From: Desulfolithobacter dissulfuricans
GTDB lineage: Bacteria > Desulfobacterota > Desulfobulbia > Desulfobulbales > Desulfobulbaceae
Length of the DNA stretch: 64,000 nucleotides
Reading direction: 5' to 3'
Assembly (NCBI RefSeq): GCF_025998535.1
Contig: NZ_AP024233.1
Span: 1,463,219 to 1,527,218 of the forward strand
The number at the start of each line of letters is the position of its first letter. Within the stretch, counting starts at the first letter, position 1. Positions 1-64,000 of this stretch are shown piece after piece. The position numbers were made by a program, and so were the translations under genes. Under the pieces are notes generated by a model. That model saw only the letters and a program-made list of their open reading frames with translations. It did not search any database and was not told where the DNA came from.

Positions 1-428
1 GTGGTGTGGAGCGGACCAGGGCTTTTGCCAAGCGACTCAATGCCGGCCTGGCCATCATCGATAAACGCCGCGAGCGGGCCAACGAATGCGAGGCCATGCA
101 TGTCATCGGTGATGTGAAGGGTAAGACCGCCATTCTGCTCGACGACATGGTGGACACCGCTGGTACGCTGTGCGGGGCGGCAGCCAAGCTGACCGAGATG
201 GGGGCGCGCGAGGTCCATGCCTGTTGTTCGCATGCCGTGCTTTCCGGACCGGCCATCGACCGGCTGGAGAAATCCTGTATCAAGTCCCTGGTGGTGACCG
301 ACTCCATTCCGCTGCGGGACAACGCAAAGGACTGCAAAAAAATTACCGTACTGACCGTGGCCGAACTGCTGGGCGAGGCCATTCGTCGTATTCATAACGA
401 AGATTCTGTCAGCTATCTCTTTGTCTGA
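1..428 (+). CDS. prs: Ribose-phosphate pyrophosphokinase, C-terminal part
   Basis: This is the 3' end of a PRPP synthetase, which makes 5-phosphoribosyl-1-diphosphate from ribose-5-phosphate and ATP in the cytoplasm for nucleotide, His and Trp synthesis. The frame is open to the left edge, so the start lies outside the window; the GTG at 6 is an internal Val. The visible part contains the PRPP-binding loop ([12 protein letters not shown]) followed by the usual Ala-rich helix and a C-terminal segment with the SIPL motif. The next gene is rplY, the common prs-rplY-pth order of proteobacteria. Identification is secure; only the N-terminal half is missing. Confidence 0.95.
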
Positions 429-532
429 GATTACTGATTCATGTTGCCTGATCCGCTGCTTTTTCGGGCGGTGGCGTTAAAAGTCGAGAGAATTTCCGAG
501 GAACAGTTCCTCTGAGAGAAAAGGAGGTTATC

Positions 533-1090
533 ATGTTACAGGTTGATATGCCCGCTGCCGTTCGTACCGTGTTTGGCAAGGGTGAAAATCGCCGGCTGCG
601 CATGGCCGGGAAGACACCGGCTGTGTTGTATGCCGGGGGTAAGGATGCGCTGGCCCTGCAGTTCGATGCAACCACGCTCTACAAGACGCTCTTCTGGATC
701 CATGGCCGCAACGCCGTGGTTACCCTGGAGATCGAGGGTGATGATAAGGACAAGCGCCATGTTCTTGTCCAGGAGATCCAGAAAGATCCTGTCAGCGACC
801 GGGTCGTACACGTGGATTTTCTCGAGATCGAGTTGGACAGACCCATTGCCTTCAAGGTGCCGCTGAACTATGTCGGTGTGGCCAAGGGTGTTGATCTTGG
901 TGGCGATCTGCTGGTCTACAAGAACTCCGTCATGCTCAAGGGGTGTCCGCTGGATATTCCGGACGCCATTGAGGTGGATGTCACTCCGCTGGACCGTGGC
1001 GATACCGGTATCACCTGCGGCGACATCGAGATTCCCGAGAACGTTGAAATGCTTGACGACAAGGACAAGGTCTGCGTTACCGTTTCGTAG
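533..1090 (+). CDS. rplY: 50S ribosomal protein L25 (Ctc/TL5 type)
   Basis: Binds 5S rRNA in the large ribosomal subunit. At 185 residues it is the long Ctc/TL5 form: an N-terminal L25 beta-barrel (about residues 1-90, with the GKGENRRLRMAGKTPAVLYG-like rRNA-binding start) plus a C-terminal TL5 domain. The start ATG follows a strong AAGGAGG at 521-527. It sits between prs and pth, and an intrinsic terminator follows at 1155-1183, so prs and rplY probably end as one transcript. Confidence 0.95.
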   Translation: MLQVDMPAAVRTVFGKGENRRLRMAGKTPAVLYAGGKDALALQFDATTLYKTLFWIHGRNAVVTLEIEGDDKDKRHVLVQEIQKDPVSDRVVHVDFLEIELDRPIAFKVPLNYVGVAKGVDLGGDLLVYKNSVMLKGCPLDIPDAIEVDVTPLDRGDTGITCGDIEIPENVEMLDDKDKVCVTVS

Positions 1091-1154
1091 ACTGCAGCAT
1101 TCGTTCTTAACTCCGGATCCGGTTCTGACCGGAACGGTTTTTTAGTTGAGTACA

Positions 1155-1183
1155 GAGCCGGGAATTTTGTTCCCGGCTCTTTT
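1155..1183 (+). terminator. Intrinsic terminator after rplY
   Basis: A perfect 10-bp stem (GAGCCGGGAA / TTCCCGGCTC) with a 5-nt loop runs straight into TTTT. A smaller hairpin (TCCGGT-TCTG-ACCGGA followed by ACGGTTTTTT) lies just upstream around 1115-1143, so termination may be tandem. From 1184 to 1336 no gene is evident. Confidence 0.8.
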
Positions 1184-1336
1184 GCGTTGTTCCCACGACC
1201 GTGTCCGGCTGTCACCGCTGCACCCGCTGCGTCCGGCAACCGGATCAGACAGGCCCGGTACGCCCGGCCACGGGAAGACCTGTTTTCCGGGAGATAAAAA
1301 TCACCACTCTCCTGTTCCCTGTTTACTGCTCTATCC

Positions 1337-1930
1337 ATGTCTGCAACCGATTTTCTCATAGCCGGTCTTGGCAACCCCGGGCAGAAATACGCCACTACCA
1401 GGCATAATGCCGGTTTCCTGGCCCTGGACCATTTCGCCAGCCAGCAGGGCTGGAGCATCACCAGCTCCAGGTACCAGGGACTGTACTGCCGGGAAAGGCT
1501 TGGGGACCGCCAGGTGGTTCTGGTCAAACCGCAGACCTTTATGAACAAGTCCGGCCAGTGCGTGGCCGGCTTTACCAGGTTTTTCAAGATTCCGCTGCAA
1601 AACATCCTCGTGGTTCATGACGACCTCGATCTGGCGCCGGGACGGATCAAGATTGTCGCCAGGGGAGGGGCCGGCGGTCATAACGGGATCCGGTCCATCA
1701 TCTCCCATCTCGGCTCCAGTGAGTTCGCCAGGGTAAAGATCGGCATCGGCCGGCCAGAGGTCAACGACAGTGGTCGCGGAATGCCGGTGGAGCGGTATGT
1801 GCTCGCCCCCTTCACCCCGGAGGAGCAGCGCCTCTTTGAGGAGCGGCTGGACCTGGTCTGCCAGGCCATTGAAACCTTTATCACCGACGGGGTGCAGGTG
1901 TGTATGAACCGCTTTAACGGCCGCACCTGA
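1337..1930 (+). CDS. pth: Peptidyl-tRNA hydrolase
   Basis: Cleaves the ester bond of peptidyl-tRNAs released prematurely by the ribosome, recycling tRNA. The 197-residue protein has the family signature LGNPG near residue 11, the catalytic-type His23 within TRHNAG, and the VHDDLDLAPG segment carrying the catalytic Asp. Length matches bacterial Pth. No clear Shine-Dalgarno precedes the ATG; the start is chosen because the conserved FLIAGLGNPG begins seven residues in. It follows rplY as in many proteobacteria and lies downstream of the rplY terminator, so it may have its own promoter. Confidence 0.94.
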   Translation: MSATDFLIAGLGNPGQKYATTRHNAGFLALDHFASQQGWSITSSRYQGLYCRERLGDRQVVLVKPQTFMNKSGQCVAGFTRFFKIPLQNILVVHDDLDLAPGRIKIVARGGAGGHNGIRSIISHLGSSEFARVKIGIGRPEVNDSGRGMPVERYVLAPFTPEEQRLFEERLDLVCQAIETFITDGVQVCMNRFNGRT

Positions 1931-2023
1931 TCTCTTTCGTTTTGTCGCTCTCCGGCTTCGCAGGAAGAGCGAAATTACAGTCACTCGAAAGCCCAAAGTT
2001 TTCGTCTCGCACCTCTCTCTCCT

Positions 2024-2051
2024 TTGCTATTTCAGGAAAATATGCTATAGT
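2024..2051 (+). promoter_or_regulatory. Possible sigma-70 promoter for carD
   Basis: TTGCTA (2024-2029), a 16-bp spacer and TATAGT (2046-2051) lie in an AT-rich patch about 40 bp before the carD start. The -35 is weak, so this is a tentative call from sequence alone. Confidence 0.35.
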
Positions 2052-2090
2052 TATATTTTATACGAGTCTGTCGTATGCTTTCTTGCGTTT

Positions 2091-2612
2091 ATGAAACAAG
2101 AAAAATCAGTGATCTGTTCCCGGGAGGAGCGAGTGTTTTCTGCAGGTGATATGGCTGTTTATCCGGCCCATGGTGTTGGTGTGATAAAGGCCATTGAGAC
2201 ACAGTCGGTAGGCGGTGTTGACCAGTCCTTTTATGTGATGAAAATTCTGGATAATGACATGACCATCATGATCCCGACGGCGAACAGTGACAACGTCGGG
2301 CTAAGGGCCATCATTTCCACCGAGGAAGTCGAAAAAGTCATGGAAATACTCCGGGAGCGCGATATCAAAATCAGTTCCCAGACATGGAATCGCCGCTACC
2401 GCGATTACATGGAGAAGATCAAGACCGGCTCTGTGTTCGAAGTGGCCGTTGTGCTGCGTGACCTGTATATCCTGAAAGATGACAAGGAACTCTCCTACGG
2501 TGAGCGCAAAATGATGGACACTGCCAAGAATCTCCTGGTTAAAGAGATTTCCCTTGCCAAAAATATGGACGAAGACCAAGTAGAGCAGCTGATTGAAAAG
2601 CTCTTTGCCTGA
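2091..2612 (+). CDS. carD: CarD/CdnL-family transcription regulator
   Basis: CarD-type proteins bind the RNA polymerase beta subunit and stabilise open complexes, mainly at rRNA and growth promoters. The protein (173 residues) has the N-terminal Tudor-like CarD_CdnL domain (FSAGDMAVYPAHGVGVIKAIE, then a strand-rich stretch ending in the MIPTANSDNVGLR motif), and a C-terminal helical domain with WNRRYRDYMEKIKTG and LSYGERKMMDTAKNLL, which contacts promoter DNA in characterised members. It precedes rluD by a short gap, so the two may be cotranscribed. Confidence 0.9.
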   Translation: MKQEKSVICSREERVFSAGDMAVYPAHGVGVIKAIETQSVGGVDQSFYVMKILDNDMTIMIPTANSDNVGLRAIISTEEVEKVMEILRERDIKISSQTWNRRYRDYMEKIKTGSVFEVAVVLRDLYILKDDKELSYGERKMMDTAKNLLVKEISLAKNMDEDQVEQLIEKLFA

Positions 2613-2630
2613 TCCTGTTTTTCCGAATTG

Positions 2631-3623
2631 ATGGGCATCGTAACAGGAAGTGCGGGCGCATCCTCTCCAGCTACAGATGGTGCAGATCAGAGTTCCAGCC
2701 AGTTTGTCCTGACGGTTCCGACGGGCAGCGGGGGGCAGCGACTGGATCAGTTCCTGGTTGCCCAGCTGGAAAAACATTCACGGGCCTCCCTTTCCCGGCT
2801 GATCAGGGAAGGTCATGTGCTGGTCGATAACAGGAAAGTCAAGCCGGGGCTTCGTCTGACACCAGGGCAGACCGTATCTGTCCATCTGCCCCCCGCACCT
2901 TCTTCAGAGCTGCAGGCCCAGCCGATACCCTTTGATATTCTTTTCGAAGATACCCATCTCCTGGTCCTGGTCAAGCCTCCGGGCCTGGTTGTGCATCCGG
3001 CGGCCGGCCATGCCTCTGGAACACTGGTCAACGGCCTGCTGCACCACTGCCGAAACCTGCCGGCCCTGGAGCAGGGCAGGCCGGGCATTGTCCATCGGCT
3101 CGACAAGGACACGTCCGGGATCATGGTGGTGGCCAAGAGCGAAGAGGCCCTGGCCAGGCTGGCGGATGATTTCAAGCAGCGGCGGGTCGCCAAGCGCTAC
3201 CATGCCATTCTCCTGCGCTGCCCGGCCGAAGAAAGCGGCCGGCTGGTTGCTCCCATCGGCCGCCATCCGGTGCACCGCAAGAAAATGGCCATCCGGCCTA
3301 CCAGGGGCCGGTACGCTGTGACAAGCTGGGAGGTGGAGGAAGTCCTGGCGCGGGGGTTATGCCTGGTACGACTCTCCATCGAAACCGGGCGGACCCATCA
3401 GATCAGAGTCCACATGGCCTCCCTGGGTTGCCCCGTGGCCGGGGACCAGGTCTATGGCGGGCGGGTAACCGACAAGTCACTGCCCGCGGTGGAGCGTCAG
3501 CTTCTCCATGCATCGGAAATCCGGTTCAATCACCCGGTCACCGGGCGCAACATGCGTTTTTCCATACCCCTGTGGCCTGATATGACCCAGTTCATGGAGC
3601 AACTCGGTGGCGGAGCGCATTAA
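2631..3623 (+). CDS. rluD: RluA/RluD-family 23S rRNA pseudouridine synthase
   Basis: Isomerises uridines in 23S rRNA (family knowledge; the exact target is not shown by sequence). An S4 RNA-binding domain spans about residues 36-85 and the synthase domain follows, with the catalytic motif HRLDKDTSG where Asp158 is the expected nucleophile, and the later GRTHQIRVHMA motif. The ATG at 2631 is preferred over a TTG one codon upstream. The N-terminus carries about 25 low-complexity residues before the S4 domain. The 3' end overlaps coaE by 17 bases, indicating coupled expression. Confidence 0.92.
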   Translation: MGIVTGSAGASSPATDGADQSSSQFVLTVPTGSGGQRLDQFLVAQLEKHSRASLSRLIREGHVLVDNRKVKPGLRLTPGQTVSVHLPPAPSSELQAQPIPFDILFEDTHLLVLVKPPGLVVHPAAGHASGTLVNGLLHHCRNLPALEQGRPGIVHRLDKDTSGIMVVAKSEEALARLADDFKQRRVAKRYHAILLRCPAEESGRLVAPIGRHPVHRKKMAIRPTRGRYAVTSWEVEEVLARGLCLVRLSIETGRTHQIRVHMASLGCPVAGDQVYGGRVTDKSLPAVERQLLHASEIRFNHPVTGRNMRFSIPLWPDMTQFMEQLGGGAH

Positions 3624-4239
3624 ATCCCGCCCTTGTGTCATCGGTATCACCGGTGGTATAGGCTCCGGCAAGAGCCGGGTGAGCCACTGCTGGGCAAAAA
3701 AATTCAACCTGCCGCTGGTCGACCTGGACCAGATATGCCGGCAGTTGCTGGAGCCCGGGCAATCGGGCTGGAAGGCGCTGCGGTCCCTGCTGGGTCCGAG
3801 TTTTTTTACAGACCAGGTGCTGGACCGCAAACGGTTGCGCCAGGCCCTGTTTGATGACAGCGACTTGCGACACCAGGTGGATGCGGCGCTCCATCCCCTG
3901 GCCAGGCAGGAGATGATCGCATGCTGCAGGAATCTCACCCGGGACCACAGGATGGTCCTGGTCGAGGTGCCGCTACTGTGCGAAGCTGGCTGGCAGGCGG
4001 ATTTTGATCGTATCGTGGTTGTCTGGGCCGGGCTGCAAACACGCTGTGCCAGGGTGATGCGGCGGGATTCGGTGGATGGTCGGGAAGCCCTGCGGGCCAT
4101 TGAATCCCAGATGGATCTCTTTGAAAAAGTACTTGAGGCCGACCATGCCATTGACAACGGGGGGCCCTGGGTATTAACGTATCTGCAAGTGATCCATTTG
4201 GGAAAACTTTTGTCTGCCAGGCAAAAAACCGGATTCTGA
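3607..4239 (+). CDS. coaE: Dephospho-CoA kinase
   Basis: Catalyses the last step of coenzyme A synthesis, phosphorylating the 3'-OH of dephospho-CoA. The 210-residue protein has a Walker A loop GITGGIGSGKS at residues 13-23, the D-x-D-x2 substrate segment (LVDLDQICRQLL) and the helical lid. Start is GTG at 3607, inside the end of rluD; no alternative keeps the P-loop near the N-terminus. A terminator overlaps the stop codon. Confidence 0.93.
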   Translation: MAERIKSRPCVIGITGGIGSGKSRVSHCWAKKFNLPLVDLDQICRQLLEPGQSGWKALRSLLGPSFFTDQVLDRKRLRQALFDDSDLRHQVDAALHPLARQEMIACCRNLTRDHRMVLVEVPLLCEAGWQADFDRIVVVWAGLQTRCARVMRRDSVDGREALRAIESQMDLFEKVLEADHAIDNGGPWVLTYLQVIHLGKLLSARQKTGF

Positions 4240-4252
4240 TCCGTTTTTTTTA
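4230..4252 (+). terminator. Intrinsic terminator of the carD-rluD-coaE unit
   Basis: Stem CGGAT / ATCCG with loop TCTG, followed by eight T. The stem overlaps the coaE stop codon, so the structure ends the transcript immediately after the gene. Confidence 0.65.
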
Positions 4253-4263
4253 AAAGAAAGTCC

Positions 4264-4292
4264 TTGACAGAAATCCTGGAAACCAATAATTA
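4264..4292 (+). promoter_or_regulatory. Sigma-70-like promoter, probably for rho
   Basis: A consensus -35 TTGACA (4264-4269) is separated by exactly 17 bp from TAATTA (4287-4292). It lies directly after the coaE terminator and points at rho, which would then have a leader of about 550 nt. Seen in sequence; start site not tested. Confidence 0.5.
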
Positions 4293-4845
4293 GGATTTAA
4301 ACGCATTTCCAACGTACAGATCCCTCCCCCTGTTGGAATCACGTTCTGATTTTTCAAACTTAATATATTTGCAAAAAGCTGCCACCTCTGTTGAGGGAAG
4401 GGAGCGCGATTGAATATTTCAGTATAAATCATTTCAGGTATTGTTCCTGCCACTTAATTTCATATTGCATCAATAATTCAATAACAGAACATAAGCGCAA
4501 CTGATATTGCGCTCTACGTTGAACATATTTATTCAGGAGTATCCTGACAGTTGAATACGTGGTTATTTTTCTGCTGCAGGACCTGTCACAGTATGATAAT
4601 GCTGTGTGTCGTTTTGCGGTCTGCATTTCGTGAAAATGATTCTGCTGCATGCCTGCTGCGACAATTCTGATACTTACATCTGAGTACGGGGCCCATGATT
4701 TTTCATGTTGCCCCTGCCTGTGAATAAACCAGTACCCGGTCATGGAGTCCGCTCCCTGTCCGGGGGAAAAATGAAAGCCGAGTCATGTGAGTACACATGG
4801 GGCTTTCATGTAAATGTTCTATCCATGAGGAGGAAGAACTGATCA
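4293..4845 (+). promoter_or_regulatory. Long AT-rich leader of rho with a terminal hairpin
   Basis: About 550 bases carry no convincing gene: the only ORFs are short, lack ribosome binding sites and show no family features. Base composition is much more AT-rich than the flanking genes. Just before the rho ribosome binding site a long interrupted hairpin is present (4771-4809): ATGAAAGCC and CATGTG on the left pair with CACATG and GGCTTTCAT on the right, around the loop AGTA. Rho is autogenously controlled through its leader in some bacteria; by analogy this leader may be the control region, which is inference. Confidence 0.45.
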
Positions 4846-6093
4846 ATGAATCCGGCCGATCTGAAAAACAAAAAAATTAACGAACTCGTCTCCATGGCTG
4901 CCAAGCTCAATATCGAGGGCTATACCGGCATGCGCAAACAGGAACTCATCTTTGCCATTCTGAAGGCCCGGGCCGAGGGCGACGGCAAGCTGCGGGGCAG
5001 CGGTGTTCTTGAAGTGCTGCAGGACGGTTTTGGTTTCCTGCGGGCTCCGGATTACAACTATCTGCCGGGTCCGGATGATATCTATGTCTCTCCGTCACAG
5101 ATCAGGCGGCTCAACCTGCGCACCGGTGACACCATCGAAGGCGAGGTTCGCGCGCCCAAGGACAATGAACGCTATTTTGCGCTCCTCAAGGTTGATACCA
5201 TCAATTACGAGCCGGCCGAGGCGTCCCGCAACAAGACCCTGTTTGTCAACCTCACTCCCATGTATCCCGAAGAGCGGATCAACCTGGAGTGGGAACCGGA
5301 CAACTATTCCACCAGGGTGATGAATATCGTCGCTCCGCTGGGTAAGGGGCAGCGCGGCCTGATCGTGGCACCGCCGCGGACCGGTAAGACCATGCTCATG
5401 CAGAAGATCGCCAACGCCATCGTCCATAATCACAAGGAGATCACCCTCATTGTCCTGCTCATCGACGAGCGGCCCGAGGAGGTCACCGACATGAAGCGCA
5501 ATGTGGACGCCGAGGTGGTCAGCTCCACCTTTGACGAACCGCCCCAGCGGCATATCCAGGTGGCGGAAATGGTGATCGAAAAGGCCAAGCGGCTGGTGGA
5601 GCATAAGCGTGATGTCGTCATTCTGCTTGACTCCATCACCCGGCTGGCCCGCGCCTATAACACGGTGACCCCGGCCTCGGGCAAGATCCTCTCCGGTGGT
5701 GTGGAGGCCAACGCCCTGCACCGGCCCAAGCGGTTCTTCGGTGCGGCCCGGAACATCGAGGAGGGCGGCAGTCTGACCATTCTGGCCACTGCACTCATCG
5801 AGACCGGCAGCCGCATGGACGATGTCATCTTCGAGGAGTTCAAGGGTACCGGTAACATGGAGATCGTCCTTGACCGCAAGATGGCGGACCGTAGAATCTA
5901 CCCGGCCATCGATATTCAGAAGTCCGGCACCAGGAAGGAAGACCTGCTCCTGTCGGCCGATGAACTCAACAAGGTCTGGATTCTGCGCAAGATTCTCTCG
6001 TCCATGAATCCGGCCGATGCCATGGAATTTCTCCTGGACAGGATGCGCCAGACCAAGACCAACGAGGAATTCTTCGCCTCCATGAACCGATGA
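4846..6093 (+). CDS. rho: Transcription termination factor Rho
   Basis: Hexameric RNA helicase that ends transcription at Rho-dependent sites. The 415-residue protein has the N-terminal helical Rho_N domain ([18 protein letters not shown]), a cold-shock-like RNA-binding domain with [14 protein letters not shown], and a RecA-type ATPase with Walker A ([12 protein letters not shown]), the [12 protein letters not shown] segment and the [13 protein letters not shown] Walker B region. Length matches the family. The start follows GAGGAGGAAG at about 4828. A strong promoter candidate lies 550 bases upstream; rpmE follows. Confidence 0.97.
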
Positions 6094-6203
6094 GTTCGTT
6101 TTTTTGTTTAAAAAATGTCCCGAACTGGTATTATTAGCAGTTTTCAAAACAATTATATTGTTGTCCAGGTCAGGCAACGTATTCTCTTTGGAGGCAAAGA
6201 ACG

Positions 6204-6425
6204 ATGAAACCCGATATCCATCCTGAATATCACAAGATCAAGGCCCAGTGCGCCTGTGGTAATGAAATTGAACTTGGCTCTGTCAATGCGGAGATGAAAG
6301 TGGAAATCTGTTCCGCCTGCCATCCGTTTTTCACCGGCAAGCAGAAACTCGTTGACACCGCCGGTCGAATCGAGAAGTTCAAGCGTAAATACGCCAAGCA
6401 TTTCGATAAGAAAGACAGCAAATAA
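6204..6425 (+). CDS. rpmE: 50S ribosomal protein L31 (zinc-binding form)
   Basis: Small protein of the large ribosomal subunit. The 73-residue sequence is the zinc-ribbon (C+) form: Cys16, Cys18, Cys36 and Cys39 are all present (CAC and CSAC). A GGAGG lies about ten bases before the ATG. The rho-rpmE-prfA-prmC order is typical of many bacteria. A strong terminator follows. Confidence 0.95.
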
Positions 6426-6439
6426 CCCGCAGTCCAAAG

Positions 6440-6482
6440 ACCCGTGTGATGCCTGTGGTGTGTCACACGGGTTTTGTTTTTT
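6440..6482 (+). terminator. Intrinsic terminator after rpmE
   Basis: A 10-bp perfect stem (ACCCGTGTGA / TCACACGGGT) with a 13-nt loop runs into TTTGTTTTTT. Confidence 0.85.
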
Positions 6483-6637
6483 CCGTCCGGGCAGATCCGC
6501 CCGGCGCAGTTTCTTCGGAATCCGCCGGCATTCGCTTCCGACCTGCAGAAGGGCGGGAAAAAACCGGCGGCCTCCAGGGCGGACGGCTGTCTCGTCACCT
6601 GTTCCTGTCCCCAGATTCCTGATACGCAATCCAGGCC

Positions 6638-7705
6638 ATGTTTGAAAATCTTGCTGAGTTAGACGAAAAACTTGCTACCCTTGAGCAGCAGCTCTCTGAT
6701 CCTTCCCTGGTGAATGACCAGAAAAAATATCAGCAGGTGGTGCGTGAACATTCCCGGGTTTCCAGACTGCTGGACCTGTACCGCTCCTATCAGGCGGTTC
6801 AGGAGGACCTGGCCGAGAACAGGGAACTGCTCAAGGAAGACGAAGATCCGGAGCTGATGGAACTGGCCAGGGCCGAGGTGGAGGAACTGACCCGGGAGGC
6901 AGACCGTCTGGAAGAGGCCATCCGGGTTATGCTGCTGCCCAAGGATCCCAATGACGAGAAGAATATCTTTCTCGAGATCCGGGCCGGCACCGGCGGCGAC
7001 GAGGCGGCCCTGTTCGTGGCCGATCTTTTCCGCATGTACAGCCGTTATGCCGAGGAACAGGGATGGAAGGTGGAGGTTATGAGCTCCAATCCCATCGGTA
7101 TTGGCGGCTTCAAGGAAATCATCGCTCTGATCAGCGGCGACCAGGTCTATTCCCGGCTCAAGTATGAGTCCGGGGTTCACCGGGTCCAGCGGGTTCCCGA
7201 CACCGAGACCCAGGGACGCATCCACACCTCGGCGGTCACCGTGGCCATCATACCTGAGGCCGACGAGGTGGAGCTGCAGATCGATCCCAATGAGCTCAAA
7301 TTCGATGTCTATCGCTCGTCCGGACCGGGCGGTCAATCGGTCAACACCACTGATTCCGCCGTCCGCATCACCCATCTGCCCACCGGACTTGTGGTAACCT
7401 GCCAGGATGAGAAATCCCAGCACAAGAACAAGGCCAAGGCGCTCCAGGTCCTACGGGCCCGGCTGCTCGACAAGCTCGAACAGGAACAGCATGACAAGAT
7501 TTCCGAAGAGCGCAAGAGCCAGGTCGGCTCCGGTGACCGGAGCGAACGGATCCGGACCTACAACTTCCCCCAGGGGCGGGTTACCGATCACCGGATCAAC
7601 CTCACCCTCTACAAGCTTGAACAGGTCATGGGCGGGGCGCTCGACGAGATCATCATGCCGCTTATCACCCATTACCAGGCTGAAGCATTGAAAACCCTGC
7701 AGTAG
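6638..7705 (+). CDS. prfA: Peptide chain release factor 1
   Basis: Recognises UAA and UAG stop codons and triggers peptide release. The 355-residue protein carries the RF1 stop-codon tripeptide in the PxT form (Pro187-Asp188-Thr189 in [14 protein letters not shown]) and the universal GGQ motif at 231-233, whose Gln is the methylation target of PrmC, the next gene. This PxT tripeptide separates it from RF2 (SPF), which matters here because RF1 does not read UGA, the codon proposed to encode selenocysteine elsewhere in this window. Confidence 0.96.
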
Positions 7706-7726
7706 ACCTGCGGAGTCGAGGCCTTC

Positions 7727-8608
7727 ATGCGCCTGTCCACCCTGTACCAGGATGCCATCCGCGAGCTGCGGCAGGATCCGGATATCGAAAATCCTGAACT
7801 GGACGCCCGGCTTCTGGTGCAGCATGTCACCGGTCTTGGCCGGACCGAGCTATTCCTCCAGGGCGACCGACCGGTGGGCCGGGAGGAAAGCGACCGGCTC
7901 CGGCAACTCCTCCACCGGCGGCTGCGCCGCGAACCACTGCAGTATATTCTTGGCTCCTGCGAGTTCTGGTCCCGGACCTTTCTGGTCTCCCCTGCGGTTC
8001 TCATCCCCCGTCCTGAAACAGAATTTCTTCTGGAGCACGTCCTGTCCACCCTGCGGAAGGCTCCGGTGGCCGGGCCGGTTGTCGACCTCTGCACCGGCAG
8101 CGGAGTGATTGCTGTTATTCTCGCCCTGGAGCTTGGCCTGACGGTAACCGGGGTGGATATCTCTCTGGATGCCCTGGCCATGGCCCGCAGTAATATCCGT
8201 CTCCATGGCGTGGAAGACCGGGTCAGCCTGGTGGGCGGCGATCTGCTGTCCTGGTGCCGGCCCGGGGCAAGGCTTGGCTGCATTGTCTCCAATCCTCCCT
8301 ACGTGAAGGCCGACGATATCCAGACCCTCCAGCCCGAGGTACGGGACTGGGAGCCTCTCCTTGCCCTCAGTGGCGGAGAGCGGGGGCTCGATATTATAGA
8401 ACGGATTATCCGGGACGGCGCCGGCCTGCTCGTACCGGGCGGCTGGCTTTTCCTGGAGATCGGCGCCGATCAGGGCGAGTCGGTGATGGAGCTTGTGGCC
8501 GCCACTGCGCCGGGCGGATTCGAGGAAGTCAGGGTCCTGGCGGACTGGGCCGGCCGGCCGCGGGTGCTGCAGGCCCGAAAAACGAAAAACATGACCGGCA
8601 ACGGTTAA
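7727..8608 (+). CDS. prmC: Release factor glutamine N5-methyltransferase
   Basis: Methylates the GGQ glutamine of release factors using S-adenosylmethionine. The 293-residue protein has an N-terminal helical domain, a Rossmann SAM-binding segment ([13 protein letters not shown]) and the substrate-binding NPPY motif at residues 189-192. It follows prfA by 21 bases, as expected for a functional pair, and precedes murA by 23 bases. Confidence 0.94.
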
Positions 8609-8631
8609 CAACCCTTACAACGCTTGTATTA

Positions 8632-9915
8632 ATGGATAAAATAGTAATCCGCGGCGGCCGGCCGCTCCACGGCCAGGTGGCGGTGAGCGGGGCCAAGAAC
8701 GCCGCCCTGCCCCTCATGGCTGCAACCCTCCTGGCTCCGGGCGAGCATGTGCTCCACAATGTTCCCGACCTGCGTGACACCAGGACCATGCTCAAGGTGC
8801 TGGAAACCCTGGGTGCCCGCTGGCAGTGGGAGAGGCGATCCGTGCGCATCGACACCTCCACCCTGACCGGGGCCGAGGCACCCTATGACCTGGTCAAAAC
8901 CATGCGGGCCTCTGTGCTGGTTCTTGGTCCGCTGCTGGCCCGATCCGGTCATGCCCGGGTCTCCCTGCCCGGCGGTTGCGCTATCGGTCTGCGGCCCATC
9001 ACTTTGCACCTCAAGGGCTTTGAACAGCTGGGAGCCACCACCGGCATAACAGAGGGCTACGTGGAGGCCACTGCCGGCGGACGGCTTCAGGGCGGCACGG
9101 TTTATTTCGATACCCCGTCGGTCACCGGAACAGAGAACGTGCTCATGGCCGCCGTGGTTGCCCGGGGGACGACAATAATCAAGAATGCGGCCCGGGAGCC
9201 GGAGATCGGTAATCTCATCGATATGCTGACGGCCATGGGAGCGGAAATCGAGGGGAGGGATTCGGATCGGCTGGTCATCCACGGGGTTGACAGTCTCCGC
9301 CCGGCCGAGACCCGGATCATCCCGGACCGGATTGAAGCCGGAACCTGGCTCATCGCCGTGGCCGCCACCGGCGGTGAGGTGACGGTGACCGACTGTATCC
9401 CCGGGCACCTGCCGGCCCTGACCGAGAAACTGCGCAGTGCCGGAGTGGATATCGAGGAAGGGGAGAGCACCATCACGGTCCGTTTCCCGCCAGGAAACGG
9501 CGTTCGGGAGAGGCGGCTGCGCAGTGTGGACATCCGGACCATGCCCTATCCCGGTTTTCCCACCGATCTCCAGGCCCAGTTCATGGCCCTGATGATTCAG
9601 GCTGACGGGGTTTCCATCATCCATGAAACCATCTTTGAAAACCGGTTCATGCACGTGGCCGAACTGCAGCGGCTGGGGGCTGATATCTCAATCGACGGTT
9701 CCAGTGCGGTTGTGAAGGGCTGCCACGGCTACCAGCTGTGCGGAGCGCCGGTCATGGCCACGGACCTGCGGGCCTCGGCCTCGCTGGTCATCGCCGGTCT
9801 GGCCGCGTCCGGAGTAACCGAAATCACCCGTATTTATCATCTGGAACGCGGGTACGAACGGATGGTGGAAAAACTTCAGGGGCTGGGCGCCGATATCATG
9901 AAGGTTCCGGCATAG
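8632..9915 (+). CDS. murA: UDP-N-acetylglucosamine 1-carboxyvinyltransferase
   Basis: First committed step of peptidoglycan synthesis: transfers enolpyruvate from PEP to UDP-GlcNAc. The 427-residue protein begins [20 protein letters not shown], the usual MurA start, although the frame stays open well upstream into prmC. The catalytic loop PGGCAIG has Cys116, the residue alkylated by fosfomycin in characterised enzymes, so this form is expected to be fosfomycin-sensitive. The 3' end overlaps the convergent pilS gene by 20 bases. Confidence 0.95.
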
Positions 9916-11596
9916 CCGATTCCGGCAGGGGAAGAAAGACCCGCACCGTGCAGCCCTGGCCGGGACTGCTGGTGATTTCCACCCTGCCGCCATGGTTCTC
10001 GGCTATGTGCCGGACAATGGCTAGGCCAAGGCCGGTACCGTTTTCCCTGGTGGTGAAAAAAGGCTCGAAAATCCGCTCGCGAATTTCCGGATCCACCCCG
10101 CTTCCCTGGTCCACCACTTCGAACCATATCTTTCTTCCTTCCTCTTCGCCGGCCCGGACAACGATGGGCTCCCGGGTGTCATTACTGGCCGCACAACTGT
10201 TTTCCATCAGGTGAACGAGGATGCACTGGATCTGCTGGCGGTCACCCCAGCCGTCCAGGTGTTCAGGTATATCCAGCTCTATCTGCCAGGCGGCCTGTTC
10301 GTCGCTGTTCTGCTGCAGTTGATCCACGCATTCCCGGACCAGGTTGCCGAGGTTGAACCACTCGTACTGGAGGGGGGCAGGCCGGGCAAACTGGAGAAAC
10401 TCGTTGATCGTCCTGGCCATCCGGGCCGATTCCCGCTCGATGATCGAGGCCAGGGTTCGGATGGTGGGGCTGCCGCTCTCATCGGCTTCCATGGAGAGAA
10501 TCTGCGCCGAGCCGGAAATGGCGGCCAGGGGATTTCTGAAGTCGTGGGCGATGGAGGCGCTCAGTTCACCGATGGCGGCCATCTTTTCCGCTTCCCGCAT
10601 CTGCCGTTCCATCTCCTCTATCTTACTGATATCCTGCAGGGTGATAACCTTACAGTCGGTACAGGGTGAATCCCCGGTGTCGGCAGGCATGTGCAGGCTG
10701 GAGAAGTTGTATCCCACCCGGATCATATTCCCGTCCCTGCGCCGCAGGTCCGCCACGTGTCGGCCGCTGTTTTCCAGCTGGAGGGTGGGGAAGACGGTGG
10801 CAAAGGGCAGGCCGATGATCTCCCTTGGTTCAAAGCCGGTGATACGCTGGGCCGCCCGGTTGGCCGAGGTGATACGGTCGCGGCTGTCCACGGTTATGAT
10901 ACCGGTGTTGATATCATCGAAGATCTGCTTGTAGAGCAGGGAAAGCCGGTCGAGTTGGAGCGAGGTCTCGGACAGGGCTTCCTGGGTGGTCCGCAGCCGG
11001 GTAGCCAACATGGAGCTTAGCAGGGCGGTCACGAAGAAAGTGGTGCCGTAGACCGCGAAGATATTGGCGCCGATAATCGGCGAGGAGACCGGCTGGTAGA
11101 CGGTATGACCGTAATAAGAGGGCAGGTACCCGAAATATTCAGTCAGCAGGATGATGCCGAAGAACAGGGTGGCGGTGGCCGCCGTGATCAGGCTGGATAT
11201 CCGGTAGAGGATGAGCCCGCCGGCAATGATGGGCAGGATAAAGACCGGGGTGAAAATGGACTGGCTGCAGCCGGTGCCATAGATCACCAGGGCGGCGAAA
11301 AAGGTGTCCGAAAGCAGCTGGATGGTCCCGAACCGGACCAGGGAGAGCTCTTGGCGCTGCAGGATGGCGGCTGAACCGATGGTGTAGATGAAGACAATGG
11401 AGATGAACGCCAGCACATACCTGGTGGGGGGCATGATGAGTTCATGGCCCCGGGATTGCAGTATCAGGGTGGTGCCCAGCAGCAGGGTGAAAAGAACGAT
11501 GCGAATGAGCAGGAACCAGAGGATGTGCTGGCGCAGCTGTTCGCGGGTCTCCTGGACCGGTGTGAACGGGAGAGATTTGAAAAACTTACATCGCAT
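9896..11596 (-). CDS. pilS: PilS-like membrane sensor histidine kinase
   Basis: Membrane sensor of a two-component system, paired with the adjacent PilR-like regulator; PilS controls type IV pilin expression in characterised systems. The 566-residue protein has about six hydrophobic helices within residues 23-205, a PAS domain ([22 protein letters not shown]), a HisKA domain with the phospho-acceptor in [13 protein letters not shown], and an HATPase_c domain ending in [18 protein letters not shown]. It lies 23 bases downstream of pilR. A pilin gene is not in this window, so the output is inferred from family resemblance only. Confidence 0.82.
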
Positions 11597-11619
11597 GGGG
11601 AAGGGGCCGTCCCTGGAGA

Positions 11620-12987
11620 TCAGTCGATCTCGTATTTTTTGATTTTGTAGCGCAGGGACCGGAAACTGATCTTCAGGAGTTCCGCCGCCTTCATCTTGGA
11701 ACCGCCGGCCCTCTCGAGTGCGTGACGGATCATTTTCTTTTCCAGGCTGACCAGGATGTTTTCCATGCCCAGGGAAAAGAGCTCTTCTTCGTCGCGGGCC
11801 GCAACAAAGAGGGCCTCGGAGGCCGGGGTGCTCTTTGTTTTGCCGCCCTGGGAGAGCACCAGGCTCTCGGGCAGAATGATGTTGGAGGATTCCAGGGCCA
11901 CGCCGCGCTCGATGATATTTTCCAGTTCGCGTACGTTACCGGGAAAATCATACTGCATCAATACTTCCAGGCCATAGGAGGAAATTGTCTGTACTTCCTT
12001 GCCCAGGAGCCGGGAATATTTCTTCAGAAAGTGATCCACCAGCAGGGGGACGTCACCCTTCCGTTCCCGCAGAGGAGGAACCCGGATGGGGACCACCGAG
12101 AGCCGGTAGAACAGGTCCTCGCGGAACCGTCCGGCGAGGATCTCTTTTTCCAGATCCCTGTTGGTGGCGGCAATGATGCGGACATTCACCTTCCTGGTGG
12201 TGGTGGAGCCCACCGGCATGATCTCCCGCTCCTGGAGAACGCGGAGCAGCTTTGTCTGGACGATGAGCGGCAGTTCACCGATCTCGTCCAGGAACACGGT
12301 CCCACCGTCTGCCTGCTGAAAGAGGCCGGCCTTGTCGGCAATGGCTCCGGTGAAGGCCCCTTTCCTGTGCCCGAAGAGCTCGCTTTCCATCAGGGTTTCC
12401 GGAATGGCGCTGCAGGTGATCGGCACAAAGGGATGGTCGGCGACCTTGGAATGCTTGTGGATGGCCTTGGCCACCAGTTCCTTGCCGGTGCCTGATTCGC
12501 CCAGGATGAGGACATTGGCCGGGGTAGGGGCGATACGTCTGATCAGGTCGAAGATTTTGAGCATCTCCGGACTGTCGCCCACTATTTCCGGAAAGGCCCC
12601 GGAGAGGTCGTCGTTGCTCCGGCTTCCTTTCCGATTCAGGGCCGCCTTGATGACCTTCTGGATCTCTCCCACGTTGAACGGCTTGGTGATGTAATCAAAC
12701 GCCCCGTTCTTCATGGCGGTGACCGCGTCGTCGGGGGAGGCAAAGGCGGTGATCATAATCACGGGCAGGTCGTTTTGTTCTTCCTTGAGCGCGGCCAGGA
12801 GTTCCAGCCCGCTCATTTGCGGCATGCGGATGTCCGAGATGACCAGATCAAAATCCTGTTTCCGGGCAAGCTCCAGAGCGGTCTTGCCATCGGCGGCGGT
12901 GGTGGTGCTGTAGCCTTCCTTTTTCAGCAGGATCCCGAGGAATTCCCGCATGGATCGTTCATCGTCGACAATCAGTATGGAGGTCAT
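11620..12987 (-). CDS. pilR: PilR-like sigma-54-dependent response regulator
   Basis: NtrC-family activator. Domains in order: receiver (phospho-acceptor Asp52 in LVISDIRMP), AAA+ sigma-54 interaction domain with Walker A GESGTGKE and the sigma-54 contact loop GAFTGA, and a C-terminal Fis-type helix-turn-helix ending in ISFRSLRYKIKKY, which closely resembles PilR. It is the first gene of the pilR-pilS unit. The 210 bases between it and tatC are divergent promoter space. NtrC-type regulators of other function share this layout, so pilR is probable rather than certain. Confidence 0.82.
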   Translation of the reverse strand: MTSILIVDDERSMREFLGILLKKEGYSTTTAADGKTALELARKQDFDLVISDIRMPQMSGLELLAALKEEQNDLPVIMITAFASPDDAVTAMKNGAFDYITKPFNVGEIQKVIKAALNRKGSRSNDDLSGAFPEIVGDSPEMLKIFDLIRRIAPTPANVLILGESGTGKELVAKAIHKHSKVADHPFVPITCSAIPETLMESELFGHRKGAFTGAIADKAGLFQQADGGTVFLDEIGELPLIVQTKLLRVLQEREIMPVGSTTTRKVNVRIIAATNRDLEKEILAGRFREDLFYRLSVVPIRVPPLRERKGDVPLLVDHFLKKYSRLLGKEVQTISSYGLEVLMQYDFPGNVRELENIIERGVALESSNIILPESLVLSQGGKTKSTPASEALFVAARDEEELFSLGMENILVSLEKKMIRHALERAGGSKMKAAELLKISFRSLRYKIKKYEID

Positions 12988-13199
12988 CTTGTTGTATGAA
13001 TTTTAAATAAAAAGAGAGTGTTGTCCTGCCTGCAGTGTAGCGTCAAGCCGCGGGCCAAGTCAAAGTAAAAACAGGGGAGGGTATGGCCGGCGGTCCAGGG
13101 GATCACTGCTATAACAGGTTTACATCGTTGAGTAAACAGAGTATGATAGCGCCAGGATCAGAACACCATTTCACCTGAAATCAAACCTTCCTTTGGATA

Positions 13200-13981
13200 A
13201 TGACCAGTCAGGACAAACTCGATAAACAGACATTGACCGAGCATCTTGCGGACCTGCGATCCTGCCTGCTTATTTCTCTTGCAGCGGTTGCAGCCGGATT
13301 CGCCGGGGCCTACAGCGTGATCCGCCCCATATCAGACTGGTTCTTCCGTCCCCTTGTCCGGGTGTTGCCCGAGGGCAAGACCCTGATCTTCACCTCGTAC
13401 CAGGAAGGGTTTTTTTTTATCTGAAGCTCGCCCTTGTCTGCGGCGTTCTGATCGGCAGTCCTGTCATCTTTTACCAGATCTGGCGTTTTGTTGCCCCGGG
13501 TCTATACGAACATGAGAAAAGGCTGCTTCTGCCCTTTACCCTTGTTTCCACGCTCTGTTTTCTGGGCGGAGCCGCCTTTGGCTATTTTGTCGTCTTTCCG
13601 CCCGCGTTCCGTTTTCTTATCGGATATTCCAGTGATATTCTCGATCCCCTGCCGGCGGTAAGCGAGTACTTTTCCCTCTCGCTCAGGTTGCTGCTGGCCT
13701 TTGGCGCGGTTTTCGAGCTGCCGGTACTCATGGTTTTTCTGGCCAAGATCGGCCTGGTGACACCGGAGTTGCTTCGTAAAAACCGCAAATATGCCATACT
13801 GATCGCCTTTGTGATCGCCGCCATCCTGACCCCGACGCCGGATGTGGTGAACCAGCTGCTCATGGCCGGACCGCTGCTTGTCCTCTACGAGATCAGTGTG
13901 GTTGCGGTGGCTGTTTTCGGGAAAAGGAAATTTTTCGGGTTTGCCGAACAGGCCAGTGACAGTGAAGATGAAGATGCTTAA
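13200..13981 (+). pseudogene. tatC: TatC translocase subunit with a -1 frameshift in a T9 run
   Basis: TatC is the core of the twin-arginine translocase, exporting folded proteins across the inner membrane. The first 74 codons encode the N-terminus (LTEHLADLRSCLLISL and TSYQEGFFF). Nine T at 13410-13418 are followed in that frame by ATC TGA. The homologous sequence continues in the -1 frame as YLKLALVCGVLIGSPVIF and runs to 13981, covering all later helices. The span is 782 bases, one short of 261 codons. The run fits the slippery form T TTT TTT. Alternatives are a true mutation, a homopolymer sequencing error, or slippage that restores TatC. A Tat substrate lies at 55.1-57.4 kb. Confidence 0.85.
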
Positions 13982-13993
13982 CAGGAGGTAATC

Positions 13994-15274
13994 ATGTCGT
14001 ACAGTGTTGATTTCGAAAAGGCCCTGGAGATAGGCCGTCCGCCCAATATCCGCTCCCTCTTTCCCAACTCTCGCGCCCTGATAGTCAGCGGCAAGGTCAT
14101 CGACCGGGCTCTTCTTGCCAAGGGCAAGGCCATGACCATGGCGGCCAACGGTCGCAATCATATCATCATCCGTGGCGTCCTGCGGGCCGCCCAGCGGGCC
14201 CGGGCTGCGGTGATCATCGAGATCGCCCGTTCCGAAGGCGGGGCCAAGGCCTACTGCGCGGTCAACTACTGGAACATCGCCCGCCAGGTGGACGCAGTGT
14301 GCAACGAACTCGGAATCACTGTCCCGGTGGCTATCCATGCCGACCATTACGGCATAAAGAGCCCCGATGATCTGCCCTATGCCCGCCAGGAGATTCCCTC
14401 CCTGTTCGACGCCGGAATCACCTCCATCGCCATCGATGCCTCGCACATGCCCGACGACGAGAACCTGCTCGCTTCCATCGACCTGGCCCGGCTGGTGCCC
14501 AACTGGGCAGGCTACGAGACCGAGGTCGGCGAGATCAAGGGCAAGTATGGCCTTTCGTCGGTTGACGAGGCACTGTTCCTTGTCCAGGGGCTCAATGCCC
14601 ACGATATCTTCCCGGACTGGATAGCCCTCAACAACGGTACCACCCATGGCCTGGAGGCAAGCGACGCCGGCATCCAGGTGGAGCTGACCGCGGAGATCCA
14701 CGAGGCCCTGGCTGGATACGGTATCTCCGGCGCCCAGCACGGCACCTCTGGAAACAACTCGGACCGGCTGCGGGCCATTGCCTCCAAGACCCGAACCACC
14801 AAGGCCAATGTGGCCACGGCCCTGCAGATGATCTCCTGGGGAGTGGTGGTCAATGATTACGGCAACGCCATTCTCGACGATGACGGCCGCTTCATCAAGG
14901 TCAAGGGCGAGGGCGTGAGCGAAGAGCTGTGGCAGGAGATGGTGGCCTATGCCGACAGCCAGGGATGGACGGGCGGCAATTACAAGAAGCTCAATGCCAT
15001 CTTTGAAAACAAGATCCTCGGCCAGCCACGCCACATCCGTGAACGCATGGCCCGGAGGGTGGAAGATTTCGTCTACACCATGCTCGTCGAGGTCTTCAAT
15101 GCCGGCGATACGGCCCGGTATGCAGTGGATGCCATCCTCGAGGCCGGTTCCTTTGATCTTGGCCCCAAGACCGGCCGGATCGAGTCGCCCGAAGAGTGGA
15201 CCGAGGAAAAGATCCGCGAAAAGGCGGCCCGACTGTCCACCGACAAGGGACCCGAGGGCGATTTCGACGACTGA
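13994..15274 (+). CDS. fba: Class II fructose-bisphosphate aldolase family protein
   Basis: Predicted to interconvert fructose-1,6-bisphosphate with dihydroxyacetone phosphate and glyceraldehyde-3-phosphate in glycolysis and gluconeogenesis. The 426-residue protein has class II metal-site motifs in order: AIHADHYG with paired His, VGEIKG, NGTTHG and GAQHGTSGN. It is longer than the E. coli enzyme and matches a subgroup of long class II aldolases. A strong AGGAGG lies just before the ATG, and the gene begins 12 bases after tatC, so they may be cotranscribed. Confidence 0.88.
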
Positions 15275-15420
15275 TCCCTTTTTCGGGAAACGAGACCAAC
15301 GCGGAGGACAGCGCCCCGGTGCGACGTGTTGTACTCCGCGTTACCCCGCCTGATCTGCCCGGCGCACTCCGCCGGGCTCCATCATGGTTGTTAATCTCCG
15401 AAGCACATAAAGGAACCAGC

Positions 15421-16431
15421 ATGCAAAAGATTCTGATTACCGGCGCGGCCGGATTTATTGGCTACCACCTGTCCAGGCGGCTGCTTGAGGATGGGCGGAC
15501 CGTGGTCGGCCTGGATAACCTCAACGACTATTACGATCCGGCCCTGAAGCGGGATCGGCTGGCCCTGCTCGAGCAGTACGACAAGTTTTCCCACGCCGGT
15601 TTCGATATGGCCGACCGGGAGAAGATGGCCGATCTCTTCAGCGGGGAGAAGTTTGATGCGGTGGTCAACCTGGCGGCCCAGGCCGGGGTCCGTTATTCCC
15701 TGGAAAACCCGCATTCCTACGTGGATACCAACCTGGTGGGGTTTGTCAATGTCCTGGAAGGGTGCCGGCACAACAAGGTCAAACACCTGGTCTATGCCTC
15801 GTCGAGCTCGGTCTATGGCGCCAACACCTCCATGCCCTTTTCGGTTCATGACAACGTGGACCATCCTGTTTCCCTCTACGCGGCCTCCAAGAAAGCCAAC
15901 GAGCTCATGGCCCACACCTACAGCCATCTCTTTGGCCTGCCAACCACCGGGCTTCGTTTTTTTACGGTCTACGGCCCCTGGGGGCGGCCGGACATGGCCC
16001 TTTTTCTCTTCACCAAGGCCATCCTCGAAGACCGGCCCATCAATGTGTTCAACAACGGCAACATGGAACGGGACTTCACCTACATCGACGATATCGTCGA
16101 AGGGGTGTTCCGCCTGATCGATCATCTTCCCGAACCCAACCCGGACTGGAGCGGCGACGCCCCGGACCCGGCCACCAGCTATTGCCCCTGGCGGGTCTAC
16201 AACATCGGCAACAACAACAAGGAAAAGCTGATGCGCTATATCGAGGTCCTGGAAGACTGCCTCGGTAAAAAGGCGAAGAAGAATTTCCTGCCCATGCAGG
16301 ACGGCGATGTCCCTGCCACCTACGCTGACGTCAGCGACCTGGTCCGGGAGATAAACTTCAAGCCCGATACCTCCATCGAGGAAGGTATCCAGAAGTTTGT
16401 CGACTGGTACCGGGAGTATTACAAAGTCTGA
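15421..16431 (+). CDS. NAD-dependent UDP-sugar epimerase (UDP-glucuronate 4-epimerase type)
   Basis: Extended short-chain dehydrogenase that likely epimerises UDP-glucuronate to UDP-galacturonate for surface polysaccharide. The 336-residue protein starts with the Rossmann motif GAAGFIG, followed by [21 protein letters not shown] with the catalytic Ser region and YAASKKANE with the catalytic Tyr and Lys. The [16 protein letters not shown] segment is typical of the glucuronate subgroup. Start is the ATG at 15421 after AAAGGAACC; the frame is open further upstream but unlike the family. Substrate is inferred, not shown. Confidence 0.88.
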
Positions 16432-16458
16432 GAACAGGCACAACGGTGGATTGGTGCC

Positions 16459-16653
16459 TCAAGGGCGTGTGTCCCCGGACAGGCTCGCTGATACGCCTAG
16501 GCCCTTCCACTTTCGCGGTCGTTTGCCGGTTGCGACCGTCACGGTCTGGATTCGTAAGAGACGATCCTGGAGATTTTGCAAAGACTGGACATCCTTGCGC
16601 ATGACGTGGGTGTAGATTTCCGTCGTCTTCACATCTGCATGACTCAGGATACC
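16459..16653 (-). pseudogene. C-terminal remnant of an integron-integrase-like tyrosine recombinase
   Basis: Read on the minus strand, this stretch encodes GILSHADVKTTEIYTHVMRKD followed by VQSLQNLQDRLL and a basic tail, ending at a TGA. This is the C-terminal box of tyrosine recombinases, with LSHADVKTTEIYTHV carrying the late His and the catalytic Tyr. Nothing upstream supplies the Arg box or the rest of the catalytic domain, and an in-frame TAG comes just before the homology, so it cannot be functional. A 62-bp repeat shared with the integrase remnant at 42.3 kb abuts it. Confidence 0.75.
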
Positions 16654-16660
16654 CTAGAGC

Positions 16661-16722
16661 AGGTGCCTGGCACGGAATAAAGGATAGCTCCTCCGAGGTA
16701 TGTAATCGAGCGGGACTCTACA
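16661..16722 (-). repeat. 62-bp dispersed repeat, copy A
   Basis: Its reverse complement matches 42249-42310 at 57 of 62 positions. Both copies lie immediately 5' of a tyrosine-recombinase remnant in the same relative orientation. Read in one frame both encode PLDYIPRRSYPL, and most of the differences are synonymous, so the repeat may be a piece of a former coding sequence. Bases 16723-16814 show nothing further. Confidence 0.75.
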
Positions 16723-16814
16723 GGTATACAAAAGACAAATCCCCCGGGACGACCGGAAGCAGTGCAGCTTTCGTCACGCGGAGGATTTACAGGTAATGTT
16801 TCGGAGCTCGAATT

Positions 16815-17450
16815 ATGGATTCAATGACCAACTGGGCCGTGTTTTTCTCGGCAGCGTTGGCTATCAACATATCGCCAGGTCCAGACCTGATATACATTGT
16901 TTCAAAAACGATCTCGGGCGGGAGGAAAGTGGGAGTGGCTTCCTCTCTTGGAGTCTGTTCCGGTGCCATGGTCCATGTCCTGGCCGCTTCTCTTGGTATT
17001 TCTGCAATCCTTGCCACATCAGCCCTGGCCTTCGGCATTGTCAAATACATAGGAGCGGCGTACCTGATTTATCTGGGGGTCCAATCGTTCAGGTCAGGAG
17101 GGGGCAGCTTCGACATATGCGAGTTGAGCGACAAAAAAATGTCACCATGGCAGGCTTTCCGGCAAGGCGTGTTGGTGGATGTCTTGAATCCGAAGGTCGC
17201 TCTCTTCTTTATGGCCTTTCTGCCCCAGTTTGTCCGTCCTGAGGTGGGCCATGATTCTGCCCAGATATTCATGCTGGGGAGCCTGGTTATTCTCGTCGCT
17301 GTGGTCGTGGAATTCCTGGTTGTCATGGTTGCGGTCCAGGCCACGGCGTTCTTTCGCGGCAACAGAAAAGTTGCCACCTGGCTTGATCGTTTTTCGGGTA
17401 CGGTGTTAGTGGGCCTGGGGGTCCGTCTGGCGCTCGCGGAAAAGGGGTGA
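16815..17450 (+). CDS. LysE/RhtB-family amino-acid exporter
   Basis: Inner-membrane efflux protein of the LysE superfamily, whose members export basic amino acids, homoserine or threonine. The 211-residue protein has about six hydrophobic helices, and the N-terminal family signature INISPGPDLIYIVSKTISGGRKVG. The central DVLNPKVALFFMAFLPQFV motif is also typical. Start is the ATG at 16815. It has no operon partner and is followed by a strong terminator. The substrate cannot be told from sequence. It sits among mobile-element debris, so it may be an acquired gene. Confidence 0.85.
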   Translation: MDSMTNWAVFFSAALAINISPGPDLIYIVSKTISGGRKVGVASSLGVCSGAMVHVLAASLGISAILATSALAFGIVKYIGAAYLIYLGVQSFRSGGGSFDICELSDKKMSPWQAFRQGVLVDVLNPKVALFFMAFLPQFVRPEVGHDSAQIFMLGSLVILVAVVVEFLVVMVAVQATAFFRGNRKVATWLDRFSGTVLVGLGVRLALAEKG

Positions 17451-17526
17451 CATGGAGGTGTGGTCGACTCTGGAGCCGAACCTTTTCTGCAGATGAATCC
17501 GAGGTATGCTTTTCGGCTGAAAGCAG

Positions 17527-17568
17527 GGTGCCTGTGGGGAAATGACCCCATAGGCACCTTATTTTTTT
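17527..17568 (+). terminator. Intrinsic terminator after the LysE-family gene
   Basis: A 13-bp stem (GGTGCCTGTGGGG / CCCCATAGGCACC, one G-T wobble) with a 6-nt loop is followed by TTATTTTTTT. The T run is also the edge of the duplicated dxs 3' segment. Confidence 0.85.
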
Positions 17569-17711
17569 CTGCTGCAGTACTTCTTCCAGGGCACCTTTAA
17601 TGATGCCGGGTGCGTCGATGCAGGAGTTTTTCCATAGGACCGGCTGGGGCGCATGCTCGATGAACTTGTTTCCGTAGCCGAGGATCTTGGTCGGCACCTG
17701 GAGGTGGATAG
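17563..17711 (-). pseudogene. Duplicated 3' fragment of dxs
   Basis: On the minus strand this encodes [20 protein letters not shown] followed by [23 protein letters not shown]. It is close to the last 48 residues of the dxs gene at 22.6 kb (which has TRILGYG and KNSGIDAPG). The DNA is alignable over about 150 bases with scattered substitutions and one 3-base insertion, and it has lost the stop codon. Upstream similarity stops abruptly near 17711. The two copies are direct repeats flanking a 5-kb insertion-rich segment. Confidence 0.85.
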
Positions 17712-17782
17712 AGATAAATCGTGGTCTGTCCTCGATTTCCTTCCATCTTTACGTTACGTTTTATTCTTTTCCGCAGCAGTAA

Positions 17783-18037
17783 TCAATACTGTTTTCCTTT
17801 GACGTTTTCAACTAGCTGGGCAATTTCAAGACCAAGAGATACACATTTCTTGTTGTCCATGCAGTTGTCAGCGTCCATCTCTTCCAGGTAATGCTGAAGT
17901 TCGTGTTCATCTTTTTTCAAATCAACAACCCATACATTTTTATTACCATCCCAATCAACCATAATGTCAATGTCACACTGGCCTATTTCAGGATACATCT
18001 TGACTATCTTGCTACATAATTCTTGTCTGTCATGCAT
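17783..18037 (-). CDS. Small acidic hypothetical protein
   Basis: An 84-residue protein that I do not recognise. It begins MHDRQELCSKIVKMYPEIGQ, has a likely strand-rich middle (CDIDIMVDWDGNKNVWVVDL) and an acidic C-terminus containing the Cys pair DNCMDNKKC. The start is supported by AAAGGAGAATAATC directly before the ATG. There is no signal peptide or membrane segment. Composition is more AT-rich than the core genes, pointing to acquisition. The 290 bases upstream are non-coding and hold the inverted repeat CACAC-AACCG-GTGTG near 18138-18152, a possible operator. Confidence 0.55.
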   Translation of the reverse strand: MHDRQELCSKIVKMYPEIGQCDIDIMVDWDGNKNVWVVDLKKDEHELQHYLEEMDADNCMDNKKCVSLGLEIAQLVENVKGKQY

Positions 18038-18327
18038 GATTATTCTCCTTTAGTATGTCATGTTATGTATGTCATGGTCAAAATATTCTTGAAAGGTCTT
18101 CGTGAAGATATTTGCCTAATACGTGTAGTATAGTCAACACACAACCGGTGTGTGAAAAGACACAAAACGACCGTTTTCAATTTACATTTTAAGAGTTGCG
18201 CAGTGATTAAAGCACCATCTTACTTACACTATAGTGCCATTATGTGATATAATCAATGGGTGACTTTTGGTCCAACAGGGAAATCCATTAAGATCATGCA
18301 GTTAAAAAGATGATATATTTATTTTTT

Positions 18328-19591
18328 ATCACTGCTGTCTCATACTTTTTCCCACAGTAAAAGTTGTGGAGAAACTGTTGGTTGCTTGCCCGGAGGCTCG
18401 AAAAGCTCGATTAAATTGCGTCGTTCAAACAGGTTCAGCTGAAGCAGGCGAAGAATCTGCTGCATGGAACTGCTTAATTTAGCTTTGAATTTCAGGAAAG
18501 CAAGGAGGAGGTAGACACTCAGGGCGATCCAGATCTGGGTAAGTACCGCGTTTCGTGAGGTCCCCAGGAACGTCTTGATCTTCAAGTTTTGCTTGATCCA
18601 CTTGAAGAACAGTTCAATCTGCCAACGTTCTTTGTACAGCTCAGTAATGGTCCTGGCATCCAAGTGATCAGCATTGGTGACAAAACGGAACTCCTTACCA
18701 GTGTCGGGATCCTGGTAAACGATGAGCCGGAGGGGTTTTGGAATATCACCAAGGAGAATGGCTTGGTCAACGGAGACTCCAGTCGGTTTCCGGCCTGGCC
18801 GTTTGCGAAGATGTTGGATTTTTGCGTTTCTTTTAAGTCGGGTGACGAAGAAAATTCCACCCTCCATGAGGGTCTGATACCACTGGTAGTCTGTGTAGCC
18901 CATATCGAAAACGGCCATGGACCCCCGAGGCAGTTTTAAAACTTTTGCCCACCTGCTTTCGTGGAATTTTCCTTCTGTGAGATCCTTGAATTCAGGGAGG
19001 TAGCCATCACCATCCAGACCGACATGTAGTTTGATGGCTCCCTTGGTCTTCCGGAACTTGGCCCAGGGAAATACGGACAGGCAAAGGTCCACGACCGTGG
19101 CATCGAGAAGGTATAGCTTGCCATTGAATTTGAACCGGTGCTTGGGAGCATACATGCGGCACTTCTGGAGCAACCTGTAAAAGACAGCCCCGTAGAGCGA
19201 CGCTGGCTGTTTTTCATTGACCTTGGGCTAGGGTAGCCCGGGAACATGGTTTGATCCCCGGGTGGTAGACTTTGTTTTGCTGGGCATTCACATTCATCAC
19301 CAGGTCCCGGAGACTCTTGCGGCCTGAGATTTGACCAATGAGCATGACCATGAATTGTGTCCAGCGGCTGAATGAACGAAATTTTTGGCCAACATGATGG
19401 TCTTTGGCGAGAGATTCAAATTCATGTCGAGGAAAAACATCAATGATTTGCCGCAAGATTGTGCTATGATATGCCATGGGCTCGGATCTCCTTGTGATTA
19501 TAGGTTTTTTAGCAAATTCATTATACCACAAAGAGATTTCCGGGCCCTTATTTGTTTGATTTTTTATGTAATTTTATGAGACAGCAGTGAT
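18328..19591. mobile_element. IS4-type insertion sequence, transposase broken
   Basis: Bounded by a perfect 17-bp inverted repeat: ATCACTGCTGTCTCATA at 18328-18344 and its reverse complement at 19575-19591. The 1264-bp element holds one transposase frame on the minus strand with a frameshift. The right end abuts the GGDEF fragment that begins at 19592. Flanks on both sides are T-rich and no unambiguous target duplication could be defined. The left part of the GGDEF gene is missing beyond the element, so an adjacent deletion is likely. Confidence 0.85.
18340..19477 (-). pseudogene. IS4-family transposase, frameshifted
   Basis: The N-terminal part (MAYHSTILRQIIDVFPRHEF, a DUF4372-type start) runs to about 19214. 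The DDE part runs from about 19173 to 18340, with YLLDATVVDLCL, AVFDMGYTDYQWY and YKERWQIELFFKWIKQNLKI, the Y-R-E-K-type signature. The two frames are joined by an extra base in the GGG run near 19225: removing one gives a continuous TLAKVNEKQPASLYGAVFYR. As given, the transposase is split after 88 or so residues and would not act unless the shift is bypassed. Confidence 0.82.
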
Positions 19592-19609
19592 TGATTTTTT
19601 TAAATTGTA

Positions 19610-19634
19610 CAACGACAACTACGGTCATCTTGAA
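19610..19634 (+). repeat. 25-bp direct repeat at left end of IS66
   Basis: Begins CAACGACAACTAC and ends at TCATCTTGAA, abutting the GTAACCGC end of the IS66 element. It is identical to 22067-22091, which abuts the other end. This is the geometry of a target-site duplication but far longer than the 8 bp usual for IS66. Confidence 0.8.
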
Positions 19635-19645
19635 GTAACCGCAAA

Positions 19646-21214
19646 TTAATCCCCACCTAACTGGCCGATCAACTGCCTGGGATCAATATTCCACGGCAGC
19701 ATGGCCTCGCAATCCTCCAGGGTGGCAGCCAGGGGTATCTTCTCGAAGATGTAGCGCAGGTAGCTGTAAGGCTCCTGTCCATTGGCCCTGGCTGTCTCGA
19801 CCAGGCTGTAGATCAGGGCGCTGGCCTCTGCTCCTTCCGGAGTACCTGAAAAGAGCCAGTTCTTGCGGCCGACTACAAAGGGGCGGATACTGTTTTCTGC
19901 TCTGTTGTTGTCCATGGACAGCCTCCCATCTTCCAGGTAGCCCACAAGACGATCCCACTGGCGCAGGGAGTAGGAAATGGCCTGGCCGAGTAACCCCTTG
20001 GGCGGTGTCTGGGAGGATCTTTTCACCAGCCATCTGTAAAAGTCATCCAGGATCGGCCTGGACTGTTCCTGGCGCAGCCGATGGATCTCCTCCCGGATAA
20101 GCCCTGTTTTCTTCCACTTCTTTTCCAGGCTGTAGAGCCTGGAGATATAACCCAGTGCCTTGTCCGCACTGCCGCGTTTTCTGTTTTTGCCCTGAGCCCT
20201 GACCACATCCTTGAACTTACGTCGTGCGTGTGCCCAGCAGCCGACATGTCGGATCCCATCAACCTGGTCAAGAAAATCATAACCGGAATAGCCGTCTGTC
20301 TGCACGTATCCCCTGAAACCATCGAGGAAGTTCCTGGCCACATCTCCGCTCCGGGTCGGATGGTACTGATAGATCAACACCTGCCTGTCGGGATCTCCCC
20401 TTTGAAAGATCCACATGTAGGATTTTGACGTCGGCTTTCGGCCCGGCTCCTTCAGGACCTGGACCGTGGTCTCATCGGCATGGATATAAGACCCGGCAAG
20501 AACTTCCTCCTGGAGCAGGTTGAGCAGGGGCTGGCAGGCTTTGGCCACCTGCATGGCCCAGTTGCACATGGATGCACGTGACAGTTCCACCCCAATGCGG
20601 GCAAACAGCTTTTCCTGCCGGTAAAACGGCAGGTGGTCAACAAATTTTGCCACCAGGATATGGGCCAGCAACCCAGCCGTGGCAATGGACTTCGGGATAA
20701 TCTGTGCCGGCGGCGGAGCAACCTTTACTGTCGGCCCCTCGTCCTGCACGCCTTCACAGTTCCTGCAGGCATACTTGGGACGGATATGACGAATCACCTG
20801 CACCCGGGCCGGAACGATATCGAGCTGCTCGGACACCTCCTCCCCTATGCGGGTCAGCTCGCAGCCACAGCCACAGATCCTGTCCTGTTCCTCCAGATCA
20901 TGGACAACCTCAACCCGGGGAAGATCCTCGGGCAGAGGCTTTCGGCCGCGCTTCCTGCGGGTATGACCAGCGACCTCAACCCCAGGGTCGGCAGGCTCCA
21001 CCTCCGAAGGCTCGGGCATATCGAACAGGGGCAGTTGGACCTTGTTGTTAACAACAGGAGTTTTTTCGCTCGTGCGACTGAACAGCAAGGCCCTCAGATG
21101 GCGGATCTGCTCGTGCAGGATACTGGTTTCCCGGTCATGGCGCTCAAGGACCTCAATCAGGATCTGCTTGAGCTGTTCGCTGTCTTCGGGTAATGTGGAT
21201 ACGTCTATTTTCAT
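19646..21214 (-). CDS. tnpC: IS66 TnpC transposase
   Basis: DDE transposase of the IS66 element, 522 residues. An N-terminal helical region (SEQLKQILIEVLERHDRETS) with a leucine-rich coiled-coil look is followed by a zinc-finger-like part (CGCGCELTRIGEEVSEQL and CRNCEG). The catalytic domain has HADETTVQVL with a catalytic Asp, HVGCWAHARRKF, and the C-terminal NNRAENSIRPFVVGRKNWLF, with the catalytic Glu in NRAENSIRP. A short C-terminal IS66_C tail is present. Length is normal, with no interruption. Confidence 0.93.
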   Translation of the reverse strand: MKIDVSTLPEDSEQLKQILIEVLERHDRETSILHEQIRHLRALLFSRTSEKTPVVNNKVQLPLFDMPEPSEVEPADPGVEVAGHTRRKRGRKPLPEDLPRVEVVHDLEEQDRICGCGCELTRIGEEVSEQLDIVPARVQVIRHIRPKYACRNCEGVQDEGPTVKVAPPPAQIIPKSIATAGLLAHILVAKFVDHLPFYRQEKLFARIGVELSRASMCNWAMQVAKACQPLLNLLQEEVLAGSYIHADETTVQVLKEPGRKPTSKSYMWIFQRGDPDRQVLIYQYHPTRSGDVARNFLDGFRGYVQTDGYSGYDFLDQVDGIRHVGCWAHARRKFKDVVRAQGKNRKRGSADKALGYISRLYSLEKKWKKTGLIREEIHRLRQEQSRPILDDFYRWLVKRSSQTPPKGLLGQAISYSLRQWDRLVGYLEDGRLSMDNNRAENSIRPFVVGRKNWLFSGTPEGAEASALIYSLVETARANGQEPYSYLRYIFEKIPLAATLEDCEAMLPWNIDPRQLIGQLGGD

Positions 21215-21272
21215 AGACGTATATGTAACATATCATACTGTTTTTTCAAGATTTTTATGTAAAAAACGTGCT

Positions 21273-21626
21273 TTACACCACCGATTCATAGCGCAGTTCT
21301 TCATGGCCACGGCATCGGTCCAGGGACAGGCCATCCAACAGCCAGGCCAGCTCCCGACCCCTGATGGCAAGAACCTCTGCCTCGGTCTGCGGCCAGCTGA
21401 ACCGATCCTTTTCCAGCCGTTTGTGCCACAGGCAGAATCCGTTGCTGTCCCAGTAGAGCACCTTGACCATATCCCGCTTCCGGTTGCAGAATCCGAACAG
21501 ATGACCGGACAAGGGGTCCAGTTCCAGCTCCTCGGCAACCAGAATGGACAACCCGTTGATCGACTTGCGCATGTCTGTTGGACCCGGGGCGATATAGACC
21601 CGGACAGAACTTGCGGGAAAAAACAT
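21273..21626 (-). CDS. tnpB: IS66 TnpB (accessory protein)
   Basis: A 117-residue IS66 Orf2 protein beginning MFFPASSVRVYIAPGPTDMR, with the family features DMRKSINGLS, LFGFCNRKRDMVKVLYWD and GFCLWHKRLEKDRF. Required for transposition in studied IS66 elements; biochemical role unclear. Its ATG overlaps the tnpA stop (TAATG), so translation is coupled. The frame is open upstream but only this start fits the family. Confidence 0.92.
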   Translation of the reverse strand: MFFPASSVRVYIAPGPTDMRKSINGLSILVAEELELDPLSGHLFGFCNRKRDMVKVLYWDSNGFCLWHKRLEKDRFSWPQTEAEVLAIRGRELAWLLDGLSLDRCRGHEELRYESVV

Positions 21627-21976
21627 TATCGCTGCTCCAGGACCGCCAGCAACCTGGAAAGGGCAGAAGGCGAAAAGTCGTTTTCCACTTCCACGGTCAG
21701 GTTGCCGGGCAGGCAGGTAATCCGCAATGGAGCAGATCCTCTCTGGACACGAGTCCGGCAGGCACCATGTAAAACACCGGCGGGAACCAGTCTCCTCTCC
21801 TGATTGCCATCGGTGCGGCCCAGCTTTCGGCACCAGTAGGTCAGGGCATGGTAGGATACTCCCCTCCGGCGACAGTACTCGGCCCGACTCAGACCGCTCC
21901 GATCAAGTGCTTTTACATGGGCCTGCCAGTGGTGCTGGCCAAGTGCATCATTTACCTGCTCGTTCTTTCTGCTCAT
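21626..21976 (-). CDS. tnpA: IS66 TnpA (accessory DNA-binding protein)
   Basis: The 116-residue Orf1 protein has a helix-turn-helix region typical of IS66 TnpA: WQAHVKALDRSGLSRAEYCR, then SYHALTYWCRKLG. The start at 21976 is chosen because AGGAGG lies seven bases upstream; an ATG nine codons earlier is less likely. It ends in the TAATG overlap with tnpB. Confidence 0.88.
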   Translation of the reverse strand: MSRKNEQVNDALGQHHWQAHVKALDRSGLSRAEYCRRRGVSYHALTYWCRKLGRTDGNQERRLVPAGVLHGACRTRVQRGSAPLRITCLPGNLTVEVENDFSPSALSRLLAVLEQR

Positions 21977-22066
21977 ACGCAACCTCCTGTGAATAGGTAT
22001 CATGGTTGCTTGACAGTATGGCAGAACTTACCGTGTTATTGAAGATGCGGTTCTTTTTGCGCTTAC

Positions 22067-22091
22067 CAACGACAACTACGGTCATCTTGAA
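22067..22091 (+). repeat. 25-bp direct repeat at right end of IS66
   Basis: Identical to 19610-19634 and continuous with the remaining GGDEF coding sequence (GGTGACGAATG follows). Confidence 0.8.
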
Positions 22092-22544
22092 GGTGACGAA
22101 TGTTTGAAAAAGGTCGCAGCAAAGCTCAAAGGCCTGGTTAATCGTCCTGGTGATCTTGTTGCTCGATACGGGGGAGAGGAATTTGTGGCAGATAACTGTC
22201 GGCGGTCAATTGAGGAATTACAGATTCCTCATAGCTTCTCAAAAGTCGCAGATGTGGTAACAATAAGTGTTGGTTTTTGCACAGTTGTTCCTGAAAAAGG
22301 GACTGATCCAGGCTTGGTTATTGATGCCGCTGATCATGCCCTTTATAAAGCCAAAGAGGGCGGCAGAAACAGGGTAGAGCAAGTTGTGATCAACTCGTGA
22401 ACTTCACAATGCTTAGCCCATGGAGGTCCCCCGGTTGTCAAGGGGCAAAAGCAGCCAGGAGCGATAAATCCGTTACGCTCTGCAGTCGTATGGGCTGATC
22501 GTTTTATGAAATTGGGCTCTTCGACGTTTCATGTGGGGATTTAA

Positions 22545-22586
22545 GGTGTTTCCGGAGAGTTACTTTCCGGGAGCACCTATTTTTTT
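22545..22586 (+). terminator. Hairpin with T run between the GGDEF remnant and dxs
   Basis: GGTGTTTCCGGA pairs imperfectly with TTTCCGGGAGCACC around GAGTTAC and is followed by TATTTTTTT. The T run overlaps the 3' end of convergent dxs. The same T-rich junction is found at the duplicated dxs fragment at 17.56 kb. Confidence 0.6.
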
Positions 22587-24490
22587 GTCTGCTGCAGTAC
22601 TTCCAGGGCACCTTTAATGATTCCAGGCGCGTCGATGCCGGAGTTTTTCCACAGGACCGGCTGGGGTGCATGCTCGATGAACTTGTTGCCGTAGCCGAGG
22701 ATCCTGGTCGGCACCTGGAGGTGGATTTCGCTGAAAAGCTGGAGGACCGCTGAGCCAAACCCGCCTTTCTTGACATTATCCTCGATGGTCACCACGTGGC
22801 CGGTCTTTTCCGCCCAAAGGCTGATCAGGTCCTTGTCCAGCGGTTTGACAAACCGGGGATTGATCACTGCGGCGCTGACGCCGAGCTTTTCCAGCCCCTC
22901 TGCGGCTTCCATGGCCGGGTAGACGCGGTTGCCGATGGGCAGCAGCAGAACATCGCTGCCCTCGCGGAGTAGTTCGCCCCGGCCTGTCTCGATTTTTTTG
23001 AACTCGGAATCAAGCTCCACCCCTTCACCGCTGCCCCGGGGATAGCGGATGGCCATGGGGCCTTCACTGTTGACGGCCGAATAGAGCATGTGCTGGAGCT
23101 CGTTCTCATCCTTGGGCGCCATGAGGGTGAGGTTGGGGATGTAGCGGAGAAAGGAGAGGTCGAATACGCCGTGATGGGTCGGGCCATCATCGCCGACCAC
23201 ACCGCCCCGGTCCAGGGCAAAGATGACTGGCAGGTCCGGCAGGCAAACGTCATGGATAACCTGGTCCAGAGCCCGCTGCATGAAGGTGGAGTAGACCGCT
23301 ACCACCGGTCTGAGCCCTTCCATGGCCAGTCCGGCGGCAAAGGTTACCGCGTGCTGCTCGGCAATACCGACGTCAAAGAACCGGTCGGGAAACTGTTCGC
23401 TGAACGGGGCAAGACCTGTTCCGGCGGGCATGGCGGCGGTAATCGCCGTGATTCGCTCATCTTCCCGGGCCAGGCGGCAGATGGTGTTGCCGAAAACCTT
23501 GGTATAGGAGATGGGCCCGGACGAGGGCTTGGGCTTGCCGGTGGCGATATCAAAGGGGCCGACCCCGTGATAGTTGCCGGGCTTTTCCTCGGCCGGCTTG
23601 TATCCCTTGCCCTTGGTGGTCAGCACGTGAACCAGGATCGGCCCCTGGCCATGTTCGCGTACATTTTCCAGGGTCTCGATAAGGGCATCGAGTTCATGAC
23701 CCGGGATGGGGCCGATGTATTCGAACTTCAGGGCCTCGAACAGCATGCCCGGGGTGAAGAATCCCTTGAGACTCTCCTCGCTCTTTTTCAGGACCGCCAG
23801 GATGTTCTCGCCCACCGAGGACAGAGACTTGAGCCGTTCTTCAAGGTGCTGCTTGAGCCGGGTCATGGTCTTGCCGGTGAGCTTGCGGCTCAGAAAGCTG
23901 GACATGGCCCCCACGTTTGGGGAGATGGACATCTCGTTGTCATTGAGAATGACAATGAGGTCCTTGTCCAGGTGGCCGGCCTGGTTGAGTCCTTCAAAGG
24001 CCAGCCCGGCGGTCATGGAGCCGTCGCCGATTACGGCAATGACCTTGGACCGGTCCTTCTTGAGATCCTTGGCCGTGGCCAGGCCGAGACCATAGGAAAT
24101 GGAGGTGGAGCTGTGGCCGGTTTCCACCACATCGTATTCACTCTCGCTGCGCTTGGGAAACCCGGAGATACCGTGCTGCTGGCGCAGGGTGTGGAACCTC
24201 TCCCTCCGGCCGGTGATCAGTTTGTGGGCATAGGCTTGGTGGCCCACATCCCAGATCAGCTTGTCTTCCGGCGTGTTGAAGACATAGTGCAGGGCCAGGG
24301 TGAGCTCGACAACGCCTAGGCAGGGGGCCAGGTGGCCGCCGGTGGTAGCGACGGTCTGGATGATGGTTTCACGGATTTCCCGGGCCAGGTCGGTGAGTTC
24401 GTCCAGGCCGAGACGGCGCAGGTCGTCCGGTGAATCTATGTTGTCCAGCAGTCGGGTCTGCTGTTTTCCTGGTGCGTTCATAATAAGCAT
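22577..24490 (-). CDS. dxs: 1-deoxy-D-xylulose-5-phosphate synthase
   Basis: Condenses pyruvate and glyceraldehyde-3-phosphate, the first step of the methylerythritol phosphate isoprenoid pathway. The 637-residue thiamine-diphosphate enzyme has [13 protein letters not shown], the TPP motif [15 protein letters not shown] with later NDNEMSI, the central [15 protein letters not shown] and the transketolase C-domain ending [11 protein letters not shown]. Two in-frame ATGs (24490 and 24481) are possible starts. It follows xseB by 45 bases. Its last 150 bases are duplicated at 17.6 kb. Confidence 0.96.
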
Positions 24491-24535
24491 AATCCTGCCG
24501 GATCAGAGCTGGTTCGGTCCGCTAAAGCCAACACG

Positions 24536-24778
24536 CTAGGCCCCGCCCCCGTCGTCCACCTCGTCCTCAAACGGAACCGTGGTCAGGTTGTTGTCTTTCT
24601 TGAGGAGAAGGTCCACCCGCAACCTGGCTTCTTCCAGTTTTTCACTGCAGAAGCTAACCAGGGAGATACCTTCGTCGAATTTTTTCAGACTCTTCTCCAG
24701 CGGCAGTTCACCTTCTTCGAGTTCAGTGGTGATCTGTTCCAGGCGCCGCAGGGCGCTTTCAAAGGTTTTTTGAGCCAT
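24536..24778 (-). CDS. xseB: Exodeoxyribonuclease VII small subunit
   Basis: Small helical subunit of exonuclease VII, which degrades single-stranded DNA. The 80-residue protein starts [20 protein letters not shown] and has the family core [19 protein letters not shown]. Start at 24778 is chosen by family length; the frame is open much further upstream but unlike XseB. Neighbouring xseB and dxs is a common arrangement; the frequent intermediate ispA is absent here, as is xseA. Confidence 0.93.
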
Positions 24779-24973
24779 ATGCAGACAGCCTTGCAACCCG
24801 GGGTTGCAGGAGCGGTGTATCGCGTTTAGTATGGATGTCGGAAATGTGTTGTCTTCCCGATACAGTACTGGGGAAGAGGCTAAATAACGGAGCCCATGTT
24901 CCGGCGTGTTCATGTACACGTTGGCAAAAATTACATACTAAACAGTAACTACAAGGTTTTCAACTCCTGTTTT

Positions 24974-25900
24974 ATGGGTGCGGACGAGTTAACAGCTTTC
25001 ATCAACTGGCTAACGGTGGAAAAGGGGTATTCACCCCACACCGTTTCCGGATACCACCGTGATGTTCGGGAGTTTCTCGAGACCGTCGGCCCGGTGACCG
25101 ATCTGGGTCAAATAGGCGGCCAGGAGGTGCAGCGGTTCGTGGCGTCACTCTACGGGACCAATGCCAGTGCCTCGGTGGCCAGAAAACTCTCCGCCCTGCG
25201 CACCTTTTTCCGCTTTCTCTCGCGGGTGGGTATTCTCGATCACGACCCCCTGGCCGGCATTGCCAATCCACGGCTGGCCAGGTATATTCCCACCTTCCTC
25301 ACCGTGGACGAGGTCTTTACCCTGCTCGAGGAACCCGGGCCCCAGGACAGGTTCGGTGACCGGGATCGTGCCCTCATGGAGCTTATGTATTCCACCGGCA
25401 TGCGGGTGTCCGAAATTGTCTCCCGCAACATGGCAGACCTTGATTTTGAGTCCATGGTGGTTACTGTGCGGGGAAAGGGCAACAAGGAGCGGATCGTGCC
25501 TTTTGGTAACGCTGCGGCCGAGGCCCTGGGCAGGTGGTTCAAGCAGCGGGAAGGGCTTATCATGGGGCGGCTTTCCCGGGGGCAGGCAGCCGAGAAGGAG
25601 GCCCTGTTCCTGAACAGCCGCGGCACCCGGCTCACGGCCCGCAGTGTGGAGCGGATTATCCGCGGTTATGGTGAACGGGCCGGCATCGCCACGACGGTGA
25701 CCCCGCATGCCCTGCGGCACTCCTTTGCCACCCATCTGCTGGAGATGGGTGCCGATCTGCGGGTGGTCCAGGAGCTGCTCGGGCATGTCTCCCTGTCCAC
25801 AACCCAGAAATACACCCATATAAATATGGATCACCTCAACCGGGTTTACGACCAGGCCCATCCCCTGGCCAGCCGGAAAACTGACAACAACCAGTCCTGA
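24974..25900 (+). CDS. xerC: XerC/XerD-type tyrosine recombinase
   Basis: Site-specific recombinase that resolves chromosome dimers at dif. The 308-residue protein has an N-terminal SAM-like core-binding domain (FINWLTVEKGYSPHTVSGYH) and a catalytic domain with the Arg box MYSTGMRVSEI, the HALRHSFATHLLEMGADL box with His and Arg, and LLGHVSLSTTQKYTHI, where the Tyr is the nucleophile. The ATG at 24974 is the family-consistent start; the longer frame is discarded. The xer-hslV-hslU order is seen in several bacteria, favouring XerC, but XerD cannot be excluded. Confidence 0.88.
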   Translation: MGADELTAFINWLTVEKGYSPHTVSGYHRDVREFLETVGPVTDLGQIGGQEVQRFVASLYGTNASASVARKLSALRTFFRFLSRVGILDHDPLAGIANPRLARYIPTFLTVDEVFTLLEEPGPQDRFGDRDRALMELMYSTGMRVSEIVSRNMADLDFESMVVTVRGKGNKERIVPFGNAAAEALGRWFKQREGLIMGRLSRGQAAEKEALFLNSRGTRLTARSVERIIRGYGERAGIATTVTPHALRHSFATHLLEMGADLRVVQELLGHVSLSTTQKYTHINMDHLNRVYDQAHPLASRKTDNNQS

Positions 25901-25962
25901 AGGGAAGCGCCCGCGGTCCGACCATGCAGCGCACCGTCAGGAGAGAGAAAAAGAAATAAGAT

Positions 25963-26496
25963 ATGAAAAAGATACGTTCGACGACCATCCTTGCCATCCG
26001 CCACAAAGGCGAGGTGGTGGTGGCCGGTGACGGCCAGGTCAGCCTTGGGGCCACGGTTATCAAGCATCAGGCCAGGAAAGTGCGGCGGCTCTACCATGAC
26101 CGGGTCATCACCGGCTTTGCCGGGGCTACCGCCGATGCCTTCACCCTCTACGACCGGCTGGAACAGAAGCTGGAACAGTTTAACGGCAACCTGATGCGGG
26201 CCTCGGTGGAGCTGGCCAAGGACTGGCGTACCGACCGGATGCTCAGACGCCTGGAGGCGATGATGGTGGCCGTGGATGCCAAGACCTCGCTGCTGCTGTC
26301 CGGGACCGGGGATGTCATCGAGCCGGATAACGGTATCCTGGCCATCGGTTCCGGCGGCCCCTATGTTCAGGCTGCGGCCACGGCCCTGATAAATCACAGC
26401 GACATGGATGCCGAGTCCATTGCCAGGTCCGCCATGGAGATTGCGGCCTCGATCTGTGTCTATACCAATTCAAACATTGTTATCGAAAAGATATGA
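25963..26496 (+). CDS. hslV: ATP-dependent protease proteolytic subunit HslV
   Basis: Threonine protease forming a dodecamer capped by HslU. The 177-residue protein begins [20 protein letters not shown]; the catalytic Thr should be the one exposed in TTILAIR, so a six-residue leader (longer than in E. coli) must be removed. Other features are GDGQVSLG and [13 protein letters not shown]. The stop overlaps the hslU start (ATGA), giving translational coupling. Confidence 0.95.
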
Positions 26497-27935
26497 AAGA
26501 ACAGTCTGAACAGGAAATAAGAAATTCCCTGACCCCGCGGCAGACGGTCAGGGAGCTGGACCGCTATATCATCGGCCAGGCCGAGGCCAAGCGCTCGGTG
26601 GCCATTGCCCTGCGGAACCGGTGGCGGCGGCAGCAGGTGGCTCCGCCCCTGCGCGAGGAGATAGCGCCCAAGAATATCATCATGATCGGACCCACCGGCG
26701 TGGGCAAGACCGAGATCGCCCGCCGTCTGGCCAATCTGGCCCAGTCGCCCTTTATCAAGGTGGAGGCATCCAAGTTCACCGAGGTGGGGTATGTGGGCCG
26801 TGACGTGGAGTCCATGATCCGTGACCTGACCCAGCTGGCCATCAACATGGTGCGCAAGGAAGAGCAGGAAAGGGTGGCGGAAAAAGCCACGGCCATGGCC
26901 GAGGAGCGGATTCTCGATCTGCTGCTGCCGTCCGGCCCGGCGCCTGCAGCGCCCCCATCCCGGGCTGACAACAATATCTTTGCTCTGGGTTCGGGAGAAC
27001 CTGCGGTCCAGGATACGGCCGGTGACAACGGTCAGGCTGGCGCCATGTATTCGACCCGGGAAAAGTTCCGCCAGATGCTGCGCGAGGGCAAGCTTGACGA
27101 TCGGACCGTTGAAATGGCGGTCTCCGCCACTCCGTCCATGCCCATGGTGGAGGTCTTTTCCTCTTCCGGCATGGAGGACATGCAGTCGTCGCTGCAGGAT
27201 GCCTTTTCAAAGATTTTTCCGAAAAAGCAGCAGCGCCGCAAGGTCAAGGTGCCCGAAGCCCTGGAACTCCTGAAAAAGGAAGAGGCCGAGCGACTCATCG
27301 ACATGGAAACCGTGGTCGAAAAGGCCATCCGGCGGACCGAGCAGTCCGGAATCATCTTTCTGGACGAGATCGACAAGATCGCCTCCCGCGGCGGCGGAGG
27401 GTCCAGTTCGCCCGAGGTTTCGCGGGAGGGGGTACAGCGGGACCTCCTGCCCATTGTCGAAGGGGCCACAGTGACCACCAAGTATGGACCGGTCCGGACC
27501 GATCATATTCTTTTTATCGCCTCCGGGGCCTTTCACCTGGCCAAGCCTTCGGATCTGGTACCGGAGCTGCAGGGCCGCTTTCCCATCCGGGTGGAACTGC
27601 ATGCCCTGGGGGAGGAGGAGTTCTTCCGTATCCTGACCGAGCCGCAGAATGCTCTGGTCAAGCAGTACATCGCCCTGATGGCCACCGAGGGGATCAAGCT
27701 GGTCTTTGAGGAAGAGGCAATCAGGGAGATGGCCCGCATTGCCGTGGATGTGAATGAAAAGACCGAGGACATCGGGGCCCGACGGCTGCACACCATCATG
27801 GAGCGGGTTCTGGACGAGGTTTCCTTTGACGCCCCGGACCGTGGCGAGGAGGAGTTTATCATCACCCGGGAATATGTGCGCCGGCAGCTGGCCGACATCT
27901 CGGAAAATGAAGACCTGAGCCGATATATCCTGTAG
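26493..27935 (+). CDS. hslU: ATP-dependent protease ATPase subunit HslU
   Basis: AAA+ unfoldase partner of HslV. The 480-residue protein has [17 protein letters not shown] at the N-terminus, Walker [16 protein letters not shown], the GYVGRDVES pore loop, an intermediate I domain, Walker [12 protein letters not shown] and the C-terminal sensor-2 region ending in LSRYIL, the tail that inserts into HslV. Length is normal. Confidence 0.96.
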
Positions 27936-27982
27936 GATTAATAGTTGTCATATACGATAAAACAACAAGATAAAAAGAAAAC

Positions 27983-28513
27983 ATGAAGCTTATTATAGAC
28001 CCTGAGCTGAAGTATTGTCCCCAGTGCCACGATGAATACCGGGCCGACATCACCACCTGCGCCAGCTGCAACGTGGAGCTGCTCACCGGCGAACAGATGC
28101 AGGCCTTGCAGGAGCAGAAAAACCGGAAGCGGTCGAACCGACCCATGGAAATCGGCCCGGATGACGAGATAGTGCCGGTCCGCAAGGCTTCTGTGATCGA
28201 GATAAAGCAGCTTCAGGTGCGACTGGAGCGGGAGGGAATTCCTTCCCTGGCCTTGCAGGACAACGCGGGTTCCTGTGGCAAGGGGTGCTGCGGCACCGAC
28301 CTGATTCTCCATGTCCGGTCGGAAGACATGCAGGAAGTGATGGAATTCCTGGCCCGCGACTACGTGGAATCCACCGGCCTCGAGGAACATGACACCAGCC
28401 ATGTGGACGCGGTCTTCAATGTCGGTGCGGAAAAGGCCACCTGTCCGGCCTGCGGCTGCAACTTCCCGACAACCACCACCACCTGCCCTGACTGCGGCCT
28501 CTGTTTCGGGTAG
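27983..28513 (+). CDS. Zinc-ribbon protein with a DUF2007-like middle
   Basis: A 176-residue protein with two Cys-rich ends. N-terminal CPQCHDEYRADITTCASCNVEL and C-terminal CPACGCNFPTTTTTCPDCGL look like zinc ribbons. The middle (about residues 55-125) resembles the DUF2007 signal-transducing fold (IEIKQLQVRLEREGIPSLAL) but includes an extra Cys-rich CGKGCCG insert. No membrane segment or signal. It follows hslU by 47 bases. Function unknown; metal binding is inferred from the Cys pattern. Confidence 0.72.
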   Translation: MKLIIDPELKYCPQCHDEYRADITTCASCNVELLTGEQMQALQEQKNRKRSNRPMEIGPDDEIVPVRKASVIEIKQLQVRLEREGIPSLALQDNAGSCGKGCCGTDLILHVRSEDMQEVMEFLARDYVESTGLEEHDTSHVDAVFNVGAEKATCPACGCNFPTTTTTCPDCGLCFG

Positions 28514-28777
28514 CCAGGGCGCCTCTTTCCGGCCGCCTGTTTTCGGTCAGGTATGGTGGTTGTCATCAAGTGTCGTTTTTTCGTAATCGCGGATATTTCC
28601 AACAAGCCGGATTTTCGATATTTTTGACAGGTCGTGAGCCCGCGTTCCTTGTAAGGCAATAAATTGCTCCGATGATATATCCTGGCCAGATGAAATAATT
28701 TTGTCAACGTCGGAGCCCCGGATAGCGGCCAAAGAATCACTGTTCTTTCCGGCGGGCAGGTCCAGACCGATTCAAGC

Positions 28778-29533
28778 GTGGTGGATACAAGAGAGGTCAC
28801 TGTGGACGGGACTGGCAGCCTGGTGCACGTTACCGACACTACCTTGACAACAGAGTCCCTGAACACCATTAACGGAGGGGTCTTTGAAGAGACTGATTCG
28901 ACGCTCAATGTGACAGGTAACACCACCCTGATCGAAAATAACGGGCAACTCATACTCAATGGAGGTATTTACAACGAATCGGGCGATTTTATTCTCATAG
29001 ATTCCATGCTGGGCGGGACAGATCCTCTCATGAATATTGGTGGTGATTTCTCGGTCACAGGGACGAGCACTATTGTCTTCAACGAAACGGCCATACTGTC
29101 TGTTGGTGATGACCTGCTTTTTGACGCAGATAGTTATGCAGGATTTGACATGGGATCGGTGTTGATAGAAATGACCGGCACATCGGATGACGAGGGCAAC
29201 GGCAATGTTCTTGACCTGGACGACGACTTTGTTCTTGGAGGGTTGAACGTTGCCGACGGCCTGACCCTTGTCCTGATGGACGACCTGGTGGTGGATGAAC
29301 TCGAGTTTCTGGGAGTCGGTGCCATTGATCTCAACGGTTTCGACCTGACGGTTGCATCCTCGTTTTCCGGCGAGGTTTCCCAGATCATCACCGGCCATGG
29401 AGGCGCCTTTATCTATAGCAATAATGCACCGGTACCTGAACCGGCAACAATGCTGCTCTTTGGCACCGGCCTGGCCGGTCTGGCCGGATTCTGTTTTAAA
29501 ACAAGAGGAAAAAACCGCGATAGGGCAGGTTGA
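28778..29533 (+). CDS. PEP-CTERM sorting-domain protein, 5' end apparently missing
   Basis: PEP-CTERM proteins are exported and processed by an exosortase in exopolysaccharide-producing bacteria. The C-terminus is canonical: VPEPATMLLFGTGLAGLAG, a hydrophobic helix, then a basic end (KTRGKNR). The passenger is repetitive, rich in Asp, Thr and Gly with beta-helix-like repeats (NTTLIENNGQLILNGGIYNE). No signal peptide is present. The coding frame continues upstream of this GTG as SGQRITVLSGGQVQTDSSVV until a TGA near 28692, with no plausible start, so the gene is probably 5'-truncated. Bases 28514-28690 show nothing else. Confidence 0.7.
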   Translation: MVDTREVTVDGTGSLVHVTDTTLTTESLNTINGGVFEETDSTLNVTGNTTLIENNGQLILNGGIYNESGDFILIDSMLGGTDPLMNIGGDFSVTGTSTIVFNETAILSVGDDLLFDADSYAGFDMGSVLIEMTGTSDDEGNGNVLDLDDDFVLGGLNVADGLTLVLMDDLVVDELEFLGVGAIDLNGFDLTVASSFSGEVSQIITGHGGAFIYSNNAPVPEPATMLLFGTGLAGLAGFCFKTRGKNRDRAG

Positions 29534-29560
29534 TTCCAGACGTTTTTTGTCCCACCGCTC

Positions 29561-29602
29561 TGGACCGCCAGGGGATTGCTAACCCGGCGGTCCATTCTTT
29601 TT
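29561..29602 (+). terminator. Intrinsic terminator after the PEP-CTERM gene
   Basis: TGGACCGCC pairs with GGCGGTCCA across a 16-nt loop and is followed by TTCTTTTT. Confidence 0.75.
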
Positions 29603-29668
29603 CCCTGACCGGTTCGCAGTCCTTGATTTTTCTTTTCGTCTGTATCTGCCTCTGACCGATCTCAACGG

Positions 29669-30178
29669 TTACAGTTCAATGGTTTCTGGATCATCGGGCA
29701 TGGGGGTGACCAGCCATTCGTCTTCCCCCATCTCAAGGTCGGTAATCTTGTTGATGTCTATCTTCAGATAGCGGCCCTTGCCTTCAACCGCAATCGCGCC
29801 GTCAGCAAGCAGAATTTCGCCGCTTCCTTCAAAAAATCGCTTACCATCCTTTGTTAAACGGGCAAGGACCCGTACTTCCTCGTTTAGTGGGACCGGTTTT
29901 CTGAGCCGCATGGAAAAATCCACAGTCACACCCCAGATATTATCCGAATAGGAGATCATGACGGCCCGGCCAATGGTCTCGTCAAGAATGGTTGCCGCCA
30001 GTCCTCCATGCAATCGGCCAGGATACCCCTGGTGTTCGGTGGCAGGCCTGAAAATAGCCAGCAACTCCCCGGATTCAAGCTCATAAAACCGGCTTTTCAG
30101 GCCAAACCTGTTTTCCAGCCCGCAGACAAAACACATTCTGGAATTGGGCTGCTTGCCGGTAACCTTTATTTCTTTCAT
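29669..30178 (-). CDS. PaaI-like hotdog-fold thioesterase
   Basis: Likely acyl-CoA thioesterase. The 169-residue protein has the hotdog signature PGRLHGGLAATILDETIGRA, with the HGG and a downstream acidic residue typical of PaaI-type active sites, and the later GVTVDFSMRLRKPVPLN strand. A Cys pair near the N-terminus (CFVCGLENRFGL) is seen in a PaaI subgroup. It stands alone in opposite orientation to the PEP-CTERM gene. Substrate unknown. Confidence 0.8.
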   Translation of the reverse strand: MKEIKVTGKQPNSRMCFVCGLENRFGLKSRFYELESGELLAIFRPATEHQGYPGRLHGGLAATILDETIGRAVMISYSDNIWGVTVDFSMRLRKPVPLNEEVRVLARLTKDGKRFFEGSGEILLADGAIAVEGKGRYLKIDINKITDLEMGEDEWLVTPMPDDPETIEL

Positions 30179-30568
30179 GATATCTACCCCTGAAGAGTCT
30201 ATCTAAATCCATGGAATAGGTTTCCTCCATATCCATAGATAACTCTATTGGTTTCAGATACCAACTATATAGAGTAGAAGGAGAGAATTTTTTCGGGGAG
30301 AATCAGGTCCATGTTACAACTCGCCAGCCACCAGTTTTCAGCTGGTGGTTGGCAAGGTTACGAAGCGCATAGGAGTAAGGTTGGTGTTGCGTAGTTAGGC
30401 AGTGCCACGATTTCATGATGCAATGAAACCGCAAGTAACTCCGAGGATAATAAAATGATAGAAGCCGTAAGTGGATTTATCATACAAATTAGATGTCAAA
30501 AGTCATGTTGTTATTGTTAATGTAAGGCAGATGTGCATCAGGCTCGGACACAGGATGATTAGTATTCA
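30179..30568. other. Non-coding interval with a strong hairpin
   Basis: About 390 bases hold no plausible gene. A 12-bp near-perfect hairpin lies at 30323-30353 (GCCAGCCACCAG / CTGGTGGTTGGC) without a T run. A GTTAGGC resembling half of an integron attC core occurs near 30394, but no matching partner was found upstream. The left end near 30240-30280 is AT-rich. Confidence 0.4.
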
Positions 30569-31777
30569 TCATGTTTTGTAAGCTTGTACCTGATCTTTAC
30601 CACGTTGTTTCGCTTGGTATAAAGCTATATCAGCGCATTTGATTAACTCGTCTTGAGATATTGCAGTGTTGCCATCTGTCGTTGCCACTCCAAGGCTTAG
30701 TGTTACCGACTGTGTTGGTGATTTTTTGTGTGGTATTTCCAGATTTTTTACATTTAATCGTATCCTTTCGGCTACATGCAGTGCTCCTTCAAGGGATGTA
30801 TCTGGTAAAAGAACAACGAATTCTTCCCCACCATAACGAGCACAAAAATCACCGGGTCTTTTGAGTGATTCTTTTATCGTTTGTGCAACTTTTTTTAAAC
30901 ATTCATCTCCTTTAACGTGGCCATAGGTATCATTATATGTTTTGAAGTTGTCAATGTCGAACATTATTATTGATAGGGGTTGATTGTATCTTTGGCAATT
31001 TCTATATTCTATAGACAGATGTTCAAATAAACTGCGGCGGTTTGGGAGTAACGTTAATGGATCAATTACAGCTTGTTTTTTTAATGTGTTATATGCGTTG
31101 TTCAATTTATTTCCGGCTATGATAATTCCGCATAACCCAAATATTCCGATAATTATGTGTCCAATTAATAAATGTGCAAATGGTATTCTCATCACAAAGG
31201 GCAATGTAACGCTAATAGATCCAATAATGTCATCTTCTTTGTAGCCCTGCCAGGCATGGCATTTGAGACATTCTTTTTTAGCCTTTAAAGGGGACATGTA
31301 AAAATAATAAGTTTTTCCTTCGTTTTTAAGAAATATACCCCTCTCTTTTGCACCTTTTTCGAACTCTTTTAAAAACTGCTCTTCTAATTCATTTGGATTG
31401 TTTTGAGGATTGATTGGTTTAAGTCCTGTGATATGAAATAAGATTCCTTCTTTTTTCTGGGCAAATTCAGAAATTTGTCTTGTCATAAAAGCAGGATTTA
31501 TTTTAGTCAGTTTTAATTTATCATTAACTTTAATATCTCTCCTTGGATCTTTAAGGTATTTATTTGGTTGCGTCTTTTCATCAACAGCTACATATACTCC
31601 GCCGTGACTTGCGTTCCACAAGCGAGTCGTAATGATAATGTCGAAAACACTTTTTGCTGTCTTTGTAGCAATCCTTCTCTGTTCTTTTACTGCTTTGGTG
31701 TAATTCAGAGTGAAGGATGAGGTGACTAGAACTATCCATGCAGAAATGGCACATATTATATGCTTTTTGATTTCCAT
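30569..31777 (-). CDS. Diguanylate cyclase with periplasmic c-heme (DUF3365) sensor
   Basis: Predicted to make cyclic di-GMP in response to a redox or gas signal. The 402-residue protein has an N-terminal signal anchor (HIICAISAWIVLVTSSF), a DUF3365/Tll0287-like periplasmic domain with one heme-c site CLKCH (Cys170, Cys173, His174), a second membrane helix (LLIGHIIIGIFGLCGIIIAG) and a GGDEF domain with DIDNFKTYNDTYGHV and active-site GGEEF. The start has no strong ribosome binding site. Composition is far more AT-rich than the core genes, so it is probably acquired. The GGDEF remnant at 22.1 kb is a relative. Confidence 0.86.
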   Translation of the reverse strand: MEIKKHIICAISAWIVLVTSSFTLNYTKAVKEQRRIATKTAKSVFDIIITTRLWNASHGGVYVAVDEKTQPNKYLKDPRRDIKVNDKLKLTKINPAFMTRQISEFAQKKEGILFHITGLKPINPQNNPNELEEQFLKEFEKGAKERGIFLKNEGKTYYFYMSPLKAKKECLKCHAWQGYKEDDIIGSISVTLPFVMRIPFAHLLIGHIIIGIFGLCGIIIAGNKLNNAYNTLKKQAVIDPLTLLPNRRSLFEHLSIEYRNCQRYNQPLSIIMFDIDNFKTYNDTYGHVKGDECLKKVAQTIKESLKRPGDFCARYGGEEFVVLLPDTSLEGALHVAERIRLNVKNLEIPHKKSPTQSVTLSLGVATTDGNTAISQDELIKCADIALYQAKQRGKDQVQAYKT

Positions 31778-31910
31778 AAATTTTTTAGTCTATCATATAA
31801 ACCCTTGGTCTTAGGCCAAGTCGAAGTTCATAGGCTTTGCCGTATGAATGACTCATTACTACAACCGAAGCTGAGTTATCTCCGCCCGCAGCAATAGGAG
31901 TAAGGGAGTA

Positions 31911-32106
31911 AGCCATTTTCGTAAGTTGTCACAAGCGATATGGCGCTGCTAATATTATATAGTTTTTGTTCCCAAAAGCCGTTTCAAAGTACCTGTTGGT
32001 GATGTAGCGAAAGAAGTTGAACTTTGTCTTCGAGCATTTACTGAGCAGCAAGGCGGAGAGATCATTGCGTTGAATGATCATGTTCACTGCTCTTCGTCAT
32101 TTCATG
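31911..32106 (+). pseudogene. IS200/IS605-family TnpA N-terminal remnant
   Basis: The plus strand encodes SHFRKLSQAIWRC, an in-frame TAA, then YYIVFVPKSRFKVPVGDVA and a stretch ending LNDHVHC. It matches the start of Y1 transposases (normally FRKLSHTIWHCQYHIVFVPKYRFK through DHVHLL, where the HVH is the HUH metal motif). The start codon is lost, Gln or Lys has become a stop, and similarity ends just after DHVH, where ISL3-derived sequence begins. The catalytic Tyr region is absent. Confidence 0.7.
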
Positions 32107-32428
32107 TAGGTTTCAGCAGGTTCAGTAACGGAGCAGCGAGAAGATAGATGATGGCAATGAATGTCTCATCGTTTCGGTATCCACGAGCCCGCGCCTTGGC
32201 GGCCTGGAATATTCCGTTGAGGCCCTCTATGCGTCCATTGCTATGTTCTGATATCCACCTGGCAAGAATCTCCTCCCGGTATTTTTCCACTGTGCGCAGC
32301 GCCTTTCTCTCCGGAGCCAACAGTTTTTTGTCATCGCAAAGCTCATTGGCCAGATTCAAAAACCAGGTCAGCCGCCATCTGGCCGCCCGCAGATTCGTTG
32401 CTCGGCGAACCCAGCGAAGTAGCTCTTT

Positions 32429-32433
32429 GATGC
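32429..32433 (+). repeat. IS21 target-site duplication, left copy (GATGC)
   Basis: GATGC here is repeated at 35100-35104, directly outside the two IS21 ends. Confidence 0.8.
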
Positions 32434-32516
32434 TGTTAATGATCACCTAATGGAGCCATCCATGATCGGGTTAATGAGGCCACTTTCAGGTGGTCATTTT
32501 GGGCTCTCGAACGTGG

Positions 32517-33302
32517 TTAATTTTTAGACGATTTTTCTGTTTTTTCCACCTCCTTTTTTTGGGGTTTTGGCAGTGGTTTTGTGGTCCGGTAACTTTTGCC
32601 ATCGAGGACCACGCAATAGGCGCCATGGCGTATGCGGTCGATGGTGGCTGCACCCAGCAGTTTGTTGGGAAAGGCGTCACGCCATTCGGACAGATCCAGG
32701 TTACTGGTGATGATGGTCGAACGTCGTTCATACCGTTCGCCGATCAGGTCGTGGATATCCTCGTCCTGGGGTGTGCGGAGAGGCTTGAGTCCAAAATCGT
32801 CGATGATCAGCAGGTCGACCTTGGCCAGGGTATTCAGGCGCCGGTCGTAAGTGTTGGTGGCCCGGGCGGCCTGGAGCTGACCGAGCAGTTTTGTCTGGGT
32901 CGTGAAGACAACATCACGACCCAGCCGGATGGCGCAATGGCCGAGTGCCTGGGCGATGTGACTCTTTCCGGTGCCGCAGGGGCCCACGATCAGGACACAG
33001 GCCTTTTCCTCCATGAAACGGCAGGTGGCCAGGTCCATTACCTGGGCCTTGTTGATGGCGGGATTGAAGGAAAAGTCGAAATCCTCCAGGGTTTTCTGAT
33101 TGCGGAACCCGGCGCGCCTGATCCGCATGTCGAATTTTCGTTGCGTACGGCGCGCCACCTCGTCCTGGATAAGGAGGGCGAGGAAGTCGGTATAGGCCAT
33201 TTTTTCATCGATCGCCTGCCGGTTCCGGATCTCCAGGGAATCCATGATCCCGGAGAGGCGCAGCTGCTTGAGCATGGGGATCAGTTCGGGCATGGGATGC
33301 AT
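32517..33302 (-). CDS. istB: IS21 IstB helper ATPase
   Basis: AAA+ ATPase that directs IstA-mediated insertion. The 261-residue protein has Walker A VGPCGTGKSHIA, Walker B LLIIDDFGLKPL, and a Ser/Thr-rich sensor region STIITSNLDLSEW. The start at 33302 is preferred because AAGGAGG lies seven bases upstream; a start 15 codons earlier is possible. It overlaps the end of istA by 22 bases. Confidence 0.92.
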   Translation of the reverse strand: MHPMPELIPMLKQLRLSGIMDSLEIRNRQAIDEKMAYTDFLALLIQDEVARRTQRKFDMRIRRAGFRNQKTLEDFDFSFNPAINKAQVMDLATCRFMEEKACVLIVGPCGTGKSHIAQALGHCAIRLGRDVVFTTQTKLLGQLQAARATNTYDRRLNTLAKVDLLIIDDFGLKPLRTPQDEDIHDLIGERYERRSTIITSNLDLSEWRDAFPNKLLGAATIDRIRHGAYCVVLDGKSYRTTKPLPKPQKKEVEKTEKSSKN

Positions 33303-34858
33303 ATCGAGTCCTCCTTGGACGAAGAGGTTGTGACCACTCTCGAGCATGTTCTTTGAAAACGTCCTTTGCCGGTATAGGTTGCCGGCAGGGGTGTGGGAAC
33401 GGGATCGTCGGGCAGTTGATCGAGCCCCTTTGCCAGGATGGTCTTGACCGTGATGTACTTTGGACTGTCAAAGAAAAGAGCACGCCGACAGGCGGCTTCC
33501 AGGCGGACCTGACCATACTTCCCGGCAAGGCCGATGACTCCCTGGGCAGCCCTGAGATTGTCCAGGACTCGGTGAGCGAAAAGAGACTCGATGAGACGTA
33601 AACAGTTGGGGCCTGTTACACCAGCCTGCCTGAGGCACCATTGCGGGTCACGCATCAGGTAGGCCACGGCATCGGGCGGCAGGTGACCGATGATGGTCGA
33701 TTTCTCGCCGGGCCTGTGTTTCCGGGGATGAACCGCCACCAGTTCGTGATCGTGAAAGATCTTGACGGTCGTTTCCGTGGCCTTGACCCAGAGCTGTTTG
33801 CGGACCAGCCTGTAGGGTGCCGAGTAAAAGCATTTTTCAAACTGCAGATGACAGTTGCCATGCAGCTTGTGTGCAGACCAGACCGCCAGCTCCGGCACCT
33901 TGGCCGGCAGGGGCTTGAGCAGGTGTTTTTCCGCTTCTGCAAAGAGGGAAAGCGGCTTCTGCCTGGTAGTGCCATGGACACGGTTGCCGGCGCTCTCCAT
34001 GATCCATTCGCGCAGTTGGCGGTTGGCATCACCAAGGCTTCTGAATCGGCGTAAAGGCAGGAAGCTGCGCTTGATATACTTGACTCCGGCCTCGACCCTG
34101 CCTTTTTTCCTTGGCTCGTTGGGCGGACAGGGCGAGACCAGGAAACCATAGCCTTCGGCCAGTTCAGCATAGGAACGCTGGATCCTGGGATCCCGCCAGC
34201 ATGCCCTGGTGATGGCGGACTTCAGGTTGTCGACCACCACCTTTTTCGGGATACCGCCGAAGAATTCAAAGGCCCGTCGGTGACAGCCAAGCCAGGTGTG
34301 TATTTTTTGGTCCCTGACGATCTCGGCATACTGATGCCGGCTGAAGGCCAGGGTCATGACAAAGAACCAGGTGGAAAACACCTCGCCGGTGGTCGTATCC
34401 GTGATTTTCGGCCCCTTGCCGAAGTCGACCTGGGCCACCTCGCCCGGCTTGAAGTCGAGCATGACCGTGGCCTCTGGCGAGTCATTCTTCAGTTGCTGCA
34501 GGTACCGGCGTACCGCTGAATAACTGCCGGAAAAACCATGATCGCGTACCAGTGCCTGATGGATGGTGGTGCCGGAGATTCCCTGCCTGTGCCAGGACTT
34601 GATCTTCTCGTGGTAGGGCGCCAGAATGGAACCTGAAGCAGGGCGCCGGGGACGCTTGAGAACTGCAGCCAGGGTGTGGTCATCCGGCAAAGGCCTCTTT
34701 GGGGAGAGCCAGCCCTTTTCCGTTGCGATACGACGGAATTCCGAAGCTTTGGCTCGTCCCATGAGACCGGCTTTGGCAATCTGGCGATCCGACTGGCCGG
34801 AGCGCATGTAGGCAAGGATCTGACGGTATTGGAACATCTCGAACCTCCTGTTGGCCAT
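33281..34858 (-). CDS. istA: IS21 IstA transposase
   Basis: DDE transposase (525 residues) of the IS21 element. An N-terminal helix-turn-helix (QILAYMRSGQSDRQIAKAGL) is followed by a second DNA-binding part and an rve-type catalytic core with QVDFGKGPKI (first Asp), PKKVVVDNLKSA (second Asp) and GRVEAGVKYIKRSFL (Glu). The C-terminal IstA tail (LWVKATETTVKIFHDHELVA) is complete. Length is normal. Confidence 0.92.
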   Translation of the reverse strand: MANRRFEMFQYRQILAYMRSGQSDRQIAKAGLMGRAKASEFRRIATEKGWLSPKRPLPDDHTLAAVLKRPRRPASGSILAPYHEKIKSWHRQGISGTTIHQALVRDHGFSGSYSAVRRYLQQLKNDSPEATVMLDFKPGEVAQVDFGKGPKITDTTTGEVFSTWFFVMTLAFSRHQYAEIVRDQKIHTWLGCHRRAFEFFGGIPKKVVVDNLKSAITRACWRDPRIQRSYAELAEGYGFLVSPCPPNEPRKKGRVEAGVKYIKRSFLPLRRFRSLGDANRQLREWIMESAGNRVHGTTRQKPLSLFAEAEKHLLKPLPAKVPELAVWSAHKLHGNCHLQFEKCFYSAPYRLVRKQLWVKATETTVKIFHDHELVAVHPRKHRPGEKSTIIGHLPPDAVAYLMRDPQWCLRQAGVTGPNCLRLIESLFAHRVLDNLRAAQGVIGLAGKYGQVRLEAACRRALFFDSPKYITVKTILAKGLDQLPDDPVPTPLPATYTGKGRFQRTCSRVVTTSSSKEDSICIPCPN

Positions 34859-34948
34859 TGGTACACCTCCCTGGAAACGATAGTGCTCTGTTCCACAGAG
34901 ATATACCAGATTGTCAGGGAGTCCGAGAACCGGTTACGACCGGTAAAG

Positions 34949-35099
34949 TGGCTCGATTAACCTGATCACCGGCTGGCTCGATTATGATGATCACGGGGTG
35001 GCTCAATTAGCGTGATCATCAGGTGGCTCCATTACGGCGATCATCGGGTGGCCCGATTAAGGTGATCATGAAGTGGCTCTATATGGAGTGTCATTAACA
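34949..35099 (+). repeat. Six tandem 25-bp repeats at the IS21 right end
   Basis: Six units of exactly 25 bases start at 34949, 34974, 34999, 35024, 35049 and 35074. The shared core is TGGCTC-ATTA followed after a few bases by TGATCA. The last unit diverges into the terminal TCATTAACA. IS21 elements carry multiple end repeats that bind IstA; six regularly phased copies, each about 2.4 helical turns, is more than commonly described. Confidence 0.85.
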
Positions 35100-35104
35100 G
35101 ATGC
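35100..35104 (+). repeat. IS21 target-site duplication, right copy (GATGC)
   Basis: Pairs with 32429-32433. Confidence 0.8.
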
Positions 35105-35829
35105 GCCAGGCTTCGGCTGTGTGCAGGTCCATGGCCTCAAGCTCTGCCAGCGCATCAAGCTGCTTTTCCGTGAGGTCGCTTTCCGCTGCCTTGAGAGTAG
35201 CCCATCTCGCAGCCCGGGGCATGCGTACTTCCTTTGCTTCCTTGCGGCGCACCTCGTCCACTGCCTTGCTGAACAACTGGACCACATGGAACCTGTCCAC
35301 CGTAATATTGCTGTTGACGAAGTGGGTCTTTATGCCGGAGATGAAGGCTCCGGACATATCGGAGACCACCTCGACCACATTCTCCGCCTTTCCCTGGTGG
35401 TCGGCCACAACCGCTTGTCTTTCATCTCCAGAATCCGAGCGGCGGTGAGTACCGGCTTGTCACGGACAAGTACCATGGCCGCCTGCTCGAAAAGCAGGGT
35501 AAACTTGCTGCCTTTGGAAGCCCAGGGTACGGTAATCTGTTTCACACCATGGTGTTCACAACGAATCCTGGGGACAGGAGCGGTGATGTAACAGTGATGT
35601 TGGAAAAAATTCAGATGCCGCCACGTCTTCACCTTGAAATCACGAGCCTTGCACATGGCTCCACAGACAGGGCAAGGATACTTCGCTCCTCGGTCGGCCT
35701 TGATGGTGAGGCGCAGTTCATAGGGAACCTTCTCCGTGTCCAGAATCTGTCCCTTGATTTCCCAGGGGGCTTCCAGGCCAAGTCCAAGACTGATAATGTC
35801 ACGACTGTTCATCCTGACACCTCAGACAG

Positions 35830-35873
35830 TTTCGAGTGGATTTGGTCACAAAATATACCAAATCCACTCGAAA
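35830..35873. repeat. 17-bp perfect inverted repeat
   Basis: TTTCGAGTGGATTTGGT and its exact complement surround a 10-nt AT-rich loop. It lies 18 bases upstream of the ISL3 transposase start, which suggests an element end, operator or attenuator; no T run follows on either strand, so it is not a normal intrinsic terminator. Bases 35874-35979 hold no gene. Confidence 0.7.
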
Positions 35874-35979
35874 CGTCGAGGAGTCGAGAAAGCTTGAATC
35901 TCATAGATAGCGCTACTGATTTTATTTGCCAGAACTTTAGGCTGGAGAGAGCCATTTTTTTCAGGTAGAACCACGGTCC

Positions 35980-36909
35980 ATGGGACAGGTTATTGAAATC
36001 GTTTTGCCGGTATTTCTGGTCATCGCTCTGGGGTATGGCATCCGCCGCTTCGGGCTGGTGGATGATCTCTTCATCACCCAGGTCAACGGGCTGGTTTTTT
36101 ATGTCTGCCTGCCGCTGCTGCTTTTCTACAAGATCGGCCAGGCGGATTTTTCCGTCAACTTCAACCCGCAGCTGGTGCTGGCTACCAGTGTGGCCACTGG
36201 CTGCTGCTTTGTCCTTGCCTATCTGTACGGGAAGTGGAGGGACTTTCCTCCTGCGGTTCACGGGGTGTTCTGCCAGGGATCGTTCAGGGGAAACCTGGCC
36301 TATATCGGGCTGGCTATTGTTTATAATGGCTATGGTGACGCCGGTCTGACCAGGGCAGGAATCCTGCTTGGTTTTCTGGTGCCTGTTCTGAACTTTTTCG
36401 CCATCCTGGCCCTTATTCTGCCCCAGCGGCGCCAGCGTACAGGTTATCCTGAAATCGTAAAGATGATCCTTGTCAATCCGCTCATCCTTGCCTCGCTGGT
36501 TGGGATTCTCTGGAGTTTTTTCGAACTGCCCATCCCCACAATCCTGGACCGGTCACTCCACATTGCCAGCGGAATGACCCTGCCCCTGGCACTCCTTTCA
36601 ATCGGCGGAAGTTTTTCTCTGAAAAACCTGCGAGGTGATTTCTGCATGGCAGCTCTTGCCACAACCATGAAGTTGGTTCTGTTGCCGCTGATAACAGCAG
36701 CGTTGATGCTGTTGCTTGGTATTACCGGGCTGGATTTTGCCATCGGCCTGCTCATGGCCGGTGCACCGACTGCGGTAGCCACCTATATCATGGCGTCCCA
36801 GATGGGAGCTGACGGGGAACTTGCGGGAACAATCGTGATGATGGCCACCGGATTTTCAGCACTCAGTTACACCCTGCTGTTGCTCAGCCTGCATGCTTTT
36901 GGCATGTAG
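35980..36909 (+). CDS. AEC-family membrane transporter
   Basis: Auxin efflux carrier family permease of the inner membrane; bacterial members move organic acids such as malate or malonate. The 309-residue protein has about ten hydrophobic helices, the N-terminal VLPVFLVIALGYGIRRFGLV typical of the family, CQGSFRGNLAYIGLAIVYN in the middle and the later APTAVATYIMASQMGAD segment. The start ATG follows a weak ribosome binding site. It is monocistronic, next to the ISL3 remnant. Substrate not determinable. Confidence 0.88.
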   Translation: MGQVIEIVLPVFLVIALGYGIRRFGLVDDLFITQVNGLVFYVCLPLLLFYKIGQADFSVNFNPQLVLATSVATGCCFVLAYLYGKWRDFPPAVHGVFCQGSFRGNLAYIGLAIVYNGYGDAGLTRAGILLGFLVPVLNFFAILALILPQRRQRTGYPEIVKMILVNPLILASLVGILWSFFELPIPTILDRSLHIASGMTLPLALLSIGGSFSLKNLRGDFCMAALATTMKLVLLPLITAALMLLLGITGLDFAIGLLMAGAPTAVATYIMASQMGADGELAGTIVMMATGFSALSYTLLLLSLHAFGM

Positions 36910-37011
36910 GATGTTGCGATAGAGTCCGGCAGGTTCAGCGTTTATCAGGTAAGGATGAAAGTGGATTCACTATCTTTTCAAATTGGTGCGCCCAAAAGAA
37001 CAGATGATTAT

Positions 37012-37668
37012 TTATTCACTTGGTAAAACATAAAAGAACACCGCCATAAAATGGCTGAAACTGCCGATTAAAACAAGCACATGGAAGATGGCGTGGTTGA
37101 ACTTTATGTTATTAATGCTGTATAAGACTGCACCTATTGTATATGATATTCCTCCGGCCAAAAGCCATAGGAAACCATCTAAAGGTAAATTGTTAATTAA
37201 TGGTTTTATCGCGAAGATGATAACCCAACCCATTGATACATACATGATGGTTGAAAGTAAATCATACTTTCCGGTAAAGAAAAGTTTTAAAATTATTCCT
37301 GTTAAAGCCATCCCCCAGGAAATGCCGAAAATAACCCAACCTATTGTACCATTTAGAGTAACAAGCGTAAAAGGAGTGTAAGTTCCAGCAATTAGGATAT
37401 AAATTGATGCATGGTCGATGATTTTTAGCCTATTTCTCAGGTCTAAATTCTTGGCACTGTGGTAAAGAGTAGAGGCAATATACAATATGATTAGACTTGT
37501 GCCAAAAATACTGAAACTAATAATGTGCCAGGCAGTCCCGTACATAATTGCATGCGTAACTAGAAGCACCAAAGCAGCAATACTTAAAATAAAACCTATT
37601 GCATGAGAAATGATATTTATCTTTTCTTCTGTTGGTAAATAATATTCTGTTTTTTCAGTATTTTTCAT
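37012..37668 (-). CDS. Hemolysin III (HlyIII/PAQR-type) membrane protein
   Basis: Seven-helix inner-membrane protein of the HlyIII/YqfA family, whose bacterial role is poorly defined. The 218-residue sequence contains the family motifs EEKINIISHAIGFILS, ASTLYHS near the second helix (Ser and His of the metal site), DHASIYILIAGTYTPFTL and the C-terminal NHAIFHVLVLIGSFSHFMAV with the two other His. Base composition is strongly AT-rich compared with neighbours, so it is likely acquired. No operon partner. Confidence 0.88.
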   Translation of the reverse strand: MKNTEKTEYYLPTEEKINIISHAIGFILSIAALVLLVTHAIMYGTAWHIISFSIFGTSLIILYIASTLYHSAKNLDLRNRLKIIDHASIYILIAGTYTPFTLVTLNGTIGWVIFGISWGMALTGIILKLFFTGKYDLLSTIMYVSMGWVIIFAIKPLINNLPLDGFLWLLAGGISYTIGAVLYSINNIKFNHAIFHVLVLIGSFSHFMAVFFYVLPSE

Positions 37669-38243
37669 CTGATTAATATCTTATGTTTGTATTAATCAAG
37701 ACTCGCGAACGGAATAGTGATGGAAGAATTATAATCTGCTAGTTGATATTAAAAAAATTATCAAAAAATACAAATTAGTAATTTAATATCAACTGGTTCT
37801 ATCGGTTCTCCAATTTTTATATTCTAACCTATCATTTTTACCTTCTCCTGATTTTGAATGTATTCTTTTTTCTTTGAAAAAGCATCTCATTTAATACATC
37901 AGTACAGTATAATGGCTGACAGTTTGTATGGTATGGGGCTTGCCGAACCGGCAAAGCTGAGGAAGGGAGTCGGGGGGAGGTGGGATTTTGATGTTCGCGA
38001 ACCGAGGAAAGTCAGATGCAGGTCTAATTCCTTCCAGTACTTACTTCACAGGTTCAACGTATGAAGTAGCTGGACTCCAGAATGAAGGTGCAGGGCCACG
38101 GACTATTTCTTGAAACTATAGTTTTCCCTAACATTCATAGCCTCTTTAGTTCCGGCTAACTGACTGGGCAGACTGTTGTTTCCTTGAACAGATACAGGTC
38201 AGCCTTAGAGCAATCCATTCATGCCAGTTGCCTGGGCCTGTTT
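37669..38243. other. Non-coding interval with a 13-bp inverted repeat
   Basis: Nothing codes convincingly over 575 bases. AGTTGATATTAAA (37741-37753) and its exact complement (37792-37804) form an inverted repeat around an AT-rich 38-base centre, 70 bases upstream of the HlyIII start. A short ORF at 37858-38064 lacks a ribosome binding site and family features. The T-rich end near 38240 may serve as terminator space. Confidence 0.4.
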
Positions 38244-39821
38244 TTATTTTTTGTCCAGCACCTCTCTTACCGCCTTGGCTAGATCCAACATAGTTACAGG
38301 CTTCATGAGATATTCTCTAATGCCAATAGATTTTGCCTTATCTTTATTCATCATTTCACTGAATCCGGTGCAGAGAATAATTGGAATATCCTGTTTGATG
38401 GCAAGGAGTTTTTCAGTCAATTCTGAACCAGTCATCTTTGGCATGGCCATGTCTGTGATGACAAGATCATAATATTCCGGGTGAATCTGAAATTCCTCCA
38501 GAGCCGCCTGGCTGCTGGTGAGCGACTTCACCCGGTAGCCAAGGCTCTCAAGCATTTGCCGCCCCATTTGCGCAATGGTCGCCTCGTCATCGACGAACAG
38601 GATTTTCTCCTTTCCCCTGGGAGGCGATTCCCCGTTTACAATTTCACGATTCTCAGAGGCATATTTGATCCTGGGGAGATAAATATTGAACGTTGCGCCC
38701 ATACCAGGTTCACTGTAAGCCATGATATGGCCGCCAATGCTTTTGATGATGCCATGAACCACCGAAAGGCCCATCCCGGAACCTTCTCCAATAGATTTAG
38801 TGGTAAAATAGGGGTCAAATATTTTTTCCAAGGTGTCCTGGTCTATGCCGTGGCCGGTATCGCTAACTTCGAGCTTAACATAGTCTCCGGGAGCTATGGC
38901 CAGACTGCTTGCTTTTTTGTCATTTTTTTCGATTGTAACAGGCAACAGGGAAACGCTCAGGACACCGCCATTTTCCCGCATGGCATGATAGGCATTGGTG
39001 CAGAGGTTCATTATGACTTGATGTATCTGTGTTGGATCGGCCAGAACTGACCCGCAGTTCGGATCGATATCCTGTTTGATCTCGATAGAAGCTGGGATGG
39101 AAGCGCGCAATAACTTGAGAGCCTCTTTGATTATGGGATGAAGCTGTATTGGCTCAACATTGTGTTCGCTCTGGCGACTGAATGTAAGAATCTGCTTCAC
39201 CAGTTCTTTGGCGCGGGTGCCGGCCATGAGCACTTGTTCAATATCAGCGGCAAGCGGACTACCGGCTGGCAGTTTATTCAGGGCCAGTTCCCCATATCCG
39301 AGGATAGCTGCCAGGATATTATTGAAATCGTGAGCTATGCCTCCGGCCAGCGTCCCGATAGCCTCAATTTTCTGAACTTGCCTGATTTTTATATCAAGTT
39401 TCTCTTTGTCTTGCTCTGCTTGCTTACGATCGGTTATATCGCGAACAACTGCGATGACACGACGTTGCCCGCCAACTTCAGAGCTTTTCAGCGCGACCTC
39501 TGTCCAAAAGCATTCACCACTTTTTTTTCTGGCCTTCCACTCAAAAAGTTGAGGACCTTGTTCGACAGCCCTCTTGACCAAGTGCACAGCTTCTTGTTGA
39601 GAATATGGGTAAGCTCCTAAATTCAAGTCATTGATACTCAGTTGGAGTACCTCTTCATGTGAATACCCAAACATGTCCGATACTGAATGGTTGGCGTCCA
39701 GTATCTTTCCATTGTCGGCATCATGTATAAATATTGCTTCGCTGGTTGCGTTAAAGATTTCCAGATAATTCTTCTCACGATCACGTAATAATATTTCAGC
39801 CTCTTTAACTTTAGTAATCTC

Positions 39822-39830
39822 TCTAAGCAG
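39822..39830 (+). repeat. Target-site duplication TCTAAGCAG, left copy
   Basis: Identical to 41592-41600; the two copies flank the insertion sequence exactly. Confidence 0.88.
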
Positions 39831-41591
39831 CAGCAATTCCCGGAGGACGCTGAATCCCTGATATAATGCAATTTGTCAAAAGTCCTTTCGTAAACTTTAT
39901 GCAAATTTTTACGGTGAATGTTAAATTTTTCTTGACATATCAATGAGTTAGCGATTTCCGCCTTTTTGTAAGAAAAACAATAACTTACAAGGAGGCGACC
40001 ATGTCGAACCAAATCAGAACAATCGTGAAAGCAAGCATCAGACAAGCCGCACATATCGAGCAGATCAGGTTGCGCAAGGACCTGAATGCGGATGCTCTGT
40101 TTGCAACAATGCGCTCTGGATTTGAAAAAATCAAGGACCATCGTCCAGGTCAGGTCAAGCATACGCTGGCCGATACGCTCATGTCGGCTTTTGCCATGTT
40201 TTCCCTGAAAGATCCGTCGTTGCTGGCTTTTGATTGCCGACGGCTCGACGACCCCGATAATCTGAAGACCATCTACGGCATGGCTACGATTCCCAGCGAC
40301 ACATCCATGCGTGAGATTCTCGACCCGGTTGACCCTACTCTCCTCAGACCGCTGTTCAAGGACGCCTTTCGTCCGTTACAGCGAGGCAAGGTGCTGGAGA
40401 AGATGGTCTTCATGGAAGAGGGATACTTGCTCAACCTGGACGGTACCGGTTATTTTTCTTCCAGTAAGCTGTATTCTCCGGCCTGCCTGGAAAAGAAGAG
40501 CCGCAGTGGTAAAATAACCTACCATTTACAAGCGGTTGGCGCAGCCGTTGTTCATCCTGGATTCCGGGAGATGATCCCTCTTTGTCCGGAGATCATCAGG
40601 AAGCAGGACGGCACCACCAAACAGGATTGTGAACGAAACGCCGTCAGAAGGATGCTGGTCAAACTGCGCCAGGATCATCCTCACCTGAAGTTCATCGTCA
40701 ACGAGGATTCCCTGGCCTCCAACGCACCGCATATCAGAGACCTGCGGGAACTGGGTTTCCGTTACATCCTGGGTGTCAAAGAGGGGGACCATAAGTTTCT
40801 CTTTGAATACGTTGATCAGGCCGTGGAGGACGGTCAGGCAGTGGAGTTGGTTCTTCCCGATACAAAGAAAGAGGAGATATCCCACTGTTTCCGCATTGTC
40901 TACCATGCTCCGCTCAATAAGGGCAACCAGGACATCCGGGTCACCTTTGTCGAGTATTGGGAGGATAATCCCAAGAGAAAGAAGCCGTTGCGCTTCAGCT
41001 GGATAACCGATCTGTCCGTAACACCGGACAATGTGTACCAGTTCATGCGTGGTGCCCGGGCCCGGTGGAAGATAGAGAATGAGACCTTCAACACCTTGAA
41101 GAACCAGGGGTACCAGTTTGGCCATAATTTTGGCCTTGGCAAACAGCACTTGAGTGAGGTGTTTGTACACCTTATGATGCTGGCCTTTCTGGTGGATCAG
41201 ATTCAGCAGCTATGCTGCCCATTGTTTAAAGCAGCCCGTAAGCTGTATCGCACCAATCGATCCTTCTGGGAAAAGGTTCGATACCATTTCTACGGTTATG
41301 TTCTCAAAACCATGGAGGAATTGTATTATACCCTGTTACTGGCACGCCGACGTAACCTTACCTCATAGACGGGAGAGGTTATATCGCTATTTCAAAGATC
41401 AGGCCTTCCGGTTGAAAAATAACAACCGGGGGCGGATGGACACGTCTGTCCAAAAAACGGAATTTTTACCTTCCGGCAGGCAAAATACTGCAAATATGTC
41501 GACAGGAAGAGCTGGTTTTACCTCTCGGCTTGTTTCCTCGACTGAAAAATCAACTCTTCGGCGGTCGATTGTGACCTTCCGGGAATAGCTG
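39831..41591. mobile_element. Insertion sequence with DDE transposase, intact
   Basis: The 1761-bp element has ends CAGCAATTCCCGGAGG and, on the other strand, CAGCTATTCCCGGAAGG, and 9-bp direct repeats TCTAAGCAG outside them. One full-length transposase gene is carried. It splits the sensor kinase. The family was not assigned with certainty (IS4 superfamily or ISNCY). Confidence 0.88.
40001..41368 (+). CDS. DDE transposase (IS4 superfamily or ISNCY type)
   Basis: The 455-residue transposase begins MSNQIRTIVKASIRQAAHIE. It has an early FEKIKDHRPGQVKHTLADTL motif, the first catalytic segment EEGYLLNLDGTGYFSS, a middle FIVNEDSLASNAPHIRDLRE with another acidic residue, and the final ARARWKIENETFNTLKNQGY carrying the Glu. 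AAGGAGG lies seven bases before the ATG. Frame is uninterrupted and both ends of the element are present, so it may be active. Confidence 0.88.
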   Translation: MSNQIRTIVKASIRQAAHIEQIRLRKDLNADALFATMRSGFEKIKDHRPGQVKHTLADTLMSAFAMFSLKDPSLLAFDCRRLDDPDNLKTIYGMATIPSDTSMREILDPVDPTLLRPLFKDAFRPLQRGKVLEKMVFMEEGYLLNLDGTGYFSSSKLYSPACLEKKSRSGKITYHLQAVGAAVVHPGFREMIPLCPEIIRKQDGTTKQDCERNAVRRMLVKLRQDHPHLKFIVNEDSLASNAPHIRDLRELGFRYILGVKEGDHKFLFEYVDQAVEDGQAVELVLPDTKKEEISHCFRIVYHAPLNKGNQDIRVTFVEYWEDNPKRKKPLRFSWITDLSVTPDNVYQFMRGARARWKIENETFNTLKNQGYQFGHNFGLGKQHLSEVFVHLMMLAFLVDQIQQLCCPLFKAARKLYRTNRSFWEKVRYHFYGYVLKTMEELYYTLLLARRRNLTS

Positions 41592-41600
41592 TCTAAGCAG
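41592..41600 (+). repeat. Target-site duplication TCTAAGCAG, right copy
   Basis: Pairs with 39822-39830. Confidence 0.88.
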
Positions 41601-41930
41601 GAGAATATAAACAATAAATGCTGTGAAGATGACGAAGGACCATCCCTTTATCATCTGTATTTTTGTTAATGTTTCTGCATCTTTAACAAAGTAAAGCAAT
41701 ATCTGGTCTGAAAATAATATCCATAATATAGAAAAACATGCATAAATAAGGGAGACCCTTAGTGCCGCGTTGTGGGTAGAAATAGATTTAAGAGTGAATC
41801 CCATGGAGCCAATATCCGTTTAAATTGGTTGCAATGCACTGTTGAGTAGTAACAGTTTTTATCAGGCTACCTTGAAAAATTGTGTTTTCGTCCTATCTCT
41901 GCGTCACAGCAAAATGAAAAATGCTCACAT

Positions 41931-42125
41931 ATGCTTAATATGCTGCGCTTTTCGCTGAACAGTCAAGCTGTCCGGCTAATTTTGCTGTTCCTCGGAGTCT
42001 CCGCTTACCTGATCTTGAACGAAAATCCTAATTTTTCAAGGCACCCATCAGTGCAAAATTTGCTTGCTACGGGTGGTACTATATGGATTTGTTTTCATCT
42101 TCTTGACATCTTTAATCTTTTTTAA
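41931..42125 (+). CDS. Possible small membrane protein
   Basis: A 64-residue frame from the ATG at 41931 has a hydrophobic helix (AVRLILLFLGVSAYLIL) and a second partly hydrophobic end (TIWICFHLLDIFNLF). No ribosome binding site or relative is recognised, and a longer frame from a GTG at 41880 is equally uncertain. It lies between the kinase remnant and an integrase remnant and could be a fragment. Confidence 0.25.
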   Translation: MLNMLRFSLNSQAVRLILLFLGVSAYLILNENPNFSRHPSVQNLLATGGTIWICFHLLDIFNLF

Positions 42126-42248
42126 CTCTCCTTGTTGCGATACTATGTCAGGAAAAATGGAAAGTAAACGGAAATTTTGACCTGATCCCAAACAAAGGCT
42201 GATGCATCAGGAGCGGAAAATACTGTGTTTATCACCATTATGCCTATA

Positions 42249-42310
42249 TGTAGCGTCCCGCTTGATTACATACCTCGGAGGAGTTATCCTTTATTGCGTG
42301 CCAGACACCT
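42249..42310 (+). repeat. 62-bp dispersed repeat, copy B
   Basis: Matches the reverse complement of 16661-16722 at 57 of 62 bases. It directly precedes the integrase remnant. Confidence 0.75.
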
Positions 42311-42602
42311 ATAGGACTGAGCAGACCGTGGAGAACAATCGCCATCCCAATCCGCCAACAGTTTGTGGCCGAGAGGAAATCGAACGATTCTTCAGACATA
42401 TTGAAAGAACCCATTATCTGATGGGCAAATAACTTTTTGGCTCTGGTATGCGGCTGATGGAGTGTGTCTGGCTCAGAATCATGGATATTGATTTTGCCCA
42501 AAAGAGAATTCATATCCGGGGTAAAGGAGATAAGCGGCGCTGTACCATCCTGGCTCCGTTAGTGATTCCGGAGTGGCAGGTCCATGGTGAACGGGTAAAG
42601 TA
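42311..42602 (+). pseudogene. Integron-integrase-like tyrosine recombinase remnant
   Basis: The plus strand encodes YRTEQTV (an N-terminal motif of IntI-type integrases), then PTVCGREEIERFFRHIERTH and YLMGK, an in-frame TAA at 42430-42432, and LFGSGMRLMECVWLRIMDID with IHIRGKGDKRRCTIL up to a stop at 42600. GSGMRLMEC is the first Arg box of the catalytic domain. Most of the N-terminal domain and everything beyond the first catalytic box is missing. It resembles the middle of IntI, complementary to the C-terminal piece at 16.5 kb. Bases 42603-42798 contain nothing recognisable. Confidence 0.75.
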
Positions 42603-42798
42603 AGCTGCATCGGTATTGGGCAGGGGGGAAGGAGAGGCAGGAATGCTCCTGACGTTTGCATGCCGAGAAAAGTCCAAAGCAGACCTGTTACATCCTGCGT
42701 GACTGTTGGGGGTGAAGATGCCATCACTCCTTTTCATCAAGACAGGGGGCATTAGACAAAGAGCTAGCGCGGATTCCGCGTACCGTCGGTTGGTACTC

Positions 42799-43560
42799 TC
42801 AGTGAATCTCGGCCCAGAGCATTTCCATGATCTCTTTTTTAATGGCAGTGAACCCGGGAAGAACCGTTACCCGGTGGTCACGGGGACGTGGGATATCTAC
42901 GGTGATCGATTTAATGATGCGTCCCGGTCGGCTGGACATGATGTGAATCGTATCGGCCAGCAGTATAGCCTCGTCGATGTCGTGGGTGATAAACAGGATT
43001 GTGGCACGTTCTTTACGCCAGATGTCAAGCAACAGATCCTGGAGTTGCAGACGGGTCTGGGCGTCCAGTGCACCGAAAGGCTCATCCATCAGCAGCATGT
43101 CCGGATTGTTGGCCAGCACCCGGGCTATGGCCGTGCGCTGTTTCATGCCGCCGGAAAGGGATTTGGGCAGGGAATTTTCAAAATCCTCAAGTCCAACAAG
43201 GTGTAAATATCGGCGTGCAATCTCAGCACGTTCGACTGCCGGCAAGCCTTTGATGCGCAGGCCGAACTCCACATTTTTGCGTACGGAAAGCCAGGGAAAC
43301 AGGGTGTAGGATTGAAACACCATTCCCCGGTCCGCCCCCGGGCCTTCAATGCGTCGTCCGTTGATCAGGGCCTGGCCGCTTGTTTCACGTTCCAGTCCGG
43401 CAACGATATTCAGCAGGGTGGATTTGCCGCAGCCGGACGGCCCCACCACGACGGCAAACTCTCCTTCACTGATATCGAGCGTGATGTCTTCCAGGGCCGT
43501 GACTGACGTATCACCTGACCTGAAGACTTTCCCTAAGTGTTCGAGTCTCAGTTTTGTCAT
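42799..43560 (-). CDS. NitT/TauT-family ABC transporter ATP-binding protein
   Basis: ATPase of an importer for nitrate, sulfonate, taurine or a similar small anion. The 253-residue protein (start at 43560) has Walker A GPSGCGKSTLLN, Q-loop FQSYTLFPWLSV, signature LSGGMKQRTAIARVL, Walker B MLLMDEPFGALD and the switch His in LFITHDIDEA. The start overlaps the permease stop as ATGA, which decides between it and an upstream ATG. Third gene of the three-gene operon. Confidence 0.92.
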   Translation of the reverse strand: MTKLRLEHLGKVFRSGDTSVTALEDITLDISEGEFAVVVGPSGCGKSTLLNIVAGLERETSGQALINGRRIEGPGADRGMVFQSYTLFPWLSVRKNVEFGLRIKGLPAVERAEIARRYLHLVGLEDFENSLPKSLSGGMKQRTAIARVLANNPDMLLMDEPFGALDAQTRLQLQDLLLDIWRKERATILFITHDIDEAILLADTIHIMSSRPGRIIKSITVDIPRPRDHRVTVLPGFTAIKKEIMEMLWAEIH

Positions 43561-44342
43561 GACCCTGCCTTTTCGCTCCAGGGTACACTGATGCGGGTGA
43601 GCCATTTAAAAAGCCAGTCCGTGGCCAGCCCGAGAAGACCGATAATGATCAGCCCGGCAAAGATCCTCTCAATGGCTAAAAAGCGCTGGGCCCGCAGGAT
43701 CATGTAGCCTAGGCCGGAGTTGGCTGCCACCAGTTCCGCCACCACGAGATAGGTCCAGGCCCAGCCGATGGTGATCCGTAGATCATCCATGATGCCGGGC
43801 AGGGCTCCGGGGATAAGTACCAGCCGGTAAATCTGGGCCTGACTCGCGCCCAAAGTGGCAGCGGCCCGGGTCAGATCTTTTGGCACATTGGCCGTTGTAT
43901 CGGCAACCATCAGCACCAGTTGAAAAAAGGTGCCAAGAAAAATGACCATGAATTTCTGCATGTCGCCGATACCGAAATACAGCAGCGTCAACGGTACCAG
44001 AGCCACCACGGGCAGATACCGGGCAAACTCCATGAGAGGTCCGAACAGTGCGGCACATTTCCTGGAGGTTGCAATCAGCATCCCCAGAGGAACGGCAATC
44101 ACGACCGCCATGGCCCAGCCCACCATGACCCGGTAAGTGGAATCCCAAGTGTACTTCCATAAAATACCCTCGGCGTGCATTTCGCCAAAGGAAAGAAATA
44201 CCCTGTGCGGTTTTGGCAGGAAGAGTTCCTTGACAGCGCCGGAATATGCCAGCAAACACCAGAAGAGGAAAAGCGCCAGAAACGAGAGCAGGGTGAGTCC
44301 CGTTCCCGGCGCCAGCCTGCGCAGTGGGTTGGGAGCGGTCAT
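43557..44342 (-). CDS. NitT/TauT-family ABC transporter permease
   Basis: Inner-membrane permease, 261 residues, with about six hydrophobic helices and the EAA-like cytoplasmic loop (AAATLGASQAQIYRLVLIPGALPGIMDDL). It begins MTAPNPLRRLAPGTGLTLLS. It starts one base after the end of the binding-protein gene and overlaps the ATPase gene. Family placement is clear; substrate is not. Confidence 0.9.
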   Translation of the reverse strand: MTAPNPLRRLAPGTGLTLLSFLALFLFWCLLAYSGAVKELFLPKPHRVFLSFGEMHAEGILWKYTWDSTYRVMVGWAMAVVIAVPLGMLIATSRKCAALFGPLMEFARYLPVVALVPLTLLYFGIGDMQKFMVIFLGTFFQLVLMVADTTANVPKDLTRAAATLGASQAQIYRLVLIPGALPGIMDDLRITIGWAWTYLVVAELVAANSGLGYMILRAQRFLAIERIFAGLIIIGLLGLATDWLFKWLTRISVPWSEKAGS

Positions 44343-44343
44343 C

Positions 44344-45318
44344 TTATCTGGCCGCTGCTTTTATGTACTGGTCGGTGATCAGGCCGTCCACATCCAGATC
44401 CTTTTTCAGGATTCCTTTTGTTTTCCAGAATTTTCCGGCCCGAGCAGCAACTTCATAAATATTGTTATCCGTACTTTTATCGAAAAAAGCCAGGTTGCCG
44501 TCTCGGTCAAAAAAGCTCACGCCGGAAGCCATATCTGCTATGTCAGCCGGTTTTTCTCCCAGGTGTCTGGCCATGATGGCATTGCCCTCATCCGGGTTCT
44601 GCTTATACCAGGCAATGGCATCAAACCAGGCTTTGGTCATGCCGGTGGCTGCCTCGGGATGTTTGTCGGCATAATCCCGCCGCATGACAAACACATCCAC
44701 GATGGTACGCGGAAAATCTTTTGAGGAAACCAGCACGTGGCCACCCTTGCGCTCTGCGGCCTTGGACAGCCAGGGCTCCCAGGAAACCGCCGCGTCGAGC
44801 CTGCCGGCCACAAAAGCGGCACCGGCATCAGAAGCACCCATTTCATGGATGGTCACTGTTTCTTCAGGCAGGCCAGCCTTGGCAAGGGCGGTCAGGAAAA
44901 AGAAATACGATGTAGAACTCTTGTCCAGGCCGATGTTTTTACCCTTGAGATCGGCCAGGGTCTTGATCTCTGCAGTGGCAATAATGCCATCACCGCCTGC
45001 AGATTCGTCCATGGCGAACAGAACCACCTCCGGGGTACCCTTGGCATAATGGATGACTTCACGATCCAGGACATTGCCCAGGGCATCGATATTGCCCGAT
45101 GCCATGGCCGCGGCATACTGGGATTCGTCGTCAATGATCATCAGCTCCACATCCAGGCCGTATTTATCAAAAAATCCTTTCTCCTGGGCAATGTACAGAG
45201 GGCCGTAACCAACCCAGGTGGCGAAAGCAACTTTCACCTTTGTCTGACTGGCATCAGCATTTGATGAGACAAAAGCGCAACAGAGCAGGCCTATAAGAGC
45301 AAGAACCAGTCGTTTCAT
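44344..45318 (-). CDS. NitT/TauT-family periplasmic substrate-binding protein
   Basis: Solute receptor of the importer. The 324-residue protein has a Sec signal peptide (MKRLVLALIGLLCCAFVSSN, cleavage near ADA) and an NMT1/SsuA-like fold with VKVAFATWVGYGPLYIAQEK, LDKSSTSYFFFLTAL and AAVSWEPWLSKAAE. The ATG at 45318 is preceded by AGGAGGG; the longer frame is rejected because it would bury the signal peptide. It leads the operon. The ligand cannot be read from sequence; taurine, sulfonate or similar compounds are candidates. Confidence 0.9.
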   Translation of the reverse strand: MKRLVLALIGLLCCAFVSSNADASQTKVKVAFATWVGYGPLYIAQEKGFFDKYGLDVELMIIDDESQYAAAMASGNIDALGNVLDREVIHYAKGTPEVVLFAMDESAGGDGIIATAEIKTLADLKGKNIGLDKSSTSYFFFLTALAKAGLPEETVTIHEMGASDAGAAFVAGRLDAAVSWEPWLSKAAERKGGHVLVSSKDFPRTIVDVFVMRRDYADKHPEAATGMTKAWFDAIAWYKQNPDEGNAIMARHLGEKPADIADMASGVSFFDRDGNLAFFDKSTDNNIYEVAARAGKFWKTKGILKKDLDVDGLITDQYIKAAAR

Positions 45319-45866
45319 GAAAACCCTCCTTTTGGTGCTAAATGAAATGAATAACGGCTTAATGCTGATCAAAATCGAGTTATTTACATGGAATGCAACA
45401 CCTTGCAACAATTTTATCTCAGACCAGTATCTGTTTAGAGAGTGGTTCGACTCTATCATGTTTCATGGTTCTGTTAACGTCTGGCACCCAGGGGATCATC
45501 GCAATGTATTGTACCCTGCTTTGACCTGGAATGGGTACCACACTATGATCTGCACATAATCTGGATTTTTTGGGCAGGCTCTGGATTGGCCAGCTCATGG
45601 CCGCTGCAACCCGGCTATGGCCATGGAGCTGACATGGAGGGGAAGGTGGTGCGGAGCTGCATTTATTTTTGCAAGCTGGTAAAAGCCAAAGGGATACCTG
45701 ATCAGCACCATTTTTCCGGCAGAAACTGGTTTCAGTTACCAGCTGATCAGGGTGGAAGGAGTTTATCAATCCACTCTCCGACCTCAGATACACCTGCTCC
45801 TGCCCGGACTGCCCGCCCAGGGACTGCAGGTGGATCGCTGTTGGTAAAGATGGTAGAGGGGCCTTG
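45319..45866. other. Non-coding interval between the ABC operon and dnaE
   Basis: About 550 bases without a convincing gene. Short frames on both strands lack ribosome binding sites and family motifs. The right-hand half is GC-rich and may include decayed coding sequence, but no family could be named. The ABC operon promoter must lie in the left part. Confidence 0.4.
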
Positions 45867-48800
45867 TTATTTCCGGTAGCCGTTGTTGTTGCGCCGACCC
45901 CGTTCCCGAAGCTCAGGGGTTTTCATGCGCATGGTCAGGGCAGGGTAGCCAAGGGTCTGTTCCAGCTCCTGAAAAAATTCGCGGCAGGGACGGATGGTGA
46001 GGTCCTTGAGGATTTCGATGTCCACCTCGCCGCGGCCGTCGAAGTGAAGGGTCAGATGCACCGGGGTGGTGCCGTGGAACCGGTACAGCATGTCTTTGAG
46101 ACGTTCCATGTGGCCACGGGTGGTCCGGTCGGCCCGCAGCTTGATCGAGGCCTTTTCAGTATACTTTTCCAGGGCGTCTGGCAGGGTGTGCACCGTCTGG
46201 GCGATAATCTTGGCGCCCCGTTCCTCCTGCTGCACCTTGCCAAGAACGATCACCGGGTCGTCACCGCCGAGCAGATGGGAGCAGTGCTCAAAGGAGGAAG
46301 GGAAAATCACGACCTCCACCGAGGAGGACATGTCCTCGAGAACGGCAAAGGCCATGCGGTCGCCCTTTCTTGATTTATGTTCCTTGTAATTCTGAATCAA
46401 TCCGCCCAGGCGAACGGCCTGACCGTCCCGGTAGTTTTCCAGCCCGGCGATGTCGGTATCTGCCACCATGCGAATGTCATCGATAACCCCTTCCAGCGGA
46501 TGACCGGTGAGGAAGAAGCCAATGGTCTCCTTTTCAAATGCCAGTTTTTTCAGTTTCGGCCACTCCTCCACATCCGGCAACTGCACCTCCGTAGTCTTTT
46601 GGGTCTTTGAACTGCTGCCCAGGCTGAACAGGTTCATCTGCCCGGAGAGCCGGTCGCGCTGTACGGCCTTGGCCTGTTCCAGGGCCTGGTCAAGGGCCTC
46701 CAGGAGCTGGGCCCGGTGTCCTTCCATGGTGTCAAAGGCTCCGGCCTTGATCAGGCTTTCGATCACCTTGCGGTTTACCTTGCTGGAGTCGATCCGGGAG
46801 CAGAAATCCCCAAGCGACTTGTAGGGGCCATTCTCCTCCCGTTCGGCAATAATGGATTCCAGAGCTGCGCCGCCGACATTTTTCACGGCTGCCAGGCCAA
46901 AGCGGATGCGGTCATTGATAACAGTGAAGTCCTGGAACGACTCGTTTATATCCGGTGGCAGGACATCGATGTCGTGCAGGTGGCATTCGTTGATGTACTT
47001 GACCACCTTATCCGTGTTGTCCACGTCGCAGGAGAGCAGGGCGGCCAGGAACTGGGCCGGGTAGTGGGCCTTGAGGTAGGCGGTCTGGTAGGCGATCAGC
47101 GCATAGGCTGCCGAATGGGACTTGTTGAAGCCGTAGCCTGCAAACTTGGCCATGAGGTCGAAAATATACTTGGCCTTGTCTTCGGGCACGTTGAGCTTGC
47201 GGGCCCCGGCCATGAACTTTTCCCGTTCCTCTTCCATGACTTCGGGAATTTTCTTGCCCATGGCCCGGCGTAGGATATCTGCGTCACCCAGGGAGTAACC
47301 GGCCAGGATATTGGCGATTTTCATAACCTGTTCCTGGTACACGATTACGCCATAGGTCTCTTCCAGCACCTCCTTGATCTGGGGCAGCGGGTATTCGGGC
47401 GGTCGCCGGCCATGCTTGGTTTCGACAAAGGTGTCCACCATGCCCGAGTCGAGAGGCCCGGGCCGGTAGAGTGCCACGAGCGCAATGAGGTCGGAGAACT
47501 GCTCCGGCTTCATCTTGATCAGGAGTTCGCGCATGCCGTCGCTCTCAAGCTGGAACACGCCCAGGCTGTCGCCCCGGCACAGCAGCTCGTAGGTCTTGGG
47601 ATCGTCCATGGGGATCTTTTTAAGTTCCACATCGGTCCCGATATCGAGCTTGATGAGCTTGAGTGCCCGGTCGATGACGGTCAGAGTCTTGAGGCCGAGA
47701 AAGTCGAACTTTATCAGTCCGGTCATCTCGGTATACTTCATGTCGTACTGGGTCAGGACCTCCTTGTTGGGACCCACGCAGACCGGCAGAAACTCCACCA
47801 TGGGTCGGGGGGAGATCACCACCCCGGCGGCGTGGATGGTCTTGTGCCGTGACAGCCCCTCCAGGGTCTGGGCCACGGTCAGCAGTTCGCGTACCGCATC
47901 GTCCTTCATGGCCTCGCGCAGGCGCGGTTCCTTGTCAATGGCCTTGTCCAGGGTGATCTTGAGCTCCTCGGGGATGAGCTTGGCGATCCGGTCCACCACC
48001 GGCAGGGGGATCTCCAGGACCCGGCCCACGTCGCGGATCACGGCCCGGGCCTTCATGGACCCATAGGCCACGATCTGGGCCACGTGTTTGTCCCCGCCGT
48101 ATTTTTTCCGCACATAGGCGATCACCTCATCCCGCCGATCCTTGCAGAAATCCACGTCAAAGTCGGGCATGGATTTTCGCTCCACATTGAGAAAGCGCTC
48201 AAAGATCAGTCCGTAGGGGATGGGGTCGATGTCGGTGATGTGCATGCAGAAGGCGGCCAGAGACCCGGCTCCGGAACCGCGGCCCGGCCCCACCGGGATC
48301 TTCTGCGACTTGGCCCAGGTGATGAAGTCGGCCACGATGAGGAAGTAGCCGGAAAAGCCCATTTCCTGGATAACCCCGATTTCCATGGCCAATCGGTCCC
48401 GGTACTGCTTCTCAAGCTCCGGGGAGACCTCCTGCAGTTCGCGCAGATCGGCGAGCCGTTCTTCCAGGCCTTCCCAGCAGGCCTTTTCAAAGATCGTCTC
48501 CAGAGTTTCGTTTTCCGGCACCGGGAAGATGGGAAAATGATGTTCACCGAACTTGAGTTCCAGGTTGCACCGCTCGGCCACCTCCAGGGTATTGGTAACC
48601 GCTTCGGGACAGTAGCTGAACTGGGCCGCCATCTCCTCGGGAGACTTGAAATAGAGCTGGTCGGTGGAGAACTTGAACCGTTTGGGATCATTGATGGTCC
48701 GGCCGGTCTGGATGCAGAGCAGGACCTCGTGGGCATACGATTCCTCCCGGCTCAGGTAATGACAGTCATTGGTGGCCACCAGCTTGATACCCAGCTCGCC

Positions 48801-49379
48801 GGCAAGCTCCATCAATCCCCGGTTGGCAATGGTTTGCTCCGGAATACCGTTTTCCTGGATTTCAAAATAGAGCCGATCCCCAAAGACTTTCTGTAACTCC
48901 TGGGCGCTTTTCCTGGCCCCGTCTGGATCGTTATGGGTGATGCGCCAGGCAATCTCGCCGTGCAGGCAGGCGGAAAGGGCAATGAGTCCCTCCTGGTGGG
49001 CAAAGAGCACTTCCCTGTCAATGCGCGGCTTGTAGTAAAAACCTTCGGTCTGGGCAATGGAGGCCAGTTTCATCAGGTTGCGGTAGCCGGTCTCGTTCAT
49101 GGCCAGCAGGACCAGATGAAAGTTATGGCCTGCGTTCTGGTTTTTTTTCAGCCGCGAGTGCTGGGCAATGTAGAATTCGCAGCCGATGATGGGTTTGAGG
49201 CCGGCTTTCTTTGCCTTGGTATAGAATTCCAGAGCCCCGTACATGGCGCCGTGGTCGGTGATGGCCACGGACTCCATTTCATATTCTTTGGCCTTGTTGA
49301 TGAGGTCACCCAGACGGATGGCGCCGTCCAGCATGGAGTACTGGGTGTGGACATGAAGATGGACAAAGGGAGCGGACAT
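45867..49379 (-). CDS. dnaE: DNA polymerase III alpha subunit
   Basis: Replicative polymerase catalytic subunit, 1170 residues. Domains in order: PHP (HLHVHTQYSMLDGAIRL at the N-terminus, ITDHGAMYGALEF), polymerase palm with the catalytic PDFDVDF motif, GPGRGSGAGSLAAF fingers region, HhH (AGYGFNKSHSAAYALIAYQT), and OB-fold (VRLGGLIQNYKEHKSRKGDR) at the C-terminus. Length is typical of DnaE1. The start has the usual MSAPFVHLHVHTQYS. A structured inverted-repeat element lies 200 bases upstream. Confidence 0.97.
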   Translation of the reverse strand: MSAPFVHLHVHTQYSMLDGAIRLGDLINKAKEYEMESVAITDHGAMYGALEFYTKAKKAGLKPIIGCEFYIAQHSRLKKNQNAGHNFHLVLLAMNETGYRNLMKLASIAQTEGFYYKPRIDREVLFAHQEGLIALSACLHGEIAWRITHNDPDGARKSAQELQKVFGDRLYFEIQENGIPEQTIANRGLMELAGELGIKLVATNDCHYLSREESYAHEVLLCIQTGRTINDPKRFKFSTDQLYFKSPEEMAAQFSYCPEAVTNTLEVAERCNLELKFGEHHFPIFPVPENETLETIFEKACWEGLEERLADLRELQEVSPELEKQYRDRLAMEIGVIQEMGFSGYFLIVADFITWAKSQKIPVGPGRGSGAGSLAAFCMHITDIDPIPYGLIFERFLNVERKSMPDFDVDFCKDRRDEVIAYVRKKYGGDKHVAQIVAYGSMKARAVIRDVGRVLEIPLPVVDRIAKLIPEELKITLDKAIDKEPRLREAMKDDAVRELLTVAQTLEGLSRHKTIHAAGVVISPRPMVEFLPVCVGPNKEVLTQYDMKYTEMTGLIKFDFLGLKTLTVIDRALKLIKLDIGTDVELKKIPMDDPKTYELLCRGDSLGVFQLESDGMRELLIKMKPEQFSDLIALVALYRPGPLDSGMVDTFVETKHGRRPPEYPLPQIKEVLEETYGVIVYQEQVMKIANILAGYSLGDADILRRAMGKKIPEVMEEEREKFMAGARKLNVPEDKAKYIFDLMAKFAGYGFNKSHSAAYALIAYQTAYLKAHYPAQFLAALLSCDVDNTDKVVKYINECHLHDIDVLPPDINESFQDFTVINDRIRFGLAAVKNVGGAALESIIAEREENGPYKSLGDFCSRIDSSKVNRKVIESLIKAGAFDTMEGHRAQLLEALDQALEQAKAVQRDRLSGQMNLFSLGSSSKTQKTTEVQLPDVEEWPKLKKLAFEKETIGFFLTGHPLEGVIDDIRMVADTDIAGLENYRDGQAVRLGGLIQNYKEHKSRKGDRMAFAVLEDMSSSVEVVIFPSSFEHCSHLLGGDDPVIVLGKVQQEERGAKIIAQTVHTLPDALEKYTEKASIKLRADRTTRGHMERLKDMLYRFHGTTPVHLTLHFDGRGEVDIEILKDLTIRPCREFFQELEQTLGYPALTMRMKTPELRERGRRNNNGYRK

Positions 49380-49590
49380 ATTTTTTCTTTCTGGTGTATC
49401 CGAAAATCACCCCGGGGCGTGGAGCTGCCAGGGAGATTTTCATGGTTTGTCATGGCTGGACAGTGGCGAAATATTGTCCACCCATGCTGGTTACCGGTCG
49501 GAACAGGTTGCAGGCTGCCTGGATCCTGGATGGAAAATTGTTTCTTATTACCACTGAAATTCAGCCTTCGATGGATGAAGGTGTCGACCT

Positions 49591-49673
49591 CACTTGTTTC
49601 ACGGGTGTCTGTGGCCTGGATGGCCACAGTCAAGCCCCCAGGGACGGGTTTATGGCGTCCCGTGAAACAAGTG
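49591..49673. repeat. Multi-branched inverted-repeat element upstream of dnaE
   Basis: An outer perfect 15-bp stem (CACTTGTTTCACGGG at 49591-49605 with its complement at 49659-49673) encloses an 8-bp hairpin (CTGTGGCC / GGCCACAG, 49609-49629) and a further ACGGG / CCCGT option. It looks like a compact, folded repeat of the REP or small-RNA kind. It lies between dnaE and the group II intron, about 210 bases from the dnaE start. Confidence 0.75.
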
Positions 49674-49775
49674 TAGAGTAGAGCGCTGTCAACAATGATC
49701 TTCAACGACTATGCCCTGCCGCACGCGGCTACTACATATCAGAGGAGGTCTCATTGCGGACAGCGCCCCCTCGTC

Positions 49776-49808
49776 GAACCGGACGTGCGGTTTTACCGCA
49801 TCCGGCTC
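49776..49808 (-). ncRNA. Group II intron domain V
   Basis: On the minus strand GAGCCGGATGCGG and CCGCACGTCCGGTTC form the 34-nt two-part catalytic hairpin with TAAAA as the tip. The GAGCCG...CGGTTC pairing and internal bulge match domain V, the intron's metal-binding active site. Confidence 0.88.
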
Positions 49809-49834
49809 TCCGATGATCTCTCGCCTCAAGGCAT

Positions 49835-51193
49835 TCACAGGGAGTTGACGGCTCTTTTATGCAGATAGACCAGCCCCTTGGACATAAGCGCCTTGTACAA
49901 CGACGGTCCATCAAGGTGCCGGCAGTGCCGGTGGCTCCGTGTCCTCATAAAGCGACTGAACCGGGTCTGCACGTACCAATCAATCTTCTTGAACGACACC
50001 TTCGGGTATCCGAAGGAAAAGTAGTTGCCCCAGCCAATCAGAAATCGATTGACCTGATCAATTACTTTTTCTACCGGCTCTTGAATCCTGCGAATCGTCA
50101 GAGCATGTATCCTCTCCCGCGCCCGTTTCAGGCTCTTGGCAGAAGGGACAATGTTCAAATACCGACCCGCTCCGTACAGACTGCGATCAAAGCGGAACGT
50201 AAATCCAAGGAAATCAAAACTACTGCCGGGATCTTTCAAGTTAACTATGGTTGTCTTGTTCCGATTCAGGATCAGGTCGAGTTCCCCCAGCGTCTTGTCA
50301 ACAAAGGCGTGAATGCGAGGTCCGATGTACCGAGCCATGATAACCCAGTCGTCGGCATATCGTACCAGCCTTGCGTTGGCAAAATTGCGGGGACCTTCCG
50401 GGCTGTGAAAGCGTTGGTCGAATTCATGGAGAAAGATGTTGGCCAGCAGAGGCGAGATGACTCCACCCTGTGGCGTACCCTTGCGGGAGCGAGTGATCTT
50501 GCGACCGCCCTGCCCATCCTCTTCAACGATATCGCTTTTCAACCACATCCTGATCAGCTTCAAAACGGATCGGTCAGCTATTCGACGCTCCAGGCATTGC
50601 ATCAGTTTGCCATGGTCAATCGTGTCAAAGTAGCTGCTCAGATCCGCATCCAGGACTTCAGTAAATCCCGCCTTGAGCGCCTGCCGAATCGCGGCGAGAG
50701 CATCATGGGCCTTAAGGCCCGGGCGGAATCCGTACGAGCAGTCCTCAAAGTCTGCCTCGAAAATCGGCTCCAGGATCAACAGGACCGCCATCTGTACAAC
50801 CCGATCCTTGACGGTCGGGATACCCAGCGGACGCATCTTTCCATTCGCCTTTGGGATATAGACCCGTTTTACCGGCATGGGCCGGTAGGTCTTATCCTTC
50901 AATTCCTGCTGTATTGTTTGCAGCAGGCCTGCTACACCTTCCGAACTCTCCTTGATGGACGCAAGGCTTACTCCATCCACCCCGGCAGCGCCTCGATTGG
51001 CGTAAACCCGGTTCCAGGCACTTTGCAGTACATCTAGGCGATACACCCGGTCGTACAGGGCATAGAATCGAAACTCCGGTTCCTGCTTGGCCTTGTGGCC
51101 CAGTTTCTTTCGCAAGAGGGAGACCTTCGGGCTCAGGCCGAACTCCTGCCCTGCCCGTTTATCCGTAGTGGGAGACAAACATGTGTACTCCAA
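49835..51193 (-). CDS. ltrA: Group II intron reverse transcriptase/maturase
   Basis: Intron-encoded protein of 452 residues. Reverse transcriptase blocks include [70 protein letters not shown] and the catalytic RYADDWVI. The C-terminal maturase X domain ([28 protein letters not shown]) is complete. No zinc-type endonuclease domain follows, so it probably uses replication forks for insertion, as known for En-less relatives. The frame is intact. Confidence 0.93.
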
Positions 51194-51769
51194 GCGGGAC
51201 TTCCTCCATTGTCAGAAACACGATCAAAGTCCTGCCCCTTCGCTCCACGGGAGTTACCCCGCTTCAACACTACTATGGGCAGGTCCGACTCCCGGCCGGG
51301 ACCGCACAGAGGGTTATGCATTCCCCTCCAGCGTTTGGACTCGGGCTATCTGCTGCCCTGCCCGTCCCGCCGGGTCTCCCAGGTTCCCTGGCGCTCCCTT
51401 GAGTACATGCCATCTCCAAACACCCCGGGCGGCCCAACGCAACGCTCCTGTTGTCTCATCGCGTCAATGACTGGCTTCCCCATGACCTCGGAGGGTCGCC
51501 GCCGCCAAATGTGTAACGAGGCCGAATCGAGTTCACAGATGTTACGGCCTATACTCTATCTGACCTTACGGCCTTTTCCGACCCTGCTTGACGATTCGGG
51601 TTACCCCTACACGCCGGGTCGGCGATTTCGCGGTGAACAGGCAATTACCGCGGGTGGCATCGCAGCCACCAGATTCGCCAGAGCTTCGCCTGGCACACGA
51701 GGTCGACACCGGTTTCAATGCTGAAGATTGATGGTAATCACAAAATTGTTTGTTATGCCTGGCATGCGG

Positions 51770-52693
51770 TTATTTTAGTCCCTTGACCCCGTCAAGGAGG
51801 GCATCGGTGAGGTCGGCATCGGTGAGGTCAGCTCCGGTGAGGTCGGCCCGGATCAGGTTGGCACCCCGGAGAATGGCTCCACGCAGGTTGGCATCCCTCA
51901 GGTTGGCCCCGGGCAGGTTGGCGTAGATCAGGTTGGCTTTTTCCAGTTTGGCGCCCTGAAGATTGGCCCGCCGGAGGTTGGCCATACGCAGATTGGCATA
52001 ACTCAGATCGGCACCGCGCAGATTGGCCTGCACCAGGTCAGCTTTCTGCAGGTCGCTGCCGGCCAGCTTGCAGTCGGGACAGTCGCGGGCCATCCATTTG
52101 ACGGTCGCCTCTAGCTCACGCTTGTCAACCTTTGGCCGTGGGAGGACGCTGTCTTCCACACCGCCTGCCTCTTCTTCCAGCAAGATCTTTTTTTCCGGCC
52201 TGGCAGCGGACTCGGCAGCCTTGGTACGGATGGACGAACGAAAGCTTTTTCTCTTCTTCGTCTTTATTTCATGATAGAGGTTCTGGCTGTCGCCCTGGAG
52301 CAGTTCGGCGGTGTATTGCCGGACTCCGCTGCCGTTTACCAGGAAATAGTATTTTTTTCCGGGATCAGTGAAGACCTCAAAACAGCGCAGGTCGCCGTAC
52401 CACCAGCTGCGCATGCGAATGCAGAGCTCGCCCTGGTCGCTGACATCCCATCGGCCCACCTCTTGGTTGTTATAGATATCCCTGGCAAAGACCGTGCTTG
52501 AAGGGTCGAAATAATAGTAACTTTCTTCGCCATATGACTGGAGAAAGAGTGTATTGCCTTCCACGAGGGAGAGTACGTCCTCCGGGGAGAGCCTGGAGGA
52601 TCCTGTTTTCTCTTCCAGCCGGTGCTGGGTGGCCGGGCCGCAGCCAACAGCCAGCAGAAGGACAAGTACCAGAGACCAGACGGTATGCTTCAT
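51770..52693 (-). CDS. Pentapeptide-repeat lipoprotein
   Basis: A 307-residue lipoprotein. The N-terminus [18 protein letters not shown] is a lipoprotein signal with the lipobox LAVGC. A middle globular part (about residues 30-190) is of unknown type. The C-terminal third is a pentapeptide-repeat solenoid, at least twenty A(D/N)Lxx units ([20 protein letters not shown]), expected to form a right-handed beta helix. The Cys pair [12 protein letters not shown] precedes it. The start at 52693 is preferred to one four codons earlier. Function unknown; envelope location inferred. Confidence 0.82.
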
Positions 52694-52881
52694 GGTCAGC
52701 TCCATATAATATTAATATGTTGAAATAAATGAATAAATTACGATTTTGTCCGGGATGGAGTCAGCCAGTATAGTACACGGTCACCGGGGTTTTGGCATTA
52801 TCTTTTGCAGGGAGCAGGCCCTGGTCTCTGTGGACGTCGATCAGTCGCTGCAACAGGTCCCGGAGTCGGGTCGTCCCTGCA

Positions 52882-53742
52882 TCATGCTGCAAGACCGGTA
52901 AAGAGGCCCAGTTCTTCGATGGCGGCCAGGGATTGCCACAGCCCTTCCTCGGTGTGGGGTTCCAGGGTGATAATCGGTGCCCTGTTCGATGCCTTCAGGT
53001 GGTCAAACAGACCCTGGAAGTCGAAGCTTCCCCTGCCAATGGCCAGATGGTCATCGCCGCCGGTGTTATTGTCATGCAGGTGAAGCTGGCCCAGCCAGGG
53101 GCCAAGCTCGTCCATCCATGGTTGCCACGGGGCACGGGCAAAGGCCTGGAGATGACCGGTATCGAGACAGAAGCCAAGATGGCTGCAGTCCAGTTTTTCA
53201 AAGAGTTTCCTGTGCACCGCCGGGCTTTTTTCATAGGTGTTTTCAAACATGACCCGGGTCCCGTTTTTCATGGCAATGGTAAGGAGCGTTTCCCAGGTAT
53301 GGAGGGCATTATCGAACCAGGTGGAAAATTTTCCCAGGTGCTTGTTGTCCTCATAGCCTAGGTGGCAGACAATGGATCTGGGCGCAAATACCCCGGTTAA
53401 CTGGAAGGCGCGGCGGAGTTTTTCCCGGGAAACCTCGCGGATTTTCGGGTCTAAGGCACCGGGAGAAAGATCGAAGAACGGGGCGTGCAGGGTGCAGCGC
53501 AGTCCGGCCTTGCCAAGGGTCTCCGCCAGGGCGGCAAATTCCTTTTCCTCCACATCCCACAGGCAGCCGCCCTCAAGACCGATTTCCGGCTGTAACCGGT
53601 GTCGCAGAAACAGGTCCAGCAGTCCGGTACCAAGGAGATCGAACGGTGCATTGATGAAGCAGCGGCTCTTTATGTGCTGAAAAGAGCCAGGATCTCGCCC
53701 GGTATTATCCCAGGTATGGTCAGCTTTACTCGACGGTTTCAA
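52882..53742 (-). CDS. TIM-barrel sugar-phosphate isomerase/epimerase family protein
   Basis: A 286-residue AP-endonuclease-2-like TIM barrel, predicted metal-dependent sugar isomerase or epimerase. Ligand-type residues are seen in CTLHAPFFDLSP, VCHLGYEDNKH, VMFENTYEKSP, GFCLDTGHL, QLHLHDNNTGGDDH and ITLEPHTEE. The start is probably the TTG at 53742, which overlaps the last codons of the upstream HMA gene, so translation is likely coupled. It is the last gene of the oxidoreductase operon. Substrate unknown. Confidence 0.75.
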   Translation of the reverse strand: MKPSSKADHTWDNTGRDPGSFQHIKSRCFINAPFDLLGTGLLDLFLRHRLQPEIGLEGGCLWDVEEKEFAALAETLGKAGLRCTLHAPFFDLSPGALDPKIREVSREKLRRAFQLTGVFAPRSIVCHLGYEDNKHLGKFSTWFDNALHTWETLLTIAMKNGTRVMFENTYEKSPAVHRKLFEKLDCSHLGFCLDTGHLQAFARAPWQPWMDELGPWLGQLHLHDNNTGGDDHLAIGRGSFDFQGLFDHLKASNRAPIITLEPHTEEGLWQSLAAIEELGLFTGLAA

Positions 53743-54028
53743 CTTTTTTGACCGGGAAAAAGTCTTTATCCAGCGCTGTTTTCATATCTGCCACTTGTAC
53801 TTTTTCGTCGTCATAGGTGACAAGGGCCATATGCTCACCAATGTCAGTGTGGACCTTGATGACGCCATCCAGCTTTTTCAGGGTAGCCCGTACCTTGTAG
53901 GCAGATCCGCCTCAGGTAATACCTGGCACAAAAAGCCTGACCGATCGGGTGGCGGCAAGAGCGAAAGAGAGGGAGACAAAGGAAAATATCAGCGTGAAGA
54001 GGAACACGACAAGATGTTTTTTGCCCAT
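53726..54028 (-). CDS. Exported HMA-domain protein with in-frame UGA (candidate selenoprotein)
   Basis: A 100-codon frame with one internal TGA (53914-53912, codon 39) and a TAA end. Signal peptide residues 1-26 (MGKKHLVVFLFTLIFSFVSL, then SFALAA). Next VRLFVPGIT, the UGA, then GGSAYKVRATLKKLDGVIKV, HTDIGEHMALVTYDDEKVQV and a C-terminal VADMKTALDKDFFPVKKVE: a MerP-like heavy-metal-associated fold complete on both sides of the UGA. The normal motif is GITCxxC; here the first Cys position is UGA and the second is Ser (TCT). A SECIS-like hairpin follows. Read as selenocysteine this is a small periplasmic metal-binding or redox protein; the alternative is a nonsense mutation. It follows the ferredoxin subunit gene and overlaps the isomerase gene. 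Confidence 0.75.
53879..53897 (-). promoter_or_regulatory. SECIS-like hairpin downstream of the UGA
   Basis: On the minus strand CAAGGTA and TACCCTG (one A-C mismatch) close a 5-nt loop CGGGC, 21 nt after the UGA. Bacterial SECIS elements are expected 16-37 nt after the UGA with a small apical loop carrying G in its first two positions; this hairpin meets those conditions. It lies inside the coding sequence as is usual in bacteria. Confidence 0.6.
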
Positions 54029-54151
54029 GTTGGATACCTTTTGTTTTATTATCTGTTCTGGGGTATCTGCCCGGCGGTCCTCCTGGATCAAGTATCCTGG
54101 AGCTCCCGGGCGGTGTGACGATTGTACCGGTTTTAGGCCTTGTAAACAAGA

Positions 54152-54245
54152 AGACAGAGGTGGAAAGGAGCGCTTTTCATGGCTCCATCCCAGGCCTCTG
54201 TCTGAAGGGTTCTGCGATCCAGCCGCCCGGCGGGCGACTGGATCG
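54152..54245. repeat. Two inverted repeats between the ferredoxin subunit and HMA genes
   Basis: AGACAGAGG (54152-54160) pairs with CCTCTGTCT (54195-54203). A second strong hairpin at 54215-54245 pairs CGATCCAG-C-CGCCC with GGGCG-A-CTGGATCG. Neither has a T run on the minus strand. They may slow, process or stabilise the operon transcript. Confidence 0.6.
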
Positions 54246-54276
54246 GCTATGGGTACTGTATTGAAGGGCTGTGACT

Positions 54277-55083
54277 TTACTCCTTGTCCTCCTCCTGCAT
54301 GGATTTCACCAGCAGGGAACCGGCAATGCCAAGCATTCCGAGATCGCGGATCTGCTTCATGGCCGGCTGCATCATCTTGGCCAGCATGATCCGGCGAGTG
54401 GATGCTTCGGGCATCTCTTGCGGTGCCTGGGCCTTGAGCAACTCAATATCCTTCTTTTTGGAACCATAGTACCGGCTGTTTGGCCCGATCTGCACATTTT
54501 TGGAGGTTAGGCCAAAGGCGCCTTTCTTGACGTATTTGGATACCTCGGAGTTGGGATCGGTCAGGTCACCGAAGATCCGGGCCCCGGCCAGACAGGTCTG
54601 GACGCAGGCAGGCTGCAGCCCTTCAGCAACCCGGGGCATGCAGTAGGTGCATTTGTCGGCCTTGCCTTCGGACTCGTCGTCGGCCAGGTCAGGATTGACG
54701 TAGCGGGCGCCATAGGGACAGGCATCGGCGCAGGCGCCGCAACCCATGCAGCGGGTCTTGTCGATCTGGACGGTACCGTTGAAGGGATCCTTCCAGGTGG
54801 CGGCGATTTCCATGGTCTTGGTTTTACCGGTCTTGACATCCTTGAAGGTGGCCTCGACCGGATCGGCCGGGCAGACGTCCACGCAGGCCGGCTTGTCGCA
54901 GTGATTGCAAAGGCCCGGGTAGAAGGTGAAAGCCAGCTCGCCGGTGGATGTTTTTGCCGGGCCAAGGCGGTAGACCCAGTTCCGGCCAAACTGCGCCGGC
55001 ACCTCCCACTCAGCCTTGCAGGCAATGGTGCAGGCATGGCAGCCCACACATTTGTCTATATCGATAATCATGCCATATTGCAT
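54277..55083 (-). CDS. Four-cluster ferredoxin subunit of a molybdopterin oxidoreductase (PsrB/DmsB-like)
   Basis: Electron-transfer B subunit, 268 residues. It has the four Cys-rich segments of this family: CVGCHACTIACKAEW, CNHCDKPACVDVCP, CMGCGACADACPYGAR and CTYCMPRVAEGLQPACVQTC. No signal peptide is present, so export would be by co-transport with the Tat-directed A subunit. A C-terminal extension (about 55 residues) ends in a weakly hydrophobic stretch (IRDLGMLGIAGSLLVK) that could contact the membrane. Gene follows the A subunit by 60 bases. Confidence 0.9.
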   Translation of the reverse strand: MQYGMIIDIDKCVGCHACTIACKAEWEVPAQFGRNWVYRLGPAKTSTGELAFTFYPGLCNHCDKPACVDVCPADPVEATFKDVKTGKTKTMEIAATWKDPFNGTVQIDKTRCMGCGACADACPYGARYVNPDLADDESEGKADKCTYCMPRVAEGLQPACVQTCLAGARIFGDLTDPNSEVSKYVKKGAFGLTSKNVQIGPNSRYYGSKKKDIELLKAQAPQEMPEASTRRIMLAKMMQPAMKQIRDLGMLGIAGSLLVKSMQEEDKE

Positions 55084-55143
55084 TTGGATATACCTCCTGA
55101 ATTTATCGTCTTGTCATCTCTTGCCGCGTTGTCCGCAGCAGGA

Positions 55144-57357
55144 TCAGCTTGCCTTGACAAGCCGGACAAAGTTATTGCGCATGCCGCTGCAACCGGTTTC
55201 CGGGTCAACCGCCAGCTTGGTGATCAGGCTCTGATCATCGACACCCTGGTTGTAACCCACCGTGAGCTCCGGGTTCATGGAGCCAAAGCCGTGGTACATG
55301 TAGACCGCGTCTTCACGGATACCCGGCGTAACCTTGACCGTGGTGGTGGTGCGGGATTTGACCCCGTCCTGGTTGACGAAGCTGACCCGGTCACCATCAC
55401 GCAGTCCCAGTCTTTTGGCAACCTTGTCGTTGACCCAGACCGGATTTTCAGGCATGGCGGCATGGAGCCAGACGTTGTTCTGGGTCCGGTTGAAGGTGTG
55501 GACCGGAGCCCGGCCGTACAGGAGGCGCATGTAGCCGGCCGGCGGCTCTTCCACCGGGATATAGGTGGGAATGGCCGGGAATCCTTCGTCTTCCAGATCC
55601 TCGTTGGCGAAGTTGACCGTGAAATCCTCGGAAATTCCGTAGGGATCCTTGCCCGGCTGGATATGGATGCCGTCTTCGGCCTTCAGCTTGGCAATGGACA
55701 GACCGGCACCGGCCAGGATCTTGTCGACCATCTCTTCCTGGCTCTGGACCGGAATTTTGTCACCGTAGCCCATCCTCCGGGCGATCTCGTTGGTGATCCA
55801 GACACCGTCCTTACGCTCGAAACCAGGGTCAACCAGTGGCATACGTGCTGAGACATACTGCTGATGCTTGTCAGCAAAGTTCCACTGGGTGCCTTTCTTG
55901 ATATAGTCGTAGCGCTCGAGATAGGAGCACTCGGGCAGCAGGATGTCGGCGAACATGGTGATGTCGGTGGGCATGACATCGACACACATGACAAAGTCCA
56001 TCTGCTTGAGCATCCGGATGGTCCGCTGCTGGTTGGGAATGGTCTGGATCGGATTCTGACCCCAGATCACGCAGCCCTTGATCGGGTAGGGGTCGCCGGA
56101 CAGGGCGGCATCACGGATCAGCTCGGTAGGCGTTCCTGGAGGAGCAAAGGGATATTTACCGGCAATCTCCTTGAGATTTTCTCCTTCATGCTCGCCATGG
56201 GGCCAGCTCACCTTGCCAAAACCCTTGGGACCCTTGGGTTTGACAAAACCACCCTTGACGCCGTAGGCACCAAGAACACCGGTCAGGCAGGCCAGGGAGC
56301 GCTCGCGCTGGAAGTCGTTACCGTACCAGGAAACGTGACGGCCGGGGTGGATGGAAACGTTGGGCGCATTGGCGGCCAGCAGGTCAGCCACTTCCTTGAT
56401 CTGGGAGGCCGGAACATCACAGATGGCGGCGGCTTTCTCCAGAGTCCATTCGCTGATACCCTCGGCCATGGTCTCAAAACCTTCACCGTGCTCTTCGACA
56501 AATTTTTTGTCATACTTGTCGTTCTGGATCAGGTAGTTCATGATGGCCAGCAGGAATGCGGTGTCGGTACCGGGCTTGATCTTGACCCAGATATCGGCCT
56601 TGCCGGCCGAGGCGGAAAAACGGGGATCAACCACGATCAGCTTGGCGCCGTTTTCCAGGCCCTTGAGATACCGTTTCAGATGCGAGACATGCACGTTTTC
56701 GCCGAAATGGCCACCGAGCAGCATGATGACCTTGGCATTGGGCATATCCACATTCTCGCCGGGCGCGGTACCTATAGTGGCAACATAGGCCGTATCCCGG
56801 ATACCGCGGCACTGAAAGAAAGAGGCCTCGGATACGTTGGGTGTGCCAACGGTTTTCTCAAAAAAGTGCATGGGGTACTTGGCCGAGGCGCCATGGGGGA
56901 ACATGGCCAGGCCGTGGGGTCCGTACTTGTCGACAATCCCTTTGAGTTTGCTGGCGCATTCGTTCAGGGCCTCTTCCCATGAAATCCTCTTCCATTTGGG
57001 CGCCCCACGTTTACCTACGTTTTTCAGGGGGTATTTCAGCCGGTCCGGATCGTAGAGCAGCTTGATGCCGGCGTTACCGCGGGCACAGATGGCTGTCCCG
57101 TTGTCAATGGATTTGGGGTTGCCTTCAAGTTTTACCAACCGCCCGTCGCGGACCTTGCCCACAAGCTGGCAACGCCAGAAGCACATCTCGCAGATTCCAC
57201 CGACCGCAGTTTTGGTGTCCTTGAAGCTTCCCGGCGGGATCAGCGGTGTCTTGACCACACCGGTCTCAGCTTTGGCCACCACTTTGGAAAGTGGCACGCT
57301 TGCCGCGGCAAGAGAGGCGGTTTTCAAAAAATTCCGCCTGGTCAGATTAATTGCCAT
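55144..57357 (-). CDS. Tat-exported molybdopterin oxidoreductase catalytic subunit (PsrA/PhsA-like)
   Basis: A 737-residue DMSO-reductase-family enzyme that carries bis-MGD molybdenum or tungsten. Tat signal MAINLTRRNFLKTASLAAAS (TRRNFLK). The Fe-S ligands are Cys56, Cys59, Cys63 and Cys91. The following GTPNVSEASFFQC region should carry the metal ligand, and the C-terminal DRVSFVNQDG segment is the molydopterin-binding domain. It resembles polysulfide, thiosulfate and tetrathionate reductases; the true substrate is open. It begins right after torD. No NrfD-type membrane subunit gene is nearby. Export depends on Tat; the only tatC in this window is frameshifted. Confidence 0.9.
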   Translation of the reverse strand: MAINLTRRNFLKTASLAAASVPLSKVVAKAETGVVKTPLIPPGSFKDTKTAVGGICEMCFWRCQLVGKVRDGRLVKLEGNPKSIDNGTAICARGNAGIKLLYDPDRLKYPLKNVGKRGAPKWKRISWEEALNECASKLKGIVDKYGPHGLAMFPHGASAKYPMHFFEKTVGTPNVSEASFFQCRGIRDTAYVATIGTAPGENVDMPNAKVIMLLGGHFGENVHVSHLKRYLKGLENGAKLIVVDPRFSASAGKADIWVKIKPGTDTAFLLAIMNYLIQNDKYDKKFVEEHGEGFETMAEGISEWTLEKAAAICDVPASQIKEVADLLAANAPNVSIHPGRHVSWYGNDFQRERSLACLTGVLGAYGVKGGFVKPKGPKGFGKVSWPHGEHEGENLKEIAGKYPFAPPGTPTELIRDAALSGDPYPIKGCVIWGQNPIQTIPNQQRTIRMLKQMDFVMCVDVMPTDITMFADILLPECSYLERYDYIKKGTQWNFADKHQQYVSARMPLVDPGFERKDGVWITNEIARRMGYGDKIPVQSQEEMVDKILAGAGLSIAKLKAEDGIHIQPGKDPYGISEDFTVNFANEDLEDEGFPAIPTYIPVEEPPAGYMRLLYGRAPVHTFNRTQNNVWLHAAMPENPVWVNDKVAKRLGLRDGDRVSFVNQDGVKSRTTTTVKVTPGIREDAVYMYHGFGSMNPELTVGYNQGVDDQSLITKLAVDPETGCSGMRNNFVRLVKAS

Positions 57358-57957
57358 TTACGGTTCCTCCTTGGTGAAAAAATCTATTAAATCAACAGAC
57401 ACCTTGTAAAACGGGTGTCCTGCCTCGTTATGAACCCGTTGGTAGAACTGTTCAAACCAGGGACGGAAAAGCCGGCGCAGAAACTCTTCAGTCTTCTCCA
57501 GCCGTCCTTCCCGGGCCAGCTGAGCAAGAAATTCAAGTTCATGCATGATGTGGTCGGCCGGTTCAGTTTCATCGGCCAGATCAAAGCCGCATTGCCGGTA
57601 GAAATCCCTGGTCTCTTCTGTCAGCTTGCCCTGGAGACTGCCGGCACCGCCCACGTATATCGACCCATAGGGCGGGGCAATGACATGGGGTATGGCGTTT
57701 ATGAACAGCCTGGTGTATTCAATCTGCAGGGTTTCAAGTGGGTTGTTATCCTGCTGGAGCCAAGTGCCTAACTCCCTGGCCTGGGAGTCCCGGTCGAGGG
57801 AGTGGAGCAGGTCCTGGAAGGTGACAAGGAATTCCTGATCGAGAAATGCGGGGTCTGGATAACGCATGCACAGCGCAAGAAAGCCGTACACTTCGGCAAG
57901 ACCATTTGCGTCATCGCTCCCCGGTGTTGATTCTGTGGCAGAGTCTTTCGGTATCAT
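57358..57957 (-). CDS. torD: TorD-family redox enzyme maturation chaperone
   Basis: Cytoplasmic chaperone that binds the Tat signal and apo-enzyme of molybdoenzymes until cofactor is inserted. The 199-residue all-helical protein has the family features LAEVYGFLALCMRYPDPAFL, LQIEYTRLFINAIPHVIAPP-YGS, and EPADHIMHELEFLAQL. It is the first gene of the operon and abuts the catalytic subunit. No ribosome binding site precedes the ATG, and the -10 hexamer is only six bases away, so the mRNA may be leaderless. Confidence 0.9.
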   Translation of the reverse strand: MIPKDSATESTPGSDDANGLAEVYGFLALCMRYPDPAFLDQEFLVTFQDLLHSLDRDSQARELGTWLQQDNNPLETLQIEYTRLFINAIPHVIAPPYGSIYVGGAGSLQGKLTEETRDFYRQCGFDLADETEPADHIMHELEFLAQLAREGRLEKTEEFLRRLFRPWFEQFYQRVHNEAGHPFYKVSVDLIDFFTKEEP

Positions 57958-57963
57958 GTGCGA

Positions 57964-57992
57964 ATTCTACAACAGATAAATTTTAGTGTCAA
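57964..57992 (-). promoter_or_regulatory. Strong sigma-70-like promoter of the torD operon
   Basis: On the minus strand TTGACA (57992-57987), 17-bp spacer, TAGAAT (57969-57964). The torD ATG starts at 57957, so transcription would begin at or next to it. Confidence 0.6.
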
Positions 57993-58008
57993 TGAATATG
58001 CATTCATT
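57991..58008. promoter_or_regulatory. Inverted repeat at the -35 of the torD promoter
   Basis: AATGAAT-ATGC-ATTCATT overlaps the upstream edge of the -35 hexamer, the place for an activator or repressor site. No regulator is encoded beside it. Confidence 0.45.
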
Positions 58009-58115
58009 TTCTCCACAGGTGAATCTTATGTGATTAAGAAGGGTTGTGGGATGTCTGCTTTGACACAATGTGGTGAAATTTTCTCTTCCTAAACCACGGA
58101 ATTCACAGCCTCCAC

Positions 58116-58144
58116 TTGTCAGCCGGAAAAGGAGTGCATATCCT
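58116..58144 (+). promoter_or_regulatory. Possible promoter for the ferredoxin-AOR operon
   Basis: TTGTCA (58116-58121), 17-bp spacer and TATCCT (58139-58144), about 215 bases before the ferredoxin gene. Bases 58145-58358 carry no gene. Confidence 0.4.
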
Positions 58145-58358
58145 ATTTCTGACTGACAATACCGCTGCGAAAACAGCCTTGAAAACCGTCCATGGGAATG
58201 TGGATAATCCGCCTTATGACCCCCTGGGTGGGAGACTGTGCTGATGATCGAGGCGGGCGAAATAATGTCTGAACTGCGAGGCGGGCGTACGTGCACAGAA
58301 GTCACGCGCTGTTTTTCGCTTCCACGGACAACCGGACCCGAGGTTGAGGAGAAGGGAG

Positions 58359-58787
58359 ATGAAGATACTCACGGCGCCGCACATGGAGCGGTGTATAGGC
58401 TGCCATTCCTGTTCGCTGGCCTGCGCCAGGCTGGTGCACAAAAAACTTTCCTGGGAAAGCGCCGGGATCCGCATCCGCTCGGCAGGGGGGCTGTCCACCG
58501 GATTTTATGCCGTCCGCTGCCTTGGCTGTGCGGATCCGTTCTGCGTCGCGGCCTGTCCCACCGGGGCCCTCATCCGGCGGCGTGGCGGAGGGGTGCTGCT
58601 GCGGGAAAAGAAATGCATCCAGTGCGGCGATTGTGTCCAGGCCTGTCCGGTGGAGGGGATTGTCCAGGACAGGGACGGACGGATTTATGTCTGCCTTCAG
58701 TGCGGGCAATGCGTGGACTACTGTCCCCATGACTGTCTGGAGATGCGTGAAGCCAGGAGTGTGGAGCCCGGGGAGGTGATTGCATGA
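58359..58787 (+). CDS. Ferredoxin-like 4Fe-4S electron-transfer protein, partner of AOR
   Basis: A 142-residue protein with four Cys-rich groups: CIGCHSCSLACARL, CLGCADPFCVAACP, CIQCGDCVQACP and CLQCGQCVDYCPHDC. It belongs to the ferredoxin subunits coded beside aldehyde:ferredoxin oxidoreductases. No signal peptide, so cytoplasmic. Start at 58359 follows GGAGAAGGGAG; an ATG five codons upstream is rejected. The stop overlaps the AOR start (ATGA). Confidence 0.88.
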   Translation: MKILTAPHMERCIGCHSCSLACARLVHKKLSWESAGIRIRSAGGLSTGFYAVRCLGCADPFCVAACPTGALIRRRGGGVLLREKKCIQCGDCVQACPVEGIVQDRDGRIYVCLQCGQCVDYCPHDCLEMREARSVEPGEVIA

Positions 58788-60532
58788 ACAGGGATCATTT
58801 CAGGGTGCTGGTGGTTGATCTGGATACCGGTCAGAGCCAGGTGGAGCAGTTCGATGGCCGGGATCAGGCCATCGGCGGTTCCGGGCTTGCCGCCCTGCTT
58901 TTTGAAAAATACGGCCGGAAGGACAGGCCATGGAGCCACGCCGACCAGCCCTTTATCCTGGCCATTGGTCCCCTCACCGGGGCCTTTCCCCTGATGAGCA
59001 AGACCGTGGCCGCCTTCAAGAGTCCCTACCATGACCAGTACACCGAGAGCCATGCGGGCGGCCGGTTGGCCCTGGCGCTCCGGTTCGCCGGATACGATGG
59101 CCTGGTCGTCACCGGCTGCGCCCCCGGACTTTCCATCCTGGAACTGGGATCACGCCATATCCGGATTCGGGATGCCGGTTATCTTCGCGGTATGGATGCT
59201 TACGCCACCGGCAAGCTGCTCAGGAGAATACATCCCGGCGGTTCCGGGCACCGTTCCATCCTCCGTATCGGTCCGGCCGGTGAATGCGGCCTGGCCATGG
59301 CCTGCATCAATGTGGACACCTACCGCCATTTCGGTCGGCTGGGCGGCGGGACGGTGCTGGGAAACAAGAATATCAAGGGCATCATCATTCAGGGGGACAG
59401 TGGTTTTTCCCTGCCCGAGGGCAGCGACTACCAGAAACTCTTTGCCACTGTCTATGAACAGGTTACGGCCACCAACATGATGCAGAAGTATCATAACCTG
59501 GGAACGGCGGCCAACCTCCAGGTCCTGGATGATCTCAAAGCCCTGCCCTGGCGTAACCTGCAGCAGACAAGCGACCCCGAGACCATAACCGGGGTCAACG
59601 GTGAGACGTTTGCCGACAAGACGCTGCTCCGCAATGGAGCCTGTTCCGGATGTCCGGTGGGCTGCATCCACATCGGGTATGTACGGGAAAAATTTCACCA
59701 GGACAACCGCTACTTCTATCGTCAGGTGGCCTACGACTATGAACCCATCTTTGCCTGTGGCACCATGCTGGGGCTGGGCAACCCGTTTGAGGTCCTCGGG
59801 ATCATGGATGAGATGGAGAAGATGGGCCTGGACGCCATGTCCGGCGGGGTAGCCCTGGCCTGGGCCACCGAGGCCCTGGAGCAGGGACTGGTCTCGGTCC
59901 GGGAAACCGGGGTAGAGCTGCGTTTCGGCGATGCGGCGGGCTACCGGCAGGCGGCGCGGATGCTGGGAACCGGGGCCAATGATTTCTACACCCTGCTCGG
60001 TCAGGGCACCCTTCGGGCGGCCGAGGCCTATGGCGGCCGGGACTTTGCCTGTGTGCTGGGCCAGGAGATGGCCGGCTACGCCACCGGCGAACTTTTCTTC
60101 GCTGCCCAGTCCCTGGGTTTCCGTCATTCCCACCTGGATACCGGCGGCTACTCCTATGATCAGAAGCATGCGGAAAAGGATGTCGACCGGGCGGTGCAGT
60201 TCCTGCTCGATGACGAGCCGGGTCGGGTCCTGCTGACCTCCATGGTGGCCTGCCTCTTTGCCCGGTCCATCTACACGGAGGAGATGCTTGCCCGGTGTCT
60301 TGACGTTCTGGGCTACGAAACCCTGGCTGGAAATCTCCCGGAGCTTGGCGAGCAGATCCGGTGCCACCGCTGGCGACTGCGGTTTGCCACCGGTTTCAGG
60401 CCCGAAGATGTCACCATTCCAAAACGATTCTACCGGGTGCAGACCTGGAAAGGGCCGGTGGATCCCGCCTATCTGGACCAGCTGCGGACCAGGTATATAG
60501 AGGCTCTGCGGGCGAGGGTCGAGCCTGATTAA
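58784..60532 (+). CDS. aor: Aldehyde:ferredoxin oxidoreductase (tungsten type)
   Basis: Oxidises aldehydes to acids with ferredoxin-type electron transfer; uses a tungsten bis-pyranopterin. The 582-residue protein has the AOR_N segment with pterin contacts (GPLTGAFPLMSKTVAAF, GGRLALALRFAGYDGLVV, NKNIKGIIIQG) and the Fe-S ligands Cys287, Cys290 and Cys294 (CSGCPVGC) plus Cys490 (SMVACLFA), a spacing nearly identical to Pyrococcus AOR. Substrate range is not evident; an acyl- or aryl-aldehyde is possible. Overlaps arfB by four bases at the 3' end. Confidence 0.93.
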   Translation: MNRDHFRVLVVDLDTGQSQVEQFDGRDQAIGGSGLAALLFEKYGRKDRPWSHADQPFILAIGPLTGAFPLMSKTVAAFKSPYHDQYTESHAGGRLALALRFAGYDGLVVTGCAPGLSILELGSRHIRIRDAGYLRGMDAYATGKLLRRIHPGGSGHRSILRIGPAGECGLAMACINVDTYRHFGRLGGGTVLGNKNIKGIIIQGDSGFSLPEGSDYQKLFATVYEQVTATNMMQKYHNLGTAANLQVLDDLKALPWRNLQQTSDPETITGVNGETFADKTLLRNGACSGCPVGCIHIGYVREKFHQDNRYFYRQVAYDYEPIFACGTMLGLGNPFEVLGIMDEMEKMGLDAMSGGVALAWATEALEQGLVSVRETGVELRFGDAAGYRQAARMLGTGANDFYTLLGQGTLRAAEAYGGRDFACVLGQEMAGYATGELFFAAQSLGFRHSHLDTGGYSYDQKHAEKDVDRAVQFLLDDEPGRVLLTSMVACLFARSIYTEEMLARCLDVLGYETLAGNLPELGEQIRCHRWRLRFATGFRPEDVTIPKRFYRVQTWKGPVDPAYLDQLRTRYIEALRARVEPD

Positions 60533-60954
60533 TGATCCACCTTGCGGCGCATCTTTTTTATTTTCCCACGGTGGGTCTTGCGATCGACCCGCCGTTTCTG
60601 TGATCCCCTGGTCGCCCTGGTCGGACGCCGAACCTTGCGGGGGGCCAGGGCCCGAAGGATGATGGCGCGCAGCCTGGCCAGGGCGGCTTCCCGATTTTTT
60701 TCCAGGCTCCGGTATTCCCTGGCCTTGATGATGATCTGTCCCTCAGCGGTGATGTGGTGGTCGTTGAGCTGCAGGAGGCGTTCCTTGAGAGGTTCGGGCA
60801 GGGAGGAGGCGCGGATATCGAAGCGCAGGTGCACCGCGGTGGAGGCCTTGTTGACATGCTGGCCCCCCGGTCCGGAAGCGCGGATGGCGGTCAGGCGAAT
60901 CTCGTCGGCCGGGATAGTCAGTGAGGCGGAAATGGTACAGGCCGGGGAAACCAA
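60529..60954 (-). CDS. arfB: Alternative ribosome-rescue factor ArfB (YaeJ-like)
   Basis: Peptidyl-tRNA hydrolase that frees stalled ribosomes. The 141-residue protein is an RF-1 domain without a codon-recognition domain: the GGQ motif lies at residues 30-32 (ASGPGGQHVNKASTAVHLRF) and a basic C-terminal tail (RKVRRPTRATRGSQKRRVDR) enters the mRNA channel. It follows dus by two bases and converges with aor. Confidence 0.92.
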   Translation of the reverse strand: MVSPACTISASLTIPADEIRLTAIRASGPGGQHVNKASTAVHLRFDIRASSLPEPLKERLLQLNDHHITAEGQIIIKAREYRSLEKNREAALARLRAIILRALAPRKVRRPTRATRGSQKRRVDRKTHRGKIKKMRRKVDH

Positions 60955-60956
60955 GG

Positions 60957-61898
60957 TTATCTGTTCTCCCTGAGCGCAGGCGGCTTAAACAGAGCCATGA
61001 GTTCATCAAGGGACCTGCAGTCGGTTATCTGTCGGCGCAATCTGCTGGCTCCGGGCAGGCCGGTCAGATAGCGGGCAGCGTGGTTTTTCAGCCTGAAGAG
61101 GATGCGCTCTACCGGAAGAAACTCCCTGGCCAGTTCCAGGTGGCGCAGGACCACCGGGAAACGCTCTGCCAGGGTATCGGGCCGCCCCTCGGGCTGAAAC
61201 ACCCAGGGGTTTCCCAGGGCGCCGCGACCGACCATGACCCCGTCGCAGCCGGTCTCCTCCATCATCCGCAGTCCGTCTTCAAAGGTGAGAATATCGCCGT
61301 TACCGATCACCGGAACAGCCACACTCTCTTTTACTTTTCCGATCATATTCCAGTCCGCCAGACCGGAAAATCCCTGGGACCAGGTCCGGGCATGGATGGT
61401 GACCGCGGCCACCCCGGCCTCCTGGGCCATACGGGCAAATTCAGGGGCCACCAGCTGGTCGCTGGTCCAGCCGGAACGGAATTTGACCGTCACCGGCAAG
61501 CTGGTGTTGCGAACCACGGCCCTGATAATGGCCGCGGCCCGGTCAAAATCCTTCATCAGGGCGGCTCCAGAACCCTTCTTGATGACCTTGCGGACCGGAC
61601 AGCCCATGTTGATGTCAATGAGATCAATGGGCAACCGGTCAAGCTCTGCCGCGGCCCGACCCATGATCTCAGGTTCATTGCCGAAAAGCTGAAAGCCCAC
61701 CGGTCGTTCCCGGGGAGTGGTGGCCAGCATTTCCAGGGTCTTTGGCTGACCATGGACCAGCCCATGGCAGCTTATCATCTCCGAGAGACAGAGGCCGGCG
61801 CCCATCTCCCGGCACAGGAGGCGAAACGCCAGGTCCGTGTAGCCGGCAAGGGGAGCCAGGATGAAGGGGCTCTTGAGGGTAACTGTTCCTATCTGCAT
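60957..61898 (-). CDS. dusB: tRNA-dihydrouridine synthase
   Basis: FMN enzyme that reduces uridines in tRNA. The 313-residue protein has the N-terminal LAPLAGYTDLAFRLLCREMG, the IDINMGCPVRKVIKKGSG motif with catalytic Cys100, VTVKFRSGW, IHARTWSQGFSG and GNGDILTFEDGLRMM, GVMVGRGALGNPWVF. DusB-like architecture; the exact tRNA site is inferred. First gene of a two-gene unit with arfB. Confidence 0.9.
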   Translation of the reverse strand: MQIGTVTLKSPFILAPLAGYTDLAFRLLCREMGAGLCLSEMISCHGLVHGQPKTLEMLATTPRERPVGFQLFGNEPEIMGRAAAELDRLPIDLIDINMGCPVRKVIKKGSGAALMKDFDRAAAIIRAVVRNTSLPVTVKFRSGWTSDQLVAPEFARMAQEAGVAAVTIHARTWSQGFSGLADWNMIGKVKESVAVPVIGNGDILTFEDGLRMMEETGCDGVMVGRGALGNPWVFQPEGRPDTLAERFPVVLRHLELAREFLPVERILFRLKNHAARYLTGLPGASRLRRQITDCRSLDELMALFKPPALRENR

Positions 61899-62229
61899 TA
61901 TTCTTGAAAGATTGGTGCTCGTCTTGGGGCTGGATTTTTCCGGTTGTCTTTCTGGGGCATTGTATTATAACGATTTGATCATTTTGTACACGAAAGAGCG
62001 ACAACCATATTGTTTCCCTTCTCCGGGTCCGGAGCAGGAGACTGCCTGAAGGTGCACCGACCCCCGACCAGTGGCCGGAAAACGGTTCCTTGGATGTCAG
62101 CCGGCCCTGAGCCGCAGGACAGCCGCTGCAGGTTTTTCAGTTTTTTATTGTTTGTTGTTCTTCCCGGCCCTGTAAACGGGAAGACAATGCCATGAATTTC
62201 GTTACAGGAGTTATGGAGAAAAAAAGACA
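61899..62229. other. Divergent intergenic region between dus and tkt
   Basis: About 330 bases without a gene, holding the promoters of dus (-) and the transketolase gene (+). No strong promoter, riboswitch or terminator was recognised. GGAG near 62214 is the likely ribosome binding site of the transketolase gene. Confidence 0.45.
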
Positions 62230-64000
62230 ATGGTTCTGAAGTTAGATGTCAGCAAATCAGAATTGAGCAGCGAAGAGATTCAAGAGCTCCAGGCAATGCG
62301 CAAGCGGTGTGCCCGGCGCATTCTGCTCTCCACCACCCTGGCTGCCTCCGGCCATCCCGGTGGCTCGCTCTCCTCCCTGGACATGCTGCTGGTCATGTAT
62401 GCCATGATGAAGCATGATCCGGCAAATCCCCGCATGCCCGAGCGGGACCGGGCCGTGATGTCCATTGGTCACATCTCCCCGGGTGTCTACTCTGTCCTGG
62501 CGGAAAACGGTTATTTTTCCGAAGAGGACTTTCTCCAGGGATTTCGCCGCACCGGTTCTGGTTTTCCAGGCCATGTGGAGTCCATTGTCCCCGGGGTCGA
62601 ATGGGACACGGGTAACCTGGGGCAGGGGCTTTCCACCGCTGTCGGCATGGCCCAGGCCCACAAGGTGAAAGGGGAAACCAACCGGGTTTTCTGTCTCATG
62701 GGTGACGGTGAACACCAGAAAGGCCAGCTGGTGGAAGCAATGCGCTATGCCCGTAAATACAGGCTGGACAATCTCATCGGCCTTGTGGACCGCAACCATC
62801 TGCAGATCTGCGGCTCCACCGAGGAGGTGATGCCCCAGTCGATCCGCAAACTGTACAGCGACATGGGCTGGGAGGTGATCTACCTGGAAGACGGTCATGA
62901 CTACAATGCGCTCTTCCAGGCCATTTCCCGGGCCTACGGCAACACCAGCGGCGTACCGGTGGTGATCATTGCCCGTACCATCATGGGCAAGGGCATTTCG
63001 TTTATGGAAAACCAGGCCAAGTATCACGGTTCGCCCCTCAAGCCGGAACAGCTGGCCGAGGCCCTGGCTGAACTGGGCGTGGAAAACGATCTTGAAAAAT
63101 GGCAGGAACTTCGCCAGCAGCCGGTACGGACCCACACCATCATGGCGCCGCGCACCGACTATCCCGAGGTTTCCCCAGGTGAGCCCATCCTCTACGACGC
63201 AAAGACCATGACCGACAACCGTTCCGCCTATGGCAACGCCCTGCTCGGACTGGCCGAGGCCAACAACAACGGGACCCCGGTGATCACCGGTATCTCGTGT
63301 GACCTGGAAGGATCGGTCAAGATGGGCGGATTCCATAAACATTCACCCGAGGCCTATTTTGAGGCCGGTATCCAGGAACACCATGCCGCGGCCATGGCCG
63401 GGGCCATGAGCTGTGAAAACCTGGTCACCTTCTTCTCCACCTTTGGTGTTTTTGCTGTTTCCGAGGTCTACAACCAGAACCGGCTCAGCGATTTCAACCA
63501 TGCCAACATGAAGATCGTCGCCACCCATCTGGGGCTCGACGTGGGTGAAGACGGGCCGACCCACCAGGGCATCGATTACCTGGGACTCTTTAAAAATCTG
63601 TTCCGGTTCTCGGTCTTCATGCCGGCCGATCCCAACCAGACCGACCGTATTGTCCGCTATATTGCCACCAGCCCTGGAAATCATTTCGTGGGCATGGGGC
63701 GCTCCAAGACGCCTGTGATCACCCGGGAAGACGGCTCAGTGTTCTTTGACACCGACTATGTCTTTACACCGGGTCGGGCAGACTGGCTGCGGCGGGGCAG
63801 CGACGCGACCATCATCACCTACGGCGCGGTGACTCCGAGCTGTATCGAGGCCTGGAAATTGCTGCAGGAGGCCGGTATCTCAGTGTCGGTACTGAACATG
63901 GCCTCGCTTATTCCGCTCGATCGCGACAGCGTGATCGAGGCCGCCAAGGCCGGTCCCCTGGTCACGGTGGAAGACCACCACGTGGAGAGTGGGCTCGGCG
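62230..64000 (+). CDS. tkt: Transketolase, 3' end beyond the window
   Basis: Transfers two-carbon ketol units between sugar phosphates in the pentose phosphate pathway, using thiamine diphosphate. The ATG at 62230 opens a frame to the window edge (590 codons). Visible features are the N-terminal LLSTTLAASGHPGGSLSSLD, the TPP motif MGDGEHQKGQ, the substrate segment IMGKGISFMENQAKYHGSPL, the central domain MGGFHKHSPEAYFEAGIQEH and DVGEDGPTHQGIDYLGLF, and the C-terminal domain reaching VEDHHVESGLG. The thiamine-enzyme relative dxs lies at 22.6 kb. Confidence 0.93.
   Translation, partial: MVLKLDVSKSELSSEEIQELQAMRKRCARRILLSTTLAASGHPGGSLSSLDMLLVMYAMMKHDPANPRMPERDRAVMSIGHISPGVYSVLAENGYFSEEDFLQGFRRTGSGFPGHVESIVPGVEWDTGNLGQGLSTAVGMAQAHKVKGETNRVFCLMGDGEHQKGQLVEAMRYARKYRLDNLIGLVDRNHLQICGSTEEVMPQSIRKLYSDMGWEVIYLEDGHDYNALFQAISRAYGNTSGVPVVIIARTIMGKGISFMENQAKYHGSPLKPEQLAEALAELGVENDLEKWQELRQQPVRTHTIMAPRTDYPEVSPGEPILYDAKTMTDNRSAYGNALLGLAEANNNGTPVITGISCDLEGSVKMGGFHKHSPEAYFEAGIQEHHAAAMAGAMSCENLVTFFSTFGVFAVSEVYNQNRLSDFNHANMKIVATHLGLDVGEDGPTHQGIDYLGLFKNLFRFSVFMPADPNQTDRIVRYIATSPGNHFVGMGRSKTPVITREDGSVFFDTDYVFTPGRADWLRRGSDATIITYGAVTPSCIEAWKLLQEAGISVSVLNMASLIPLDRDSVIEAAKAGPLVTVEDHHVESGLG

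Follow-up and report, generated by a model that had tools for sequence, protein, structure and literature searches.

The window analyzed here, a 64,000-nucleotide stretch of the Desulfolithobacter dissulfuricans genome, carries on its minus strand a gene (positions 53726 to 54028; 100 codons followed by TAA) that very probably encodes a selenoprotein, in which a single in-frame UGA would be read as selenocysteine (Sec). UGA is usually a stop codon, and Sec is a rare amino acid. This reading is drawn from the sequence, namely from the Sec machinery encoded in the genome, the conservation of the UGA, a covarying predicted SECIS and the constraint on the part downstream of the UGA. In the proposed mechanism, SelB and Sec-tRNA would decode the UGA at codon 39 with help from the hairpin that closely follows it. 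The small HMA-fold protein so made would be exported, and its one selenocysteine would lie at the N-terminus of helix 1, in the place occupied by the first metal-binding Cys in MerP or CopZ. We further consider it rather probable that the gene belongs to a large uncatalogued family that has turned the HMA metal-chaperone fold into a single-selenolate protein and uses one SECIS register for both its C-x-U-x-x-[S/T] and its C-x-x-U forms.

The TGA (53914-53912, minus strand; residue 39) was the sole internal stop of the 54028-53726 frame and took the place of the first metal ligand in the HMA loop. Translated with TGA as U, the frame gives MGKKHLVVFLFTLIFSFVSLSFALAATRSVRLFVPGITUGGSAYKVRATLKKLDGVIKVHTDIGEHMALVTYDDEKVQVADMKTALDKDFFPVKKVETVE, with PGITUGGS in the loop. 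Residues 1 to ~26 (53951 to 54028, minus strand) were read from the sequence as a signal peptide, with a charged start, a hydrophobic core and an ...SFALAA end, the cleavage site being placed by eye; AlphaFold2 modelled a helix (5-15) of low pLDDT in this region. Residues 32-87 (53768 to 53935, minus strand) were assigned by Pfam and AlphaFold2 to an HMA domain of the ferredoxin-like beta-alpha-beta-beta-alpha-beta type. The Pfam HMA (PF00403) match to these residues spanned the UGA (E=1.2e-11; 45.3 bits, above the gathering cut-off of 24.8 bits), and the AlphaFold2 model displayed a confident HMA fold (mean pLDDT 85, ~95 over the domain), in which residue 39 immediately precedes helix 1 (40-51) and for which the best match among solved structures was MerP (1osd; TM 0.90 by target length). 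The exported HMA frame of 100 codons with one UGA described in the first-pass annotation was thus borne out. The C-x-x-C metal site of HMA proteins was absent from the window protein, U-x-x-S standing in its place, and the protein contained no Cys, so that no thiol-like group other than the selenol would be present.

The check for selA, selB, selC and selD suggested by the first-pass annotation was carried out on the host genome (one contig, 3.6 Mb), and SelA, SelB, SelD and tRNA-Sec were all found. The tRNA-Sec scored 73 bits (cut-off 47) and SelB, in a 641 aa frame, 380 bits (cut-off 242), and both SelA (637 bits) and SelD (352 bits) were above their curated cut-offs. SelD of the host carried an in-frame UGA of its own at the active-site position (GUAAKLGP), the known Sec position of this enzyme. 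Since tRNA-Sec, SelA, SelB and a UGA-containing SelD are all encoded, the host is able to make selenoproteins and very probably does so.

A first search of the phylum retrieved roughly twelve HMA-like proteins containing a single TGA, which lay within the metal loop in those read on the correct strand, and profile searches yielded many further UGA genes in the classes of genomes G360 and G138. In the class of G138, a manual row count gave 104 match rows with exactly one TGA and 0 with TAA or TAG, and U was located in the loop in all of the about thirty loci read. Such exported HMA-like proteins, each with a single UGA interrupting the frame in this loop, were present in many families of the phylum and in more than 100 related genomes. 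Two main layouts were recognized, P-x-C-x-U-x-x-[T/S] and P-G-C-x-x-U; the window protein and those of G192/G220, G372, G492 and G611 follow the first one minus its Cys. All 14 diverse members aligned for the first layout, whether they had the Cys or not, shared U in one column and Ser/Thr at +3, and the "missing" second Cys of the window protein is thus a signature of the family. The first-pass annotation had rightly read Ser at the second Cys place, but the exceptional status it gave to U-x-x-S did not hold. The search for homologues across Desulfobacterota that it had also suggested showed the UGA kept at the same site, with the downstream part mostly constrained.

These observations bear on the alternative that the gene is a pseudogene, left when a recent nonsense mutation to UGA disrupted a MerP-like HMA gene, because such mutations would not strike the same site again and again in many families, and always as TGA. 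The patchiness of the gene in the window's own class, where three UxxS-type genes were found among 258 genomes, would be compatible with a pseudogene. No close relative was found in the window's own GTDB family, and the closest relative found was about 44% identical, so that the window gene has no sister sharing the same UGA and its outside match is at the family level. A sense codon at the Sec site was seen in only a handful of family genes, none of which was shown to have Cys there. Among the siblings of the UGA genes, the codon was replaced by GGA in G502 (L064) and by TCA in G649 (L138), indicating that Sec is not strictly kept; the G502 sequence retains the hairpin, and thus reads as a loss of Sec. 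G502 also has a TGA early in the signal peptide and may be decaying.

Starting 21 nt after the UGA, a predicted bacterial SECIS hairpin, CAAGGUA-CGGGC-UACCCUG, was located at 53879 to 53897 (minus strand; apical loop 53890-53886), which confirmed the CGGGC-loop hairpin reported in the first-pass annotation. Bacterial SECIS elements are described as having a loop of 3-9 nt that carries G within its first two positions and a stem of 4-16 bp, at 16-37 nt from the UGA (PMC13188914); the window hairpin, with 6 pairs and one mismatch, agrees with this rule in loop, G position and spacing. The energy threshold used was a minimum free energy of -7.5 kcal/mol or below; the hairpin alone gave about -3 kcal/mol, and a 52-nt stretch folded at -11.5 kcal/mol with the hairpin's four inner pairs kept inside a larger structure. 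When stretches were folded in isolation, the minimum-energy structure was not this hairpin, and single-sequence folding of three stretches lent it no support (z 0.58, 0.58 and -1.38), two of them folding no better than shuffles. Taken alone, the window hairpin is weak, more so than most of the family, and on its own energy it would fit a pseudogene; its significance is comparative.

After most family UGA codons, a hairpin of 7 pairs with a loop of 5 was found in a fixed register from 21 nt past the UGA, and in the C-x-x-U form, in which the UGA comes one codon later, it started at 18 nt. At least 6 of the 7 pairs were formed in this register in 34 of the 40 UGA genes (window included), as against 6 of 137 CxxC HMA controls and 2.2% of shuffles. 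In an alignment of 31 sequences, compensatory double changes were observed on all 7 pairs and 89.9% of cells paired. This level was reached by 0 of 500 shuffles, a count that is not a probability because the alignment rows are related to each other, and sliding the partner strand lowered pairing to 30-48%. RNAalifold recovered the same helix unprompted, and G at loop position 2 was invariant across the family hairpins. A nonsense mutation would not bring along a covarying hairpin in register. Given that this kind of gene occurs in more than 100 related genomes, and that nearly all of those read have the same hairpin, the family is considered to be a real selenoprotein family.

The part downstream of the UGA was also found to be intact. 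When the window row (L009) was left out of the family HMM, the window protein scored 81.7 bits as a whole and 61.0 bits with the post-UGA part alone, and shuffles of that part reached at most 11.6 bits among those listed. This agrees with the earlier description of a frame coherent on both sides of the UGA and again disfavors a broken gene, which we regard as highly improbable. The dN/dS values after the UGA ranged from 0.06 to 0.62 in eight of nine close pairs, the ninth (1.03) showing no constraint. In a 29-row tree, the window protein grouped with 16 UGA rows apart from 12 CxxC HMA rows (support 97/99), and in a 104-row tree with few columns it fell near the middle and was not firmly placed; both trees rest on few columns. 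The central claim of the first-pass annotation, a Sec-containing exported HMA protein, is therefore supported by the presence of SelB and tRNA-Sec, the conservation of the UGA site and the downstream constraint.

Among known systems, MerP (TIGR02052; PDB 1osd, 1afi) resembles the window protein in being exported, in its length of about 90-100 aa and in its HMA fold, and TIGR02052 gave the best NCBIfam score (58.5 bits), which did not reach the cut-off of 92.55; MerP, however, binds Hg by C-x-x-C, whereas the window protein has U-x-x-S and no Cys, and no mer operon was seen. The UxxU metal-binding (seleno)protein NF041115 is likewise HMA-like with Sec at the first metal position, but it has two Sec residues (U-x-x-U), with Ser/Thr at the second position here, and the window protein scored 41.6 bits against a cut-off of 95. 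The HMA-like Sec domain is also shared with the MerT/CopZ fusion-like selenoprotein NF045683 and with putative mercuric transport selenoproteins, although NF045683 is a membrane fusion some 235 residues long, on which the window protein scored 21.8 bits (cut-off 375). A 2008 GOS survey named a selenoprotein "Mercuric transport protein MerP", giving no motif or domain and counting no Cys homologues (PMC2398784). Compared by name and description only, this protein may be a relative of the present family, in which no Cys was seen at the Sec site either; the name is absent from the 2026 table and from the compared passages of the 2022 table. The public contig scan retrieved nothing beyond CxxC HMA domains, those of P-type ATPases among them, and the listed plasmid matches were all MerP.

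No HMA protein with a U-x-x-[S/T] motif was present among the 119 prokaryotic selenoprotein families listed in the 2026 inventory (PMC13188914), and none of the six family members scanned passed any model of NCBIfam 20.0. The family is uncatalogued in these two resources. Because few sense-codon genes were seen and none was shown to have Cys, standard searches for Cys/Sec pairs would tend to miss it. If the reading is true, an abundant exported selenoprotein family is added, with more than 100 genomes in the sample of one phylum, and ordinary gene calling cuts its genes short at the UGA. It would also offer a direct test of the role of Sec in a metal-chaperone fold without the second metal ligand, and bacterial SECIS models could usefully be trained on the SECIS alignment, in which every pair has compensatory changes.

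With regard to function, the single reactive selenolate would take part in periplasmic redox chemistry, by forming mixed selenylsulfides or by carrying selenium or sulfane sulfur. We infer that such selenolate redox or sulfur-transfer chemistry is the most likely action, a tentative preference placed narrowly ahead of metal binding, because the mature window protein lacks Cys and U-x-x-[S/T] replaces the metal-chelating C-x-x-C. Two points were counted for the redox reading. One is that UxxS and UxxT recur elsewhere among selenoproteins, for instance in rhodanese-like, GPX-like, OsmC-like and arsenate reductase proteins (PMC13188914); the other is that in G492, a genome of the window's order, CcdA/DsbD-like and TlpA-like genes closely follow the gene on its strand. 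In G192/G220, the gene has thioredoxin-like, rhodanese-like and YeeE-like genes nearby; the neighbors in these genomes, assigned by eye, are only hints. A serious competitor, only slightly less favored, is that the protein acts in the manner of MerP as a soft-metal (Hg, Cu, Ag) chaperone or scavenger with the selenolate as ligand, as would befit the HMA fold, the closeness of MerP both as a family model and as a solved structure, the position of U at the first metal Cys and the existence of Sec versions of metal-binding HMA proteins (NF041115, NF045683). With one selenol, no Cys and Ser/Thr as the second ligand (in all 14 members compared), however, classical two-thiol chelation is impossible within one molecule, and no mer or cop genes were recognized beside the UGA genes examined.

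The redox or sulfur-transfer action was also weighed against a dedicated role for an adjacent molybdoenzyme. Upstream of the HMA gene, a PhsA/PsrA-like set comprising a TorD-like chaperone, a catalytic subunit and an Fe-S subunit lies at 54277 to 57957 (minus strand), and a 248-nt gap separates the Fe-S subunit gene from the HMA gene on the same strand. The HMA protein could thus be an accessory of this sulfur/oxyanion reductase, delivering, for example, sulfur or selenium. This appears unlikely, for the molybdoenzyme set was not beside the UGA gene in any relative examined; neighbors there included, in several cases by eye, a porin with a 520-aa exported protein and a mannose-1-phosphate guanylyltransferase, besides the CcdA/TlpA and thioredoxin/rhodanese/YeeE genes. 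Since neighbors differ in this way, linkage to a molybdoenzyme does not characterize the family, and the operon proposed in the first-pass annotation is weakened by this and by the gap. No conserved gene neighbor indicating function was found among the relatives examined. Downstream, a CbiR-like TIM-barrel frame (52882 to 53742, minus strand; NF041277, 95.3 bits, just below the cut-off of 105) has a TTG start overlapping the end of the HMA gene, and is probably co-transcribed with it. A pattern search revealed no sigma-70-type promoter and one terminator-like site, within chance expectation.

Several minor observations were made on the surroundings and on related genes. In the window, a 452-aa frame resembling a group II intron reverse transcriptase by eye (49835-51193, minus strand) lies just downstream of dnaE, and an Fe-S protein gene with an aldehyde ferredoxin oxidoreductase-like gene (58344-60532, plus strand) lies near the HMA gene; a similar pair near the UGA gene of G660 (L169) possibly occurs by chance. 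In the class of G360, UGA genes in several genera (L052, L169, L172, L174, L175, L185) were repeatedly located close to genes for a porin-like protein, an exported protein of ~520 aa (ALLPFVIY...) or both. In the window's family or order, the site is taken by Thr, Ser or Asn in exported HMA-like proteins without Cys (L011, L066, L074), which may represent losses or a separate group; L074, L098, L011 and L066 have no Cys at the metal site, and L074 and L098 have at least two paralogues near one another. An exported HMA-like protein of canonical spacing (L097; G591:C18:348-587, minus strand) reads GMTCDLU, with Sec at the second metal Cys, and its relative in G628 (L079) reads GMTCNLC, giving a Sec/Cys pair in the window's class. 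Finally, six loci (f70; L127, L130, L131, L157, L158, L160) have one loop UGA in NLPxGxUxEPQDRI or VPSGCUGEPQDRI, with a different +3 residue, and this variant carries a near-perfect SECIS.
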